This document shows, one piece after another, positions 1 to 64,000 of a DNA stretch of 64,000 nt. The notes beneath the pieces were generated by a model. The model saw nothing but the letters and a program-made list of their open reading frames with translations, was not told where the DNA came from and ran no database searches. Both the position numbers and the translations under genes were made by a program. Numbering within the stretch: position 1 is the stretch's first letter; each line of letters begins with the position of its first letter. Source of the DNA: Paenibacillus pabuli (GTDB taxonomy: Bacteria > Bacillota > Bacilli > Paenibacillales > Paenibacillaceae); the NCBI RefSeq assembly GCF_039831995.1, contig NZ_JBDOIO010000004.1:1178001-1242000 (forward strand), read 5' to 3'.

Positions 1-1
1 G

Positions 2-1618
2 AAGAGAGCTCACAAGAAATCAACGGTTCTTTTAAGTCTGATCCTTGCTGCGAGTATGCTTGCAGCATGCGGAGCATCTCCTGATGGCGGTTCAACCGCT
101 GAGCCGGGCACACCGGAAGAGACAGGGGTGAAGCAAGAGGGCTTTCCTATTGTGGAGGAACCCATCACATTGACCATGATGTCTCAGGATGTAGGTGTGG
201 CAGACTGGAATACCATGCCGGTTATTCAGGAAGCAGAGAAGCTTACGAACATCAAGTTTGAATTCCAGCTCACTCCGATTGACAGCTTTGCAACCAAGAA
301 AAACCTGGTCTTTGCAAGTGGTGATTTGCCTGATGTACTGTACGGAGCCGATCTTACGCCAGCAGAGCAGGTGACCTATGGCACCCAAGGCTCACTTATC
401 CCGCTTGAACCCTACATTGATGGGGGATATGCTCCAAACCTTAAAAAATTGTTCGATGAAAATCCGGACATTCGCAAATCGTTCACAACGCCTGAAGGAC
501 ACATTTACGCTCTTCCATTCATCGACAGTGCTGCCGTCTGGTATCGCAGCCCGATGTGGTATAACGGCAGTATGCTGGAAGCACTTGGTGTAAAGGAACT
601 GCCGAAGACAACAGAGGAATTGTACGCATTACTGAAGCGGGTGAAGACGGAAGATCCGAATGGCAACGGCAAGGCGGATGAAATTCCGCTGACTTCCGTG
701 AAGCTGGACGATCTGCGGATGTATTTTCTGGGCTTCTGGGGCATGTATGATCCCGTCGTTTACGTGGATAAGCAGGATAAAGTGTTTTACAGCCCGATGC
801 AGGAAGGATACAAAGGGTATTTGGAATTTATGAATCGCTTGTGGAAGGAGGATCTGCTGGATCACGAGACCTTCTCCCAAACGCCTGAGCAGAAAAAAGC
901 CAAAGGAGAAAACAATCAAATTGCCCTCTTTAATGACTATTTCTCCTACTTTACACTGGGTGGCGATCCGGAGGAGGCAATGAAAAACCCGCTTATGACA
1001 CCGGTAGCGAGCGACATTGCAGGAACTCCCGTTTACGGTATGCATCCAGGCCTCTCTGCTAACGGAACATTTGCCATCACAAGTGTGAACGAGCATCCCG
1101 AAGCAACCATGCGCTGGATCGACTATTTGTATTCCACCGAGGGACAAACGCTCTTCAATCAAGGTCCTGAAGGCACGTTGTGGCAGTATACCAACAAAGA
1201 TACGTTTGAAAAAGAATGGCTGCCTGTTCCGGGCGGCGGCGATCGTGAAGAGTACAGAGGCACCATTACTCCAAACTTCGGCATGCTGACTCCGGGTCAT
1301 AACTCACCGGAGCTGACGAATGGTCTCACGACAGAATTTGACGAGTGGATTGCGAAGGAGAACGAAGAGAAGCTGATACCAATCGGTAAAGCGCCGTTCC
1401 CGAATGCATATTTGACCAACGAACAGCAGGATGAAGCGTCTGCATTATTGTCTGACCTTAATACGTACGTGAAGCAGATGGAAGCGAAGTTTGTAACCGG
1501 GGAAGAGCCTTTGTCCAACTGGGACAGCTATGTCGAACAGATAAAGAAAATGGGCGGAGACCGGATTCAGGAAATCTATCAGGAAGTGTACGATACGTGG
1601 AATGCCTCGGGCGAGTAA
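2..1618 (+). CDS. Extracellular solute-binding lipoprotein (family 1, LipO-like), 5' end cut by window
   Basis: This is the binding component of a carbohydrate-type ABC importer, lipid-anchored on the outer face of the membrane. The frame is open from base 2 and begins Lys-Arg-Ala-His-Lys-Lys, followed by a hydrophobic stretch and a lipobox (Leu-Ala-Ala-Cys). The first base of the window is G, so the start codon ATG probably ends there and only two bases of the gene are missing. An internal ATG at 56 lies inside the signal peptide and is not the start. The mature protein of about 515 residues has the size and composition of the long LipO-type binding proteins common in Paenibacillus. The transporter permeases would lie to the left. 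A convergent AraC sensor gene and a glycosidase operon follow, so an oligosaccharide ligand is likely; its identity cannot be read from the sequence. Confidence 0.85.
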   Translation, partial: KRAHKKSTVLLSLILAASMLAACGASPDGGSTAEPGTPEETGVKQEGFPIVEEPITLTMMSQDVGVADWNTMPVIQEAEKLTNIKFEFQLTPIDSFATKKNLVFASGDLPDVLYGADLTPAEQVTYGTQGSLIPLEPYIDGGYAPNLKKLFDENPDIRKSFTTPEGHIYALPFIDSAAVWYRSPMWYNGSMLEALGVKELPKTTEELYALLKRVKTEDPNGNGKADEIPLTSVKLDDLRMYFLGFWGMYDPVVYVDKQDKVFYSPMQEGYKGYLEFMNRLWKEDLLDHETFSQTPEQKKAKGENNQIALFNDYFSYFTLGGDPEEAMKNPLMTPVASDIAGTPVYGMHPGLSANGTFAITSVNEHPEATMRWIDYLYSTEGQTLFNQGPEGTLWQYTNKDTFEKEWLPVPGGGDREEYRGTITPNFGMLTPGHNSPELTNGLTTEFDEWIAKENEEKLIPIGKAPFPNAYLTNEQQDEASALLSDLNTYVKQMEAKFVTGEEPLSNWDSYVEQIKKMGGDRIQEIYQEVYDTWNASGE

Positions 1619-1660
1619 TCGTAATAGATTCTTCGTTTGCAATAAGTTGAAGTAACAGAA

Positions 1661-1707
1661 AAAAGCCAACATCGACGGAATTCTGATCGTTCGTCTGTTG
1701 GCTTTCC
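1661..1707. terminator. Bidirectional Rho-independent terminator
   Basis: An imperfect hairpin lies between the convergent binding-protein and AraC genes. AGCCAACA at 1664-1671 pairs with TGTTGGCT at 1696-1703. It is flanked by A-rich sequence on the left and TTTCCTGTT on the right, so it can serve both strands. Confidence 0.65.
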
Positions 1708-1712
1708 TGTTA

Positions 1713-3995
1713 TTAGCTGGCAGATTCAGTCCCCTCATCACTACCCGGGGTGCGATGAAGCTTGCGATATTGCCCGGGAGTAAGCCCAGTCTCTTTCTTG
1801 AATTTACGGATAAAATTCGGCGTATCCAGATACCCAACTTCCAGAATGAGATCTTTTAGGGGAGTATCCGTCGTTTTCAGTTGTTGAAACACCCTGTCGA
1901 GTCGTTTTTGCCAAATGTACTGAAGGAAGTTGATTCCGGTCTTCTCCTTAAAGGAACGGCTGACATGGGACGGTGAAACTTCAAATTCATAGGCAAGCGT
2001 ATCCAGGCTAAGATTGTGATCTGTAAAATGGGCATCAATGTATTCAATAATACGGTCTATTAATGTCTGCTCTTCCTGCTGCGTATCCTTTTTTACCTCG
2101 TTACATAACTGGGAGGCAAGCGAGAGCAGGATGGATTCCAGCTCTTCCAGTGAACTGCTAAACACCATGTTGGGAGCAATCTGGTGCAGCATTTGATGTT
2201 CTCCAAGTTCCGAAGCTGTCTTAAGGATCGTGTTCAGTAGATCAAAGCTGATGCAGCGCACAAGCAGTGCAGGCAGCATGGAAGACTGCAAACTGGTTAC
2301 GGATGAACGAATCAACTGGGAAGCGATATCGGTGTTTCCCTGTTTCAGACTTTGAACCAGCTTCAGCTGCATATGGTTTGGGATCCAGTAGGAATGGCTC
2401 GGTGTCTTGGATATTTCTTCAAATAAAGCCGATGACCCATACTCACCTGGTACGAGCAAATCAAAGGCAGAACAGGCTTCAACATAAGACTGGGTAAGCT
2501 CGTGAAGCTGCCGATATGCACTTCCTGCACCAATCAACGGCGTAATGGACAATGTGTCCAGAAGTAAGCCTCGTATCTGTTCCATAATTTGTTTTATACG
2601 GGATATCCGATCTATCCCTTCTACGGAATCAAAACTCATGATTAAACCGAATCGGTCCAGCTGGGGCAGCTCAACGCCATAACCGGTTGCCTGCAGATCA
2701 AGCAATTCAATATGGGCGAGACTGCCTGCAATACGGCGGCGGAGTTCCATATCGGCATGTTTGGAATCATTCCAGCCGATGACCATGACAAACAAATACT
2801 CCTTGTCCAGTTTCAGGTCGAATAACTGCACCAGTTCAGAAGACAATGGATCCGGATCTCCGGACTTAATTAAGGTCGACAAGTACTGATTCCGGGCAAA
2901 CGGTTCCTGCAAATCGATGCGGGAGCTGTAATTCTGTAAGGCGGAACGAATCCGTTCCAGCTCATTGGCATTTCCAGACTCGCCATCATTCTTCTTTTCC
3001 GGGAAGCGGGAAGAAGCAAATTCGACCAGGGTTGAGATGGGCTTATACTGCATTTTGGCCAGAACGAGAGCGATCGCGACTCCGACCAGGAGGACGATAC
3101 CTAAGATCATCATCATGAAACTGCGGACATCCAGTACACTGCTGAAGAACTGGGAGCTTGGCATTATCGTCATGTAGGTCCAGCCGTTAGTTTCCGATTG
3201 AACAGATACGATGGAATGATCTTTGCCGTCCAGCGTGCGTTCCTGGATCCCTGGAGTAAGGGTATTAAACAGGGTAGCTGATGCATCTGTGCTTAGGGTA
3301 TCTCCTTGATGGTTGGCCGTCAGCACCTGTCCTTCTGCATCGAGGACATAGGTCAGACCTTGATAGTTTCCAAGTATGGAATCAATCAGATCTGTAATCT
3401 GCGACTCCTTGATAAATACCATGACCGTGGCATGAGGGTTCAGACTGTTTGGAGTAATGGGAATAAGGTAAGCAAGCTTGCGGTCCTGTACTCCACCGGT
3501 TTTGGTCACCACGTCGGCAGGTCTTACGGTAGGATGCTTGGTTTCATTGAGATCGTTATACAGGGATTGCTTGTTCCAGTTCTTGAAGCTGAGATTGTCG
3601 GCAAATACCTCGAAGTCGGTCAGGCCTTTGCTGGAATAAATGCGTTTGTCATCGTGGAAATAAAGATAGATTTCATCAATCATGGAACTGGTGGCTTTGT
3701 ACTGATCCAATGCGCGAATGGCTTCCGGGCTGGTCTGGGTATTGGTGACCCGATAGGAAGAGAGCCGGTTATCGTAAGAAATCCGGGAAGCAATCTCGCT
3801 AAGCTCTTTCATTCGGCTGTCAATGGTCACTTTCGTTTGTGATAACTGGGCCAGACGCGAGCTTTCAATTTCAGTACGGAGGGTGGTTACTGCATTTTCA
3901 TAGATAAATACGGTCATGAACACGAGTGGAATTAGCAGAATGAACAGGTAGGACCAAATGTATTTCAGGAACAGTTTGGATTTGAAATAGTCCAT
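1713..3995 (-). CDS. Membrane-bound sensor/AraC-family transcriptional regulator
   Basis: One-component regulator of about 760 residues. It starts with a short cytoplasmic stretch and a transmembrane helix (near residues 9-30, rich in Ile/Leu/Phe). A long extracellular sensor region resembling a Cache domain follows, then a second transmembrane segment (near residue 285-310), a linker, and a C-terminal AraC pair of helix-turn-helix motifs ending in the typical 'TGLTPGQYRK' signature. The open frame runs upstream to 4190, but the start is placed at ATG 3995 (Met-Asp-Tyr-Phe-Lys), because AAAGGAGG at 4013-4020 precedes it. That spacing is long, and a TTG at 4001, two codons upstream, fits the ribosome site better and could be the true start. 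The gene is divergent from the fucosidase operon and convergent with the binding protein. It probably activates one or both in response to an extracellular sugar; that role is inferred from position. Confidence 0.85.
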   Translation of the reverse strand: MDYFKSKLFLKYIWSYLFILLIPLVFMTVFIYENAVTTLRTEIESSRLAQLSQTKVTIDSRMKELSEIASRISYDNRLSSYRVTNTQTSPEAIRALDQYKATSSMIDEIYLYFHDDKRIYSSKGLTDFEVFADNLSFKNWNKQSLYNDLNETKHPTVRPADVVTKTGGVQDRKLAYLIPITPNSLNPHATVMVFIKESQITDLIDSILGNYQGLTYVLDAEGQVLTANHQGDTLSTDASATLFNTLTPGIQERTLDGKDHSIVSVQSETNGWTYMTIMPSSQFFSSVLDVRSFMMMILGIVLLVGVAIALVLAKMQYKPISTLVEFASSRFPEKKNDGESGNANELERIRSALQNYSSRIDLQEPFARNQYLSTLIKSGDPDPLSSELVQLFDLKLDKEYLFVMVIGWNDSKHADMELRRRIAGSLAHIELLDLQATGYGVELPQLDRFGLIMSFDSVEGIDRISRIKQIMEQIRGLLLDTLSITPLIGAGSAYRQLHELTQSYVEACSAFDLLVPGEYGSSALFEEISKTPSHSYWIPNHMQLKLVQSLKQGNTDIASQLIRSSVTSLQSSMLPALLVRCISFDLLNTILKTASELGEHQMLHQIAPNMVFSSSLEELESILLSLASQLCNEVKKDTQQEEQTLIDRIIEYIDAHFTDHNLSLDTLAYEFEVSPSHVSRSFKEKTGINFLQYIWQKRLDRVFQQLKTTDTPLKDLILEVGYLDTPNFIRKFKKETGLTPGQYRKLHRTPGSDEGTESAS

Positions 3996-4145
3996 TCGCA
4001 AGTGAAATGCTGCCTCCTTTCCATATGGAGAAGTGCCATTTCTTTTCTTATTAAATGATAGCAATAAACAAACGGTTTGGACATAGCTTTTTCGAACGTG
4101 TGCACAGGGTTTCCAAATATCGCAGAGAAAAAGGTGTAGATGATC

Positions 4146-5432
4146 ATGCAGAAATGGTTTGAGGATGCGAAGCTGGGAATTTTTATTCACTACGGAATTT
4201 ATGCAGTGGACGGCGTTGCGGAGTCCTGGTCATTCTACAATGGCCGTATGACTTATGACGAATATATGGAGCAAATGGAGCGATTCACCGCCTCCAGATT
4301 CAATGCCGCGGCATGGGCGAATCTGATTGAGAGATCGGGTGCCAAGTATGCTGTGCTGACAACCAAGCATCATGACGGAGTCGCTCTGTGGGATACACAG
4401 TACAGTGACTTGAATACGGTGAAGAAAACACAGGCTGCACGGGATATTGTCAAAGAATATGCAGATGCGATCTTGGCAAAGGGACTTCGACTCGGACTCT
4501 ACTACTCGTTGATCGACTGGTCCCATCCGGATTACCCGAGTGTATATGAAGGCGGCAAGGTGCCGGATGACCCTGGTTCTTCCAATCCGTTCTCCTATCC
4601 CCTGGATGGGATTCAGGATGAAACCAAATGGCAGAAGTTTCTGGAGTTTAACAACCATCAACTGAAAGAATTGCTTACCGGGTTTGGCAAAGTTGATCTG
4701 CTATGGTTTGACGGAGATTGGGAACGAAGCGAGAAGCAGTGGAACCTGCCTGAATTCAAACGGTATCTAACATCAATGCAGCCAGAACTCATAATTAATT
4801 CACGCCTGCAAGGACACGGGGATTACAAAACGCCTGAACAAGGCCTGCCGATTACGAGACCAGACGGGCCGTGGGAGTTTTGTACAACGATCAATTCCTC
4901 TTGGGGGTATGTCCCTACGGATCAGCATTACAAATCACTGCATCAGATCGTGCGCATGTTTTGCGACTGCATCTCCATGGGCGGCAACATGCTGCTTGAT
5001 ATTGGCCCAAGGGAGGACGGAACAATTGATGAGAGACAGGAGGCAATTCTTTTAGGTCTTGGCGATTGGATCAGAGCGCATGAAGAAGCCGTATACGGGA
5101 CAAGAGACGGGATTATGAGCCGGTATTATGGCGACGGAAGCACTCTCTCGGCAGATGAGAAAACACTCTATCTCTTTGTGCATGGAAATCCGAAGGAAAG
5201 TATTTGTGTGAAAGGGTTGTGCAACAAAATCAAGAAAGTATCCGTGCTGCATTCAGGCAAAGAACTGACGTATGACATTCACGGCGGGGTTCCGTGGTTT
5301 CAAATTCCCGGTACAACATGGATTCACCTGACCGGTGAAGATACCCATGAACTGACAACAGTGGTGAAGCTGGAATTTGATGAGAAGGTTGATATGTACG
5401 GCGGCTCCGGGGCAGTCGTTACTCATAACTGA
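4146..5432 (+). CDS. Alpha-L-fucosidase, glycoside hydrolase family 29
   Basis: Predicted to remove alpha-linked L-fucose from oligosaccharides. The 428-residue protein begins with the family signature near residues 12-22 (FIHYGIYAV). It carries KYAVLTTKHHDG near 68-78 and the nucleophile motif LLWFDGDW with Asp at about 189. No signal peptide is present, so the enzyme is cytoplasmic. ATG codons occur at 4140 and 4146; the second is preferred because AAGGTG lies about 10 bases upstream of it, while the first is too close. It is the first gene of a four-gene operon; a CBM9-like gene follows 14 bp after the stop. GH29 assignment is firm. Substrate linkage is not visible. Confidence 0.88.
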   Translation: MQKWFEDAKLGIFIHYGIYAVDGVAESWSFYNGRMTYDEYMEQMERFTASRFNAAAWANLIERSGAKYAVLTTKHHDGVALWDTQYSDLNTVKKTQAARDIVKEYADAILAKGLRLGLYYSLIDWSHPDYPSVYEGGKVPDDPGSSNPFSYPLDGIQDETKWQKFLEFNNHQLKELLTGFGKVDLLWFDGDWERSEKQWNLPEFKRYLTSMQPELIINSRLQGHGDYKTPEQGLPITRPDGPWEFCTTINSSWGYVPTDQHYKSLHQIVRMFCDCISMGGNMLLDIGPREDGTIDERQEAILLGLGDWIRAHEEAVYGTRDGIMSRYYGDGSTLSADEKTLYLFVHGNPKESICVKGLCNKIKKVSVLHSGKELTYDIHGGVPWFQIPGTTWIHLTGEDTHELTTVVKLEFDEKVDMYGGSGAVVTHN

Positions 5433-5446
5433 ATGGAGGGATCAAC

Positions 5447-6487
5447 ATGATGCTAAGTGGCGTGCCCATACCACGTATGGATACCTATCAGCCGAAACAC
5501 TATATGTGCCGCCGTGCAGTAGGTGAGCTGGTGCTTGACGGAAGGCTGGACAAGCCTTTCTGGGATCAGGCGGAATGGACGGACAAGTTTGTGGATATTG
5601 AAGGGGATCTTCGTCCTGCTCCCGCGAAGGATACAAGGGTGAAAATGCTGTGGGACGATGAACACTTTTATTTCGGTGCCGAGCTTTGGGAGGATCAGAT
5701 CTGGGCAACGTTGACTGAGCGCGATTCCGTCATTTTTTATGACAACGACTTTGAGATTTTCATTGATCCAGACGGGGACAGCCACGGTTACTACGAATTC
5801 GAAATCAATGCGCTAAATACGGTATGGGACCTGCTCCTGATCAAGCCTTACAGGGACGGGGGACCACCGCTGGACAGTTGGGATTTGAAAGGATTGAAAA
5901 CAGCCGTGTATATTGACGGCGAGCTGAATCGTCCCGAAGCGAATAACCGGAAATGGTCTGTCGAGGTTGCGATCCCGTGGACCAGTCTGAAAGAGTGCGC
6001 CAAGGAAAAGCGGGCTCCGCTGCCGGGTGAATTTTGGAGAGTCAATTTTTCGCGGGTAGAGTGGCAGGCTGAGGTGGTGAATGGAAATTACCGCAAAGTA
6101 ATGGATCCCGATACCGGTAAGCCCTATCCGGAGGATAACTGGGTCTGGTCGCCGATGGGACTGGTGAATATGCATTATCCCGAACTGTGGGGCTATGTTG
6201 TGTTTGCCGATGAGGATGATGGTAATGACGATTTTGCGCTGCCGCAGGATGAACGGATTAAATGGGAGCTAAGAAAGCTATATTATCTGCAGCGTAATTA
6301 CAGGGAAAAGAATGGGACGTTTACGCAAGACCTGTCATTGCTCGGCTGGACTTCTGATGTGGAAGTTCATCCTGAGGTTTATGCTGCCAAACGCCTATTT
6401 CAAATTTCAGCTGCGACTGCGGACGGGACCGGAAGATGGCTCATTCGCGAAGACGGGAACCTATGGGAAGAGAGGGATATGAAATGA
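5447..6487 (+). CDS. CBM9-like carbohydrate-binding domain protein
   Basis: The 346-residue protein is built around a family 9-like carbohydrate-binding fold. 'LVLDGRLDKPFWDQAEW' lies near residues 28-45, 'FEIFIDPDGDSHGYYEFEIN' near 103-122, and 'WRVNFSRVEWQ' near 203. These are the hallmarks of the CBM9-like proteins annotated in many Firmicutes and Bacteroidetes glycan loci. There is no signal peptide and no fused catalytic module. The start has a strong ribosome site (TGGAGGG, 7 bases upstream). Its stop overlaps the next start as ATGA, so translation is coupled. It may bind or hydrolyse imported sugars; no catalytic role can be assigned. Confidence 0.75.
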   Translation: MMLSGVPIPRMDTYQPKHYMCRRAVGELVLDGRLDKPFWDQAEWTDKFVDIEGDLRPAPAKDTRVKMLWDDEHFYFGAELWEDQIWATLTERDSVIFYDNDFEIFIDPDGDSHGYYEFEINALNTVWDLLLIKPYRDGGPPLDSWDLKGLKTAVYIDGELNRPEANNRKWSVEVAIPWTSLKECAKEKRAPLPGEFWRVNFSRVEWQAEVVNGNYRKVMDPDTGKPYPEDNWVWSPMGLVNMHYPELWGYVVFADEDDGNDDFALPQDERIKWELRKLYYLQRNYREKNGTFTQDLSLLGWTSDVEVHPEVYAAKRLFQISAATADGTGRWLIREDGNLWEERDMK

Positions 6488-9135
6488 GTGTGCAGATGTC
6501 GGCGTTTTCGCTTACTCCCGAAGATATGAAATCTATTGAAGATAAGCTTCATATCAAAAAGGAGCTTGTCCAGGCACAGGCTGACGAGATCTTTGCCGTA
6601 TTCAAGGAGCCGCTGTCCGTGGAAGAAGAGTGGGCGCTCAAGTTTGTGTATGCATACAGTCCGCTTCAGGATCTGGCAGATGTACCGGGTGCGCTGTTTT
6701 TAAGTCACGTAAGATCAACTCTGCGAATGCGGCGGGAGGTTCCGTGGGGGCAACGGGTACCGGATAATTTGTTCCTTCATTTTGTGCTTCCCTGCAGGGT
6801 TAATACGGAGAATATCGAGGATTGCCGAGCGATCTTCTACGCAGAACTGGTGGGTCGCATCATGCCGCTCACGATGTCAGACGCGATTCTGGAAGCCAAC
6901 TACTGGTGCCATGAAAAGGCAGTCTATACCGGCAGCGATCTTAGGACGGTTTCACCGCTCACCATGATTCGGAGTGCAAGGGGGCGCTGCGGGGAAGAAT
7001 CAACGCTGGCCGTGACTGCACTGCGAAGTATTGGGATTCCTGCCCGTCAGGTATATACTCCTCGCTGGGCACATTGTGATGACAATCATGCCTGGGTGGA
7101 AGCGTGGGCTGACGGAACATGGTATTATATCGGCGCTTGTGAACCGGAGGCCAGGCTGAACCAGGGATGGTTTACGCCACCTGCCCGCCGGTCGATGTTG
7201 ATGAATACAAGAGTGCTTGGCAGCTATCGTGGTCCGGAGGATGTAACACTGGCAACAGAATGGTATACCGAGCTGAATCTTTTGGAGAACTACGCTCCAA
7301 CAAAGGAGCTGACTGTATCGGTCAAGGATCTGGCCGGAGTTCCAGTGAAGGGGACTTCTGTGCGATTTGAACTGTATAACATGGCCGAATTCTATCCGAT
7401 TGCAGAGTTATTGACGGATGAGAACGGAGAAGTGGTCTTCAAGACGGGATATGGTGCTCTGCTTATCCGGGCGGTATTTCAGGGACGGTGGCGGGAGCAT
7501 AAGGTCACGGTTGACACAACAGACCGATTGGAACTTGTGCTGGATCTGCAAAGTCAACCTGTGCAAGAGAGCGGAGTAGTTGATTTCGACATGGTTCCTC
7601 CGCCTGAGACGCAGGGTGAGGAGCTCCCTGCATTGACAGAGGAAGCTGAGTCGCTGCATCAGCAGCGTTTGTCGGAGGGGACGGAAGTCCGTACTGCGTT
7701 TGAAGCCACGTTTATAACTCATAAGGAGAGCACGGATCTATCTCGGCAGCTAGGCCTTCCGGAGGCTAGGGTATGGGACGTCATGCAGAAATCGCGCGGA
7801 AATGGCCACGAAATCGCCGCGTTTCTCAGGGAAAGCTCTCCAGAGCACGGGGAGTGGCCGTTACTGCTGCTGGAGTCGCTGAATAGTAAGGATTTGATTG
7901 ACACGTTCCGTCCCGTACTACAGGAGCATTTAACTTATTCGCTTCCTCTGCGCGGTATGATCCCGGATACCTTGTTTATTCCCTATGTGTTATGTCCTCG
8001 CGTTGCATTTGAGATGCTTGGGCCGTACAGGGAACAATTCCAGGCAGCCTTTGCTTCAGATGAGAGGGATGCCATGGTGAAAGAGCCTTCACTTCTTGTT
8101 ACAGCAATCAAGGAGAAGTTTATTCATTCGGAGGATCTGCCCAATCTGAAAGGAAAGGGTACAGCGGCAGGGACTTATCGGTTAATGGCCGGGGATGAGG
8201 AATCGCTGGCAATCCTATTTGTTTCCATCTGTCGCAGTATTGGCGTTCCTTCCCGTCTGCATCCAAGTGAACGCAAGCCGCAGTATTGGCAGAATGGGTC
8301 CTGGATCTTCGCGGATCTTGGCAATGAGGAAAAGGTGAAGCTCCGAATGGGAACCATTCGTCTTGTGCAAAACGAGGCAGGAGCAAACGTGCCGGAGGCT
8401 TCCTACTATGAGAACATTTCCATTGCCCGGCTTGTTCAGGGGAAATACGTGACTTTGCATTTCCCTTATAAAGAGACGAAGCTGTTTGCCGAGCCTCTGC
8501 CAGCTGAGGAAGGGTCCTATCGAATGACGACAGGCATACGATTGAAAAATGGCACGGTAAAAGCTCGTTTTACCTATTTTAAGTTGAATGAAGGGGAAGA
8601 GGCTTGTGTTGACGTAACCTTCCGCAGCGCCGATGAGGAAATTCCTGTCCTTGGAACGGTGGATAAGCACGTGGAACTGCGATGGAACGACGGAAGCATA
8701 GCTACACTAGAGAATAGCGTTGGAACGGCAGCGGGCATGCTTCTTTCCTGGATTGAACCGGAGCGAGAACCGACCATACATTTGCTGAAAGAACTTGCTG
8801 ACCTGAGGAAAGAATTGGTGGAGCGGAATGTACCGATTGTATTGCTTACTGGCTCTGCTGGTACAGGAAAATCATTGCAGAGCAAACAGCTGGAGATGCT
8901 GCCGTCACAAGTCCGGTTAGGCGAGGACGAGGCTGCCTCATTGCCTGAAGTGTTCCGCAGCTCTGGAGCGACAGAGTCAGGTTATCCCCATCTTGTCGTC
9001 CTGGATGAAGCTTATCGGATCCGTTATATTTCATCAGGATACCGGATTGGTGCCGTGAAGGAAGCCATTCAGGTAAGTTCGCTGCTGACCGGACAGCGCA
9101 GTGATGCAATCGGGCATGAAGGAGGCAGCCTATGA
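6484..9135 (+). CDS. Large protein with two transglutaminase-like domains and a C-terminal thioredoxin-like region
   Basis: This 883-residue protein starts at ATG 6484 and overlaps the preceding stop; an upstream in-frame ATG at 6436 lies inside the previous gene. Residues of about 60-240 form a transglutaminase/papain-like domain with Cys at about 169 (GRCGEES) and His at about 202 (DDNHAWVE). The usual third-residue region reads YIGACEPE. Next is a small beta-sandwich near 280-345 resembling carboxypeptidase regulatory domains. A second, degenerate transglutaminase-like copy (about 490-620) retains 'SICRSIGVPSRL' but not the clear Cys/His pair. The last 100 residues look thioredoxin-like and contain GSAGTGKS at 790-797, which matches the Walker A pattern. 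There is no signal peptide. It is the third operon gene, and its stop overlaps the GH18 start. A role in cleaving peptide- or amide-linked glycans is possible but unproven. Confidence 0.75.
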   Translation: MSVQMSAFSLTPEDMKSIEDKLHIKKELVQAQADEIFAVFKEPLSVEEEWALKFVYAYSPLQDLADVPGALFLSHVRSTLRMRREVPWGQRVPDNLFLHFVLPCRVNTENIEDCRAIFYAELVGRIMPLTMSDAILEANYWCHEKAVYTGSDLRTVSPLTMIRSARGRCGEESTLAVTALRSIGIPARQVYTPRWAHCDDNHAWVEAWADGTWYYIGACEPEARLNQGWFTPPARRSMLMNTRVLGSYRGPEDVTLATEWYTELNLLENYAPTKELTVSVKDLAGVPVKGTSVRFELYNMAEFYPIAELLTDENGEVVFKTGYGALLIRAVFQGRWREHKVTVDTTDRLELVLDLQSQPVQESGVVDFDMVPPPETQGEELPALTEEAESLHQQRLSEGTEVRTAFEATFITHKESTDLSRQLGLPEARVWDVMQKSRGNGHEIAAFLRESSPEHGEWPLLLLESLNSKDLIDTFRPVLQEHLTYSLPLRGMIPDTLFIPYVLCPRVAFEMLGPYREQFQAAFASDERDAMVKEPSLLVTAIKEKFIHSEDLPNLKGKGTAAGTYRLMAGDEESLAILFVSICRSIGVPSRLHPSERKPQYWQNGSWIFADLGNEEKVKLRMGTIRLVQNEAGANVPEASYYENISIARLVQGKYVTLHFPYKETKLFAEPLPAEEGSYRMTTGIRLKNGTVKARFTYFKLNEGEEACVDVTFRSADEEIPVLGTVDKHVELRWNDGSIATLENSVGTAAGMLLSWIEPEREPTIHLLKELADLRKELVERNVPIVLLTGSAGTGKSLQSKQLEMLPSQVRLGEDEAASLPEVFRSSGATESGYPHLVVLDEAYRIRYISSGYRIGAVKEAIQVSSLLTGQRSDAIGHEGGSL

Positions 9136-10175
9136 ACCCAAAATGGATTGTTGGATATGTTGGACATCGTGACTTGAACGATGTGCCGGAGGTAGACTTG
9201 AGCAGGATGACGCATATCAATATCGCATTTGCTCATATTCAGGAAGATGTCATTCAGACCAGCCATCTGCAACATATGGATCGGATTCCGGTGATCAAAA
9301 AGGCTTTCCCGGATCTGAAAATGATTTTGTCTGTCGGAGGCTGGAGTGCAGGCGGATTCTCGGAGGCGGCAGCGACCGAGCAAGGGAGGCAGAAGCTGGC
9401 AGGATCAGCTGTCCTGGCCGTGACTACCTACGGACTGGATGGCATTGACTTGGATTGGGAATACCCGTGTTATGGAGAGGCGGGTATCGCTGCCTCTGCG
9501 GAGGACAAAGTTAACTTTACGCTACTGTTAAAAACGATAAGGGCAGCTCTGACGAAGCAAGGTGAACTAGATGACAGGCATTATATGCTGACCATTGCGG
9601 CCGGTGCTGATCAGTACTACATTGACGGTACGGAAATGGATCAGGTACAGCAGTACCTTGATTATGTACAGCTGATGACGTACGACATGCGTGGAGGTTT
9701 CCAGGTACTGACTGGACACCATACCAATCTCTATACTGCGACAGGTGATTTATACCGGATTAGCACGGATGCCTCGGTACGTATGTTTCATAATGCAGGT
9801 GTACCGCGAGATAAAATTGTCATTGGTGCGGCATTTTACTCCAGGATGTGGAAAGGTGTACCGGACCGTAACAACGGATTGCATCAGATGGCCGAGACGA
9901 CCGGAGGTTACGGACCCGAATATACGGAGTTAAGCGAAAAGTATATTGGCCTTAACGGATATGTCCGATATTGGGATAATGAGGCCAAGGCCCCTTATTT
10001 GTTTAATGGCAACACACTCATCTCTTACGATGATCCGGATTCGATCAGAGCAAAATGCCAGTATATCATTGAGCAGGATCTTGCCGGGGTGATGTTCTGG
10101 GAATACAAATGTGATGCGTCACATGAGCTGCTGAAAACGATGGATGACGAGCTCCGCGCAGGACGGCATGCGTAG
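9132..10175 (+). CDS. Glycoside hydrolase family 18 (chitinase/endo-N-acetylglucosaminidase type)
   Basis: The 347-residue TIM-barrel protein contains 'MILSVGGWS' near residues 64-72 and the GH18 catalytic motif DGIDLDWE ending at Glu 110, the expected proton donor. 'YVQLMTYDMRGG' near 177 and 'GVMFWEYKCD' near the C-terminus are also typical. The enzyme uses substrate-assisted hydrolysis of beta-1,4-linked N-acetylglucosamine. There is no signal peptide and no chitin-binding module, so it probably acts on short imported chains inside the cell. The ATG overlaps the preceding stop by four bases. With the fucosidase it suggests a fucose-containing, GlcNAc-containing glycan as substrate. Confidence 0.87.
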   Translation: MNPKWIVGYVGHRDLNDVPEVDLSRMTHINIAFAHIQEDVIQTSHLQHMDRIPVIKKAFPDLKMILSVGGWSAGGFSEAAATEQGRQKLAGSAVLAVTTYGLDGIDLDWEYPCYGEAGIAASAEDKVNFTLLLKTIRAALTKQGELDDRHYMLTIAAGADQYYIDGTEMDQVQQYLDYVQLMTYDMRGGFQVLTGHHTNLYTATGDLYRISTDASVRMFHNAGVPRDKIVIGAAFYSRMWKGVPDRNNGLHQMAETTGGYGPEYTELSEKYIGLNGYVRYWDNEAKAPYLFNGNTLISYDDPDSIRAKCQYIIEQDLAGVMFWEYKCDASHELLKTMDDELRAGRHA

Positions 10176-10204
10176 TAGATGTGATAAAACTGAATATCTT
10201 CAGT

Positions 10205-10237
10205 GGAATCCGGCATATCGCGGGTTCCTTTTCTTTT
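10205..10237 (+). terminator. Probable Rho-independent terminator of the glycosidase operon
   Basis: A hairpin pairs GGAATCCGGC (10205-10214) with GCGGGTTCC (10220-10228), with wobble pairs, followed by TTTTCTTTT. It lies 30 bases after the GH18 stop. Confidence 0.55.
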
Positions 10238-10424
10238 CAAAAGAGATTAAAATAAAGAGAAGGTTATTGGTTGTCATAGGTCTTCGTTTACGTTTTTAAT
10301 GAATTAGGCACAAAACGGATTTTATGAAAAAATCTGAACTTACGCCTTGAGCTTACGGGACTTATGTTGTAATATATTTGGTAATAAATAGATAGAAAGT
10401 CCTATCTGGTGGAGAGTGATTCCC

Positions 10425-10862
10425 ATGCGTGATAAGGTGATGCAACGTTGGAGCACCTACGAGCCGTTTTTCGTAGCTCTTGGAGACAAAAAAGTGGCCG
10501 ACATCGTCATTACCCATCATGCCAAAATGCGGTATGCAGACCGCATTGAGCCCACACGTAATGATGATGACCATATTGCGGCTTGGTTATGGGAGTGTCT
10601 GAAGCAGGACCGTATTACGCCATACTACCGTAATGAACAGGACGTCTACCTCATCGACGAAGATGTGGTAGTGGTTGCGGAATTTTCCGAGCTTGAAGGA
10701 GAATATGATATCGCCGGCAATCCTCTTCACAAGATGATTGTAGTTACCTTTTTGGGGCGAATGTCAGAGACAATTGAGCTTCGTGACCTGAAATCATATT
10801 ATTCCTGGTTGAGGCATTCCAGACGAATGACTCTGGTTAAGAACAGTCGTAAGCACAGGTAA
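10425..10862 (+). CDS. Conserved hypothetical protein
   Basis: A 145-residue soluble protein with no signal peptide or membrane segment. The start is ATG 10425, eight bases after GGAGAG; a GTG at 10416 overlaps the ribosome site and is rejected. The N-terminal part is rich in charged and aromatic residues ('HHAKMRYADRIEP'). This resembles small Firmicutes proteins of unknown function whose 'HAKxRxxER'-like stretch is sometimes seen in toxin- or nuclease-like folds, but I do not recognise a defined family. It stands alone between two terminators. Confidence 0.65.
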   Translation: MRDKVMQRWSTYEPFFVALGDKKVADIVITHHAKMRYADRIEPTRNDDDHIAAWLWECLKQDRITPYYRNEQDVYLIDEDVVVVAEFSELEGEYDIAGNPLHKMIVVTFLGRMSETIELRDLKSYYSWLRHSRRMTLVKNSRKHR

Positions 10863-10911
10863 TTCACAGGAAACATTCAAGACATTAGCAATGATATATT
10901 CAAGCTACATC

Positions 10912-10939
10912 GCATGCAGACAAGCTGCATGCTTTTTTT
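10912..10939 (+). terminator. Rho-independent terminator
   Basis: A perfect 8-bp stem, GCATGCAG (10912-10919) with CTGCATGC (10925-10932), has a 5-base loop and is followed by seven T. It ends the hypothetical gene at 10425-10862. Confidence 0.9.
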
Positions 10940-10996
10940 GTTGGAATTCGGAAAATCGGCTACAATGAGGTAAGCGTACAGAAGAGGGGCGAAGAT

Positions 10997-11926
10997 ATGA
11001 ATTTTCATCAGTTGCATATTTTTTACACCGTGGCAGAAAAGGGGAGTTTTTCAGCAGCTGCGCAAGCCTTACATATGACCCAACCAGCGGTGACGATGCA
11101 GATTCAATCACTGGAAGACTATTTCGGCACAAAGTTACTGCACCGTTCAACCAAAAAAATAGAATTATCCGAAGCTGGGCGAACCCTGCTGCCGCATGCC
11201 AAGCGGAGCGTGGAACTGGTCAGACAGACCGATGAAGCGATGTCGGCATTTACACAGATGCTTCAGGGAAGATTACAGCTCGGTGCCAGTTTGACCATTG
11301 GAGAATATGTTTTACCGAGGATGCTTGGTCCCTTTGCACGTCAATACCCCGATATCTCAATCGTAATGAAAGTGATGAATACAACGCAAATTATGGACGA
11401 TATTTTGAAGCACCAGTTGAATTTTGGCCTCATCGAAGCTCCGATTCATCATCCCGACATGATTGTGGAACCGGTGATGCAGGACGAATTGAAGCTGGTT
11501 GTTCCGGCAGGTCACGCACTCGCGGAACGCGGGAAAGTGGAGCTGGAGGAGGTTATGGCTTATCCATTTGTACTGCGGGAGAAGGGGTCCGGTACAAGAC
11601 AGGTTATGGAAGACCAGCTGCAAAAGAAAAACATTGATCCGCAGGACATGAACGTAGTAATGGAGCTCGGAAGTACAGGAGCAGTAAAATCGGCGGTTGA
11701 AGCCGGCGTGGGCATAACTATGTTATCTCCTTCATCCGTTCAACATGAATTGGCACTTGGTCTCGTTCATATTGTTGATATCCGCGGACTTGCATTCAAA
11801 CGACAGTTCTACGCCATTCATCTGAAATCTTCCCTGCTTCCTCTATCCGCAGTAGCTTTCTTGAACTACTTGAGACAGCAGGAGCACACAGGAGCGGAAG
11901 GAGTCAAGGAAAAAGAAAGCGAGTAA
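10997..11926 (+). CDS. LysR-family transcriptional regulator
   Basis: The 309-residue protein has the LysR N-terminal winged helix-turn-helix (residues 1-60; 'GSFSAAAQALHMTQPAVTMQIQ') and a C-terminal periplasmic-binding-like effector domain (about 90-295). The overall pattern, including 'LQLGASLTIGEYVLP', resembles the CysL/YwfK-type branch and the regulators annotated near selenium or sulfur genes. The effector cannot be told from sequence. AGAGGGGCGA precedes the ATG. The PHP gene follows 36 bp downstream in the same direction, but no regulatory link is shown. Confidence 0.85.
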   Translation: MNFHQLHIFYTVAEKGSFSAAAQALHMTQPAVTMQIQSLEDYFGTKLLHRSTKKIELSEAGRTLLPHAKRSVELVRQTDEAMSAFTQMLQGRLQLGASLTIGEYVLPRMLGPFARQYPDISIVMKVMNTTQIMDDILKHQLNFGLIEAPIHHPDMIVEPVMQDELKLVVPAGHALAERGKVELEEVMAYPFVLREKGSGTRQVMEDQLQKKNIDPQDMNVVMELGSTGAVKSAVEAGVGITMLSPSSVQHELALGLVHIVDIRGLAFKRQFYAIHLKSSLLPLSAVAFLNYLRQQEHTGAEGVKEKESE

Positions 11927-11962
11927 TCGTGAACACAACCATTTAGCAAGGAGATGTTGTTA

Positions 11963-12820
11963 ATGGATCAACCTAGCGGACGCTGTGATCTGCATACTCA
12001 CAGTCAGGCTTCGGACGGCATGCAGTCACCTTCCGAAAATGTAAGGCTTGCCAAACAAAAGGGACTGTCAGCCGTAGCAATCACGGATCATGATACGGTA
12101 GCAGGTGTGGCAGAAGCGCAGCAGACAGGCCAGGAATGTGGTATCGATGTTGTGGCCGGCGTTGAGATCAGTACCCGCGCAGGAGGCAAGGACATCCATG
12201 TGCTGGGTTATTATGTGAATATAAAGGATGAACTCTTTCTGGAGCGGCTGCATGGACTTCGTGACGCACGGGAGGAACGAAATCATCGCATTATTGCCAA
12301 ACTGCAGGAGCTTGGCCTAGCCATCAGTTGGGAGGAGGTCATTGAGGGGCTAGGACGCCCTCTGGAGCCAGATGAAAGCATTGGCAGACCTCACATGGCT
12401 GATGTCCTGGTCAGCAAAGGGTATGCTGTTGACATGCGGGATGCCTTCGATCGTTATCTGGCCGAAGGTAAACCTGGCTTCGTATCGGTTCCGCGTGTAG
12501 CTCCTGAAGATGCCTGTCAGTGGATTAGAGAGGCGGGAGGAGCTGCGGTTATAGCACATCCGGGTCTTTATGGGGATGATGAACTGGTTCGCCGGATCAT
12601 TCAGCAGTCACGACCTGACGGAATTGAAGTATTTCATTCAGACCACGGCCCCGAAGAGGAACACAGGTATGCCCAATTGGCACGGGAGTTTGAATTAGTT
12701 GTGACAGGCGGATCAGATTACCACGGTGTAAGACAGGGTGTTGTCTTTCACGGGGATCTGGGGAGCAAGACGGTAGCAGTCGATGTGCTTGAACAACTGC
12801 GTGCAGCGGCTAAACGTTAA
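11963..12820 (+). CDS. PHP-domain phosphoesterase (YciV/TrpH-like)
   Basis: A 285-residue metal-dependent phosphoesterase of the PHP superfamily. The four motifs are visible: CDLHTHSQASDG near residues 8-19, AITDHDTV near 38-45, a middle 'GRPHMADVLV', and 'GSDYHG' near 255. Relatives hydrolyse 3',5'-nucleoside bisphosphates or act as RNA 5'-exonucleases (RNase AM/TrpH). The start is placed at ATG 11963, nine bases after AAGGAG; ATG 11954 abuts the ribosome site. A strong terminator follows. Confidence 0.83.
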   Translation: MDQPSGRCDLHTHSQASDGMQSPSENVRLAKQKGLSAVAITDHDTVAGVAEAQQTGQECGIDVVAGVEISTRAGGKDIHVLGYYVNIKDELFLERLHGLRDAREERNHRIIAKLQELGLAISWEEVIEGLGRPLEPDESIGRPHMADVLVSKGYAVDMRDAFDRYLAEGKPGFVSVPRVAPEDACQWIREAGGAAVIAHPGLYGDDELVRRIIQQSRPDGIEVFHSDHGPEEEHRYAQLAREFELVVTGGSDYHGVRQGVVFHGDLGSKTVAVDVLEQLRAAAKR

Positions 12821-12835
12821 TTTACAGGTGGATCG

Positions 12836-12877
12836 AAAAGCCCCAGAACACGAAATTCTCTGTTCTGGGGCTTTTTT
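12836..12877. terminator. Strong bidirectional terminator
   Basis: AAAAGCCCCAGAACA (12836-12850) pairs perfectly with TGTTCTGGGGCTTTT, giving a 15-bp arm and a 10-base loop, with T-runs on both strands. It separates the convergent PHP and rqcH genes. Confidence 0.93.
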
Positions 12878-12909
12878 GGCGGCGTGGCTTCGTTTATGGA
12901 AGCACTGCT

Positions 12910-14655
12910 TTATCCGTTTTTGATGGTGGATGGCAAGCTTTTGACCAACTCTTCATTAGGCGTCACAAACAGTGTTTTTTGATGATCGTAGATGACAAAA
13001 CCGGGCTTGGAACCGCTTGGTTTCCGTACGTGACGAATAAAGGTATAGTCCACTGGAACACTGCTTGATTCCTTGGCCTGACTGAAATAGGCTGCGAGCT
13101 GTGCCGCTTCTTCCAGCGTAGCTTCCCCAAAGTCCGTACTGCGAATGACGACGTGTGAACCCGGAATGTCTTTGGTGTGCAGCCAGGTATCATTGGCGGA
13201 GGCCAGACGGTTCGTGACATACTCGTTTTGCAAGTTGTTTTTGCCCACCAAAATATCAATACCCTCTGTCGAGGTAAACTGATGTACGGTTGGACGGTCG
13301 TTTTTCTTTTTCTTCTTGCCTTTTTTGTTGCGATCACGAAGGTAGCCCTGCTGTACCAGCTCTTCGCGGATCTCCTCAATATCGTTCATGGAGGCGATGG
13401 ACAGCTGCTGCAGCAGGTTGTCCAGATAGTCGATCTCGTCCTTGGTTTTGCCCAGCTGTTCATGAATGACAGCTAGACTGTTCTTATATTTGTTGTACCG
13501 TTTGAAGTAACGCTGTGCGTTGTCCGATGGTGTAAGCAGGGGATCGAGTGTGATGGTTAGGGTTGCCTGATCTTCATCGTAGAAGTTCACAAGTTCCACG
13601 CTTTTGTCTCCCTTGCTAATCTGGTGAAGAGAAGCAAATAACAATTCACCCCATAATCTGTATTTTTCCGCGTCATCGGCTTCCAGTAGATCCTTGTTCA
13701 GATTGTCGAGTTTTTTGACATTTTTGCTTCGTTCATTTTGCAGGAAACGCAGCAAATCGCTTACCTTTTGCTTTACCGTATCCCGCTCGGCCTTATCCCC
13801 GTAATAATCCTCCATGCATTTACTCATCGTGTCGTAGGTCTTCTCCGCATCCTGAATCCCCTGAAGCCGGACAGCAGAGAAGATCATTTTACCTTTGGCA
13901 TTCAGTCCTGTTACAGGCGTGTAATTATTCTCTCTCACAGGTCCCATCACAGATTCAAAGGCATTCCAGAGGGCATCCGCCTCGACGGATGTATCTCCGT
14001 TGTCCGTATCGGAGGCGCGAGCAGTAATCTCTCCTGCGATCAGCGGGCTCATGCCACTGAATGAATTCACAAGCCAGCGGGCAGCTTCTTCTTCCGTTTC
14101 AGTGTAACCCTTGAGGAATTCAGCGCTGTTCACTTCCAATGGGTTGGCTTTGTGCTGCTCTGGCGGAGCTGTGTACGAAAAACCAGGCATGATAACCCGA
14201 TAGCTGCTGATGGAAGGCGTTACGTGATGGATGCCGTCCAAAATCGTCCCCGTGACCGGGTCGAGCAATACGATATTGCTGTGACGCCCCATTAGCTCAA
14301 TGATGATTCGTTTTACGGATACGTCACCGAGTTCGTCGCGTTGACGAACATCGATGTGAATGATCCGCTCCATGCCGATCTGACGAATCTCCTCTATAAT
14401 GGCTCCCTCACAGTGCTTGCGCAGCAGCATGCAGAACATCGGTGCTTCTGTAGGGTTTAAAAATGTCTTCTCCGTAAAGTGCACACGGGGATACGTCGGA
14501 CTGGCCGATATCAGCAATTTACTGTTCCCGCGTTGTGCACGAAGGGTCAGAACGACATCATGGCCGTTAGGCTGATGGATTTTGCTAATGCGGCCGCCTT
14601 TGCAGCCCTGCAGTTCGTGTACGATGGCTCGTGTAACAATACCGTCCAATGCCAT
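12910..14655 (-). CDS. rqcH: Ribosome quality control protein RqcH (NFACT/FbpA family)
   Basis: The bacterial Rqc2 homolog binds the obstructed 50S subunit with peptidyl-tRNA and directs C-terminal alanine tailing of the stalled chain. The 581-residue protein has an NFACT-N domain ('MALDGIVTRAIVHEL', 'EAPMFCMLLRKH'), a coiled-coil middle (about 290-430), a lysine-rich stretch (GKKKKKN) and an NFACT-R domain ('TSTEGIDILVGKNNLQN', 'DTWLHTKDIPGSHVVI'). The conserved Asp-Arg pair of this family appears here as Glu96-Arg97 (GMERI). The start is ATG 14655 with GAGGAAG upstream; the TTG at 14664 touches the ribosome site. It lies head-to-head with the P-type ATPase, the same neighbourhood as B. subtilis yloA-yloB. 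Confidence 0.9.
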   Translation of the reverse strand: MALDGIVTRAIVHELQGCKGGRISKIHQPNGHDVVLTLRAQRGNSKLLISASPTYPRVHFTEKTFLNPTEAPMFCMLLRKHCEGAIIEEIRQIGMERIIHIDVRQRDELGDVSVKRIIIELMGRHSNIVLLDPVTGTILDGIHHVTPSISSYRVIMPGFSYTAPPEQHKANPLEVNSAEFLKGYTETEEEAARWLVNSFSGMSPLIAGEITARASDTDNGDTSVEADALWNAFESVMGPVRENNYTPVTGLNAKGKMIFSAVRLQGIQDAEKTYDTMSKCMEDYYGDKAERDTVKQKVSDLLRFLQNERSKNVKKLDNLNKDLLEADDAEKYRLWGELLFASLHQISKGDKSVELVNFYDEDQATLTITLDPLLTPSDNAQRYFKRYNKYKNSLAVIHEQLGKTKDEIDYLDNLLQQLSIASMNDIEEIREELVQQGYLRDRNKKGKKKKKNDRPTVHQFTSTEGIDILVGKNNLQNEYVTNRLASANDTWLHTKDIPGSHVVIRSTDFGEATLEEAAQLAAYFSQAKESSSVPVDYTFIRHVRKPSGSKPGFVIYDHQKTLFVTPNEELVKSLPSTIKNG

Positions 14656-14975
14656 ATTGTTCAACTTCCTCTCTATCTATAACTGAAACACACAACTGGA
14701 ATATGTAAAATAATAGAACCGGTTGCAGTTCGTTGTCACTCGCTTCTTGCATAAGATAACTCGGCTTCCACTGCGTTATGACCGCAGACTTTTATTTTAG
14801 CCTATTCTGTCCATCAGGGAAAGGATTCACCATTCGGGTGCTAATTGGGGTCCTGTCCGAATACATATAGAGCAGGTAGTTTGTCCGGCGTGACATACAG
14901 CTGCCGTTAGCAGTCACGAGTAGATGTATGAACGTCTTTTACAGGAAATATAGACTGGGAGGGGAACCTTGAAGC
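14656..14975. other. Divergent intergenic region between rqcH and the P-type ATPase
   Basis: About 320 bp without a gene. It must hold promoters for both directions. No riboswitch, T-box or clean sigma-A box pair stands out. The ATPase ribosome site GGGAGGGG (14957-14964) is at the right edge and the rqcH site at the left. Confidence 0.5.
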
Positions 14976-17789
14976 ATGGAACAGACCAAGTGGCATCAAC
15001 TAAGCGTAGAAGAGCTTCGCAGCACGCTTGACGTCAGTCTGGAGGAAGGATTGACGGATGAAGCTGTTGCGCAAAAGAGGAAGGTCAGCGGTTCAAATGA
15101 GCTGAGTGAAGGGAAACGCATATCTCCAATTACACTGCTGCTTAACCAATTTAAGGACTTTATGGTGCTCGTCTTGATGGGGGCGACACTGGTGTCCGGA
15201 TTGCTCGGAGAATATTTGGATGCCGTGACGATTGTTGCAATCATTGTGCTGAATGCAATTTTGGGATTCGTACAGGAATTTAGGGCTGAGCGTTCCCTCC
15301 GCGCATTGAAGCAGCTGTCCGCACCTCTTGCCAAAGTTCTTCGCGCCGGTCAGGAAGTGCAGCTTGCTGCCAAACAGCTGGTGCCTGGGGATATCATATT
15401 TGTCGAGAGCGGGGATCGCATCCCGGCGGATGTCCGGTGGCTGGAGACGAGCAGTCTGGATGTGGAAGAATCGGCACTCACTGGAGAATCGGTCCCGGTA
15501 AGCAAGCATTGCAACCCGATTGCAGACGATGCCGTACCGCTCGGTGATCAAAAAAATATTGGATTTATGGGCACCATGGTTACCCGCGGAACAGCCAAAG
15601 GCGTTGTCATTCGAACAGGCATGGATACCGAGATGGGCAAAATTGCCGATCTTATCCAAAATACCGAGGAACAGGAGACGCCGCTCCAGCACCGTTTGGA
15701 GCAACTGGGCAAAATACTTATTTTTGTTGCGCTGGGCCTTACCGTTATGGTCGTTGTGGCTGGTATTCTGCATGGACAACCGGCGGTTGGAATGTTCCTT
15801 GCTGGCGTCAGTCTGGCGGTAGCTGCCATACCTGAAGGTTTGCCGGCGATCGTCACGATTGCACTTGCGCTGGGCGTACAGCGAATGATTAAGCGTAAAG
15901 CCATTGTACGAAAATTGCCTTCTGTTGAGACACTCGGTTGTGCCTCCGTAATTTGCTCGGACAAGACGGGGACATTAACCCAGAACAAGATGACCGTGAC
16001 CGATGTATGGCTGGAAGGGCGCAGCATAAAAGTCACCGGGGACGGGTACGCACCGGAAGGACAGATGCTGGAAGACGGCCGCACGGTCGAGCTGAAGAGT
16101 GACCAGACGCTTCGAAGACTGCTTCAGATCAGTGCGTTATGTAATAATGCGAGTATTGTGGAAAATTTTTCGGAAGAACGCAACAAGAAAAAGGGTAAGG
16201 ATGGCAAGAAGGAGGCAATCAAGGAGGATGGCGTCGTATGGGAGCTGAAAGGTGATCCAACCGAAGGAGCGCTCGTCACCCTGGCTTCCAAAATGGGCCT
16301 TACCCCTGCCGGCCTCAAGGAGTTATATGCACGTCAACAGGAGTTCCCGTTCGACTCGGACCGTAAACGGATGTCTGTCCTCATCCAGCATCAGGGAGGC
16401 CGCATGATCTATACCAAAGGTGCCCCGGATGTGTTGATCGGACAATGCAGCTATATCTTATGGGAAGGCAAAGTTGTACCCTTCACCGGAACGTTGAGAC
16501 AGAAAGTAATGGCTGCAAACGAAAAAATGGCCGGGGCAGCCCTGCGTGTCTTGGGAATGGCTTATCGTGAAGTACGCCCTGAGGAAAAAGTTGACAACGA
16601 ACATGCTGCCGAGAATCAGCTCGTGTTCGTTGGACTTGCAGGCATGATCGACCCACCTCGGAGAGAAGTCAGAGATGCGATTGCTACTTGTCGCAGAGCC
16701 GGGATCCGGACGGTCATGATTACGGGTGACCACGGAACTACTGCAGAGGCGATAGCCCAGCAGCTGGGAATTCTTCCGCGGGGCGGAGGCTCATTAAGCG
16801 GACAGCAACTGGCAGGGCTAACGGACGATGAGCTGGACAAACAGGTAGAAGGCATCTATGTTTTCTCCCGGGTATCGCCTGAGCACAAGCTTCGGATTGT
16901 AAAATCACTGCAGCGCAAAGGCCATGTTGTAGCGATGACAGGGGATGGTGTCAACGACGCACCAGCGATCAAAGCGGCGGACATCGGCATCGCGATGGGA
17001 ATTACGGGGACGGATGTGACGAAAGAGGCGTCGGCCTTAATTCTCAGTGATGATAATTTCTCTACTATAGTAGCAGCGATTGAAGAAGGACGTAATATTT
17101 ATGAAAACATTCGCAAGTTTATTCGGTATTTGCTTGCTTCAAACGTAGGCGAGATATTAACAATGTTCTTCGCAATGATGATGGGACTGCCACTGCCGCT
17201 TGTGCCGATCCAGATTCTATGGGTGAACCTCGTGACAGATGGCTTGCCAGCCATGGCGCTGGGTGTGGATCAGCCGGAGAAAGACCTGATGGAGCACAAG
17301 CCACGCGGCTCCAAGGAAAACATTTTTGCCCGGAGACTGGGCTGGAAAATCATCAGCCGCGGTGTATTGATTGGATTGTGTACTTTAGGTGCGTTCTGGC
17401 TTACCCTTCAGGCAGCTCCGGATCAACCGGGACAGCTTATCAAAGCACAGTCCGTAGCTTTTGCGACACTCGTTTTAGCTCAGCTTATTCATGTATTTGA
17501 CTGCCGGAGCTCGCGCTCCATCTTCCACCGGAATCCGCTCCAGAACAAATATCTGGTTCTTGCGGTAATCTCGTCCGTGGTGCTGATGCTGGTTGTGATG
17601 TACGTGGAGCCGCTGCAGCCAATCTTCAAAACCGTACCACTCGGCATGCGTGAATGGGCCATTTCGATTGTTGCTGCAGGTATCCCAACGTTCCTAATGG
17701 GCGCAGGCAGTGTCTGGGGTGGCCGTCGTAACCGTCGGCGGATGGGTCCTGGAAGCTTCGTACCGAAAAGTACAAAGTTTTCAGCATAA
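14976..17789 (+). CDS. Calcium-type P-type ATPase (P2A, YloB-like)
   Basis: A 937-residue cation pump. The N-terminal part carries the cation ATPase domain (about 1-70). 'ALTGESVPV' (about 170) is the actuator loop. '[19 protein letters not shown]' marks helix M4. The phosphorylated Asp is residue 329 in [14 protein letters not shown], and '[12 protein letters not shown]' is the hinge motif. About ten membrane helices are predicted, in the order 2-2-6. Motifs match SERCA-like bacterial calcium pumps, and B. subtilis YloB sits in the same place next to rqcH. A lysine-rich insertion (about 405-425) lies in the nucleotide-binding domain. A manganese specificity cannot be excluded. The start ATG follows GGGAGGGG by 11 bases. 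Confidence 0.9.
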
Positions 17790-17821
17790 AATCAATAGCT
17801 TTTCCTTATCGTTTTCGTTAT

Positions 17822-17880
17822 GCTATCCTCAAAATGATTCAGGGCGAGAGCCTTGGACATGTTGCAGGATAGCTTTTTTC
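17822..17880 (+). terminator. Long-loop terminator after the P-type ATPase
   Basis: GCTATCCT (17822-17829) pairs with AGGATAGC (17866-17873) and is followed by TTTTTT. The 36-base loop is unusually long. Confidence 0.55.
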
Positions 17881-17902
17881 TGTAAATAGGCAAGAATAAC
17901 GC

Positions 17903-17927
17903 TTTGGCAGCAGACTGCCAAAAGGAG
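17903..17927 (+). promoter_or_regulatory. Hairpin touching the dapF ribosome binding site
   Basis: TTTGGCAG (17903-17910) and CTGCCAAA (17915-17922) form a perfect 8-bp stem with a CAGA loop. The 3' arm shares two bases with the AAAGGAG ribosome site (17921-17927). This may modulate dapF translation. Confidence 0.4.
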
Positions 17928-17938
17928 TGGGCAAGGAT

Positions 17939-18772
17939 ATGGAATTTACGAAAATGCATGGACTTGGCAACGATTTTATCGTTGTATTTGGAGAAAAACA
18001 GCTTCCGGCTGATGCAGCAGAGCTGGCTGTGAAATGGTGCAACCGTTTCTTCGGCATCGGTGCGGATGGACTCGTTTATATACTGCCTTCGGAAAAGGCG
18101 GATTTTCAGATGCGCATTATGAACTCCGATGGTTCGGAAGCGGAACAATGCGGGAATGCGATTCGCTGTGTAGCCAAGTATGTTTATGACCATGGTCATG
18201 TGACATCAGAGCACATTACGATCGAAACCATCGGCGCAGGTGTGCAGCCGGTAACCCTCAATGTAGTTGACGGCAAGGTGGCAACCGTTCGTGTGGATAT
18301 GGGCGAGCCCATTTTGGACGGGCTTCAAGTTCCGACAACGGTGGATGCTAACCCTGTGGTTGATCATTCCATTGAGGCGAACGGGCAGGAGTTCAAATTC
18401 ACGGCAGTTTCGATGGGAAATCCCCACGCAGTGATTTATGTGGATGATGCGGTGAACTTTGATCTCTCGACTTGGGGACCGGTGCTGGAAGTTCATCCGA
18501 TGTTCCCGAAAAAGATCAACGTTGAGTTCGCCACTGTGCGCGATCGCGGATTCGTCGATATGCGTGTATGGGAACGAGGGGCTGGTCCAACATTGGCTTG
18601 TGGAACCGGAGCTTGCGCAACGCTCGTATCCTCAGTACTAAATGGACACACGGATCGTACAGCAATTATTAGCCTCAAAGGCGGAGACCTGCATATTGAG
18701 TGGAACGAAGCTGACAATCATGTGTATATGACTGGTCCGGCAGAGATTGTTTTCAAGGGAGTCACTTCATAA
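17939..18772 (+). CDS. dapF: Diaminopimelate epimerase
   Basis: Converts LL- to meso-diaminopimelate for lysine and peptidoglycan synthesis. The 277-residue protein starts 'MEFTKMHGLGNDF', the usual opening of the family. Both catalytic cysteines are visible, in SEAEQCGNAIRC (near 70) and TLACGTGACAT (near 220). The start is placed at ATG 17939, 11 bases after GGAG; a GTG at 17927 overlaps the ribosome site. The gene is monocistronic between two terminators and has a hairpin beside its ribosome site. Confidence 0.93.
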   Translation: MEFTKMHGLGNDFIVVFGEKQLPADAAELAVKWCNRFFGIGADGLVYILPSEKADFQMRIMNSDGSEAEQCGNAIRCVAKYVYDHGHVTSEHITIETIGAGVQPVTLNVVDGKVATVRVDMGEPILDGLQVPTTVDANPVVDHSIEANGQEFKFTAVSMGNPHAVIYVDDAVNFDLSTWGPVLEVHPMFPKKINVEFATVRDRGFVDMRVWERGAGPTLACGTGACATLVSSVLNGHTDRTAIISLKGGDLHIEWNEADNHVYMTGPAEIVFKGVTS

Positions 18773-18789
18773 GATGACAGTTTAAGCCA

Positions 18790-18814
18790 AGAGGCCTTCG
18801 GGCCTCTTTTTTTG
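18790..18814 (+). terminator. Rho-independent terminator of dapF
   Basis: AGAGGCC and GGCCTCT form a perfect 7-bp stem around a TTCG tetraloop, followed by a run of eight T. Confidence 0.94.
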
Positions 18815-18909
18815 ACCGAATTTCATGGAAAACCTGTGTTTTTCTACGTTATTGATCGGCTTTTGTGTTACATTAGTATGAAATGATCAGCTAGGCGGGG
18901 GGAAAAGGG

Positions 18910-20799
18910 ATGAAGGCGGATTTGCGGAGTGTCTTGCAGGAACGAGTTCTCATTGGAGATGGGGCGATGGGAACATATCTGTACCAAATGGGTTTCCCGG
19001 TAGGAATTTCATACGAGGAATTAAATTTGGTTTCACCTGAAGTAGTAGCAGACGTGCATCGTCGTTATTTGGAAGCGGGTACTGAAATATTTGAGACAAA
19101 TACGTACTCTGCCAACTATGACAAATTGTCCAAGTTCGGACTGGAATCGAAGGTGGCGGAAGTCAATCGTGCAGGTGTGCGCATTGCCAAGGATGTCGCC
19201 GGTTCAGACGGTTACGTTCTCGGGGCTGTGGGCTCCATTCGTGGAGGCAAGCGGACCAACGTATCGACAAGTGAACTGAAGCGTTTCTACGAACAACAGA
19301 TTTTTGCCCTGCTTGATGAAGGGGTTGACGGGATTCTGCTTGAAACCTTCTATGATATCGAAGAGATGGATATCGCCCTGGTGCAGGCTCGTAAGCTGAG
19401 TGATCTGCCGGTGATTGGGCAGTTTGCGGTTGAGGATATAGGACATACACTGGATGGATACACGATGCCGGAAGCGTTTCGGATCATGCGCGAGCAGGGT
19501 GCTGACGTGATCGGATTCAACTGCCGTTCCGGTCCAAATGGAATCATGCGTGCCATGGAAACTGTATCCGGAAGAATCGGAATTCCGATGTCCGTTTACC
19601 CTAACGCGGGGGCAGCAGACTATGTTGATGGCCAGTTCCGTTACGGTGCAACACCGGAATATTTCGGTCAGACGGCAGTGCAATTCGCTGATCTGGGTGC
19701 CCGCATTATCGGTGGATGCTGCGGTACAACACCTGATCATATTTCAGCAATCGCCCGGGCCCTTACCGAATACGCCCCAGCACCTATTGCCCAGCCTGAT
19801 CCTGCAGAAGCCAAACCGCGTATCGTGTTGCACGAAAATGTAGATGAACGTTCCGGACGTGGCGGTCAGCCGACGATTGTGGATCTGGTCAAACAGCGCC
19901 ACACGGTTATCGTTGAACTCGACCCGCCTCGTGACCTGGATATTGCCAAATTCATGAAAGGCGCCGAAACGCTGAAAGCGGCTGGTGCGGATGCGCTGAC
20001 ACTGGCTGACAACTCTTTGGCGGTTACCCGCATGAGTAATATGGCTCTGGGACATCTCGTTCAGGATCGTACTGGCTTACGACCGCTTGTACATATTGCC
20101 TGCCGTGACCGAAATCTGATTGGGACCCAGTCACACATGATGGGTTTTGATGCTCTCGGTATCAACCATGTGCTTGCCGTTACAGGTGATCCAGCGCGTT
20201 TCGGTGATCTGCCCGGATCCAGTTCCGTATACGATCTGACTTCATTTGAAATTATACGTATGATCAAGCAATTGAACGACGGTGTAGCTTTCTCTGGAAA
20301 ACCGCTTAAACAGAAGGCTGGTTTTGTCATCGGGGCAGCGTTTAATCCTAATGTGAAACATCTGGATAAGGCTGTTCAGAGACTGGAGAAAAAGATTGCC
20401 TCTGGTGCCGATTACATTATGACGCAGCCTGTCTACGACCCGAAATTGATCGTAGCGATGCATGAAGCGACCAAACATTTGGAAGTGCCTATTTTCGTCG
20501 GCGTAATGCCGCTGGCTAGTGGAAGGAATGCTGAATACCTGCACAACGAAGTTCCAGGAATTCAGCTGTCGGAAGAAGTCCGTTCCCGCATGGCTGGTCT
20601 CGAAGGAGAAGAGGGACGGGCCATGGGAGTGAAAATTGCCAAAGAGCTGCTGGATGTGGCAACAGCCCATTTCAAGGGGATCTACTTGATGACCCCGTTT
20701 ATGTTCTACGGCATGACTGCCGAACTGACCCAATATGTATGGGAGAAGTCCGAGCACCAATGTCCTACTTGTTTCAACCCTAATAATCAATTACAATAG
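18910..20799 (+). CDS. yitJ: Bifunctional homocysteine S-methyltransferase / methylenetetrahydrofolate reductase (YitJ-like)
   Basis: The N-terminal half (about 1-290) is a Zn-dependent homocysteine methyltransferase, with 'GDGAMGTYLYQMG' at the start, 'GFNCRSGP' near 200 and the zinc ligands in GGCCGTTPDH near 270. The C-terminal half (about 325-610) is a MetF-type flavin TIM barrel ('VIVELDPPRD', 'VLAVTGDPARFGD', 'YIMTQPVYD'). The fusion makes 5-methyl-THF and handles homocysteine methylation for methionine supply. Length 629 is close to B. subtilis YitJ. The 95-bp leader is too short for, and does not contain, the SAM riboswitch that controls yitJ in B. subtilis. GGGGGGAAAAGGG precedes the ATG. 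Confidence 0.9.
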   Translation: MKADLRSVLQERVLIGDGAMGTYLYQMGFPVGISYEELNLVSPEVVADVHRRYLEAGTEIFETNTYSANYDKLSKFGLESKVAEVNRAGVRIAKDVAGSDGYVLGAVGSIRGGKRTNVSTSELKRFYEQQIFALLDEGVDGILLETFYDIEEMDIALVQARKLSDLPVIGQFAVEDIGHTLDGYTMPEAFRIMREQGADVIGFNCRSGPNGIMRAMETVSGRIGIPMSVYPNAGAADYVDGQFRYGATPEYFGQTAVQFADLGARIIGGCCGTTPDHISAIARALTEYAPAPIAQPDPAEAKPRIVLHENVDERSGRGGQPTIVDLVKQRHTVIVELDPPRDLDIAKFMKGAETLKAAGADALTLADNSLAVTRMSNMALGHLVQDRTGLRPLVHIACRDRNLIGTQSHMMGFDALGINHVLAVTGDPARFGDLPGSSSVYDLTSFEIIRMIKQLNDGVAFSGKPLKQKAGFVIGAAFNPNVKHLDKAVQRLEKKIASGADYIMTQPVYDPKLIVAMHEATKHLEVPIFVGVMPLASGRNAEYLHNEVPGIQLSEEVRSRMAGLEGEEGRAMGVKIAKELLDVATAHFKGIYLMTPFMFYGMTAELTQYVWEKSEHQCPTCFNPNNQLQ

Positions 20800-20818
20800 T
20801 GTAACGGATGTGATGCCG

Positions 20819-21718
20819 ATGTCATTCAGTATGACCGGATACGGTCAATCTGCCTTTCATTTTGGAGGCTATAAGGTACAATTGGAGATCAAGTCCGTCA
20901 ATCATCGTTACTGTGAAGTGATGATGCGCATGCCCAAAGAGTGGACATGTTATGAAGATGGATTGAGGAAAAGAGTGCAGAGCCGGCTGAAGCGCGGGCG
21001 GATTGATGTTTATGTAATGAAAGAAAAAGATGAAGACCAGGCTCTTCCTGCCGTGCTTAATGAGCAGGCAGTCAGGGCCTATCTGCAGGCGGCAGAACAG
21101 CTGGAATCCCGCTTTGGGATGCAGGGCAAACCGAGCATTATGGACATGCTTGCGTTGCCGGATGTCATGGTTCATTCCGATGGAACGAGTTCAATTCCCG
21201 AGGAACAGAAGGACGAATGGGAGCGTGTGCTGCAACAGAGCCTGGAAGAGGCCTTGTCCAGTCTGGAGCAAATGCGCGCGCGCGAGGGTCTTCATCTGGC
21301 CAGTGATCTGGAACGACGGATTAGTCGTCTGGAGTCGCTGCATACCGAGATGCTTGCTCTTGCACCTACTGTGGTAACGGATTACCGCAACAAGTTAAGA
21401 CAAAGGCTTACGGAATTGCAGGAGGAAGGCTCTTTCCCTTTTGACGAGCATAAATTGGGTATGGAAATTGCTGTGTTTGCCGATCGTTCTAACATAGAGG
21501 AGGAGCTTACGCGTCTACTCAGCCACTTCGGACAGAGCAGGGAACTGCTGAAGAGTGAAGAGCCGGTAGGCCGCAAGTTGGACTTTCTTATTCAAGAGAT
21601 GAATCGGGAAGTCAATACGATTGGATCAAAAGCCAACCATTTGGCTCTGGTGAACCGTGTTGTCGAGATGAAGGCGGAGCTGGAGAAAATTCGCGAGCAG
21701 GCGGCGAATATCGAATGA
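20819..21718 (+). CDS. yloC: YicC/YloC-family endoribonuclease
   Basis: A 299-residue protein with the YicC N-terminal signature 'SMTGYGQSAF' and 'LEIKSVNHRYCEVMMRMP' at residues 4-45. The C-terminal DUF1732 part ends 'DFLIQEMNREVNTIGSKANH', also diagnostic. Members are RNA endonucleases acting in RNA decay. The frame extends upstream into yitJ; ATG 20819 is chosen because MSFSMTGYG is the usual start. An ATG six bases earlier is possible. The ribosome site is weak (GGATG). remA follows 51 bp later, as in B. subtilis. Confidence 0.9.
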   Translation: MSFSMTGYGQSAFHFGGYKVQLEIKSVNHRYCEVMMRMPKEWTCYEDGLRKRVQSRLKRGRIDVYVMKEKDEDQALPAVLNEQAVRAYLQAAEQLESRFGMQGKPSIMDMLALPDVMVHSDGTSSIPEEQKDEWERVLQQSLEEALSSLEQMRAREGLHLASDLERRISRLESLHTEMLALAPTVVTDYRNKLRQRLTELQEEGSFPFDEHKLGMEIAVFADRSNIEEELTRLLSHFGQSRELLKSEEPVGRKLDFLIQEMNREVNTIGSKANHLALVNRVVEMKAELEKIREQAANIE

Positions 21719-21769
21719 ACGGCCATATTTCGGCAAGAGAGTCGCATGTATAGGGGGAAGAACCTGGTT

Positions 21770-22030
21770 ATGGCAATCAAACTCATTAACATTGGATTCG
21801 GTAACATCGTATCGGCGAACCGGATTATATCCATCGTAAGTCCGGAATCGGCGCCGATCAAGAGAATTATACAAGAGGCAAGAGATCGTCATATGCTGAT
21901 AGACGCAACGTACGGAAGACGTACTCGTGCCGTGATTATTACGGATAGCGATCATGTCATTCTGTCGGCGGTTCAGCCTGAGACGGTCGCCCATCGTCTT
22001 TCTTCGAAAGATGATGACAACGACGAATAA
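21770..22030 (+). CDS. remA: Extracellular matrix regulator RemA
   Basis: An 86-residue DUF370 protein. In B. subtilis RemA is a DNA-binding activator of biofilm matrix operons and osmoprotection genes. The sequence '[20 protein letters not shown]' and '[22 protein letters not shown]' are near-invariant in the family. The start is ATG 21770, nine bases after AGGGGGAAG; an earlier in-frame ATG at 21746 lacks a site. It lies between yloC and gmk in conserved order. It may also act on the exopolysaccharide locus at 51.7-59.9 kb, but no site was identified. Confidence 0.92.
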
Positions 22031-22043
22031 AATGGAGTGTAAT

Positions 22044-22616
22044 ATGTCTAAGGGATTACTGATAGTGTTGTCCGGCCCATCTGGGGTCGGGAAGGGTACA
22101 GTATGCAGCGCTTTGCGCAAACGTGTGCCGGAGTTGATCTATTCTGTGTCTGCAACGACTCGCCAGCCTCGCCTGGGTGAAGAGCATGGTGTGAACTACT
22201 TCTTCCGAAGTCATGAAGAGTTCCTGAACATGATTGCTGAAGACCAGCTGCTGGAGCATGCAGAATATGTAGGTAACTATTATGGAACACCACGTGATTT
22301 TGTGGAGAAAACGATTAACGAAGGCCGCGACATCATTCTTGAGATTGAAGTTCAAGGCGCGTTAAAAGTGAAAGAGAAGTTCCCGGAAGGGATCTTTGTA
22401 TTTCTGCTGCCTCCTTCATTGGACGAGCTCAAAGATCGCATTCAGGGACGTGGTACGGAAAGTCAGGCAACGATTGATCACCGGATGTCCGTAGCCGTGG
22501 ATGAGATTAGTCTGCTGGAGCAGTACGATTACGCTGTCGTTAATGATGAAATTGATTTGGCGTGCAAACGAATAGAAAGCATTATTATCGCCGAACATTG
22601 TAAGATCAATAAATAA
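22044..22616 (+). CDS. gmk: Guanylate kinase
   Basis: Phosphorylates GMP to GDP. The 190-residue protein begins '[20 protein letters not shown]', with the P-loop at residues 11-18. It has the GMP-binding '[21 protein letters not shown]' region near 34-55 and '[11 protein letters not shown]' near the C-terminus. The start ATG follows GGAG by six bases. The gene is 13 bp after remA, so the two are co-transcribed. Confidence 0.95.
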
Positions 22617-22774
22617 TTCCTTTTGCCCGCCGCAGGATGCAATAATTCGTAGAACTACTGACATATATCTATAGATGGTCAGATCAAGTTCGGTTCATGT
22701 GAATGGATTGAACGGTTGCATTCTGTCAGGCGGGTACATGGAATTATACTAATGCAAAGAGGTGTTTTGTAAAC

Positions 22775-22990
22775 ATGCTGTATCCTTCTATTGATGAAAT
22801 GATGAACAAAGTCGACAGCAAATATTCTCTTGTTGTTGCTGCTTCCCGCCGGGCCAGACAGCTTCGTGAAGGTGAGAAAACGGATCTGAGAAATGCGAGA
22901 TCCCATAAACAGGTTGGCGTTGCACTCGAAGAAATTTATGGTGATCATCTCGTTGTCATCAAAGGACAGGACGAAGAGGAAGAAGAGTAA
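22775..22990 (+). CDS. rpoZ: RNA polymerase omega subunit
   Basis: A 71-residue omega subunit that helps RNA polymerase assembly. 'MLYPSIDEMMNKVDSKYSLVVAASRRARQL' is the conserved core, and the tail is acidic (five Glu). AGAGGTG precedes the ATG. Length and position between gmk and coaBC match Bacillus. Confidence 0.95.
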   Translation: MLYPSIDEMMNKVDSKYSLVVAASRRARQLREGEKTDLRNARSHKQVGVALEEIYGDHLVVIKGQDEEEEE

Positions 22991-23041
22991 GCCGCCTGCG
23001 GCTGCTCTTCAACTGCATACGGCGCAAGCCGGACTTATTTG

Positions 23042-23066
23042 ACAACCGCGAGGTTGTTATTTTTTT
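23042..23066 (+). terminator. Hairpin terminator/attenuator between rpoZ and coaBC
   Basis: ACAACC (23042-23047), a GCGA loop and GGTTGT (23052-23057) are followed by TATTTTTTT. A second small GC hairpin (AGCCGC/GCGGCT) follows the rpoZ stop. It may only partly stop the operon transcript. Confidence 0.65.
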
Positions 23067-23110
23067 CTCTATTCATCGTGTAAACGTCGTATATATCGGG
23101 GGAAATAACC

Positions 23111-24346
23111 ATGTTGAACGGTAAAAAAATCGTACTTGGCGTGACAGGCGGCATAGCCGCATACAAGGCGGCTACATTATGCAGTAGACTGGTGCAAAAA
23201 GGGGCGGACGTTCACGTCATTATGACAGACTCAGCCAAACAGTTTATTACCGAATTAACGCTGCAAACGTTGACCCGAAATGTAGTCTACAGTGATACAT
23301 TCGATGAGCGCGAGCCATCGGTGGTATCACACATTCATTTGGCCGATATGGCAGATCTGGTTCTCGTTGCTCCGGCAACAGCCAACGTTATTGCCAAAAT
23401 GGCACATGGCATGGCGGATGACATGCTCTCAACAACACTGCTGGCAACGACTGCCCCAGTGATGATCGCACCTGCCATGAATGTTCATATGTATGATCAC
23501 CCTGCTGTACAGCACAATATGCGTCTGCTTGCCGAGCGAGGAACACTAATGATTGAACCAAGTGAAGGACAGCTCGCATGTGGATACGTGGGTAAGGGGC
23601 GACTGGAAGAGCCGGAGACGATTGTCGAGGTGGTTGAACGTTTTTTTGGAGATCAGGCGCAAGCCAAATCGGGCTTGAATCAACAGACCACATTGTTAAA
23701 GGGCAAAAGAGTGGTTGTAACGGCCGGGGGAACCATTGAGCGTATTGATCCTGTCAGATATATTACCAATGACTCCTCCGGCAAAATGGGATTTGCCATT
23801 GCTGCTGCAGCACGTGATATGGGAGCAGAGGTTACGCTGGTTATGGGCAGTACGCAGGTTCAGCCGCCAACGAATGTGGAAGTGATACGGGTACAGTCTG
23901 CACAAGATATGTACGAAGCAGTCTCAAGTCATTGGGAGCATGCAGATATCGTGGTGAAGGCAGCGGCGGTTGCTGATTACCGGCCCAAGGAAGTATACGA
24001 GGAGAAAATGAAAAAGAAAGGCGATACCCTATCGCTGGAACTTGTTAAAAATATAGATATTCTTGAAACGTTAGGCAAGCAAAAAAGTCATCAATTTCTA
24101 ATTGGTTTTGCCGCAGAGACCCATTCAGTAGAGATGTACGCAAGGGAGAAGCTGGAACGGAAAAATTGTGATCTGATCGTAGCCAATGATGTTGCCCTTC
24201 CGGGTATAGGATTTGGAGCAGATACCAACGCGGTTCATATTTATGACCGTGAAGGGTTGGTGGAAGAGCTTCAGGTGATGTCTAAGGAAGACATAGCTCA
24301 CCGGTTGCTTGCGATTGCGGCGGAGCGCATTGCCGGGAGGAATTAA
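23111..24346 (+). CDS. coaBC: Bifunctional phosphopantothenoylcysteine decarboxylase / phosphopantothenate-cysteine ligase
   Basis: Carries out two consecutive steps of coenzyme A synthesis. The N-terminal CoaC flavoprotein domain (about 1-180) shows 'LGVTGGIAAYKA', 'MNVHMYDHPAVQHN' and the active-site Cys in 'GQLACGYVGKGRL'. The CoaB domain (about 190-405) shows 'VVVTAGGTIERIDPVRYITNDSSGKMG' split over residues near 200-226, and 'VVKAAAVADYRPKE'. Length 411 is typical. priA starts two bases after the stop. Confidence 0.95.
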   Translation: MLNGKKIVLGVTGGIAAYKAATLCSRLVQKGADVHVIMTDSAKQFITELTLQTLTRNVVYSDTFDEREPSVVSHIHLADMADLVLVAPATANVIAKMAHGMADDMLSTTLLATTAPVMIAPAMNVHMYDHPAVQHNMRLLAERGTLMIEPSEGQLACGYVGKGRLEEPETIVEVVERFFGDQAQAKSGLNQQTTLLKGKRVVVTAGGTIERIDPVRYITNDSSGKMGFAIAAAARDMGAEVTLVMGSTQVQPPTNVEVIRVQSAQDMYEAVSSHWEHADIVVKAAAVADYRPKEVYEEKMKKKGDTLSLELVKNIDILETLGKQKSHQFLIGFAAETHSVEMYAREKLERKNCDLIVANDVALPGIGFGADTNAVHIYDREGLVEELQVMSKEDIAHRLLAIAAERIAGRN

Positions 24347-24348
24347 AT

Positions 24349-26898
24349 ATGGAGATCGCCAAGGTTATTGTCGATGTTCCGGTGAAGCAGACAGACCGGC
24401 CCTTTGATTATCTGGTGCCGGAATCGATGCGTGATTGGATAGAGATTGGCAGTCGGGTAGGCGTGCCATTTGGACATCGTACCGTGCAGGGATTCGTGAT
24501 TGATCTTGTACCGCGTACCGGAACAGAGTCCTTCAAACTGAAACCCATTCAGGAACTGTTGGATATCGTTCCCCCTTTGTCAGAAGATTTGGTGCAGCTC
24601 GCGGAGTGGATGAGTGAACGATATGCCAGTAACCGCATTTTGTCGTTACAGGTGATGGTGCCGACTGCACTGAAAGGTAAAGCGGAGCGATATATCTCCA
24701 TTGGGGATGCACTGGATGGACAGCAGGCCCGAGCACAGTCGGATGAAGATGTTCTCTTCGTGTGGGGAGAGGAGTCCACATCCGAGAAGGTACAGCAGGA
24801 CATTATACGTTTTGTTAAAAGTCGCGGGCAGGTCCCTTTGCAGCAATTGAGCCGGAAATATCCCAACCATGCAGCATTGATCAAAAAGCTTTTGCTTGGC
24901 GGTGTATTGCTGGAGAGCCAGGCAATCAAGGACAAGCTGAACAAAAAAACAATGAAGGCAGTGGATTTGGCGGTAGATGCGGCTGCGGCGCAGGAGGCAC
25001 TTGCGTCTTTCCCCGCTAAGGCACAGCGGCAGAAGGAGGTTCTTGCTTTTCTGCTGGAAATGAAAGAGCTACTGCCGATGCCGATGAAAGAATTGCTGGC
25101 CACGCTTCAAGTGTCTGCGGCTACCGTCAAAGGGCTTGAGGAGAAAGGGCTGCTGGTAACGGAAGACGTGGAAGTCTTTCGTGACCCTTACCAGGGCAGA
25201 AAGTTTCGCGCCACTGAACCGCTTGCTCTTACTGCAGAGCAGCAGAATGTGTACGATAAAATAAATGGCCGATTACAGGAAAGGCGCCATGGCGTCTTTT
25301 TGTTACATGGTGTAACAGGCAGCGGTAAAACGGAAGTGTATCTGCAGACGATTCAGCAGTGCATTGAGCAGGATCGGCAGGCGATTGTCCTTGTACCTGA
25401 GATCGCGCTCACACCACAAATGGTCGAGCGGTTTAAAGGACGATTCGGAGACCAGGTTGCCGTCATGCACAGCCGTCTTTCGGGCGGAGAACGTTATGAT
25501 GAATGGCGCAAAATCCGGGAAGGCCAGGTAAAGGTTGCTATTGGCGCACGTTCCGCTGTCTTTGCTCCATTTGACCGACTTGGTCTGATCATTATGGATG
25601 AGGAGCATGAGACCTCTTACAAACAGGAAGAAACGCCGAAATATCATGCACGTGATGTAGCTGTAAAAAGAGCACAGCAGCATCAGGCTGTCGTGGTCCT
25701 GGGCTCTGCTACGCCTTCGCTGGAAAGTTATTATGCCGCACGTTCGCAGAGCAATGATGATTTTGCTCCGCTTCTGCTGGAGATGCCTACTCGGGCGCTC
25801 GGCAACAATTTGCCGGATGTGCGGATCATTGACATGCGCGAAGAGTTGAAGGATGGCAACCGTTCGATGTTCAGCCGGGCTCTGCACAAGGGGCTGGAGG
25901 AGCGCTTGGAGCGTGGGGAGCAGACGGTTTTACTTTTGAACCGCCGGGGATATTCCACTTTTGTCATGTGCCGCAGCTGTGGTTATGTGGCCGGCTGTCC
26001 CGAGTGTGATATTTCACTGACGTATCACCAGCGTTCGAACAATCTCCGGTGTCACTATTGCGGGTATGCGGAAGCAGCTCCCGAGGTATGCCCGGAATGT
26101 GGCAGTGAACATATCCGTTATTTTGGTACAGGTACGCAGCGAGTGGAGGAAGAACTGGCTAAGTTGTTCCCGGGAATCCGTGTAATTCGCATGGATGTGG
26201 ACACAACAACGGAGAAGGGTTCGCATGAGAAACTTCTGAAGCAGTTCCGGGAGAAAAAGGCGGATGTGCTGCTTGGTACCCAGATGGTTGCCAAGGGATT
26301 GGATTTCCCGGATGTCACCCTTGTCGGTGTCATCACGGCAGACTCAGCACTGAACCTGCCCGATTTCCGGGCTGCCGAGAAGACCTTTCAACTGCTGACC
26401 CAGGTGGCAGGACGTGCAGGGCGGCATCAATTGCCTGGTGAGGTATTTGTCCAATCCTATACGCCTGAGCACTATTCCATTGGCCATGCAAGCCAGCATG
26501 ATTATGTTTCTTTTGTGCGTGAGGAATTGCTTCATCGCCGCAATCTGCAATACCCGCCGTATTGCCGTCTGATTCTGGTGACCTTTTCGCATGAGCAGTT
26601 GCCCGTTCTGATCCGGCTGGCTGAGAATTATACACGTTTGTTGAAAGAACGCGCCAATGCAGCAGGTTGGCTGGGAAGCCTGGACCGTTTTAGCAACGAT
26701 GCCTTTGACGTCCTTGGCCCTGTAGCTTCGCCCATTCCACGGATCAAGAATAGATACCGATTCCAATGTATGATAAAATGGCGGGGGGATGTAGACGCCA
26801 TCGGAATTGCTCTGGAGACGGCCCGGCGCATGGACGATGATGTTCAGGCGCAAAAACTGCTCATTAGTTTGGATGTAGACCCGCAAATGTTAATGTAA
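24349..26898 (+). CDS. priA: Primosomal replication restart helicase PriA
   Basis: 3'-5' helicase that restarts stalled forks and loads the replicative helicase. The 849-residue protein has an N-terminal 3'BD/wing region, Walker A 'GVTGSGKTEVYLQ' (about 320), DEEH box 'IIMDEEHETSYKQ' (about 415) and a zinc-binding insertion of paired CxxC motifs (CRSCGYVAGCPEC and CHYCGY...CPECGS, near 543-585). Helicase motif V/VI follows ('QVAGRAGRHQLPGEV'). An extra N-terminal segment (about 125-250, DnaD/winged-like) makes it longer than E. coli PriA, as in other Bacilli. The ATG is two bases after coaBC. Confidence 0.95.
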   Translation: MEIAKVIVDVPVKQTDRPFDYLVPESMRDWIEIGSRVGVPFGHRTVQGFVIDLVPRTGTESFKLKPIQELLDIVPPLSEDLVQLAEWMSERYASNRILSLQVMVPTALKGKAERYISIGDALDGQQARAQSDEDVLFVWGEESTSEKVQQDIIRFVKSRGQVPLQQLSRKYPNHAALIKKLLLGGVLLESQAIKDKLNKKTMKAVDLAVDAAAAQEALASFPAKAQRQKEVLAFLLEMKELLPMPMKELLATLQVSAATVKGLEEKGLLVTEDVEVFRDPYQGRKFRATEPLALTAEQQNVYDKINGRLQERRHGVFLLHGVTGSGKTEVYLQTIQQCIEQDRQAIVLVPEIALTPQMVERFKGRFGDQVAVMHSRLSGGERYDEWRKIREGQVKVAIGARSAVFAPFDRLGLIIMDEEHETSYKQEETPKYHARDVAVKRAQQHQAVVVLGSATPSLESYYAARSQSNDDFAPLLLEMPTRALGNNLPDVRIIDMREELKDGNRSMFSRALHKGLEERLERGEQTVLLLNRRGYSTFVMCRSCGYVAGCPECDISLTYHQRSNNLRCHYCGYAEAAPEVCPECGSEHIRYFGTGTQRVEEELAKLFPGIRVIRMDVDTTTEKGSHEKLLKQFREKKADVLLGTQMVAKGLDFPDVTLVGVITADSALNLPDFRAAEKTFQLLTQVAGRAGRHQLPGEVFVQSYTPEHYSIGHASQHDYVSFVREELLHRRNLQYPPYCRLILVTFSHEQLPVLIRLAENYTRLLKERANAAGWLGSLDRFSNDAFDVLGPVASPIPRIKNRYRFQCMIKWRGDVDAIGIALETARRMDDDVQAQKLLISLDVDPQMLM

Positions 26899-27075
26899 GC
26901 ATGTTGCATCATTTTCCAAGGAACACTTCGCACCCTATAAGTGGTGAAAATGAATAACGCAAAATGTGGATGTGAACAAGCGGTATAAACATAGATTAAA
27001 GAAAGCAAATAAAGCAAACAAAAATCAAAAGAATGATACCCAATAGGAGATCTGGGTTAGGAAGGTGCTTACAAC

Positions 27076-27564
27076 ATGTCGATTCGTATTATCGTTAAAG
27101 AGCCGGATGAAGTGCTTCACAAAAGAGCCAAGGAAGTTACAAAAGTAACACCCAATGTGCAAAAACTGCTGGATGATATGGCAGATACAATGTATGACGC
27201 TGAAGGTGTAGGCCTTGCAGCGCCTCAAGTAGGCATTTTGAAACGTCTGATTGTCATTGATGCTGGCGATGAACAGGGCCTCATCAAAATGATTAATCCT
27301 GAAATCATCGCAAGTGAAGGCGAACAGTTCGGGCCGGAAGGCTGTCTGAGTATTCCTGGTATTAACGGCGACGTTCGTCGTTTTGAGACAGTTACCGTTA
27401 AAGGCCTGGACCGTGAAGGCAATGAACTGATTATTACGGGCAGCGGTCTGTTGTCCCGTGCATTCCAGCACGAGATTGATCACCTGGATGGGGTGCTCTT
27501 CACGGATATCGCCGAGAAGGTGTACGAAATCGCAGCGGATCAGGCTGGACCGCGACGTAATTAA
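27076..27564 (+). CDS. def: Peptide deformylase
   Basis: Removes the formyl group from new proteins. All three motifs are present: GVGLAAPQVG (near 44-53), EGCLSIPG (near 93-100, metal Cys) and QHEIDHLDG (near 135-143, metal His pair and catalytic Glu). The 162 residues match the short B. subtilis Def type. AGGAAGGTG lies upstream of the ATG. fmt follows immediately. Confidence 0.95.
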   Translation: MSIRIIVKEPDEVLHKRAKEVTKVTPNVQKLLDDMADTMYDAEGVGLAAPQVGILKRLIVIDAGDEQGLIKMINPEIIASEGEQFGPEGCLSIPGINGDVRRFETVTVKGLDREGNELIITGSGLLSRAFQHEIDHLDGVLFTDIAEKVYEIAADQAGPRRN

Positions 27565-27576
27565 GGAGTGATGGAT

Positions 27577-28530
27577 TTGAATATTGTTTTTATGGGTACC
27601 CCGGAATTTGCTGTCCCTTCTCTGGATATGCTCATCGCTGAGGGTTATAACGTGGTGGGGGTAGTCACCCAGCCCGATAAACCGCAGGGCCGCAAAAAAG
27701 TGCTCACGCCAACGCCTGTTAAGGCTGCGGCTGAGCGCCATGGCCTGCCAGTATTTCAACCGGTGAAGCTGCGTGATCCTGAATCCGTGGCCAGATTGGC
27801 TGAGTGGAAGCCTGATTTGATTGTGACTGCAGCATTTGGGCAGATTTTACCGAAGGCAGTATTGGATATGCCAATACGAGGCTGTGTAAATGTGCACGGT
27901 TCTCTTTTGCCTAAATATCGTGGTGGTGCTCCAATTCAGCGCTCCATTATTAACGGGGAGTCCGTAACGGGAGTTACCTTGATGTTTATGGCAGAAGGTT
28001 TGGATACCGGGGACATGATCTCTCGTGTGGAAGTTCCAATTACCGATGAGGACACCTCTGGCACCATGTTTGTGAAGCTCAGCGATGCAGGCTCCAAGCT
28101 GCTGCAGGCAGAAATGCCCCGTCTTATTGCGGGGGAAACCACGGCTGTCCCTCAGGATGAAGCCGAAGCTTCGTATGCCCGCAATCTGACTAGAGAAGAC
28201 GAGAAAATGGATTGGAATCGTACATCTCGTGAACTTTATAACCAGATCCGTGGTCTTGTTCCGTTCTCTGGTGCATTCACGATGTGGGACGAGCAGGTGT
28301 TCAAAGTATGGGCTGCTGCTAACCCCAATCAGGTGAGTGATTCAGATGCTCCATCCAATGTACAAGCTGAGCCGGGCACAGTGCTGCAGCTGAACGCAGC
28401 GGGCATTGAGGTGCGGACAGGCGACGGTTCACTCTGGCTCACAGAAGTTCAGCCGGCCGGCAAGAAAGCGATGAAGGCGGCTGACTTCGGTCGTGGCGGC
28501 ACGTTGAGACCGGGCACGGTGTTACGATGA
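27577..28530 (+). CDS. fmt: Methionyl-tRNA formyltransferase
   Basis: Formylates initiator Met-tRNA. 'IVFMGTPEFAVPSL' at the N-terminus, the formyl-THF site 'CVNVHGSLLPKYRGGAPIQRSI' (near 106-127) and 'EDTSGTMFVKLSD' are diagnostic. ATG 27571 is only two bases from AAGGAG (27563-27568), so the start is placed at TTG 27577, eight bases downstream of it, giving Leu(Met)-Asn-Ile-Val like other Fmt proteins. The stop overlaps the rsmB start as ATGA. Confidence 0.93.
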   Translation: MNIVFMGTPEFAVPSLDMLIAEGYNVVGVVTQPDKPQGRKKVLTPTPVKAAAERHGLPVFQPVKLRDPESVARLAEWKPDLIVTAAFGQILPKAVLDMPIRGCVNVHGSLLPKYRGGAPIQRSIINGESVTGVTLMFMAEGLDTGDMISRVEVPITDEDTSGTMFVKLSDAGSKLLQAEMPRLIAGETTAVPQDEAEASYARNLTREDEKMDWNRTSRELYNQIRGLVPFSGAFTMWDEQVFKVWAAANPNQVSDSDAPSNVQAEPGTVLQLNAAGIEVRTGDGSLWLTEVQPAGKKAMKAADFGRGGTLRPGTVLR

Positions 28531-30026
28531 GTGAGAATAGATCCGGCAGATCAGCAGACAATCCGAGTAGAGGTAACGGAAACCAGAACCGTCGCCCGAA
28601 TCCAGGGAAGCCGGGTGGCTCCCGAAAAGATGGGGGCTCTCAAAATTCGGAAGGAACTGCGCGTTCCCAAAGACCAAAGACTTCACCGCGCGCACTTGCA
28701 GTTAAAGTGCTCAGTGCTGTGGAACAGGATGGGGCTTATAGTAACCTGGAACTCAATCGGCGTCTGAAAGAGGCTGAGCTTAGTCCGGCAGATGCAGGGC
28801 TGGCAACCGAGCTGGTATACGGAACAATTGCTAGACGGAACACGCTTGATTATTTTTTGGAACGTTTTGTAGCCAAAGGAATCGCCAAACTCCAGCCTTG
28901 GGTACGAAGTCTGCTGCGGATCAGTGTCTACCAGATGCTGTACCTGGATCGGATTCCCGAACATGCTGTTGTAAGTGAAGCCGTCAATCTGGCAAAGAAA
29001 CTGGGTCACCAGGGAATCTCGGGCATGGTCAATGGCGTTCTGCGCAACATGATCCGTAACCGGGACGAATTGCGTATTCCGAATGATCTGCCAGCTGCTG
29101 AACGCATTGCACTGGAGCACTCTCATCCGCTGTGGATGGTTAAACGCTGGATCGCCCAATACGGTGAAGAGACAGCAGAAGCGATCTGCAAGGCCAATAA
29201 TGAACCACCGGCAGTGAGTGTCCGGGTAAATACGACAATGACCACTCGTGAGAAACTTATGCGCGAGATGGAGAGCACGGGTGCAGTGGTAGAACCTTCC
29301 CGGTTAAGTCCTGACGGCATTCTGGTGCGTAGCGGTGGGAATATGGCACTAACGTCATGGTACCGGGATGGATTGTTCTCAGTGCAGGACGAAAGTTCCA
29401 TGCTTGTGGCGGAAGCGGTCGCACCTGAAGAAGGCCAAACCGTGCTGGATTGCTGTGCAGCTCCTGGCGGTAAGACAGCTCACATGGCCGAGAAAATGCA
29501 GGACCGTGGACGGATCATTGCCAATGACGTACATGCACATAAGCGCCAGCTTATCATGGATCAGGCAGACCGCTTGGGTCTGGGCTGTATTGATGCAGTA
29601 ACTGGAGATGCACTGGATCTGGATGAACGTTACCCTCATGCGTCGTTTGATCGCATCCTTCTGGATGCGCCGTGCTCAGGTCTCGGTGTCATTCGCCGGA
29701 AGCCGGATGTCAAATGGACCAAGTCGCCTGAGGATATTGAAGATATCTCGGCGCTGCAGCGTGAATTGCTGGACCGGGTTGCAACGCTGTTGAAGCCGGG
29801 CGGCGTTCTGGTGTACAGCACATGTACGATTGAGCCAGCAGAGAACGAACTTATGGTCGCTGACTTCCTGAAGCGCCATGCCGAATACCAGGCCTTGGAT
29901 TCTGCCTGGACCGGAACCGAGATGGAAAAGTGGAATCCGGTGAACGGGGGCGTGCAGATCCTGCCCCAGTATGCACACAGTGACGGCTTTTTCATTGCAA
30001 GGCTAACACGTACAGCTAATGAATAA
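28527..30026 (+). CDS. rsmB: 16S rRNA (cytosine-967-C5)-methyltransferase RsmB
   Basis: SAM-dependent m5C methyltransferase. An N-terminal NusB-like domain (about 55-190) precedes the methyltransferase domain with SAM motif 'LDCCAAPGGKTAHMAEKM' (about 308), 'LLDAPCSGLGVIRRKPD' (about 383) and the catalytic Cys in 'YSTCTIEPAENE' (about 432). The first 50 residues are an extra basic, Gly/Asn/Arg/Pro-rich stretch that Bacillus RsmB lacks; it looks disordered and may bind RNA. The ATG overlaps the fmt stop. Confidence 0.93.
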   Translation: MSENRSGRSADNPSRGNGNQNRRPNPGKPGGSRKDGGSQNSEGTARSQRPKTSPRALAVKVLSAVEQDGAYSNLELNRRLKEAELSPADAGLATELVYGTIARRNTLDYFLERFVAKGIAKLQPWVRSLLRISVYQMLYLDRIPEHAVVSEAVNLAKKLGHQGISGMVNGVLRNMIRNRDELRIPNDLPAAERIALEHSHPLWMVKRWIAQYGEETAEAICKANNEPPAVSVRVNTTMTTREKLMREMESTGAVVEPSRLSPDGILVRSGGNMALTSWYRDGLFSVQDESSMLVAEAVAPEEGQTVLDCCAAPGGKTAHMAEKMQDRGRIIANDVHAHKRQLIMDQADRLGLGCIDAVTGDALDLDERYPHASFDRILLDAPCSGLGVIRRKPDVKWTKSPEDIEDISALQRELLDRVATLLKPGGVLVYSTCTIEPAENELMVADFLKRHAEYQALDSAWTGTEMEKWNPVNGGVQILPQYAHSDGFFIARLTRTANE

Positions 30027-30047
30027 ATCCATAGCACGCAAGGAAGG

Positions 30048-30079
30048 CCGCCGGGGGGAACTTCGGCGGATTTCTTTTG
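30048..30079 (+). terminator. Probable terminator after rsmB
   Basis: CCGCCG (30048-30053) pairs with CGGCGG (30064-30069), followed by ATTTCTTTT. It lies 20 bases past the rsmB stop. Confidence 0.6.
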
Positions 30080-30103
30080 TAATGGGGTGCGGCTTGTGCG
30101 CCG

Positions 30104-30115
30104 AGGTGTTATAAT
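30104..30115 (+). promoter_or_regulatory. Candidate extended -10 promoter for rlmN-prpC-prkC
   Basis: TGTTATAAT (30107-30115) is a perfect -10 with the TGn extension. The -35 region is poor, which is tolerated by extended -10 promoters. It follows the rsmB terminator and precedes rlmN by about 100 bases. Confidence 0.4.
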
Positions 30116-30216
30116 GCATGAAGTGCAAGACTCTAGGGCATACATGGATGTAAAGTGGTCTTTGTGATAGAATAGGAAGAATGAAAAGAAAAGAAGGAAT
30201 AGGTGTTGACAACAAA

Positions 30217-31257
30217 ATGAAACCTTTTATATATGATTTTTCCCTGGAAGAGCTGCAGCAATGGGCTGTTGAGAATGGGGAACCCGCTTTTCGCGGTGGT
30301 CAGATTTTCGACTGGATATATGTGAAGCGAGTAAATGATTTCAGTGAAATGACGAATCTGTCCAAAGCACTGCGCGAGAAGCTGGCAGAGCAATTTGAAT
30401 TTGTAACCCTTACCGAAATTACGAAATTTGAATCCAAGGATGGAACGGTGAAGTTCCTGTTTGGCCTTCATGATGATCATGCAATCGAAACGGTTATTAT
30501 GAAGCACAACTATGGTAACAGCATCTGTGTAACGACACAGGTGGGCTGCCGAATCGGTTGTACGTTCTGTGCGTCCACACTGGGTGGACTGAAACGTAAC
30601 CTGACAGCAGGCGAGATTGTTGCTCAGGTCGTACAGGCTCAGAAGATTCTGGATGAGCGCGGCGAACGTGTAAGCAGCATCGTTATCATGGGTTCGGGTG
30701 AACCGTTTGAAAACTACGAAGCGACAATGACTTTCCTGCGCATCATGATTCACGAAAAGGGCCTGAATATCGGTCAGCGCCACATCACGGTGTCCACAAG
30801 CGGAATCGTACCCAACATCTACAAGTTTGCTGATGAAGATACGCAGATCAATCTGGCCATCTCCATCCATGCACCGAATGATGCGCTGCGTTCCAAATTG
30901 ATGCCGGTAAACCGTCGTTTTCCTTTTGACGATGTGATGGAATCCCTTCGGTATTACCTGGCCAAAACAGGCCGGAGAATAACATTCGAGTATGCCCTTA
31001 TCGGTGGAGTGAACGATCAGCCGGAACATGCCGCAGAACTCGCAAGCGTGCTCAAGAACATGCTCTGCCACGTGAACCTGATCCCAGTCAATCACGTACC
31101 TGAACGCAAGTATGTAAGAACATCGAGAAGCGACATTTTCAATTTTCAGAAGATTCTTTCGGAGCAGGGTGTTAATGTAACCATTCGTCGTGAACAGGGA
31201 CATGATATTGCTGCCGCTTGCGGTCAGCTTCGTGCAAAGCATATGGAGTTGAGGTGA
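30217..31257 (+). CDS. rlmN: Dual-specificity RNA methyltransferase RlmN
   Basis: Radical-SAM enzyme that methylates C2 of A2503 in 23S rRNA (and A37 in some tRNAs). The 346-residue protein has the cluster motif CRIGCTFC at 111-118 (C-x3-C-x2-C) and '[11 protein letters not shown]' near 162. The conserved C-terminal Cys is in '[11 protein letters not shown]'. ATG 30217 is chosen (AATAGGTG 11 bases upstream); ATG 30181 has its ribosome site too close and would add 12 residues. prpC starts seven bases after the stop. Confidence 0.93.
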
Positions 31258-31264
31258 GAACGTT

Positions 31265-32041
31265 TTGATCAAAACAGTTCATGTGAGCCATATCGGACGC
31301 GTGCGTTCGGTTAATGAAGATTCAGCCTGGATCCGTAATCTGGAGACAGGGTATATTCTGGGCATTGTCGCCGATGGCATGGGCGGGCATCTCGCTGGAG
31401 ATACCGCAAGCCGTCTGGCAGTTGAGACATTGGTGCATGACCTTGGGACATTGGAACCGGGGCTGTCACATGCATCCTTGTCTGCTGCCCTCAGCGATGC
31501 TATTTTGCATGCCAACGAAGTGATATATCGGACTGCATCCGGGGATGACAAATACCACAACATGGGTACGACCGTGGTTGCTGCCTTGTTGAATGATGCC
31601 GAAGGCGTTATCGGTCATATCGGGGATAGCCGAGCTTACAAAATTGCAAACAAACAAGTGATCCAGTTAACGGAAGACCATACCCTGGTGAATGAATTGT
31701 TTAAAAATGGTCAGATCAGCAAGGAAGATGTATCTCATCATCCGCGTCGCAATGTGCTGACCCGTGCTCTGGGAACCGATGCAGAAGTAAAAGTGGATCT
31801 GGATTCCATCAAGCTGGAAACAGGCGAAGTTTTGCTGCTGTGCAGTGATGGACTTAGCAATCTGGTCAGCAACGAACAGCTCGTTCAGGTGGCCGGGAAT
31901 CAGGATCTGCCGCTGGAAGAGCGAGCGGACCGACTGCTTCAGTTAGCTCTGCTGGCTGGCGGAGATGATAATATCACGGTTGCGCTGTTTGAAGTGCAAC
32001 AGGAAGGTTCCGTGGTAACGGAAACGGGGTGTGAGTCATGA
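31265..32041 (+). CDS. prpC: PP2C-family Ser/Thr protein phosphatase PrpC
   Basis: Mn-dependent phosphatase that reverses PrkC phosphorylation. Metal-site motifs are present: 'VRSVNEDS' (about 12-19), 'GIVADGMGGHLAG' (about 33-45), 'GHIGDSRAY' (about 119) and 'GGDDNITV' (about 236). The start is TTG 31265, with GAGGTGAG about ten bases upstream, and it overlaps nothing. The stop overlaps the prkC start (ATGA), the usual coupled pair. Confidence 0.94.
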   Translation: MIKTVHVSHIGRVRSVNEDSAWIRNLETGYILGIVADGMGGHLAGDTASRLAVETLVHDLGTLEPGLSHASLSAALSDAILHANEVIYRTASGDDKYHNMGTTVVAALLNDAEGVIGHIGDSRAYKIANKQVIQLTEDHTLVNELFKNGQISKEDVSHHPRRNVLTRALGTDAEVKVDLDSIKLETGEVLLLCSDGLSNLVSNEQLVQVAGNQDLPLEERADRLLQLALLAGGDDNITVALFEVQQEGSVVTETGCES

Positions 32042-34251
32042 TTGGGCACCAGCTAGGCGGACGCTATGAAGTCATTGAGCGCGTTGGCGGTGGCGGCATG
32101 GCACTTGTGTACAAGGCCCAGGATCTCCTTCTGAACCGGAATGTGGCGATCAAGGTGCTGAGACAGCAATTTGTACATGATGAGGAATTCATCCGACGTT
32201 TCCGTAGAGAAGCGCAGTCTGCTGCTTCTTTATCTCATCCGAATGTCGTCAGCATCTATGATGTAGGCCAGGAAGATGACGTTCATTATATTGTTATGGA
32301 GTATGTGGAAGGCAAAAACCTGAATGAGATTATTAAAGAGCGGGCTCCCCTGCAGGTGGATGAAGCTGTTCGAATTGCTTCCCAAATTGCAGATGCTCTG
32401 GATCATGCACATCATAATCAGATTATCCATCGGGATATCAAACCGCATAATATATTGATTGGCCGTAACGGCCGTGTGAAGGTTACCGATTTCGGGATTG
32501 CCCGAGCGGTTACATCCACAACGATTACACAAACCGGCTCCGTAGTCGGCTCCGTGCATTACTTCTCACCAGAGCATGCCAAAGGTATTGTTACTGGCGA
32601 GAAGTCGGATTTATATTCTCTCGGTATCGTACTCTATCAAATGCTGACTGGGCAGCTACCGTTCCTCGGCGAGAGTCCGATCAGTGTTGCCTTAAAGCAT
32701 CTGCAGGAAGAATTTGATGAACCTCGCAATTTCAACCCGCTGATTCCGCAAAGTGTGGAAAATGTTATTCTGAAATCAATGCGGAAAAATCCGCAGGAGC
32801 GCTATCAGTCGGCCAAGGAAATGCAGAACGATCTGGAAACCTGTTTGATGCCGGAGCGTCGCAATGAAACCAAGATCGACTTCCCGGATGAGGATGATGT
32901 GGATCAAACCCGTGTCATGCCTGCCATCAAGCCGGAACCTCGAGGAATTACTTCTACAGGCGCGGCTCCGGTCATGGAACTGGACGAGGAGAACAACAAA
33001 GGCAAGCCCAAAACGAAGAACTGGAAAAAACCAACACTATTGATCTCATTGACTGTCCTAATTTTAATCGCCATGGTGGGTGTTGTGTGGTACGTCAAGG
33101 GTATGCTCGTTGTGCCTGAAGTGAAAGTGCCTAATGTTGTTAACCAGACTGAAGAAAAGGCACGCCAGATTCTTCAGGATGAGGGTTTAGTTGTGAGCGA
33201 TGATATCATTAGGCAGTACAAGGAAGGTGTCGATCCCGGCATCGTATTTGAACAAAGCCGAAACGAAGGCGATGTGGTCAAGGAAGGTTCGGAAATTCAA
33301 CTTAGTGTCGGAGCCGAAAAAGAACTGACCAAAATGATCAGCGTTGAAGGTGATTCCTATGAGGATGCAGTCAAGGATCTGACGAATCTGGGGATCAGTG
33401 AAGATCGCATTAAGCGTAAAGACGATTACTCTAATGACGTTGCTTCCGGTATGGTTATCTCGCAGACTCCTGGAGCCGATGAAGAATTTGATCCGGAACA
33501 GACCGAAATTGTCTTAACGGTTAGCAAAGGCGCGGAGACGGTGAAGATGCCTGATCTGAAAAATCGTACCCGCAACGAAGCTGAGCAGATGATCAAGTCT
33601 GCCGGACTGGTTCTGGCTCAGGTTCAGGAAGAGTCGAGCTATACGGTTGAGAAGGGGAAAGTGACCCAGCAATGGCCTGTGGAAGCTGGAGCCGATGTAA
33701 AACCTGGTGACAAAATCACCATATTCGTCAGCACGGGCTATCCTCCTGAGGCATTGGAGTACTCCTTCAATATCAACGTTTCACCAAAAGAAGAGGGCAA
33801 AAACAGCAAGATTCGTATTACATTCGAAGATGCCCGTGGCAAGAATCAGGAATGGGGAACCCGGACCATTAACAAGTCCAATCAGGCCCTGACCATTCCG
33901 CTTGTTCTGGCTCCGAATGAGAATGGTGCTGTATCTGTATATCGTGATGGTCAGTTCCTGGATACGTACGTGGTTACCTACGCAGAGGCCAAGAATGGCA
34001 CCGTAATTGTGCCAACCATTGAGCCTGAGATCAGTAATCAGCCAGCACCTCCAGCGAATGAGCCTGAAGAAGGCGGCGGTGGTGACGAAGGCAGCGTGGA
34101 TAGCAACCAGGAAGGTGAACCTGAATCCACTCCTACCGACGGTGAAGAAGATAATGAAAGTGAAGATACGTCTGCCATGAATAGTGGCAAAGGTAAGGGG
34201 CATGGAAAAGAAAAAAATAATGACGTCGTTAACGCATCAAGCCGTCCATGA
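32038..34251 (+). CDS. prkC: PASTA-domain Ser/Thr protein kinase PrkC (Stk1 family)
   Basis: Membrane kinase that senses muropeptides or cell-wall fragments. The kinase domain (about 10-270) has 'GGGGMALVYKA', the catalytic HRDIKPHN (about 138) and DFG. A single transmembrane helix lies near 330-352. Three PASTA repeats follow outside the cell (about 362-425, 430-500, 502-570). A C-terminal beta-rich domain and an acidic, Glu/Pro/Asn-rich tail of about 70 residues make it longer (737) than B. subtilis PrkC (648). The stop codon lies in the loop of a perfect 9-bp hairpin. Confidence 0.94.
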   Translation: MIGHQLGGRYEVIERVGGGGMALVYKAQDLLLNRNVAIKVLRQQFVHDEEFIRRFRREAQSAASLSHPNVVSIYDVGQEDDVHYIVMEYVEGKNLNEIIKERAPLQVDEAVRIASQIADALDHAHHNQIIHRDIKPHNILIGRNGRVKVTDFGIARAVTSTTITQTGSVVGSVHYFSPEHAKGIVTGEKSDLYSLGIVLYQMLTGQLPFLGESPISVALKHLQEEFDEPRNFNPLIPQSVENVILKSMRKNPQERYQSAKEMQNDLETCLMPERRNETKIDFPDEDDVDQTRVMPAIKPEPRGITSTGAAPVMELDEENNKGKPKTKNWKKPTLLISLTVLILIAMVGVVWYVKGMLVVPEVKVPNVVNQTEEKARQILQDEGLVVSDDIIRQYKEGVDPGIVFEQSRNEGDVVKEGSEIQLSVGAEKELTKMISVEGDSYEDAVKDLTNLGISEDRIKRKDDYSNDVASGMVISQTPGADEEFDPEQTEIVLTVSKGAETVKMPDLKNRTRNEAEQMIKSAGLVLAQVQEESSYTVEKGKVTQQWPVEAGADVKPGDKITIFVSTGYPPEALEYSFNINVSPKEEGKNSKIRITFEDARGKNQEWGTRTINKSNQALTIPLVLAPNENGAVSVYRDGQFLDTYVVTYAEAKNGTVIVPTIEPEISNQPAPPANEPEEGGGGDEGSVDSNQEGEPESTPTDGEEDNESEDTSAMNSGKGKGHGKEKNNDVVNASSRP

Positions 34252-34260
34252 GGACGGCTT
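34239..34260 (+). other. Perfect hairpin enclosing the prkC stop codon
   Basis: AAGCCGTCC (34239-34247) pairs perfectly with GGACGGCTT (34252-34260); the loop ATGA contains the TGA stop. No T-run follows, so it is not a standard terminator. It may affect termination of translation, mRNA stability or coupling to rsgA. Confidence 0.7.
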
Positions 34261-34312
34261 ATTGCTGACGTTAGGTTGAATGCAACGCAAATTAAAGGAG
34301 GGCGACGGAGCT

Positions 34313-35230
34313 ATGCCAGAAGGTATCATCGTAAAAGCGCTAAGCGGTTACTATTATGTCATGCCATTGTTAGAAAACGGGGTGCCTTCGGTTGAAGGCT
34401 CCGCCGTTCAATGCCGAGCGAGAGGCATATTCAAGAAGAGAGGCGTGTCTCCGCTTGTAGGTGACCGCGTTAGCTATATGCTGACAGAGAATGGTGAAGG
34501 AACAGTAGACGAGATTCGAGAACGGGAGACTGAATTAATCCGTCCCCCTGTTGCGAACGTCAGTCTGGCTGTTCTTCTGTTCTCCGTTAAAGAACCAGAC
34601 ATGAACCTCAATCTGCTGGACAAATTTCTTGTACATATCGAGCAGGCGGGACTGGATGCTCTCATTGTATTAACGAAGCAGGATCTCGTAGACCCAGAGA
34701 AAGATACCAGGGACACTGTGGCCGAGGTTAAGGCGCTCTACGAACAGATTGGGTATGAAGTCATCTCGACCAGCTCGCGAACCGGCGAAGGCAATGAACA
34801 GCTCAAAGAGCGCCTTGCAGGCAAGATTAGTGTGTTCTCTGGTCAGTCCGGTGTAGGTAAGTCTTCCATGCTTAATGCCCTGATGCCAGGGCTGACGCTG
34901 GAAACGAGTGAAATCAGTATGCGTCTTGGCCGCGGCAAACATACGACCAGACATGTTGAATTGATCCCGCTGGATAATGGCGGATTTGTAGCAGATACAC
35001 CCGGATTCAGCCAACTGGACTTTCTGGAGATTGGTGTGGAGGAACTATCCACCTGTTTCCGGGAATTTGCCCAGTATGCGGATCAGTGTAAATTCCGCGG
35101 CTGTACCCATACGCATGAGCCCCAATGCCGAGTACTTGCAGCCAAGGAGGAAGGTCTAATCTCCGACAGCCGCTACCGGCATTATGAGCTTTTCCTTACA
35201 GAAATGAAAGACAAGAAGCGGAGGTACTAA
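34313..35230 (+). CDS. rsgA: Ribosome small-subunit-dependent GTPase RsgA
   Basis: Late 30S assembly GTPase with circularly permuted G motifs: TKQD (G4), then '[10 protein letters not shown]' (G1), then 'DTPGF' (G3). An OB-fold lies at the N-terminus and a zinc-binding motif at the C-terminus ('[14 protein letters not shown]', C-x4-C-x-H-x5-C pattern). The start is ATG 34313 downstream of AAAGGAGGG; the earlier ATG at 34280 lies before the ribosome site. 305 residues. rpe starts one base after the stop region. Confidence 0.94.
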
Positions 35231-35231
35231 T

Positions 35232-35891
35232 ATGATTAAAATTGCTCCATCCATCTTATCTGCAGATTTTGCACGTCTCGGTGCTGAAGTAGCTGAAGCG
35301 CAAGCTGCTGGCGGCGATTGGATACATGTTGATGTCATGGACGGTCATTTCGTCCCGAATATTACGCTTGGTCCAGCCATTGTAAAAGCCATTGCTCCAC
35401 ATACCAACCTGCCACTGGATGTACATCTGATGATTGAAAATCCGGAACGGTACGTTGAGGAATTTGCCAAAGCGGGAGCGGCAGTTATTACCGTTCATGC
35501 GGAGGCATGTGTGCATTTGCACCGTGTGATCCACTTGATTAAGGAACAGGGCGTCAAGGCGGGGGTTGCTCTTAATCCAGGGACGCCAGCCAGTGCCATT
35601 CAGGAAGTGCTGGATGACGTGGACATGGTTCTGGTCATGACCGTGAACCCTGGTTTTGGGGGACAAGCGTTCATCTCGGGAACAATGAACAAAATCAGAC
35701 AAATTCGCAGCTGGCTGAATGAAAAAGGACGCCATGATGTGCACATCGAAGTAGATGGGGGAATTGCGGCCGATACTGCACCGCTCGTTGTGGAAGCAGG
35801 CGCCGATGTACTCGTTGCAGGTAGTGCGGTATTCGGACGTGAGGACCGTGCAGCTGCCATTGCCGAAATTCGTAGCAGCTACGGAGGCTGA
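35232..35891 (+). CDS. rpe: Ribulose-phosphate 3-epimerase
   Basis: Interconverts ribulose-5-P and xylulose-5-P in the pentose phosphate pathway. The 219-residue TIM barrel has '[14 protein letters not shown]', '[14 protein letters not shown]' (metal-site His/Asp), 'VHLMIENP', '[10 protein letters not shown]' and 'EVDGGI'. GGAGG precedes the ATG by about seven bases, inside the end of rsgA. Confidence 0.95.
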
Positions 35892-35895
35892 TTCT

Positions 35896-36147
35896 ATGGG
35901 CCTTAAGGAGACGCTGTGGACAATGGCTGCGAGCCTCGTAACAGGACTGGTACTTGCGTTATTTGCAGTCATTCAATCCCCATACAATGCGCTTACCTCA
36001 CTGATTGGCGTAGGCGTTGTCATTATGTATTTTCGTAAGTTTGATCGTACACGATCGCGCGTTACGTTCGTCATATTCAGCATCCTGTATTACTTGCTGA
36101 GCGTATTCATGATCGCTGTCTATCAGTATGTTCCTGCCCAAACGTAA
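35896..36147 (+). CDS. Small membrane protein of unknown function
   Basis: An 83-residue protein with three hydrophobic segments (about residues 8-27, 32-46 and 57-77) separated by short charged loops ('FRKFDRTRSR'). GGAGG lies eight bases upstream of ATG 35896, inside the rpe end, so it is translated with rpe. I do not recognise the family. In B. subtilis this slot holds thiN, which is absent here. Confidence 0.7.
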   Translation: MGLKETLWTMAASLVTGLVLALFAVIQSPYNALTSLIGVGVVIMYFRKFDRTRSRVTFVIFSILYYLLSVFMIAVYQYVPAQT

Positions 36148-36206
36148 ATGGGCTCTTCTTCGGGCTCGTCATGTTGGAATAGGGACAGGTGGTTCCGCAT
36201 AAATAT

Positions 36207-36241
36207 GGTTACATGAGCAGGTTTCTCATGTAGCCTTTTTT
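36207..36241 (+). terminator. Rho-independent terminator ending the rsgA-rpe transcript
   Basis: GGTTACATGAG (36207-36217) pairs with CTCATGTAGCC (36225-36235) with one wobble pair, then six T. Confidence 0.88.
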
Positions 36242-36315
36242 GTCGTGTTTAAGGTGAAGAAGGCCCTGAAGCATAGGATACGGCGGATGCATGAGCATGA
36301 TGGGGAGGGTGAAGT

Positions 36316-36396
36316 ATGAAATTTTACACATTCAAACTGCCGAAGTTTTTGGGAGGGTTTGTAAAGGCGATCCTTAATACGTTTCAAAAGAACTGA
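36316..36396 (+). CDS. spoVM: Stage V sporulation protein M (26-residue peptide)
   Basis: Tiny amphipathic peptide that recognises the curved forespore membrane and anchors the SpoIVA coat basement layer. The 26 codons begin Met-Lys-Phe-Tyr-Thr and include 'KLPKFLGG', as in B. subtilis SpoVM, and end with Gln-Lys-Asn. The Pro in the middle, needed for curvature recognition, is kept. GGGAGGGTGA lies about five bases upstream. The position just before rpmB matches Bacillus. It is too short for automatic gene calling and easily missed. Confidence 0.93.
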   Translation: MKFYTFKLPKFLGGFVKAILNTFQKN

Positions 36397-36531
36397 TAAG
36401 ATTGAGAGCAGGCACCAAGGGCGAATACCGCCGCGTTGGCTTCAGGACGATTGGAAAATCCAACCTGAGAAGCGCCATGCGGCGGGCATTCACATGCTTG
36501 CGCAGGTACTTATGTCCTTTTTTGCATACCA

Positions 36532-36563
36532 AAAAAGCACCTGCAGAGAACAAGGTGCTTTTT
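36532..36563. terminator. Bidirectional terminator between spoVM and rpmB
   Basis: AAAAAGCACCT (36532-36542) pairs with AGGTGCTTTTT (36553-36563) around a 10-base loop; usable from both strands between the convergent genes. Confidence 0.85.
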
Positions 36564-36593
36564 GCTTATCCGATTTATAGTAGCTTTGCGTGA

Positions 36594-36782
36594 TTATACG
36601 CGAGTCACTTTACCGGCTTTCAGTGCACGGGTGCTTACGTATACACGTTTTGGTTTACCGTTCACGAGAATACGGACCTTCTGAACGTTTACGCCCCAAG
36701 AACGACGGTTACGGTTGTTAGCGTGGGATACGTGGTTACCGGTGCCCGGTTTCTTACCTGTCACATAACATTTGCGAGACAT
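36594..36782 (-). CDS. rpmB: Ribosomal protein bL28
   Basis: 62-residue 50S protein. '[23 protein letters not shown]' and '[23 protein letters not shown]' are diagnostic. A strong site (GGAGGTG) precedes the ATG on the minus strand. The gene is reversed relative to its neighbours, as in B. subtilis. Only one zinc-type Cys (Cys5) is present, so it is the zinc-free form. Confidence 0.96.
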
Positions 36783-37003
36783 AGATTACACCTCCTATCC
36801 TAAAATAACCAGTTGCCTTCGGAGAGACGAAAGTCATTCCTTAAAGGCTAAATTGTTCTTCCTGACCATAATAGTCAGGCTCCAGTAGCTAATGGCGTTG
36901 TTCAAGCCGGCATGGCCGGATCATTTCCATTACTTAACCTGCATAAAACAATACTTGAATATAATATCATACCCAAAAAAGCTTCGTCAACTGATCCAAA
37001 AAC
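36783..37003 (-). other. rpmB upstream leader and promoter region
   Basis: AT-rich gap on the rpmB side. A small hairpin (CCTGAC 36861-36866 with GTCAGG 36874-36879) lies in the presumed rpmB leader. It could take part in ribosomal-protein feedback, but no known leader family is recognised. Confidence 0.4.
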
Positions 37004-37007
37004 TTTA

Positions 37008-37036
37008 TTTATTTCTCCTGCCTAATATAGTACAAT
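37008..37036 (+). promoter_or_regulatory. Candidate sigma-A promoter upstream of fakA
   Basis: TTTATT (37008-37013) and TACAAT (37031-37036) are separated by 17 bp. The -35 is weak. It would start a leader of about 375 bases before fakA. Confidence 0.35.
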
Positions 37037-37052
37037 GTTGAATAGTCCATAA

Positions 37053-37402
37053 TACAGCGGTGAACAGGTTGTTGCCGCGTGAAAGCCGGAGATTTGACCG
37101 GCCCAAGAGGTCGGTGGTCTGCAATTTGGCAACGCTGTGCGCTGTGGCATTTCCATCACTGGCACCAGTCTCCATGCGGCATTCATGCCGGCTTTCGATA
37201 CCGGTGCATATCCGTATGCCCCGAACTCGGGCTTCAGCGGTTGCAGGATATCGGTGGCCCGGCCGCCCAGACCGTCGATCCGGACGACATGTTGAATTGT
37301 ATGCCTTTGCCGGACAAGGTATGGACGAAGAATGACGCAATAAGCGTCAGCGCATGAACAGACCAGATAACATCTTGGTGCAAGATGTTCGTGTATCAAG
37401 CT
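37053..37402 (+). other. Hairpin-rich or decayed coding stretch between rpmB and fakA
   Basis: About 350 bp, GC-richer than its AT-rich flanks, with no intact gene. It contains several perfect hairpins: CGGCAT/ATGCCG (37177-37190), CCCG/CGGG around 37220-37231, TGACGC/GCGTCA (37334-37350) and AACATCTTG/CAAGATGTT (37369-37389). A 9-base long-range complement, GAAAGCCGG (37081-37089) with CCGGCTTTC (37188-37196), competes with the first hairpin. Frames 37098-37230 and 37220-37357 have coding-like composition in different phases, with stops upstream. It is either a structured RNA leader or a frameshifted gene remnant. Confidence 0.5.
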
Positions 37403-37420
37403 AGGAAGGGGAATTCTCAC

Positions 37421-39229
37421 TTGAGTATACGTTCTTTAAATGGAACAGATTTCACCGCAATGGTACTCGCCGGCGCGGAACAACTTGGACAGCATGCAGA
37501 GCACGTCAATTCCCTGAATGTTTTCCCTGTGCCGGATGGCGACACGGGAACGAACATGAATTTGACAATGAGTGCAGGAGTCGCAGAGATTAAACGCAAG
37601 AGTTCTGACTCCATCGGTGAAGCTGCCGGTATTTTATCCAAAGGCCTGCTCATGGGCGCACGGGGGAATTCAGGCGTTATTTTATCGCAATTGTTCCGTG
37701 GTTTCAGTCGTTCAGCTGCTCCCTACGAGGAACTGAATACGCTCCAATTTGCAGCAGCCCTCCAAAACGGCGTGGACGCAGCGTATAAAGCTGTCGTGAA
37801 GCCCGTTGAAGGAACCATTCTTACCGTGGCTAAGGAAGCTGCGAAACATGCCAGCTACTATGCAAGACGGACGAATGATATTACCGAATTAATGAATGAA
37901 GTATTGTTAAAAGCAAAAGAGGCACTGGCAACGACTCCGGAATTGCTGCCTGTACTAAAACAGGTTGGCGTCGTGGATTCGGGTGGACAGGGGCTTGTAT
38001 ATATTTACGAAGGTTTTATGGAAGTTCTGCTGCAGACCGACGGTGTTAGCCGTGCATCCCTGCAAAAAGAAGTACAACCATCTGTGGCATCGTCCGCATT
38101 GAAACCGGCTGTACCGGCAGAAGAGGTGCCTGCAAAGCCTGCACAGCAGGTCATTGCTCCAGAGATGCCGTTGTCTGCACAGGCTAGACTGGAAACGGAA
38201 GATATCGAATTCCTGTATGATATGGAATTCTTCATTAACCGCCAGCTGGGCGATAATGCAGGCGTGGCATTCGATGATGAGGCATTCCGGAAAGCGTTGT
38301 CAGTCAACGGCGATTCCATCATCATTATTGCTGACGACGATGTAATCAAGGTGCATGTGCACTCCAAGACACCTGGAGATGTATTGAATTTGGCACTTCG
38401 CTACGGTGAAATTACACAGATCCACATTTTGAATATGCGTGAACAGCACCGGGATCTGCTGACGGCAGGCATGGACATTGCGCCTTCTCCTGAATTGTTT
38501 GCAGAGATTCCGCCTGAAACGACGCGCAGTCAGGAAGAGGCAGTACCTCCGGCAGATGAAATGGCACCGTATGGTTTTATCGCTGTATCCTCCGGTGAGG
38601 GCATTGCGGAAATCTTCCAAAGCCTCGGGGTGGACGTAATCCTGTCCGGCGGACAGACGATGAATCCGAGCACCGAAGACTTTGTGAATGCAGTTCGCTC
38701 GATCGCTGCGGAACAGGTGTTTATTTTGCCGAACAATTCCAATATTGTTCTTGCTGCCGAACAGGCACGCGAACTGCTTGAAGACGAACGCCGGATCACG
38801 GTGATACCGAGCAAAACGATTCCGCAGGGTATGGCAGCTGCGTTTGCTTTTCAGGAGGATGAGTCTGCTGAAGCGAACCGTGATCAAATGCTGGAAGCCA
38901 TTGGCCGGGTGCAGTCGGGTCAGGTTACCCATGCCGTAAGGGACACTCAGTACGATGAGCTGGATATCAAGGCAGGCCATTACATTGGTATCCATAATTC
39001 CAAAATCGTTGCGACAGACGAAAGCATGCTTCGTGCGTGTGAAGGAGTGCTGCAGCAGATGATGGCGAGTGGAGATGAAGTGGTTACCATCCTCGAGGGG
39101 GAAGAAGCTGACTCTGAGGTTACTGCTGCGCTTGCGGCATGGGTGGAGGCGCAATATCCTGATGCTGAGGTGGAGGTACATTCTGGAGGACAGCCGGTTT
39201 ATTATTATTTGTTCTCTGTGGAGTCTTGA
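37421..39229 (+). CDS. fakA: Fatty acid kinase catalytic subunit FakA-like (DAK2 domain, YloV)
   Basis: ATP-dependent kinase that phosphorylates FakB(DegV)-bound fatty acids. The 602-residue protein has an N-terminal DhaL/DAK2 domain with the ATP/Mg loop 'LNVFPVPDGDTGTNMNLT' (about 31-48) and 'GARGNSGVILSQ' (about 79-90), a Pro/Ala-rich linker (about 215-255), then the FakA middle and C-terminal domains. The start is TTG 37421 (Leu-Ser-Ile-Arg, like YloV Met-Ser-Ile-Arg), nine bases after GGAAGGGG; ATG 37385 lies upstream of the ribosome site. A DegV gene follows 30 bp later, the natural partner. Confidence 0.92.
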   Translation: MSIRSLNGTDFTAMVLAGAEQLGQHAEHVNSLNVFPVPDGDTGTNMNLTMSAGVAEIKRKSSDSIGEAAGILSKGLLMGARGNSGVILSQLFRGFSRSAAPYEELNTLQFAAALQNGVDAAYKAVVKPVEGTILTVAKEAAKHASYYARRTNDITELMNEVLLKAKEALATTPELLPVLKQVGVVDSGGQGLVYIYEGFMEVLLQTDGVSRASLQKEVQPSVASSALKPAVPAEEVPAKPAQQVIAPEMPLSAQARLETEDIEFLYDMEFFINRQLGDNAGVAFDDEAFRKALSVNGDSIIIIADDDVIKVHVHSKTPGDVLNLALRYGEITQIHILNMREQHRDLLTAGMDIAPSPELFAEIPPETTRSQEEAVPPADEMAPYGFIAVSSGEGIAEIFQSLGVDVILSGGQTMNPSTEDFVNAVRSIAAEQVFILPNNSNIVLAAEQARELLEDERRITVIPSKTIPQGMAAAFAFQEDESAEANRDQMLEAIGRVQSGQVTHAVRDTQYDELDIKAGHYIGIHNSKIVATDESMLRACEGVLQQMMASGDEVVTILEGEEADSEVTAALAAWVEAQYPDAEVEVHSGGQPVYYYLFSVES

Positions 39230-39259
39230 TAGTACACTCACGCAAGGAGGCGATCTCGC

Positions 39260-40123
39260 TTGAGCCATAAGGTTGCGATTGTAACAGACAGCACCGCAGA
39301 TATACCGGAAGAGCTTGTCCGTAAATACGGAATTCATGTTGTTCCGCTGCGCGTTCTGTTTGGTGAAGAAAGTTATGCAGACGGCGTTGATCTGACGTCG
39401 GAACAGTTTTATACAAAATTGGCGAAGGCTTCGGCGCTCCCTACCACGTCACAGCCTTCGCCAACCGAATTCATGAACATCTACCAAACTCTGCTGGATG
39501 AAGACCCTGAACGTCCAATTGTTTCGATTCACCTGTCATCGGGCATGAGTGGAACCTATCAATCGGCACTGCTGGGCAAATCCCTGCTGGAGCGTGAGGG
39601 CGACATTACGGTGATGGACTCCAAGTCGGCATCGTATGGATATGGTTTGATGGTCATTCAGGCAGCTGAACTTGCGAGTCAAGGCAAGTCGGCAGCTGAG
39701 ATTGCTGCAGCTGTAGAAGCCATGCAGAAGAGCCGCAAGCTGTTTTTCCTTGTGGATACGCTGGAGTACCTGCAAAAAGGCGGGCGGATCGGTAAGGCAG
39801 CGGCTATTCTGGGCACCTTGCTGAATATTAAGCCCATCTTGTCCATTGATGAGGAAGGTGTCATATACGCTGTTGAAAAAGTCAGAGGACACAAAAAAGC
39901 AATGGCACGCATCATTGAGCTGTTTAAACAGGACCTTGCGGGTAAACGTGTGAATGTGGCCGTAGGCCATACCGCAGATCCCGGATCAGCGATTGCTTGT
40001 GCAGAGCAGTTGCGTGGGCATTTTACACTGAATGAAGTGGTGTACACCAATATTGGAGCCGTCATTGGCAGCCATGTTGGGCCTGGCGTTATTGCCATCT
40101 TTATGTGGCCTGTTCCGGAATGA
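39260..40123 (+). CDS. DegV-family fatty-acid-binding protein (FakB-type)
   Basis: A 287-residue two-domain protein that holds a fatty acid for phosphorylation by FakA. 'VAIVTDSTADIPEEL' (4-18), 'TSQPSPTEF' (about 62-70), 'SSGMSGTYQSA' (about 93-103) and 'GPGVIAIF' near the end are family motifs. The start is TTG 39260, nine bases after AAGGAGG. It is coupled with fakA in one operon and followed directly by recG. Confidence 0.92.
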   Translation: MSHKVAIVTDSTADIPEELVRKYGIHVVPLRVLFGEESYADGVDLTSEQFYTKLAKASALPTTSQPSPTEFMNIYQTLLDEDPERPIVSIHLSSGMSGTYQSALLGKSLLEREGDITVMDSKSASYGYGLMVIQAAELASQGKSAAEIAAAVEAMQKSRKLFFLVDTLEYLQKGGRIGKAAAILGTLLNIKPILSIDEEGVIYAVEKVRGHKKAMARIIELFKQDLAGKRVNVAVGHTADPGSAIACAEQLRGHFTLNEVVYTNIGAVIGSHVGPGVIAIFMWPVPE

Positions 40124-40133
40124 GGGATTAGAC

Positions 40134-42179
40134 ATGAAATTGGAAGAAATATCGGTTAAGCAAATTAACGGCGTGAGTGCTCTCAAAGAGGGAGAGCTTC
40201 ACGCCTTTGGCATCTCTACTGTTAAAGACCTGCTTGAATATTATCCGTTCCGTTATGAGGATTATCGTCTGCGTTCCCTTAGTGAAGTGAAGGATGGGGA
40301 CAAGATTACAGTCCAGGGTAAAATCATGGGCATCCCTGTATTGCAGCGCTACGGTAAAAAGTCCCGCCTCACCTGCAAGGTGATGACAGAAGAGTGGATG
40401 ATCACGGCAACCTGGTTTAATCGTCATTTTCTAAAAGACCAGCTTACGCCGAACCGGGAAATTGTGCTAACGGGGAAGTGGGAACAAAAGCGCATGCAGA
40501 TGACCGTCTCGGATTCGGAATTCCCGGATAAGGGAGATGGCCGTTCAGGAACGCTGCAGCCGGTCTATTCGGTAACGGGCAAGCTGACGCAATCCTGGAT
40601 GCGCAAAACAATTAATCAGGGGTTAATTCAATTTGGAGACATGATTCCCGAGATTTTACCTCCAGCTCTGATGAAGAAATACGGACTGATGCCTCGTAAA
40701 CAGGCGATCGCGGGGATTCACCGTCCGCAGGATAATCGGGAAGGCCAGCAGGCCAGACAGCGCATGGTCTATGAAGAATTGTTTTTGTTCCAGCTGAAGA
40801 TGCAGGCCTATCGTGCATTGAACCGAAATCGCATGAATGGGGTTGTGCATACAACGGATAATGCCACCATTCGCGAGTTTGTACGTAGTCTGCCGTTTGA
40901 ACTGACAGATGCTCAGAAGAAGGTGGAGCTGGAGATTCTTCACGATATGCGCTCCCCCTATTCCATGAATCGGCTGCTCCAGGGGGATGTTGGTTCGGGT
41001 AAAACAGTGATCGCAGCTATTGCGCTCTATACCTCGGTTCGTTCCGGTTTCCAGGGGGCTCTAATGGTCCCTACCGAGATTCTGGCCGAGCAGCATATGC
41101 GCTCATTGCAAAAACTGTTTGAGCCTTTTGGCGTAACCGTGGGGCTCCTAACGGGTAGCGTGAATGGACGGAAACGAAAAGATCTGATTGCTTCGCTGCA
41201 AATGGGGATGATTGATATCGTGGTGGGTACTCATGCATTGATTCAGGAAGATGTATTCTTCCGTGATCTTGGTCTTGTCGTGACGGACGAGCAGCATCGC
41301 TTCGGTGTGAACCAACGGAGCATTTTGCGGCGAAAAGGATATAATCCCGATGTGTTAACCATGACGGCGACCCCGATTCCGCGGACGCTGGCGATTACGG
41401 CATTTGGGGATATTGAAGTATCGACGATTTCGGAGCGGCCGAAGGGACGGATTCCGATCTCCACGTATTGGGTCAAACACGACATGATGGAGCGGGTGCT
41501 GGGTTTCATCTCCCGCGAAGTGGATCAGGGCCGTCAGGCTTACCTCATCTGCCCCTTGATTGAGGAATCCGAGAAGCTGGATGTCCAGAATGCGATTGAT
41601 CTGCATGTGCAGATGCAGCAAAACTTTCCGAACTATCGTGTGGGCCTGCTGCATGGACGGATGACTACTGGGGAGAAAGAAGAGATGATGCGTGCGTTCT
41701 ACAGCAACGATATTCAGCTTCTCGTCTCAACCACTGTGGTAGAAGTCGGCGTTGATGTACCGAATGCTACACTAATGGTTATTATGGATGCCGACCGCTT
41801 CGGCTTATCTCAGCTGCATCAGCTTCGTGGCCGTGTCGGCCGGGGAGCCCACGCGTCCTATTGCGTGCTCATTGCTGATCCCAAAACTGAGGTTGGGCAG
41901 GAGCGCATGAAGGTCATGACCGAAACGGAGGATGGCTTTGAAGTTTCCCGCCGTGATCTCGATCTGCGGGGACCGGGGGATTTCTTCGGGACCAAACAGA
42001 GTGGATTACCGGAATTCCGTCTGGCAGATATGGTTGCAGACTTTGCTGTATTGGAGCAGGCGAGAGATGACGTAACCAGTCTAATCGCCGATCCTAACTT
42101 CTGGACGTCTGTGGACTATACGGCTTTGCGAGAGTATTTACAGCAGCAGCAGGTATTCCAGGGTGATCTGATCGACTAA
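40134..42179 (+). CDS. recG: ATP-dependent DNA helicase RecG
   Basis: Branch-migration and fork-regression helicase. The 681-residue protein has the N-terminal wedge domain (OB-fold, about 60-150), Walker A 'LLQGDVGSGKTVIAAIAL' (about 283), DEQH box 'VVTDEQHRFGV' (about 382), 'TMTATPIPRTLA' (motif III) and 'QLRGRVGRG' (motif VI, about 565). The start is ATG 40134 after GAGGGATT; the long upstream extension overlaps degV and is rejected. Confidence 0.95.
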   Translation: MKLEEISVKQINGVSALKEGELHAFGISTVKDLLEYYPFRYEDYRLRSLSEVKDGDKITVQGKIMGIPVLQRYGKKSRLTCKVMTEEWMITATWFNRHFLKDQLTPNREIVLTGKWEQKRMQMTVSDSEFPDKGDGRSGTLQPVYSVTGKLTQSWMRKTINQGLIQFGDMIPEILPPALMKKYGLMPRKQAIAGIHRPQDNREGQQARQRMVYEELFLFQLKMQAYRALNRNRMNGVVHTTDNATIREFVRSLPFELTDAQKKVELEILHDMRSPYSMNRLLQGDVGSGKTVIAAIALYTSVRSGFQGALMVPTEILAEQHMRSLQKLFEPFGVTVGLLTGSVNGRKRKDLIASLQMGMIDIVVGTHALIQEDVFFRDLGLVVTDEQHRFGVNQRSILRRKGYNPDVLTMTATPIPRTLAITAFGDIEVSTISERPKGRIPISTYWVKHDMMERVLGFISREVDQGRQAYLICPLIEESEKLDVQNAIDLHVQMQQNFPNYRVGLLHGRMTTGEKEEMMRAFYSNDIQLLVSTTVVEVGVDVPNATLMVIMDADRFGLSQLHQLRGRVGRGAHASYCVLIADPKTEVGQERMKVMTETEDGFEVSRRDLDLRGPGDFFGTKQSGLPEFRLADMVADFAVLEQARDDVTSLIADPNFWTSVDYTALREYLQQQQVFQGDLID

Positions 42180-42290
42180 TACGTGCTTGAACGTACGGGT
42201 TTCTGTATTTCATGCGAAAAAGGTCAAGTGTACAAGCCCTCCCGTCATATGAATAGAAAGTGAGTTCATTTTTGGGAGGTGCTGTACGTT

Positions 42291-42578
42291 TTGAGTTATC
42301 AACAATATGGGATTAGTCCGCAGCTGGTGGAGCGGATCAAATTAAAAATGAAAAATCCGGCTGTCAAAGATCGCATCAAAAAGCTGATTGACGGAATCAC
42401 CAAGTCCGATCTCCAGGACCGGGCCAAGGTTAGAAGATTGGTCAAGTCATCTGCAGTCATTTTGAATGAAAACTTCTCGTCAGCTCAGGAGGAGCAGTTC
42501 GTTGCCTTCGTCATCGCCCAGAAGATTGATCCTAACAATACGTTTCATCTGATTAAGCTGTGGGGGATGTTTCGGTGA
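42291..42578 (+). CDS. spoVIF: Stage VI sporulation protein F-like (SpoVIF/YjcC)
   Basis: A 95-residue protein matching the SpoVIF family: 'ISPQLVERIKLKMKNPAVKDRIKKLI' (in pieces near 10-35), 'RRLVKSS' and 'QKIDPNNTFHLIKLWGMF' at the end. In B. subtilis it supports late coat assembly with GerE. The start is TTG 42291, ten bases after GGGAGGT; GTG 42279 overlaps the site. Family assignment is from memory of its sequence pattern. Confidence 0.8.
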   Translation: MSYQQYGISPQLVERIKLKMKNPAVKDRIKKLIDGITKSDLQDRAKVRRLVKSSAVILNENFSSAQEEQFVAFVIAQKIDPNNTFHLIKLWGMFR

Positions 42579-42660
42579 GGTCGCTGTAGGTTGAGGACAT
42601 AAAATGAACTTCACATTCACATGGAGCACTACGATGCCAGAACAACCTTCCGATCGCTGT

Positions 42661-42711
42661 TATCCCCGGATTTTTTGGATTCCCTTTTTCAAAGGGGAAA
42701 ATCCGGGGATA
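42661..42711. repeat. Large nested palindromic element
   Basis: TATCCCCGGATTTT (42661-42674) pairs perfectly with AAAATCCGGGGATA (42698-42711), 14 bp. Inside, CCCTTT and AAAGGG can form a second stem. There is no T-run. The form suggests a small dispersed palindromic repeat rather than a terminator. Confidence 0.65.
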
Positions 42712-42793
42712 AAGGCGAGCGCTTCGCTTCTTCAGGTTTATTCTGTCCTCTTCGTTTTGTGTGAATGATCTGTTTATTTTATAAAACTCAAAA

Positions 42794-43126
42794 CTACACC
42801 GAGGGTGTGGATTGGTTGAAGGGCGGGGTAGCCCATAAGTCAGAAAATGACTTATGGGCTGCCCCTTTTTTGCCGTTAGCACCAGACAAGTTTGTGAGAT
42901 GAGTTGCATGATACAAACGTGTTTCTCGAAAAGCTAAAATAGTTGTAACGAACTGAGCGCACGCTGACCAGGTTAATTCTTCAGGTTTGATGTCGTAACG
43001 AATCACAGAGCTGTTATTTCTCTTTTTGCGAGGTTGATTGTAGTTTTTTTTACTTATATAGCGTCGTATAGGTTCGTTAAAGTTTTCATTCCATACTAAT
43101 TCTCGTAATAAGGTGTAACGGATTTC
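42794..43126 (-). pseudogene. Possible gene remnant, no start codon
   Basis: A minus-strand frame is open from 43126 to 42794 (about 110 codons). It has protein-like composition ('EELTWSACAQFVTTILAFRETRLYHATHL') and a basic stretch ('QPRKKRNN'). No ATG is present, only an internal GTG at 43006 without a ribosome site. Its last 20 codons run through the hairpin at 42825-42865, so the original C-terminus seems replaced. I do not recognise the family; a transposase fragment is one option. Confidence 0.3.
42825..42871 (+). terminator. Very long terminator-like hairpin
   Basis: An 18-bp stem with one wobble pair, GGGGTAGCCCATAAGTCA (42825-42842) against TGACTTATGGGCTGCCCC (42848-42865), has a 5-base loop and six T. 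It is 250 bp from the nearest plus-strand gene end, farther than usual. Confidence 0.7.
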
Positions 43127-43357
43127 TTAGAGTCTGTAAGGAGAAAAAGATTATCCGCTGCCATTTGCTTATATCTCATTTCCACCGAATGACTTTGCTT
43201 TCTCCCTGGCAGAGCGGTAAACTGGTGCATACGAGCATGCAGGATGAACGTGAGAATGAGCATTCATATGTCATGCAAAAGGAACGAAAACGAAAACGGA
43301 AGCTGCACTGATACTGGAAAATGTTGATTTTTGATTGATTTGGAGGAAGCAGGATTC

Positions 43358-45025
43358 ATGGAAATGTTTACGATGCTGCTGGGGTTGTTTGAGCGTGCGG
43401 CGCTGCTGATTATTTTTTTATTCTTTTTATCGAGGGTACCTCGTTTTAGACAGATTTTGCAGAAAGGGAAACTAAGGCCTCAGGAATATGTGGCGGTCAC
43501 GCTTTTATTTTGTGCTTTTGCGATCTTTGGCACCTATACTGGGATTAATGTGGAAGGCTCTTTGGTGAATGTGCGGATCATCGCCGTGTTGTCCGGTGGT
43601 ATTTTGTTTGGAGCACCTGTAGGGATTATTACGGGGATTGTATCGGGAGTACATCGTTATTTGATTGATATGGATGGGGTTACGGCGATTCCGTGTCTCA
43701 TTACGAGTATTATTGCCGGTCTGGTGTCGGGTTACATTCACAAGTATACGCCGAAGTCGAAGCGGTGGATGGTCGGTATTGCGGCCGGGATGATCTGTGA
43801 AGCGCTCACGATGCTGCTGATCCTGCTATATTCCTATCCGGACCCACTGGGTGCTGACATTGTATCCAGGATTGCATTGCCGATGATTTTGGGTGAGGTC
43901 AATATTGGACTAATCGTGCTGCTGGTGCAGAGTGTGGAAGGGGAAAAGGAAATGATTGCAGCACGCCAGGCGAAACTTGCACTGGAAATTGCGAACAAAA
44001 CCCTGCCCTATTTCCGTTCTATCGATGAGGATTCCCTGCGGACCATCTGCCGCATTATACAGGAGGATATCCAGGCCGACGCTGTTGCCATTACAGATAC
44101 CCGCAATGTACTGGCCTATGTTGGATTCGGGGAAGAACGATATCACATCGGCAATGAGATTATTAGCGAGATGACGAAGCAGACGATCTCCAGTGGGGAG
44201 ATTACCATCAGTAATGATGTGACGGATGAGAAAACGCCGGACATTCATTCCCTGCTGATTATTCCGCTCAAGGAGCGGAGCGAGGTCACGGGAGCATTGA
44301 AGATTTATTACCGTAAAGCCTATAAAATTACGTATCCGCTGCAAACGATGGCTGTGGGACTATCGCAAATTATTTCCACTCAGATGGAAGTATCCCGGGT
44401 CGAAGAGATTAAGGCAGCCGCCAACAAAGCGGAACTGCGGGCATTGCAGACGACCATTCATCCTCATTTTCTCTTCAATGCGCTGAATGCGATTGCTTCT
44501 TCGATTCGAACGAAGCCTGACCGGGCGCGGGAGTTGATTGTGAATCTGTCGGGATACATGCGCTACAATCTGGAACTGTCGGATGAGCTGATCGATATTC
44601 ATAAGGAGCTGGAGCAGGTCCGCAATTATGTGGAGATTGAGAAAGCCCGTTATGGCAGCAGGCTTAACGTGATCTATGAGATTGATGAGGTGGCTGTGCA
44701 TATTCCAAGTCTGGTCATTCAGCCGCTTGTTGAAAATGCCATCATTCATGGTGTCCTCAAGGTCAAAGGACCTGGAACCGTGCGGATTCGGGTACAGGAT
44801 TACCCTGACTTTGTACGAATAGGAGTCAGTGATACCGGTGCCGGTATTGACCCGGATATCATTGAGAAGGTGTATCGAGACCGAATGCCGGGGAATCAGA
44901 TTGGTTTATATAATGTTCATCGGCGGGTGAAGCTCATATATGGACAAGGCGTAACGATTACGCGGTTGGAGCAAGGAACCGATATTATTTTTGACGTACC
45001 CAAAGGAGATGTCGTGACAAGGTGA
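43358..45025 (+). CDS. lytS: LytS/YehU-type sensor histidine kinase
   Basis: A 555-residue membrane kinase. The N-terminal 5TMR-LYT domain has five to six helices (about 5-190) with '[18 protein letters not shown]'. A GAF-like domain follows (about 220-350), then the His-kinase region with [12 protein letters not shown] (His near 371) and the ATPase N/G boxes ('[10 protein letters not shown]', '[10 protein letters not shown]'). The start is ATG 43358, 11 bases after GGAGG. lytT begins eight bases after the stop. Relatives YpdA and BtsS of E. coli respond to pyruvate. The gene is followed by a YhjX-like transporter, the E. coli YpdAB target. Confidence 0.92.
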
Positions 45026-45032
45026 TTGGTCT

Positions 45033-45824
45033 ATGAGAGCTCTTATCGTGGAAGATGAGATTCCTGCAAGTGAAGAATTGAATTATTTGATCCAGGAACA
45101 TAGTCAGATTGAAGTGGTTGCCTGCCTCGAAGATGGACTAGATGTGCTGAAGTTTTTGCAGGAGCAGGAAGTCGACGTTATTTTTCTCGATATTAACATT
45201 CCATCGCTGGACGGCATGATGCTGGCCCATCATATTGGGAAATTCGCCAGTAAGCCTTACATCGTCTTTACGACAGCTTATAAGGAGCATGCAGCTGAAG
45301 CGTTCGAGCTGGAAGCCTTTGACTACATTCTGAAGCCTTATGATGAGAAACGAATTGCAGCCATGCTGCTTAAGCTGGAGAATGCCTTCAAACGCGATCA
45401 TGCAGGAGAGGCAGTGGATGAACATGGACAGGCCCAAGTGACGGATGAAGCCTCCATGCAAGGATCACAGGCTAAAGCTTCTGTCGCAGGGACTGGAATA
45501 CGAATTAATCTGCTGCGCAACGACAACATTATCGTGACGGATACGGCCGACATCTATTATGCGGAAGCACAGGAGAAAGTAACGAAGGTGTATACCAAAA
45601 ATGGTGAGTTTACGATGCCGGTGAGCATTACGGATTTTCATGGCCGCCTTCCGCAGGAGTCTTTTTTTCGCTGCCACCGTTCTTACCTGGTCAATCTGTC
45701 TCAAATACGTGAAATTGTACCCTGGTTTAACAATACGTACCTGCTCCGTCTACGCGATCTGGAAGCTGAAGTGCCGGTAAGCCGGGGCAAGGTCAAGGAA
45801 TTTAGGCAGCTCATGCGCATATAG
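45033..45824 (+). CDS. lytT: LytTR-family response regulator
   Basis: A 263-residue regulator. The receiver domain (1-120) has the phosphoacceptor Asp in 'VIFLDINIPSLDG' (near 55) and Lys in 'ILKPYDE'. An Ala/Gln-rich linker (about 128-155) leads to a LytTR DNA-binding domain (about 158-260) with 'FFRCHRSYLVNLSQI'. It is paired with lytS, with translation starts only bases apart. Its 3' end contains the first of three 21-bp-spaced repeats that probably bind this protein. Confidence 0.93.
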   Translation: MRALIVEDEIPASEELNYLIQEHSQIEVVACLEDGLDVLKFLQEQEVDVIFLDINIPSLDGMMLAHHIGKFASKPYIVFTTAYKEHAAEAFELEAFDYILKPYDEKRIAAMLLKLENAFKRDHAGEAVDEHGQAQVTDEASMQGSQAKASVAGTGIRINLLRNDNIIVTDTADIYYAEAQEKVTKVYTKNGEFTMPVSITDFHGRLPQESFFRCHRSYLVNLSQIREIVPWFNNTYLLRLRDLEAEVPVSRGKVKEFRQLMRI

Positions 45825-45856
45825 AGGCATTTCATTCCGTATTTGATGCAACTCAT
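45805..45856 (+). promoter_or_regulatory. Three 21-bp-spaced LytTR operator repeats upstream of the transporter gene
   Basis: GGCAGCTCAT (45805-45814), GGCATTTCAT (45826-45835) and TGCAACTCAT (45847-45856) are direct repeats with exactly 11-bp spacers. The middle one is identical, as I recall it, to the E. coli YpdB half-site at yhjX, which also uses an 11-bp spacer. The first copy overlaps the lytT coding end. Confidence 0.75.
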
Positions 45857-45865
45857 GCTTAAATC

Positions 45866-45894
45866 GGTGTTATGAATCCCCTTTCATGTATGAT
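45866..45894 (+). promoter_or_regulatory. Candidate activator-dependent promoter of the YhjX-like gene
   Basis: TATGAT (45889-45894) is a good -10. The position 17 bp upstream is GGTGTT, a poor -35. The last LytTR repeat ends 10 bp before it, as expected for an activator-dependent promoter. Confidence 0.5.
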
Positions 45895-45983
45895 TAGCTT
45901 GTGAACGCATTCAAAGCAGCATTGTCATTCATCGAATGATGGACAGTGTGCTCAGACATGACATCGGCAAAGGGGAGATCACG

Positions 45984-47273
45984 ATGAAAGCAGCTATTTC
46001 ATCAGCACCTAATTCAGCATCGACATCCATAAAAATGAATCGGCGGCTTATTGTACTGGGAACAATTATTGTACAAATGGGCCTTGGAACCATCTACACC
46101 TGGAGTTTATTTAATCAACCGCTGTCTGACCATTTCGGATGGGACGTCAGCTCGGTCGCGATAACTTTTTCAATCACAAGTTTTGCACTCGCATTTGCTA
46201 CGCTGTTTGCAGGCCGGCTGCAGGAACGATGGGGACTTCAGCGCCTGATTCGTATAGCGGGGATTGTGCTTGGTCTGGGACTTGTGCTCAGTTCTCAAGT
46301 TACTTCATTAACCCTGCTCTATATATTGGCAGGATTCGTGGTTGGATTCGCAGACGGGGCCGCTTATATTACGTCGTTATCCAACCTGATTAAATGGTTC
46401 CCGGAACGCAAAGGTCTCATCTCGGGTATTTCCGTTGGCGCATTTGGTACAGGAAGTCTGTTGTTTAAATATGTGAACTCGGCATTGATTGGCGCTGTAG
46501 GGCCTGCGCAGGCATTTATGTATTGGGGCATCATCGTCCTGGTCCTGATTGTGGCCGGATCTTTCCTGATTCGCGAAGCCGTTGTTCGTGAACAGGCTCC
46601 CGTTAGCAAGACCGAAGGGGCGAAGCAGGAAGTTACCCGTCATCAGTACACGGTAAAAGAAATGCTTCGGACGAAAGAAGCTTATATGTTGTTCGTTATT
46701 TTCTTCACGGCATGTATGAGCGGATTGTATCTGATCGGTATCGTCAAAGACATCGGCGTGCAGCTGGCAGGTCTTGACGTCGCTACCGCCGCGAATGCAG
46801 TAGCGATGGTTGCGATCTTCAATACGGCAGGTCGGATCATCCTGGGGGCCTTGTCGGACAAAGTAGGCCGGATGAAAGTCATTGCCGGGGCACTGCTGGT
46901 TACGGCAGCAGCGGTCATGACGCTAAGCCTCGTTCCACTGACCTACGGCGTGTTCTTCGCCTGCGTGGCTGCAGTTGCGTTCTGTTTCGGTGGTAACATT
47001 ACCGTCTTTCCGGCGATTGTCGCGGATTACTTCGGACTGAAAAATCAGAGCAAAAACTATGGTGTCATCTATCAGGGATTTGGAATTGGTGCCCTGGCCG
47101 GGTCCTTTATCAGTGCTCTGCTGGGCGGATTCCATCTGACGTTTATCGTTATTGCGATACTCTGTGCTGTCTCCCTGCTGCTCGCCTTGATGATTACACC
47201 TCCGGGTCAAAATCGTCGTACGCGTCAGCACGAAGGTCAAATGAGTCTCAAACCTTCATCCCGGGCAAGCTGA
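45984..47273 (+). CDS. MFS transporter of the oxalate/formate antiporter family (YhjX-like)
   Basis: A 429-residue protein with 12 predicted helices. 'LGTIYTWSLFNQPLSDHFGW', 'GFADGAAYITSLSNLIKWFPERKGLISG' and 'IYQGFGIGALAGSF' follow E. coli YhjX and other OFA transporters. The start is ATG 45984 with GGGGAG eight bases upstream; the frame runs on to 45936 but lacks a site. It is downstream of lytST with repeats that match the E. coli YpdB operator, so it probably handles pyruvate or a related carboxylate. Confidence 0.88.
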   Translation: MKAAISSAPNSASTSIKMNRRLIVLGTIIVQMGLGTIYTWSLFNQPLSDHFGWDVSSVAITFSITSFALAFATLFAGRLQERWGLQRLIRIAGIVLGLGLVLSSQVTSLTLLYILAGFVVGFADGAAYITSLSNLIKWFPERKGLISGISVGAFGTGSLLFKYVNSALIGAVGPAQAFMYWGIIVLVLIVAGSFLIREAVVREQAPVSKTEGAKQEVTRHQYTVKEMLRTKEAYMLFVIFFTACMSGLYLIGIVKDIGVQLAGLDVATAANAVAMVAIFNTAGRIILGALSDKVGRMKVIAGALLVTAAAVMTLSLVPLTYGVFFACVAAVAFCFGGNITVFPAIVADYFGLKNQSKNYGVIYQGFGIGALAGSFISALLGGFHLTFIVIAILCAVSLLLALMITPPGQNRRTRQHEGQMSLKPSSRAS

Positions 47274-47332
47274 GTTTATTCCGATTTCAAATATTTCGTG
47301 GTAGTTCATTTATATGTTAAATAAAAGTATGG

Positions 47333-47358
47333 CGGTCTCTGCGGAGGCCGTTTTTTTT
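47333..47358 (+). terminator. Rho-independent terminator of the transporter gene
   Basis: CGGTCTC (47333-47339) pairs with GAGGCCG (47344-47350) with one wobble, loop TGCG, followed by eight T. Confidence 0.9.
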
Positions 47359-47491
47359 GGATAGGGATAGGCAAAACTGCTGCCTGTACTTGGATTGCTC
47401 GGTGGCTGCGTGCATTGTATCCTGTGCTTCTGCTATACTCTAGGTGAATTGAAGGGCAACAACATCTGTTCGGATCTGGAGGAGGATTTCA

Positions 47492-47974
47492 ATGAACTTC
47501 GTCAAATATGCTGAACCTGATTTTGCAGATTATTATGCTCTGGTTTCCAATATGGAAGTCATGAAACAAATTACGGAACGTACTCTCCCCGAAGAAGAAG
47601 CGAAAGCGCAATTCCGGTCCATGCTGGATTATAATCTGGGCTCCAGCTGCGGATATTACCGGGTATCTGGTGCAGATGGAGCTGGGATGGCATACGCCAA
47701 ACTCATTCCGGATGAATCCGATCCGTCCCGGGCCGAGATGGGCTACATGGTTTTGCCTGAGTATTGGGGCCAAGGTCATGGCACATCCATTGCGGCGCGT
47801 CTCATTTTGAAAGCACAGGCGGCAAGAATGGGTGTGCTTTACGCGATTATAGATCCCTCCAACGAGGCATCCCGCCGAATATTGGTCAGACAGAACTTTG
47901 TTTCCACGTGGACAGGCGATATGGAAGGACTTCCCGGCGAGATTCTGGAATTGAACCTTCAAGTGCGGCGGTAA
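47492..47974 (+). CDS. GNAT-family N-acetyltransferase
   Basis: A 160-residue acetyltransferase of the RimJ/RimL-like type. The acetyl-CoA loop is seen in 'AEMGYMVLPEYWGQGHGTSIAARLI' (about 78-103), and 'DPSNEASRRILVRQNF' (about 122-137) is the usual beta5/alpha4 region. Substrate unknown. GGAGGAGG lies upstream of the ATG. It stands alone after the transporter terminator. Confidence 0.82.
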   Translation: MNFVKYAEPDFADYYALVSNMEVMKQITERTLPEEEAKAQFRSMLDYNLGSSCGYYRVSGADGAGMAYAKLIPDESDPSRAEMGYMVLPEYWGQGHGTSIAARLILKAQAARMGVLYAIIDPSNEASRRILVRQNFVSTWTGDMEGLPGEILELNLQVRR

Positions 47975-48088
47975 TGGATTAGCCCTGAAGGGTAATTACA
48001 AATATACATTCTACTGCATACCCTTGGTATGGGAGTTTGTCCCCAGGAACGATGTAGGATGCTACACAGAGATATGGAGGAGATGGAG

Positions 48089-49030
48089 ATGAGCAATACG
48101 GTAATGGAGCGTCTGAACGAATTGCTGCCGGAATGGTTGGAGACGAGTCGTCTGCATACAGGGCAGGGAAAGGTCGCTTCCTATATCCCGGAGTTGGTCA
48201 AAGCATCGCAGGATGAGCTGGGCATACATATTATGGACGCCGAAGGCAATCATGTATCTGCCGGAGATTGCGGTGTCCCCTTTACGATGCAGAGCATCTC
48301 CAAAGTGTTCACGCTTATTCTGGCCCTCATGGATCATGGGGAAGAAGCGGTTTTCTTTAATGTTGGAAAAGAACCTACTGGTGACGATTACAATTCGATG
48401 ATCAAGCTCGAACTTGTTGAACCAGGTATTCCGTTTAATCCGCTAATCAATGCGGGAGCCATAACGGTCTCCTCCCTGGTCGCCGGAGACTGCAAGGAAG
48501 AGAAGTCACGGCGTATTCTTGAGTTTTTCCGCAAGCTGGCGAACAATGATCGGCTGGACTATAACGAAGAGGTCTTCCGGTCCGAATCGGAAACAGGTCA
48601 CCTGAACCGTTCGCTGGCTTATTTTCTGAAGCATAATGGTGTAATCAAGGAAGATGTGGAAGATGTGCTCTGCGTCTATTTCCGTCACTGTTCAATTGAG
48701 GTGACTTGTGCGGATCTGGCCCGTATGGCTCTGGTGCTTGCCCATGATGGAACAGATCCGATCAATGGAAATGAGCTCATTCCACGTCGATATGTACAGA
48801 TTGCCAAAACATTCATGACCACCTGCGGTATGTATAACGCATCGGGCGAGTTCGCCATTGAGGTCGGTCTGCCTGCCAAGAGCGGTGTGTCCGGAGGAAT
48901 TATCACTCTTGTTCCTGGCCAGTTTGGCATTGGTCTTGTAGGACCGGCCCTGAATCGAAAAGGTAACAGCATTGCCGGTGTGCATTTGCTGGAGCGGCTT
49001 TCCAAGGAATTTGACTGGAGTCTTTTTTAG
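48089..49030 (+). CDS. glsA: Glutaminase
   Basis: Hydrolyses glutamine to glutamate and ammonia. The 313-residue protein has the serine-dependent beta-lactamase-like fold with catalytic 'FTMQSISKVFTL' (S-x-x-K, about 64-75), 'EPGIPFNPLINAGAI' (about 120-134) and 'KSGVSGGI' (about 270). The start is ATG 48089, eight bases after GGAGG (48076-48080). Upstream in-frame ATGs lack a fitting site. It is a single gene. Confidence 0.93.
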   Translation: MSNTVMERLNELLPEWLETSRLHTGQGKVASYIPELVKASQDELGIHIMDAEGNHVSAGDCGVPFTMQSISKVFTLILALMDHGEEAVFFNVGKEPTGDDYNSMIKLELVEPGIPFNPLINAGAITVSSLVAGDCKEEKSRRILEFFRKLANNDRLDYNEEVFRSESETGHLNRSLAYFLKHNGVIKEDVEDVLCVYFRHCSIEVTCADLARMALVLAHDGTDPINGNELIPRRYVQIAKTFMTTCGMYNASGEFAIEVGLPAKSGVSGGIITLVPGQFGIGLVGPALNRKGNSIAGVHLLERLSKEFDWSLF

Positions 49031-49284
49031 AGCTTTCCCCATATACCCATCAACATGGCCGATGAATCACATATCGGTCATTTTGCTTCCTTGGGACGAA
49101 GTCAGCTCCGGCGAAGATAGGTGTTTGGCTGCTTCAGAGAGCCTTATTGGAAGTCTAGGAAAACGGTCCTGCATGCCTGGAATAGGCTGCATCTATCGCG
49201 GAATATTCGCTAATGAGAGTTTGCAAAGTGAATAGTCCCTATTGCCGATATAAGACGGAACGTTGGAATTCGTTTTCTGCTGCG

Positions 49285-49626
49285 TCATTCGTTCGCCAGT
49301 GTCACATTGGTAATCAGATTCATCTGAATGTCCCGGGTCCCATTTGGCGTCAGCAGCCTGAGAGTACGGACAGAAGGATCCAGCTTCAGCACCTGTCCGG
49401 TAAACCGGATATCGTCATGTTCATGGAACAGGGTAATGGTCACTGCATCTCCAAGCACCATTGAATTGCTGAGCAAACGGGACATTTCTTCCGCTGCCTG
49501 AGCATCCAGAGATGGACGAGTACGAGGAGCAAGCTGTTCCTGATGAAGAATGTATGCTTCCCGATGCTCGGGAAGCATCATGCGGGAAGATTCGAAAAGT
49601 CCATTTTGCTGTAATTTTTTACTCAT
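49285..49626 (-). CDS. YolD-like family protein
   Basis: A 113-residue member of the YolD family. Such proteins are often paired with Y-family polymerases and proposed to act in the SOS response. 'MLPEHREAYILHQEQ' and 'VTITLFHEHDDIRFTGQVLKLD' are typical. The start overlaps the uvrX stop by four bases, so the two are translated together. Confidence 0.85.
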   Translation of the reverse strand: MSKKLQQNGLFESSRMMLPEHREAYILHQEQLAPRTRPSLDAQAAEEMSRLLSNSMVLGDAVTITLFHEHDDIRFTGQVLKLDPSVRTLRLLTPNGTRDIQMNLITNVTLANE

Positions 49627-50867
49627 TTGTAATGACCTCCAATTTTATGGGAACGATCTTGTGCCAGTGCAGAAGAGCAGAGCGAGGAAGCCCGCATGAT
49701 GGCGGTGTCTCCGAACTTGCGCTTGATGTCATCTGTGGCACGTTCCAGTTCTCTTTTGCGCTCACGATCATCGAACCAGGACAGCTGCACTTCGGAATCA
49801 GGCACCAGTCCAGTCAGTGAGACGCTGATGCGGCGGATGGGTAATCCGTCCCAATGGCGGAGGAAGAGTGCCGCGGCCGCATCGTATACTTCATCCGTAA
49901 TGTTGGTTGGCTCGTTCACCTTCATCTGGCGTGAGAAGCCGGTTGGGCGGTCGTAATCCTGTCCTCGACATCCTACGGAGACAACGTTACCCATCAGTGA
50001 TTTGTCCCGGGAACGTCGGCAGACGAGCTCAGCCAGCTCAAGCAAGACAACCTTGATTTCTTCCCAGGACTCGTAATCTCTGGGAAGCGTCATCTGATGG
50101 CCGATGCCCTGCTGTTGATGTGTGTATGTCCCGGGTTTCACGGGGGAATCGTCAATGCCGCGGGCAATGCGCCACAATACTTCACCATTTACTCCCCAGC
50201 GTTCCCTCAGTTTGGACAGCGGCGTCTGTGCCAGATCACCAATCGTGTGAATACCCATGTTATAGAGATGTTTCCCCATCCGGGAACCGACCATGAACAT
50301 CTCCCGGACAGGTTTGGTCCAGATGGTTTTCTCCATGTCCTTGCGATTCAGGACACAGATGCCGCCGGGTTCTTTTTTGGCATATAAGTCACAGGCCATT
50401 TTGCTCACCACTTTGGTATCACTGATGCCAATCCGAATGTATACGCCCGTCTCCTCCATGACTCTGGATTGAATACTACGGGCAATCGTCTCCGGACTGC
50501 CGAACAGGTCCAGGCTTCCGGTGACATCGAGAAACTGCTCATCAATGCTGTAGGGCTCAACAAGGTCTGTGTAGGACTGAAGAATCCGGGTAATGTGCAG
50601 GGATACACGAATGTACTCCGCCATCCGGGGGCGAATGACGACAACGTCCGGGCATTTGGCAAGGGCTTCACCCAGTCGCTCAGCCGTGGTAATTCCATAA
50701 GACTTGGCGAGAGGGCAGGCCGCAAGAATGATGCCCGAACGGCGTGCCGGATCTCCCGCTACGACGAGGGGACGGTCTTGGTATTCGGGATGTGCCGATT
50801 TCTCCACACTGGCATAGAATGACTGGCAGTCTGCGAGCATAATGACGCGTCCATCTTTGCGGGACAT
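49623..50867 (-). CDS. uvrX: Y-family DNA polymerase, UvrX/YqjW type
   Basis: A 414-residue translesion polymerase (ImpB/MucB/SamB). 'MLADCQSFYASVEKSAHP' supplies the first catalytic Asp (about 12), and 'PYSIDEQFLDVTG' (about 103-115) the Asp-Glu pair. A helix-hairpin-helix region lies near 190-230 and the little-finger domain at about 245-350. The start at 50867 is seven bases after AAAGGAGAG. A LexA-type box overlaps the presumed transcription start, so the operon with yolD is likely damage-inducible. Confidence 0.92.
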   Translation of the reverse strand: MSRKDGRVIMLADCQSFYASVEKSAHPEYQDRPLVVAGDPARRSGIILAACPLAKSYGITTAERLGEALAKCPDVVVIRPRMAEYIRVSLHITRILQSYTDLVEPYSIDEQFLDVTGSLDLFGSPETIARSIQSRVMEETGVYIRIGISDTKVVSKMACDLYAKKEPGGICVLNRKDMEKTIWTKPVREMFMVGSRMGKHLYNMGIHTIGDLAQTPLSKLRERWGVNGEVLWRIARGIDDSPVKPGTYTHQQQGIGHQMTLPRDYESWEEIKVVLLELAELVCRRSRDKSLMGNVVSVGCRGQDYDRPTGFSRQMKVNEPTNITDEVYDAAAALFLRHWDGLPIRRISVSLTGLVPDSEVQLSWFDDRERKRELERATDDIKRKFGDTAIMRASSLCSSALAQDRSHKIGGHYK

Positions 50868-50958
50868 AACAGGTCTCTCCTTTGTTTCATGATTCGGCTG
50901 TTCACGAACAGACAGAGCTATTCAGCCGCATGTTTTTTTTACAGTTTATTCACAGTAC

Positions 50959-50972
50959 GGAACAAGTGTTCC
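50959..50972 (-). promoter_or_regulatory. LexA (SOS) operator
   Basis: GGAACAAGTGTTCC is a palindrome with the core GAAC-N4-GTTC of Gram-positive LexA boxes (consensus CGAACNNNNGTTCG); only the outermost base pair differs. It lies 92 bases upstream of uvrX and about 10 bases downstream of its -10 box. Confidence 0.78.
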
Positions 50973-50981
50973 TGTTTTATA

Positions 50982-51010
50982 AGCATATCCCGAATGTTAA
51001 AAAGCAGCAA
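50982..51010 (-). promoter_or_regulatory. Sigma-A promoter of uvrX-yolD
   Basis: On the minus strand TTGCTG (51010-51005) and TATGCT (50987-50982) are separated by exactly 17 bp. The LexA box would cover the start site. Confidence 0.55.
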
Positions 51011-51188
51011 CCGGAATTATTTTGCAAATTGGACACAATTATGGAATACGAATAATAGAGTCAGAATTTAGGAAATAAGATGTGCTTTTTTACATTTCAT
51101 GTAAGAGATTCGTGACTTCAGGGTGATGACTCGGTGTTCATTTGGTTTTTTGTAAAAGTAATATAAATGGGCACGGTCCTATAAGGGG

Positions 51189-51206
51189 GGACTGATGTCC
51201 TTTTTT
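51189..51206 (+). terminator. Weak terminator-like hairpin
   Basis: GGAC-TGAT-GTCC followed by six T. The stem is only four GC-rich pairs plus wobble pairs. It could act as a leader attenuator. Confidence 0.35.
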
Positions 51207-51437
51207 GCTTTTCTGCACTTTTCAGAAAACCTTGACAGGCCGCGGGTTTTCACTGATGCGTTATCGGACTATAGTATCAATTTTGTAATCTTTATGGTTA
51301 ATACTGTAAAAAAGACCGCAACTTTAACATATTACTCGCGTTTAAAGGGGTAAGCGTTCAAGCAGAAACAGCTGCTGCACACCGCGTTGCATATAACAAT
51401 AACGGGTAGAGAACTGCAACAGGTTAAGGAGTTTACA

Positions 51438-51596
51438 ATGAGGTTTTATCCATCTCAAATGGTATTCATGAAGCTGATAAGTCAGACTGGCTTTGAATGC
51501 AAGTTCATGGTCATTTTTACGAATTATGGGCAGAATGTTGCATTTCACGTTTGCTTCCATCAGCCTAGTTACAAAAGCGGAGTCTTGGCGCTATAG
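51438..51596 (+). CDS. Possible small protein (52 residues), uncertain
   Basis: The frame starts at ATG 51438, six bases after a good AAGGAG site. It encodes a small protein with a central hydrophobic stretch ('FECKFMVIFTNYGQNVAFHV') and no recognised family. It lies in the leader of the exopolysaccharide operon. It may be spurious. Confidence 0.25.
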   Translation: MRFYPSQMVFMKLISQTGFECKFMVIFTNYGQNVAFHVCFHQPSYKSGVLAL

Positions 51597-51728
51597 TGAG
51601 AACACACCGCTGGCATCTCTACCCGAAGCGGACATCCAAGCAGTATGAATGGCTGCATGCCTGTTATTTCAGATTCCGAACGACAAAACAGGCAGGATGC
51701 ATAATAGAGAGGTGAGCAATTAGGAGCC

Positions 51729-53954
51729 ATGAGCAGACGAAGACGAAAGCGCTGGATGTTGACGATGTTGACGGGAGCCGTTGTACTGACCGGCGGAATA
51801 TTAGCCGGCTGGCACTACATGCAGCCCCAGCTCGTTACCTACACAGCGGAGAATGGCACGGAGATGAAATTCAAGACCGAGGGAGACCGGTTCATGGAGT
51901 ATGGGCCGGATGGAACATGGAGGGAGATGTTCGTTAAGGGCGTCAATCTGGGTGCAACTTCGCCGGGATATTATCCGGGAGAATTTCCCCTGACCGAAGA
52001 GGATTACCTAAGGTGGTTCCAGCAGATTCAGGAGATGGGGGCCAATGTCATACGGGTATATACGGTCCACGAACCAATTTTTTACTCTGCATTGGTCGAT
52101 TATAACCGTGGCCGGGAGCAACCGTTATATTTTATACAGGGTATATGGTCGCCGGAAGAAGAGTTGATTGAGAAGCAGGATGCCTTTGCCGATCACATTG
52201 AACAGACGTTCAAGCAGGAGATCGAAAAAGCGGTATCGGCGGTATACGGGGATGCGGATATTCCTGAAAAGGCCGGAGCTTCCAGCGGCAAGTACAAGAA
52301 GAATGCAGGTAAATATTTGATGGCTTGGCATGTTGGCACCGAGTGGGATCCCACGATGGTAGACAACACGAATGAAAAACATCCCGATGTTCCGCAATAC
52401 AAGGGCGTTCATTTTTCCGGGACAGCAGATGCCTCACCTTTCGAGAACTGGCTAGCCGAGCTGCTGGACTACACGGCCGTTCTGGAGAAGAAATATGGAT
52501 GGGAACATCCAATGACCTTCACCAATTGGGTGACCACCGATGTGTTGGAACATCCAGGCGAACCCTTGTATGAGGAAGACCTCGTCAGTGTGGATGCCCG
52601 TCATATTCAGCCGGAGGAATGGCAGGGAGGATATTTTGCAGCCTACCATGTGTATCCCTACTATCCGGATTTGTTCCATACGGACCAGACCCTTCAAACG
52701 ATCAAGGATGCAAACGGCGAGTACAACACGTACAAAAGCTATTTACGCAAGCTTAAAGCCGAGTATCCCGATATGCCTGTAATGGTTACAGAGTATGGTG
52801 TACCTTCTTCCCTGGGGATCTCTCATCTTGGTATGGGAGGAAGGGATCAGGGTGGACATAACGAGGCCGAACAAGGTGCCATCGACGCTTCACTGACTCA
52901 GGATATCTATGACGAAGGGTATGCGGGAGCAATATTGTTCATGTGGCAGGATGAATGGTTCAAGAAAACCTGGAACACGATGCCTTTTGAAATTCCGGCT
53001 GATCGGCGGGCCTATTGGCTAAACGTGCTGACCAACGAGAAAATGTTTGGTCTGCTCGCCATGGACCCGGGCAAACAGGAACAGCTGACCATCGACGGGA
53101 AACTGGATGACTGGGCTGCGCTGAACGAAGAAGAGGTTACGGTATGGCAGGGGAAGGTGGATGGCATTCAGGAAATGAAGCTAACCCATGATGAGGCCTA
53201 TCTCTACATCGGCATGATGCTGGATCAGCCGTTTGACCCTGATAAAACCGTACTCCATATCGGGACGGATACGCTGGCAGGCGGCAATCAGCCTGGCGAG
53301 CGGCTTCCGAAACGAACGCTAAGTGACGGCCTCGAAACGGTCATCACGCTGGGACAGGATGACGAATCCCAGGTGGAGATCGCCAAGGATTATGATTTTA
53401 ACCAGCGTCTGTACGGCAAGGAAGGATACAATATGCTGCCGGACAAGCAAGCCGATTCCGCCGATCCGTTTCATCCATGGAACTTGGCAGTCAGCTTGAG
53501 GATGACGCCGCCGGATACCCGGTCCGCTCATCCGTTTATGAATGAGAAGGTGGGCATCCTGAAGCGAGGAACAACGGCTCCCGGACAGTCCGATACCGAT
53601 TCCTTGACCACCTGGCAGTATGACGGCAATCAGGTGGAGATACGGATTCCTTGGATGCTGCTTGGGTTTGGTGACCCAAGTTCACTGCAAGTGATCGATT
53701 ACGGACCACTGCAGGATGGACGGGAGTTTAAGACGGTGACGACCGAAGGCATAACGCTGGTTCCATGGTTAATGGACCGATCGACTGGCAGCGTAGCCTG
53801 GCCTGCGGGCGATCAGATCACGCTGGATCTGAAAACCTTGCCCGTGTATAGCTGGCAGCCGTGGGAACAGGTGAAATACAGTGAACGACTGAAGCTGAGT
53901 TACGAAGAAATGAAGAAAGTCTTTGAACAAATTCCAAGTTCTCAGATGAATTAA
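51729..53954 (+). CDS. Membrane-anchored glycosidase-like TIM-barrel protein with C-terminal CBM9-like domain
   Basis: A 741-residue protein with a basic N-terminus (Arg-Arg-Arg-Arg-Lys) and one uncleaved or signal helix (about 9-28), so the bulk is outside the cell. The clan-A-like TIM barrel (about 65-430) shows 'VKGVNLGATSPGYYPGEF', 'MGANVIRVYTVHEP', 'AWHVGTEWDP' (Glu about 203) and 'MVTEYGVPSS' (Glu about 358), a pair suited as acid/base and nucleophile. The C-terminal part (about 455-700) starts 'LTIDGKLDDWAAL' and looks like a CBM9/DOMON sandwich. It is the first gene of a six-gene operon and probably trims or releases the polymer. Ribosome site GAGGTGA or AGGAG upstream. Confidence 0.75.
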   Translation: MSRRRRKRWMLTMLTGAVVLTGGILAGWHYMQPQLVTYTAENGTEMKFKTEGDRFMEYGPDGTWREMFVKGVNLGATSPGYYPGEFPLTEEDYLRWFQQIQEMGANVIRVYTVHEPIFYSALVDYNRGREQPLYFIQGIWSPEEELIEKQDAFADHIEQTFKQEIEKAVSAVYGDADIPEKAGASSGKYKKNAGKYLMAWHVGTEWDPTMVDNTNEKHPDVPQYKGVHFSGTADASPFENWLAELLDYTAVLEKKYGWEHPMTFTNWVTTDVLEHPGEPLYEEDLVSVDARHIQPEEWQGGYFAAYHVYPYYPDLFHTDQTLQTIKDANGEYNTYKSYLRKLKAEYPDMPVMVTEYGVPSSLGISHLGMGGRDQGGHNEAEQGAIDASLTQDIYDEGYAGAILFMWQDEWFKKTWNTMPFEIPADRRAYWLNVLTNEKMFGLLAMDPGKQEQLTIDGKLDDWAALNEEEVTVWQGKVDGIQEMKLTHDEAYLYIGMMLDQPFDPDKTVLHIGTDTLAGGNQPGERLPKRTLSDGLETVITLGQDDESQVEIAKDYDFNQRLYGKEGYNMLPDKQADSADPFHPWNLAVSLRMTPPDTRSAHPFMNEKVGILKRGTTAPGQSDTDSLTTWQYDGNQVEIRIPWMLLGFGDPSSLQVIDYGPLQDGREFKTVTTEGITLVPWLMDRSTGSVAWPAGDQITLDLKTLPVYSWQPWEQVKYSERLKLSYEEMKKVFEQIPSSQMN

Positions 53955-53980
53955 ATGAGTATGAAGGAGGACCTTTTCAC

Positions 53981-55189
53981 ATGTTTGCGAGTTTGGCTTT
54001 GGCCTATCTATTTCTATACATCTGTATAGCGCTTGTCGCTCTGGGTGTGATCCTGCTGTTTGCCATGAAAGTGTCCCATAACGGCAGACGGCGCAAGATT
54101 GAATTTTACAAACAGAAGCAGCGGGATTACTTCACGTACCTGCAAACGGCACTGACTGAAAATCGTCCGCTGAGATTGCCGCCAGGCAAACTGGCTCCAG
54201 TGGAACGACAGGTGATCCAGAGCAAGCTTATTGAATGGATTGATCAATTCAAAGGAGAGTACCGGGACAAATTGATTGCACTCTGCCGTGAGGCAGGATT
54301 CGTAGAGCATGATTTGAAAGAACTGGGCCGGCTGCGTTATGGCCGGCAGATCGATGCAGCTTATCGATTGGGCGGCATGCGCTGTCCCGAAGCTGTTCCG
54401 GGCTTGATGGCATTGCTCAAGGATGAGAAGCCTGGACCCATGGCGTTCGTGATTGGACGTTCCATTGCGAGGAGCACAACGCGTCAGGGTGAATTGAAGG
54501 ACATGCTTGAAGTTTTATTGACTAAAGGAAAATCGATTCATCATCTGGCTGCGGACATTTTGCTTGAGACCAGCCTGGATACGAGCAGACTGCTGATTGA
54601 GCTGCTGGAAGACCGCAATCCTGATTTTGTAAAGGTTGGACTTGTCGCCATGTGGGGACAAGCCGTACCGGAGGTCATGCCGGCACTCGATCGATTGGTC
54701 GGTGCAGAGCATCAGGATGTACGGGCAGAAGCGGTGAAGCTGTATCTGAGTGCAAGTCCGGCACTTCAGGATGAGACGATTCTGAAGCTGATGAAGGATG
54801 CCGACCCGGAAGTGCGGGCAGAAGTGGTTCAGGCGCTTGGTTCGAAGCATGCGGCAGGCAGTATTCCGCTGCTGCGCAAAGCGCTGCGTGATGAAGACTG
54901 GCGAGTGCGCTATAACAGTGCAGAAAGTTTGAGCAAGCTGGGGGAACCCGGATTCGAAGCTTTATGTCAGGCAGCGGTACAAGGTACCGGTGTTGAGCGT
55001 GAAATTGCAATGCAGCAGATCGAGAGCACAATGAAGCAATCGGGAGCCGATCACAAAGCGGTAGACCAGATGATTGTGCATAACAAGAGAAGGCTGCTCT
55101 ATGACCAATATTTTGCCCCTGTGCCGGGTAACCGAACAACGAAGAGACGCACCGGTGTGGCTGCGGTAGGAGGGGATTACACTGCTTAG
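53981..55189 (+). CDS. Membrane-anchored HEAT-repeat protein
   Basis: A 402-residue protein with an N-terminal transmembrane helix (about 5-29) followed by a basic stretch (GRRRK). The rest is helical repeats (about 100-350), including 'DPEVRAEVVQALGSKHAAGSIPLLRKALRDEDWRVRYNSAESL', read in parts, which is the HEAT/PBS-lyase pattern. It is a probable scaffold on the inner face of the membrane for the adjacent synthase. AAGGAGG precedes the ATG. Its last eight bases may overlap the start of the GT2 gene. Confidence 0.82.
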   Translation: MFASLALAYLFLYICIALVALGVILLFAMKVSHNGRRRKIEFYKQKQRDYFTYLQTALTENRPLRLPPGKLAPVERQVIQSKLIEWIDQFKGEYRDKLIALCREAGFVEHDLKELGRLRYGRQIDAAYRLGGMRCPEAVPGLMALLKDEKPGPMAFVIGRSIARSTTRQGELKDMLEVLLTKGKSIHHLAADILLETSLDTSRLLIELLEDRNPDFVKVGLVAMWGQAVPEVMPALDRLVGAEHQDVRAEAVKLYLSASPALQDETILKLMKDADPEVRAEVVQALGSKHAAGSIPLLRKALRDEDWRVRYNSAESLSKLGEPGFEALCQAAVQGTGVEREIAMQQIESTMKQSGADHKAVDQMIVHNKRRLLYDQYFAPVPGNRTTKRRTGVAAVGGDYTA

Positions 55190-55199
55190 GGATCTGTTA

Positions 55200-56609
55200 T
55201 TGATTTATGGCATGGTAGCCATCTACTATGTCGTTGCTGTAAATGCGCTGTATTTTTCCATTCTGGCGCTATCATTCCGTAACATCTGGACTATTTTCAG
55301 GCGGTCTCATTTTTCCAAATACAACACATTGTCAGGATCGGAACTGGTGCCTTCAGTATCCCTGCTGGTGCCTGCTTACAATGAAGAATTGACGATTATT
55401 GAAAATGTGAACTGTCTGATGACGCTGAATTACCCAACGTACGAAGTCATTGTGGTGAATGACGGTTCTAGTGACAGTACCCTGAAAGTTCTGCTGAAGG
55501 AATACCGTCTAAAACCTGTACCGGATACCAAGATCCGTGGCAAAATTCCTTGTCAAACCATTCGCGGGATATACCACAATCCGGAATTCCCTGATCTGTA
55601 CGTGATCGATAAGGAAAATGGCGGAAAGGCAGACTCGCTGAATGCGGGGATCAACCTGTCCCACTATCCGCTGATTTCTTCCATTGATGCCGACTCTTTG
55701 CTGGAAAAGGATGCCCTGATCCGCATGGCTCGCATGTACATGGAGAATCCCGAAGAGACTGTGGCGATTGGCGGAGATGTTCGCATCGCGAATGGATGCA
55801 AAATCGAAAACGGAGCGGTTCAGGACGTCTCCCTGCCGCGCAAAATGTGGCCGATGTTCCAATCCATTGAGTATCTCAAAGCCTTTCTGGGCGGACGGAT
55901 TGGCTGGAGCCACATGAATGGACTGATCATCGTGTCGGGTGCCTTTGGTATGTTCCGCAAGGATGCTGTCATTGCCGTTGGCGGATACCGGGACGGTTAT
56001 CCCGGAGAAGACATGAACATTATCATCAAGCTCCATCGCTATATGCTGGAAAATAAATTGAAATACCGCGTAGCCTTTTGTCCTGAAGCCGTTTGCTGGA
56101 CACAGGCACCGGATTCCTACCGCATACTGTCCAGTCAGCGCAAGCGCTGGGGACGCGGGAATCTGAAGAACATGCTTGAGAACCGCGGCATGCTGTTCAA
56201 TCCGAAATATAAGGTGATGGGTATGCTGACCATGCCATACAACGTCATTTTTGAAGCGCTCAACCCGTATTTCCGGATTACCGGACTTCTGGCCCTTGCT
56301 GGATATGTGCTGCTCGATATGACGCAGTGGCCGGTTCTTGTTCTGTTCGGATTGCTGAACTTCGTGAGCGGTTATCTGCTGAGCGTAGGTGCATTGATCC
56401 TGGAAGAAATTGCGTTCCGAAGATACAACAAGCTGTCTGATCTGGTCAAAATGCTGGTTTACTCCGCTCTGAAATTTGTGGGCTATCACCAGCTTGGCGT
56501 TCTGTGGAGATTGCAGGGACACATTCAGTTCATGCAAAACAACAATTCATGGGGAACCATGACACGTCAGAGCTGGTCCGAGGAACAAAAGGGAACCGAA
56601 GCTGCCTGA
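55200..56609 (+). CDS. Processive family 2 glycosyltransferase (polysaccharide synthase)
   Basis: A 469-residue integral membrane glycosyltransferase. An N-terminal helix (about 4-25) is followed by the GT2 domain with 'VSLLVPAYNEELTI' (about 52-65), 'VVNDGSSDST', DADS (about 164) and the QxxRW motif as QRKRW (about 313). The motif set DD..DxD..QxxRW is that of cellulose/hyaluronan/PNAG-type synthases. Three to four C-terminal helices (about 355-425) would form the export channel. TTG 55200 has only AGGG upstream. An in-frame CTG at 55182 sits at ideal distance from GGAGGGG (55169-55175) and may be the true start, overlapping the previous gene. Confidence 0.87.
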   Translation: MIYGMVAIYYVVAVNALYFSILALSFRNIWTIFRRSHFSKYNTLSGSELVPSVSLLVPAYNEELTIIENVNCLMTLNYPTYEVIVVNDGSSDSTLKVLLKEYRLKPVPDTKIRGKIPCQTIRGIYHNPEFPDLYVIDKENGGKADSLNAGINLSHYPLISSIDADSLLEKDALIRMARMYMENPEETVAIGGDVRIANGCKIENGAVQDVSLPRKMWPMFQSIEYLKAFLGGRIGWSHMNGLIIVSGAFGMFRKDAVIAVGGYRDGYPGEDMNIIIKLHRYMLENKLKYRVAFCPEAVCWTQAPDSYRILSSQRKRWGRGNLKNMLENRGMLFNPKYKVMGMLTMPYNVIFEALNPYFRITGLLALAGYVLLDMTQWPVLVLFGLLNFVSGYLLSVGALILEEIAFRRYNKLSDLVKMLVYSALKFVGYHQLGVLWRLQGHIQFMQNNNSWGTMTRQSWSEEQKGTEAA

Positions 56610-56716
56610 TTCGTATTTGCATCGAGGGGTGCAGGTCATAAGCAGCGTTGAATTCTCACGAATGGCAATACAGCAGCAACAGAATAGATAACCAAGGGAG
56701 AAGGGTGGAAAAGAAC

Positions 56717-57523
56717 ATGCCTAATACGGCAACATTGCAGCGTGAAGCTGCCGTTAATGTGTACCGAAGTGTAGAACAGGGATTGAAGGATACGGGTGCC
56801 GGAACTTGCGGCTTAATGTTCATCCATTGCGGAGGCGTACAGGCCCAGCCGGAGCAGCAGGTCAGGAATTATCTGGAGCAAACGAGTGAGTTCGCCTTCC
56901 AGCTGTGGAAGGATGGGGCAACCCAGACGCTTGCGGTCCTGCTGCCTGGTTTGACACTGAACGAAGTCCACTATGAAGGGCTTCGCATCAAGCATGAGCT
57001 GCAGGAGACGGTACCTGGAGCCGAGCCGCAGATTACGCTGGCGAGCTTCAAGGACAGTGAGCGTCCTTCTCAGGCGACGATCCAACATATGGCTGAATCC
57101 GCGAAGCTGGTCGATCCGTCGGAGATTCATATTTACACGCTGGACAACACGGCGGACGAGCCGAGCAGAATTTTGATCGTGGACAACGATCCGACGGTTC
57201 GTGAGTTTCTGCAGCTGCGTCTGAAAATGCAGGGCTATGAGACGTATGAAGCTGTAGATGGCCTGGCTGCACTTGAATTGATTGAGAAGGTGTCACCTGA
57301 TCTGGTGCTGACCGAATTGAACCTGTATGGCATTGACGGCCTGCCGTTCATTCACCATATTCAGAACCTGGATGTCGAGCAGCCGCCGAAGATCGTTGTG
57401 CTGACCGAGCAGCGTGTCGAACAGACGATCAGCCAATGCTTCCGCAGCGGTGTGGACGATTATATGACCAAACCCTTCTCCCCAGTGGAGCTGGATGCAC
57501 GTATTCGTCGCTGCCTGAACTAA
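56717..57523 (+). CDS. Degenerate GGDEF domain fused to a pseudo-receiver domain
   Basis: A 268-residue soluble protein. Residues of about 15-140 have the layout of a GGDEF domain: 'FAFQLWKDGATQTLAVLLPGLT' (in parts near 59-80) aligns with the GGDEF-AVLLPG core, but the signature reads ATQTL, so no cyclase activity is expected. Residues 150-268 are a receiver domain with 'ILIVDNDPTV', Thr230 and Lys252 (TKPF). The phosphoacceptor Asp is replaced by Glu200 (LVLTELNLYGIDG). ATG 56717 is chosen; GTG 56705 is an alternative. It lies between the synthase and the sugar-nucleotide dehydrogenase and probably regulates polymer production without phosphorylation. Confidence 0.75.
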   Translation: MPNTATLQREAAVNVYRSVEQGLKDTGAGTCGLMFIHCGGVQAQPEQQVRNYLEQTSEFAFQLWKDGATQTLAVLLPGLTLNEVHYEGLRIKHELQETVPGAEPQITLASFKDSERPSQATIQHMAESAKLVDPSEIHIYTLDNTADEPSRILIVDNDPTVREFLQLRLKMQGYETYEAVDGLAALELIEKVSPDLVLTELNLYGIDGLPFIHHIQNLDVEQPPKIVVLTEQRVEQTISQCFRSGVDDYMTKPFSPVELDARIRRCLN

Positions 57524-57586
57524 AAGCATCATCAACCGAACGGATTTACGGATCATTTACAAATACATTAACCTGGAGGGAATATC

Positions 57587-58954
57587 ATGGAGAATCAACA
57601 ATTCCATACTTTACTGAATGCCATTGAAAACAAAGAAGCGGTGCTCGGCGTGGTCGGGCTCGGTTACGTAGGACTTCCACTTGCCGTGGAAATGGTGAAT
57701 CAAGGGTTTACGGTAATCGGAATTGATCTGGATGCGTCCAAGGTCGACAGTATCTATAATGGGGATTCCTATATTCACGATATCTCGTCCGAAGATTTGA
57801 AAAAAGTGATGCAAACAGGCCGTTTCCAGCCTACAACGGATTACAGCATGCTGCGCGTCATTGATGCCTTGAGCATCTGCGTGCCAACACCACTCAGCGA
57901 AAATCAGGATCCGGATACATCCTACATCGAGACCGTGGTGGATCAGATCAAACTGCACATGAAACCGGGCATGCTGATTACGCTGGAGAGCACGACCTAC
58001 CCGGGTACGACAGAAGAACTGATTCAGCAAAAGCTGGACAAAATCGGCCATGAAGCCGGCAAGGACTATTTCCTCTGCTTCTCGCCAGAACGTGTGGACC
58101 CGTCCAACGGACGATTCACCACGTACAATACGCCGAAAGTTATCGGCGGGACGACGGAAGCCTGCCTGAAACTCGGAACAGCACTGTACAGCAAGTATGT
58201 ACAAACGGTTGTGCCGGTATCTTCACCAAAAGTGGCGGAGATGTCCAAATTGCTGGAAAATACATTCCGCAGCGTAAACATTGCGTTTGTAAATGAAATG
58301 GCGATGATGTGTGACCGCATGGGCATCGACATCTGGGAAGTCATTGATGCAGCGGCGACGAAGCCTTTCGGATTCATGCCGTTCTACCCAGGTCCAGGCA
58401 TCGGCGGCCACTGCATTCCGCTTGATCCGATGTATCTGTCTTGGAAAGCGAAAGGGTTCCGCTTCTACAGCAAATTTATCGAGCTGGCACAATCGACCAA
58501 TGACAACATGCCATATTATGTTTTGAACAAAACATCAACCATTTTGAACGAATACGCAAAATCTGTCCGGAACTCCAACATCCTGCTGCTCGGCATGTCA
58601 TACAAGCCGAATATTGCAGACCTGCGTGAGTCACCGGGACTCGAAGTATATGAACTGTTCAAGGAAAGCGGAGCGAACGTCAGCTATTACGATCCATACG
58701 CCGATTCCTTCCGTGACAAGCATGACGATACGGTATACAGCGAAGCATTCAACCTGGAGCAATTCAAGAAATATGATTGCATCGTGCTGATTACCAACCA
58801 TAGAGATCTGCCATACAGCGATATTGCCGATTTGGGTGTGCCGATTCTGGATACACGCAATGCATTCCGGACACACACACAGCCGCACATCTACAAGATT
58901 GGACACTCGGTGCAGCATCCTGTGCTGGAACCAAGTGAAGCGTTGCTCGTCTGA
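57587..58954 (+). CDS. Nucleotide sugar dehydrogenase (UDP-hexose/UDP-HexNAc dehydrogenase)
   Basis: Oxidises a UDP-sugar at C6 to a uronic acid with two NAD. The 455-residue protein has the Rossmann motif 'GVVGLGYVGLPLAVEM' (about 21-36), 'LESTTYPGTTEEL' (about 143), the catalytic Cys in 'PGPGIGGHCIPLDP' (about 266-279) and 'LGMSYKPNIADLRESP' (about 338). The pattern is closer to the WecC/TviB-type UDP-HexNAc or mixed enzymes than to a plain UDP-glucose dehydrogenase; the substrate is not decided. GGAGG lies upstream. It implies that the operon's polymer contains uronic acid residues. Confidence 0.88.
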   Translation: MENQQFHTLLNAIENKEAVLGVVGLGYVGLPLAVEMVNQGFTVIGIDLDASKVDSIYNGDSYIHDISSEDLKKVMQTGRFQPTTDYSMLRVIDALSICVPTPLSENQDPDTSYIETVVDQIKLHMKPGMLITLESTTYPGTTEELIQQKLDKIGHEAGKDYFLCFSPERVDPSNGRFTTYNTPKVIGGTTEACLKLGTALYSKYVQTVVPVSSPKVAEMSKLLENTFRSVNIAFVNEMAMMCDRMGIDIWEVIDAAATKPFGFMPFYPGPGIGGHCIPLDPMYLSWKAKGFRFYSKFIELAQSTNDNMPYYVLNKTSTILNEYAKSVRNSNILLLGMSYKPNIADLRESPGLEVYELFKESGANVSYYDPYADSFRDKHDDTVYSEAFNLEQFKKYDCIVLITNHRDLPYSDIADLGVPILDTRNAFRTHTQPHIYKIGHSVQHPVLEPSEALLV

Positions 58955-58962
58955 GAAACAAC

Positions 58963-59886
58963 ATGATTCGCTGGGGCAGGATGTCGGTGAGGACAAAATG
59001 GACTTTGCTCGCTCTGACCTTTTGTTTGCTGCTTTTGCCCTGGCTGTTCAAATGGTTTTCGGCAGAGGAGAAAAAAGCGACCTGGCTGTGGGATGCTTCC
59101 ATCATCGCAGAACAGACCCCGGACATTATCTCCTTTTCCAAGGAGCAGGGCGTAGATGTCATTTTCCTGCAGATGCAGGATGAGGTATCTGATGATACGT
59201 ATCGCCAATTCATTGCGTCTGCCCGGCAGGCAGAAATCCAGGTACATGCCCTGAATGGTCATGCGGACTGGGCCTATAAGGACAAACAGGAAGAGGGACT
59301 CGCTTTCATTGAGCGTGTTCGGGCGTATAATGCCGCTTCGGCCCAAAATGAGCGTTTCGAAGGCATTCAACTGGATGTGGAGCCTTACCAACTGCAGCGC
59401 TGGGAGAATGAGCAGGACAGCGTGATTGCAGAGTGGATTGACAATATGAAAGCATGGACAACAGCCGGTAAGGATGCGGGGCTCTATATGAGCGCAGCCA
59501 TCCCGTTCTGGCTGGATACCCGTCAGGCATCCGAAGGCGGAGAAACGCTCAGCAGGTGGGTCATTTCCCAATTTGACGCCGTTGCCATTATGGCCTATCG
59601 GGATAGTGGTCAGCAGATGTACGACCTGTCGAGGGAAGAGCTGGATGAAGCCGATGAACTGGACAAGGACGTATGGATCGGAGCGGAGCTGGCAGAGACG
59701 CATGAGGGCGAGCACCTGACCTTTTTCCGGAAATCCATAAGCAATATGGACGAAGAGATCGCGAAGGTGTTTGACCTGGCCGGATCTCATTCCTCCTTTA
59801 CCGGAGTAGCCGTGCATCATTATGAAGCGTGGTACGCGAAGGAAAACGGAATTCCCCTGGCTCGCAAAAGCGATGAGGAGAAGTAA
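58963..59886 (+). CDS. Membrane-anchored TIM-barrel protein of unknown function
   Basis: A 307-residue protein with an N-terminal signal or anchor helix (about 14-30) and a barrel-like body. 'FEGIQLDVEPYQL' (about 131-143) resembles the catalytic strand of GH18-like and related glycosidases (D-x-E), and 'FDAVAIMAYRD' (about 203) is typical of strand 6 of such barrels. It is the last gene of the operon, eight bases after the dehydrogenase stop, before a terminator. A polymer-cleaving lyase or hydrolase role is inferred. ATG 58963 has a weak site; ATG 58981 is possible. Confidence 0.7.
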   Translation: MIRWGRMSVRTKWTLLALTFCLLLLPWLFKWFSAEEKKATWLWDASIIAEQTPDIISFSKEQGVDVIFLQMQDEVSDDTYRQFIASARQAEIQVHALNGHADWAYKDKQEEGLAFIERVRAYNAASAQNERFEGIQLDVEPYQLQRWENEQDSVIAEWIDNMKAWTTAGKDAGLYMSAAIPFWLDTRQASEGGETLSRWVISQFDAVAIMAYRDSGQQMYDLSREELDEADELDKDVWIGAELAETHEGEHLTFFRKSISNMDEEIAKVFDLAGSHSSFTGVAVHHYEAWYAKENGIPLARKSDEEK

Positions 59887-59915
59887 CGGGTGGTATTGAA
59901 AAAGCACAGACAGCA

Positions 59916-59955
59916 AAAGGCAAGTTTCCGGTTAATGGAGACTTGCCTTTTTTCT
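59916..59955. terminator. Bidirectional terminator between exopolysaccharide operon and araC gene
   Basis: AAAGGCAAGTTTCC (59916-59929) pairs with GGAGACTTGCCTTT (59937-59950) with one wobble, followed by TTTTC; an A-run precedes it. Confidence 0.92.
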
Positions 59956-59989
59956 TATGCTATTTGCGCTGCAGCTCGAGATTGTGGCA

Positions 59990-60862
59990 TCAGCGTTTGC
60001 CGTTCTCGTTTGTCCGATACCGATTGGGTGGCAGACCCACCTGCTTTTTGAACGCTTTGGAGAAGGAAAATAAATCAGGGTATCCTACCGAATGAGCTAC
60101 CTCGGTCAAGGTCAAAGGAGTTTGTACGAGCAGGCGCTTGGCCTGGTTCATTTTGAGCTGCTGGATATATTGTACCGGAGACAACCCGTACGCTTTGCGG
60201 AACTGTTTGGCAAAATGGGTTCGATCCACACCCGCGTGAGCAGACACGCCCTCTACCGTGATCCCCCCGGCAAAGTGAATATCCATGTATTCCTTGCCTT
60301 TTTGCAGCCAGGGGATAGCCGAATCCGGCTGCAGCCCCTTGGCGGCAGCGGAACGGGAAACTCGATCAAACAGGCCGAGAAACCGGGTGAGGCGCCCCAG
60401 ATCACTTGCTCCCCCCTGAGGTCTGCGAACTTCTTCCATAAAAGCACGCATTCCACTAGCCGTCTCCGGGGTCAGTATACCTGAACGGTGGGGAGAGTCT
60501 GGCGTAAGTCCAATCCGCGACAGCAGTTCGGTTGCATGGGTACCATCGAAGGCAATAAAGATCTTCTGGAGCGGCTCCTTCGGGTCCGTCCAATACTCAT
60601 GGGTGACATGCGGAAACAGACAGAAAGCATCGCGGGCCCTGAGGAGATACTGATGTCCGTTCTGTATAAATGTACCTTCCCCCTCGAGGACAAACAGCAG
60701 GTAATGATAAGGCGTTGTCCGAGGGCCGATATGATAATTGTTCTTGGCTATATTGCGTCCGATTCGTATGGGCCAGGCTCCACCAGCTTTCTCGAATTCG
60801 GACGGAGTAAAAAAAATGATATCCAAAAACTCGTGGTGGTCCTCCTTCATGCTCTCCGTCAT
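59990..60862 (-). CDS. AraC-family transcriptional regulator
   Basis: A 290-residue regulator with an N-terminal cupin-like sensing domain (about 30-130, 'YHYLLFVLEGEGTFIQNGHQYLLRARDAFCLFPHVTHEY' in parts) and a C-terminal AraC double helix-turn-helix (about 190-285, ending 'GLPPNRYR'). The start is ATG 60862, eight bases after GAGG; GTG 60871 is too close. It is divergent from the SsuD-like gene, with direct repeats in the shared region, so it is the likely activator of that operon. Confidence 0.9.
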   Translation of the reverse strand: MTESMKEDHHEFLDIIFFTPSEFEKAGGAWPIRIGRNIAKNNYHIGPRTTPYHYLLFVLEGEGTFIQNGHQYLLRARDAFCLFPHVTHEYWTDPKEPLQKIFIAFDGTHATELLSRIGLTPDSPHRSGILTPETASGMRAFMEEVRRPQGGASDLGRLTRFLGLFDRVSRSAAAKGLQPDSAIPWLQKGKEYMDIHFAGGITVEGVSAHAGVDRTHFAKQFRKAYGLSPVQYIQQLKMNQAKRLLVQTPLTLTEVAHSVGYPDLFSFSKAFKKQVGLPPNRYRTNENGKR

Positions 60863-60984
60863 CAGGAACACCTCTTTAATATAAGTTTGATTTCAAGTGT
60901 CATGAGTTATCATTATAACCTATTATACAGGTGGGTTTTGTACATATTCAAGAACTTGATGTCCTATTCCTGTAAGATGACCAC

Positions 60985-61017
60985 AAAATGACAAAATTAA
61001 ATTGTCGTAAAATGACA
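60985..61017 (+). promoter_or_regulatory. Candidate AraC operator: direct repeats next to the -35 box
   Basis: AAAATGACA occurs at 60985-60993 and again at 61009-61017, 24 bp apart, with an inverted copy GACAA/TTGTC between. The second repeat abuts the -35 box, the classic position for AraC-type activation. Confidence 0.5.
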
Positions 61018-61046
61018 TTGATCACAGACAAATCAATTGATATGAT
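61018..61046 (+). promoter_or_regulatory. Sigma-A promoter of the SsuD-like operon
   Basis: TTGATC (61018-61023) and TATGAT (61041-61046) are separated by exactly 17 bp, about 120 bases before the start codon. Confidence 0.65.
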
Positions 61047-61167
61047 GTCCATACCTATTAAACCAAGTTAATTAATCGGCATTTATATGATTTTGCGAAT
61101 TGCAATGAGAATGAGAATGAGGTCCAATCTTAAAATTAGTTTTTATCAACAGAGAGGAATGACTTGT

Positions 61168-62373
61168 ATGAGTGAGCAGGAAGAACTGAAATTCGGATGG
61201 TTTTTGCCAACGGCTGGAGACGGAAAATATGTTGGGGTCGCCCCGGAACGGGAACCGAGCCTGGATTATTTGATACAGGTAGCACAAACGGCCGAAACGG
61301 CAGGGTTTGAATTTGTATTGATCCCGACCGGTGGAGCCTGTCTGGATGCTTGGGTCGTCGGTTCAGCTGTGATGAGTCATACTCAAACACTTCGTCCGCT
61401 TGTAGCCATTCGTCCAGGCCTGGTTACACCGGTGCTCGCCGCACGGATGGGAGCGGCACTGGATCAACTCTCTGGTGGACGCGCCATGATTAATGTCGTG
61501 ACGGGCAGCTCAGTCCGGGATCTGGAGGAACTGGGAGATCCGCTGGCGCATGCCCATGACGAACGTTACGTACGGGCGAGCGAGTACATGGAAGTGATGA
61601 AGCGTTCGTGGACACAATCGACCGGACTCAATCTGACCGAGTTTGCCGGAAGTGGTTCCAAGTCGAATACGGAAGCACCAAGTGATAATAACCCGGCGTT
61701 TAATGGTCATTATTACAACTTTAAGGGCCCGGTAGGCATGCCGGAAACGGTACAGAAGCCTTACCCGCCATTTTATCTGGGCGGAAGTTCACCCATTGCC
61801 AAAAGAGTGGCTGTAGAGCATGCGGATACGTTCCTCATGTGGGGTGAACCGCACGACTGGATACAGGAACAGATTGAGGAGATTGAAGTGATCCGCGAAC
61901 AGGTGAAACAGGAAACAGGGCAGGATCGCCAGTTACGTTACGGGATGCGGGCACAGGTGCTCATTCGGGATACCGAGGAAGAAGCTTGGGCAGCAGCGTG
62001 GGAGATTATTAGCAAGGTTCCACCAGAAGCCATCGAGAAAGCAAAAGCAGCTTTTGCTGAGACGGATGCGACGAACCAACGCAGACAAAATGAACTTCGT
62101 GAATTGTCCGAGAAGCAGCAATTCGTTGTGGGTCCCAACTTGTGGACAGGTCTGTCCGTTGTTCGTTCGGGTGGGGCAATCCTCATCGTGGGCACGGCAG
62201 AACAGGTTGCTGAAAGACTGATGGAATACGCAGATCTCGGCGTAACCACATTCATATTGTCTGGGTATCCGCATCTGGAAGAAGCCGAAATATTCGGCGA
62301 GAAAGTAATGCCGATCATTCGCAGCAAGTGGAGTACGAGAAATGTAAAACATCAGCTAAGCAGCACGAAATGA
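61168..62373 (+). CDS. SsuD-like FMNH2-dependent sulfonate monooxygenase (possible sulfoquinovose monooxygenase)
   Basis: Flavin-dependent bacterial-luciferase-fold enzyme that would cleave a C-S bond and release sulfite. The 401-residue protein aligns by eye with E. coli SsuD throughout: 'FGWFLPTAGDGKYVG', 'FVLIPTGGACLDAWVVG', 'GRAMINVVTGS', 'QKPYPPFYLGGSS' and 'FILSGYPHLEEAE'. An insertion (about 150-195) is extra relative to SsuD. The start is ATG 61168 after AGAGAGGAA. It is followed not by the SsuABC alkanesulfonate transporter but by a sugar-type importer, so a sulfosugar is a good substrate guess. Confidence 0.83.
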   Translation: MSEQEELKFGWFLPTAGDGKYVGVAPEREPSLDYLIQVAQTAETAGFEFVLIPTGGACLDAWVVGSAVMSHTQTLRPLVAIRPGLVTPVLAARMGAALDQLSGGRAMINVVTGSSVRDLEELGDPLAHAHDERYVRASEYMEVMKRSWTQSTGLNLTEFAGSGSKSNTEAPSDNNPAFNGHYYNFKGPVGMPETVQKPYPPFYLGGSSPIAKRVAVEHADTFLMWGEPHDWIQEQIEEIEVIREQVKQETGQDRQLRYGMRAQVLIRDTEEEAWAAAWEIISKVPPEAIEKAKAAFAETDATNQRRQNELRELSEKQQFVVGPNLWTGLSVVRSGGAILIVGTAEQVAERLMEYADLGVTTFILSGYPHLEEAEIFGEKVMPIIRSKWSTRNVKHQLSSTK

Positions 62374-62413
62374 ATCATCACCTAATTCAACATTACTCAG
62401 GAGGTCGTCTTTC

Positions 62414-63688
62414 ATGAGAAAAAATAAAAAATGGGCCCTTCCCCTGGTCAGTATGCTGGTCATGTCATTGCTGCTGTCCGCTTGTGGGGGCGGGGATAAC
62501 TCTGCAGCAGGCGAGAACAGTTCCTCCGGTTCTGGTAAAGTCACCATTAGCTTCATGCACTGGCGGGGTGAGGATGCTGAAGCGCTGAACAAGACTATTG
62601 ATGCGTTTGAAAAGGAAAATCCGAACATTCATGTGGAGATGCAGACGCTTCCTTCAGATCAGTATCAATCCACAGTTCAATCGAAAATCAGTGATGGTTC
62701 GGTAGGGGATGTATTCGCTTCCTTCCCGGGTGCACAGTTCGAGGCTTTTACCAAAGCCGGCTTGTTCACGGACCTGACAGGATCATCTTTTCTCTCTGCC
62801 TATAACTCTAAGCTGATCGAGGCAGGCCAACTGGATGGCAAGCAATATGCCATCCCGTACCAACTTGTATATAACGATCCAATCTATAATGTGAAGCTGT
62901 TTGAAAAATACGGTCTGACACCGCCGAAGGACTGGGACAGTTTCCTGGCGCTCTGCCAGACACTGAAAGACAACGGAATTATCCCGATTGCATTTGCCGG
63001 AGCGGACATTGGTCCAGGGCAGTTCATGAACACCATGGTAATGAATAATGCACCAAGTGACGACATTTTTACCAAAGTGGAAGCAGGAGAGGCGAAACTG
63101 ACAGATGAGTTCTGGGTGAAGACACTCACGCAGATTAAGGAACTGAACGATAAAGGCTACTTCCAGCAAGATGCACTGGGTACCAAGGACCCGGCGGCGG
63201 GAGCGCTGTTCATTCAGGAGAAGGCAGCCATGCTTGCAAGTGGTTCCTATCAGCTGGCGCAGAACAAGCTGCAAAACCCGAATCTGGAGCAGAAACTGCT
63301 TGCACCCATTACGGTAAGTGCCGATCAGGCGAAGTATGAAGGGGTTCATACCACAACGTTCATGCTTGCGGTAAACAGCAAGTCCAAACATCCGGAAGAA
63401 GCGAAGAAATTTATCGAGTTTCTGAGCAAACCGGAAGTGGCTGGAGAGTATGCCAACCAGACGGGCCAGAACGTAACCGTAAATGACGTGAAGTATGATT
63501 CTGCCGAGCTTCAGGTTGCAGGGGAGTGGGCAAACAAAAAGACCGTGTTCCAGCCGCGGTTCACCATTCTGAACGGAGATAATCAGAAGGCAGTGACCAA
63601 CTCCATTCAGGCCGTGCTTAGCGGGACTTCCCCTGAAGAAGCCGCGCAGCAGGCACAAGCGATCATTGATCAGCATATCGGGAAATAA
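62414..63688 (+). CDS. Sugar ABC transporter substrate-binding lipoprotein (family 1)
   Basis: A 424-residue lipoprotein. The signal peptide ends in lipobox 'LLLSAC' (Cys at about 24), followed by a Gly/Ser-rich linker and a family 1 binding fold ('ITISFMHWRGEDAEALNKTIDAFEKENPNI'-like start near 38, 'YAIPYQLVYND' near 142, 'KTVFQPRFTILNGD' near 375). The ribosome site AGGAGG is upstream. It lies between the SsuD-like enzyme and the first permease. If the locus handles sulfoquinovose, this would be the SmoF counterpart; that is an inference. Confidence 0.9.
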   Translation: MRKNKKWALPLVSMLVMSLLLSACGGGDNSAAGENSSSGSGKVTISFMHWRGEDAEALNKTIDAFEKENPNIHVEMQTLPSDQYQSTVQSKISDGSVGDVFASFPGAQFEAFTKAGLFTDLTGSSFLSAYNSKLIEAGQLDGKQYAIPYQLVYNDPIYNVKLFEKYGLTPPKDWDSFLALCQTLKDNGIIPIAFAGADIGPGQFMNTMVMNNAPSDDIFTKVEAGEAKLTDEFWVKTLTQIKELNDKGYFQQDALGTKDPAAGALFIQEKAAMLASGSYQLAQNKLQNPNLEQKLLAPITVSADQAKYEGVHTTTFMLAVNSKSKHPEEAKKFIEFLSKPEVAGEYANQTGQNVTVNDVKYDSAELQVAGEWANKKTVFQPRFTILNGDNQKAVTNSIQAVLSGTSPEEAAQQAQAIIDQHIGK

Positions 63689-63691
63689 GTC

Positions 63692-64000
63692 ATGAAGAAT
63701 CGTATTCAGTTATCCCTGTTTCTGTTACCCGGGCTGCTGCTGTACGTGGGACTGTTCGTATTTCCTACATTGACGGGGCTGTTCTACTCCTTTACGGATT
63801 GGGACGGGGTATCCCCGTCGTATGCGTTTGTAGGGCTGGACAATTATAAGGACAGTCTCAGCAGCATCGTCTTTCGCAAGGCTTTTGGCAATAACGTTGA
63901 ATTCATGCTCACGGTGGTTATTGCCCAAACCTTTATTTCACTTGTATTGGCCTTACTGCTCGTCCGAAACACCAAAACGCGGATCGTGCTGCGCGCCCTG
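63692..64000 (+). CDS. Sugar ABC transporter permease (MalF/UgpA type), cut by window edge
   Basis: The frame starts at ATG 63692, three bases after the binding-protein stop, and is open to the last base (103 codons). It begins 'MKNRIQLSLFLLPGLLLYVG', with the first membrane helix at about 8-28, then 'FYSFTDWDG' and 'FVGLDNYKD', the standard opening of inner-membrane sugar permeases. The second helix is near 76-92. The other permease should follow outside the window. Confidence 0.88.
   Translation, partial: MKNRIQLSLFLLPGLLLYVGLFVFPTLTGLFYSFTDWDGVSPSYAFVGLDNYKDSLSSIVFRKAFGNNVEFMLTVVIAQTFISLVLALLLVRNTKTRIVLRAL

Follow-up and report, generated by a model that had tools for sequence, protein, structure and literature searches.

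The YpdA/YpdB-yhjX system of Escherichia coli and the YpdB site have already been published (PMC4847170, PMC5552118, and PMC6545925), and the accessible parts of these papers describe the pyruvate-response unit in gammaproteobacteria. Two other LytS/LytTR systems are comparable. BtsS/BtsR-btsT of E. coli has the same architecture and senses pyruvate, and according to the accessible text its target, btsT, is CstA-like (PMC5552118). In Bacillus subtilis, the LytST pair answers pyruvate and its target is the LrgAB-type PftAB; the LytT operator, as given in the available text, consists of two 13-nt boxes lying 8 nt apart, a 21-bp period, and has already been likened to the YpdB site (PMC5626966). 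Judged by titles, no paper on the YpdAB-YhjX system in Paenibacillus was found in the open literature.

Here, the unit is found in Bacillota, in one block and with its operator, geometry, and target intact, within a window of Paenibacillus pabuli DNA (the whole stretch of 64,000 nucleotides that was analyzed). We consider it very likely that this is a unit of the YpdAB-YhjX (PyrSR) type, in which sensor, regulator, operator, and target transporter are contiguous and in which the regulator is predicted to activate the transporter in response to a monocarboxylate, most likely pyruvate. The control site is nearly identical between Paenibacillus and the very distant E. coli, and the contiguous unit offers a compact test bed for activation by LytTR proteins.

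Kinase, regulator, and transporter genes

The earlier note placed a LytS kinase, a LytTR regulator, and a YhjX homolog next to each other, as the E. coli gene set gathered in one cluster, and the comparisons agreed with this (Table 1). With YpdA and YpdB of E. coli K-12 as references (PyrS and PyrR in current RefSeq records), the kinase was 61.8% identical to YpdA over 550 aligned positions versus 29% to BtsS, and the regulator was 57.8% identical to YpdB versus 31% to BtsR. The C-terminal part of the LytTR domain of the regulator was nearly identical to that of YpdB. The transporter, whose start was picked by eye from a preceding ribosome-binding-like sequence, was 46.9% identical to YhjX of E. 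coli strain 120899. The three genes are contiguous, whereas yhjX in E. coli does not adjoin ypdAB. The GAF domain of the kinase matched Pfam only at the cut-off. Genome-wide, LytTR is matched four times and 5TM-LYT twice, with the regulator and the kinase of the window by far the best of each; among the matches listed (the best 120 of 1,942), the closest regulator was that of Paenibacillus xylanexedens, with 95% identity. A second, weaker 5TM-5TMR_LYT match was found elsewhere in the genome, in a 382-amino-acid frame (G000:C5:388304-388741). On the 3' side of the transporter gene, an inverted repeat rich in G+C, with T's after it (47330-47365), looks by eye like a terminator.

Table 1. Features of the kinase-regulator-transporter locus, in window coordinates
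Feature	Position	Strand	Remarks
YpdA/PyrS-type LytS sensor histidine kinase	43358..45025	+	Pfam 5TM-5TMR_LYT, GAF, His_kinase, HATPase_c
YpdB/PyrR-type LytTR response regulator	45033..45824	+	Pfam Response_reg and LytTR
Half-site 0, GGCAGCTCAT	45805..45814	+	Lies in the final R-Q-L-M codons of the regulator gene
Half-site A, 10-mer GGCATTTCAT from 45826; with conserved tail, GGCATTTCATTCC	45826..45838	+	10-mer identical to E. coli site A
Half-site B, 10-mer TGCAACTCAT from 45847; with tail, TGCAACTCATGCT	45847..45859	+	Conserved at +21
-10-like hexamer TATGAT	45889..45894	+	32 bp past half-site B
YhjX-like OFA/monocarboxylate MFS transporter	45984..47273	+	NF049980 (L-lactate MFS transporter), 406.8 bits, cut-off 320

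In a tree of the kinases, one set of 14 rows (99/99) comprised the Paenibacillaceae proteins (99/99), the kinase of the window among them, and five proteobacterial YpdA rows (99/99); BtsS, on a long branch, fell outside this set. In the MFS tree, the Bacillota-type and the E. coli-type transporters formed separate clades. Membership in the two other pyruvate systems was also considered. LytST-PftAB (LrgAB) was rejected because the target is an MFS protein and not of the LrgA/LrgB type. The two LrgA matches of the genome are on another contig (G000:C5), and the one of these loci that was scanned (L151) had no operator. BtsSR-BtsT was rejected on the identities, 29% and 31% against 62% and 58% to YpdA/YpdB.

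Operator and promoter

The three direct repeats described by the earlier note, starting at 45805, 45826, and 45847 with 11-bp spacers, are all there, and in the window sequence the period of the 10-mers is 21 bp. As also stated there, the middle copy, GGCATTTCAT, equals the E. coli YpdB half-site and the spacer is the same, in agreement with the accessible text of PMC4847170. The spacing of GGCATTTCAT-N11-GGCATTTCAT is that of E. coli, and TGCAACTCAT of half-site B differs from GGCATTTCAT in 3 of 10 letters. Over 34 bp, the E. coli operator and that of the window have 25 identical positions, and the third register is occupied in both. When the 64 kb were scanned with a 34-column matrix made from relatives, with the window's own clade left out, the pair at 45826 scored 41.4 and the overlapping pair at 45805 scored 22.9; the next best place in the window reached 6.6. 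Across 18 non-redundant promoters, including one that was misregistered (L037), half-site A and its tail hardly varied.

The arrangement is conserved in the family, although the loci are related and the following counts therefore overstate independence. The kinase, regulator, and transporter genes occurred together in all 30 same-genus loci, the window's own included, and in 29 of them the operator began 1 bp past the regulator stop; in the thirtieth (L037), a degenerate operator occupied that position. Among 295 genomes of the family, the 21-bp pair pattern with at most one mismatch gave 103 matches in 98 genomes, and the reversed pattern gave none. A regulator search at E <= 1e-60 listed at least 80 of the 295 genomes, a lower bound because genomes with a verified cluster (e.g., G064 and G065) are missing from the list. 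For 69 of these 80, the distance from the end of the regulator match to the beginning of the pattern was 6 to 48 bp; in the other 11, the operator was recognized by the matrix directly past the stop, with scores from 17.6 to 41.6, some of them weak (G030, 17.6; a genome outside the list, G009, had 16.3). The earlier note had wanted the repeats sought in relatives that share the gene order, where their absence would have spoken against it; the operator was present behind the regulator gene in all 80 listed genomes. When further regions were fetched for a match to the pattern, the kinase and the transporter flanked it in 23 of 30 (13 of 20 and 10 of 10), and the remaining 7 were without any of the three genes. 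Fourteen of the 34 matches without an adjoining listed regulator were inspected, and 7 of these were full clusters while 7 were not. None of the three genes had a relative at L101 (the same place as L096), L106, L107, L116, L054, L055, or L094.

The promoter that follows is as the earlier note proposed, a -10 box with a poor -35: the hexamer 17 bp upstream of TATGAT is GGTGTT, which is not -35-like. The distance to the -10 was examined in 72 operator loci, of which 7 are proteobacterial and 65 belong to Paenibacillaceae, many of these being close relatives (L037 and L193 are the same place, and the lower pair was set by hand for both Klebsiella loci). In 70 of them, half-site B was followed at 32 or 33 bp by a -10-like hexamer. 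In 67 of the 72, the hexamer at offset 32 or 33 was the best among offsets 20 to 44. The box of E. coli yhjX is at 33 bp, that of the window at 32 bp. The exceptions to a clear -10 at this distance were L185, with TAATCT at 33 bp, and L194, with an extra repeat. No recurring -35-like box was seen among the 38 loci examined. A nearly fixed -10 register together with no recurring -35 is the pattern expected of an activator that replaces the -35 contact.

We infer the following course of events from these features. On sensing a small monocarboxylate outside the cell, pyruvate being the likeliest, the membrane kinase would phosphorylate the LytTR regulator, which would then bind both half-sites of the direct repeat, A and B, on the same face of the helix. 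Bound 32 to 33 bp before the -10 box, the regulator would be placed to substitute for the missing -35 element and so turn on the monocarboxylate transporter. The weaker third half-site, 21 bp upstream in the last codons of the regulator, may provide a cooperative contact.

At L194 (G005:C7), two tandem copies of the 21-bp block GAATTCAGGTTATTTCATTCC just past the regulator stop give three non-coding half-sites, as if the arrays grew by entire 21-bp units.

Weight of the half-sites and nature of the signal

Direct repeats of this kind could be chance or codon-bias matches without a regulatory role, and single half-sites are indeed no commoner in the window than chance predicts (GGCATTTCAT with at most two mismatches gave 88 matches versus 86 +/- 9 expected), so that the signal lies in the 21-bp pairing. 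Weak pairs are common and uninformative as well, since the genome scan with at most two mismatches gave 72 matches versus 8 for the reversed pattern. However, zero-mismatch pairs of NGCANYTCAT at 21 bp were found nowhere in the 6.95-Mb genome but at the operator, as two overlapping pairs. The operator lies 3' of the regulator in every one of the 80 listed genomes, its -10 register is almost fixed, and it was recovered across phyla (see below), whereas 30 LrgA loci were without it (best score, 8.0). A chance origin is thus extremely improbable. The question is more evenly balanced for the first copy, which, as the earlier note had it, is within the coding end of the regulator gene, its 10-mer corresponding to the codons for R-Q-L-M. 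Possibly only A and B matter and this copy is a by-product of conserved codons, a reading to which we give an even chance. In its favor, the protein sequence fixes all but two of the ten positions of half-site 0, the exceptions being the third base of the Arg codon and that of the Leu codon. Moreover, among 43 loci arranged in this way, half-site 0 matched NGCANYTCAT in 21 and was changed in the other 22, with variants including GGCAAATTAT, GGCAGTTGAT, GGCAGATTAT, and GGCAGATCAT, while A and B stayed recognizable. In nine Paenibacillaceae loci with the operator 30 to 43 bp past the stop, the 10-mer at -21 ranked only 3rd to 65th of 150 offsets. Against it, the same 10-mer was better conserved in these nine loci (1.45 bits) than the upstream flank (0.71) or the spacer (1.03), bits that overstate independence because the loci are related. 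In addition, the -21 register is non-coding in enterobacteria, where, among 150 offsets, it came top in E. coli, Enterobacter, and both Klebsiella loci (with A-B taken as the lower pair in Klebsiella, by analogy with E. coli) and second in Serratia. A purely coding nature of the third copy was set aside after this non-coding counterpart had been found.

The best reading at present is that two half-sites, A and B, form the operator core; graded binding by three sites, as suggested in the earlier note, is a guess. We propose more tentatively, as somewhat less probable than its contrary, that a three-register 21-bp array is native to YpdB-type regulators, E. coli included (its upstream cGTCATTCAT-TCC being missing from the AB-BA model), with the third site placed in the last codons of the regulator in Paenibacillaceae; the stable code and -10 distance would then permit exchange of operator and transporter, as in Serratia proteamaculans, where kinase and regulator are of the enterobacterial type and the transporter behind a matching operator is of the Bacillota type, and as in Acetoanaerobium. 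On this proposal, a third half-site is expected in the yhjX promoter of E. coli, which has already been studied. For that promoter, the accessible text of PMC4847170 names sites A and B, the word "third" is absent from its main text, and the oligonucleotide used there for SPR includes the upstream element.

In two E. coli strains (L178 and L179), half-sites 0 and A were changed at the first base only (C to A and G to T, respectively); the first base of the half-sites also varies in Paenibacillus. In S. proteamaculans (L123:7963-8045), four half-site-like 10-mers, all non-coding, start at 7963, 7994, 8015, and 8036, with spacings of 31, 21, and 21, upstream of a transporter of the Bacillota type.

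Regarding the signal, R72, R99, and C110 of the BtsS pyruvate site align with R73, R100, and C113 of the kinase and are conserved in YpdA too, and the position of BtsS S113 is a T both in the kinase of the window and in YpdA. In the accessible text of PMC10653868, S113T in BtsS prevents induction, which counts against the pyruvate reading, though YpdA shares the T. Since three of the four pyruvate residues are conserved and the fourth is changed as in YpdA, pyruvate appears, from the alignment, to be the likeliest signal. The signal and the cargo could instead be lactate or another monocarboxylate: the transporter scored above the cut-off of the L-lactate MFS family NF049980, and E. coli yhjX bears the same product name in its RefSeq record. 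Nevertheless, the kinase is the ortholog of YpdA, which responds to pyruvate according to the accessible part of PMC4847170, and it has the YpdA version of the pyruvate-site residues. We therefore regard lactate or another monocarboxylate as rather unlikely and retain pyruvate as the likelier signal.

Operator outside Paenibacillaceae

In samples of the class and of the phylum, the pattern was found in 22 of 250 and 8 of 299 genomes, respectively, versus one match and none for the reversed pattern. All zero-mismatch matches were from the family; those outside it (6 and 5 genomes) had one mismatch each, and at the 11 such loci fetched (L083 to L087, L089 to L093, and L095), no relative of a system gene was found within about 1.5 kb. 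Near-21-bp repeats resembling GCATTTCATACCCTNAAAACC were noticed in another Bacillota family (L113, L114, and L115, in G458 and G341), at places where no gene related to the kinase, regulator, or transporter is close by.

The cross-phylum test was made on records of plasmid and E. coli collections, some of them chromosome-sized, with a matrix trained on 16 Paenibacillaceae operators. Upstream of yhjX-type genes, it scored 48.5 in Enterobacter hormaechei, 40.2 in E. coli, 38.3 in Klebsiella aerogenes, 35.6 in S. proteamaculans, 31.5 in Klebsiella pneumoniae, and 27.7 in Plesiomonas shigelloides, and the best of 200 shuffles of each of these six upstream regions did not exceed 8.2. The operator of Aeromonas caviae scored 22.4. 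A record labeled Klebsiella oxytoca was not counted separately because its operator is the same as that of E. coli. A gammaproteobacterial survey (PMC5552118), in its accessible text, reports that some species carry the YpdB motif and that none was found in S. marcescens or A. hydrophila. Salinivibrio proteolyticus has a linked kinase-regulator-transporter cluster with no operator recognizable by the matrix (best, -7.6), and none was found by the matrix at two Priestia plasmid transporters without a kinase or regulator nearby. Ilyobacter (-9.8) and Fusobacterium (-8.9) have the kinase and regulator and no linked MFS gene.

Acetoanaerobium noterae (L128:7313-9651) has a YpdAB-related kinase (43%) and regulator (42%) and no linked MFS gene. 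Its regulator stop is directly followed by a 21-bp repeat in degenerate form (score, 2.1). TATAAT comes at 32 bp, as counted by eye, then a 165-amino-acid frame without a Pfam match and a CstA-family transporter gene; perhaps this is the same operator, serving a target of the BtsT/CstA type. In the trees, the Serratia transporter grouped with Bacillota (100/100) and the Serratia kinase with E. coli (97/96), so that a kinase of the enterobacterial type is combined in Serratia with a transporter of the Bacillota type. Transfer, in either direction, is likely. The unit of the window suggests that operator and transporter could move between phyla without rewiring.

In E. coli strain DX6 (L181), the yhjX promoter is interrupted inside half-site B and an IS1 transposase gene is annotated next to it, as if an IS1 element had inserted there.
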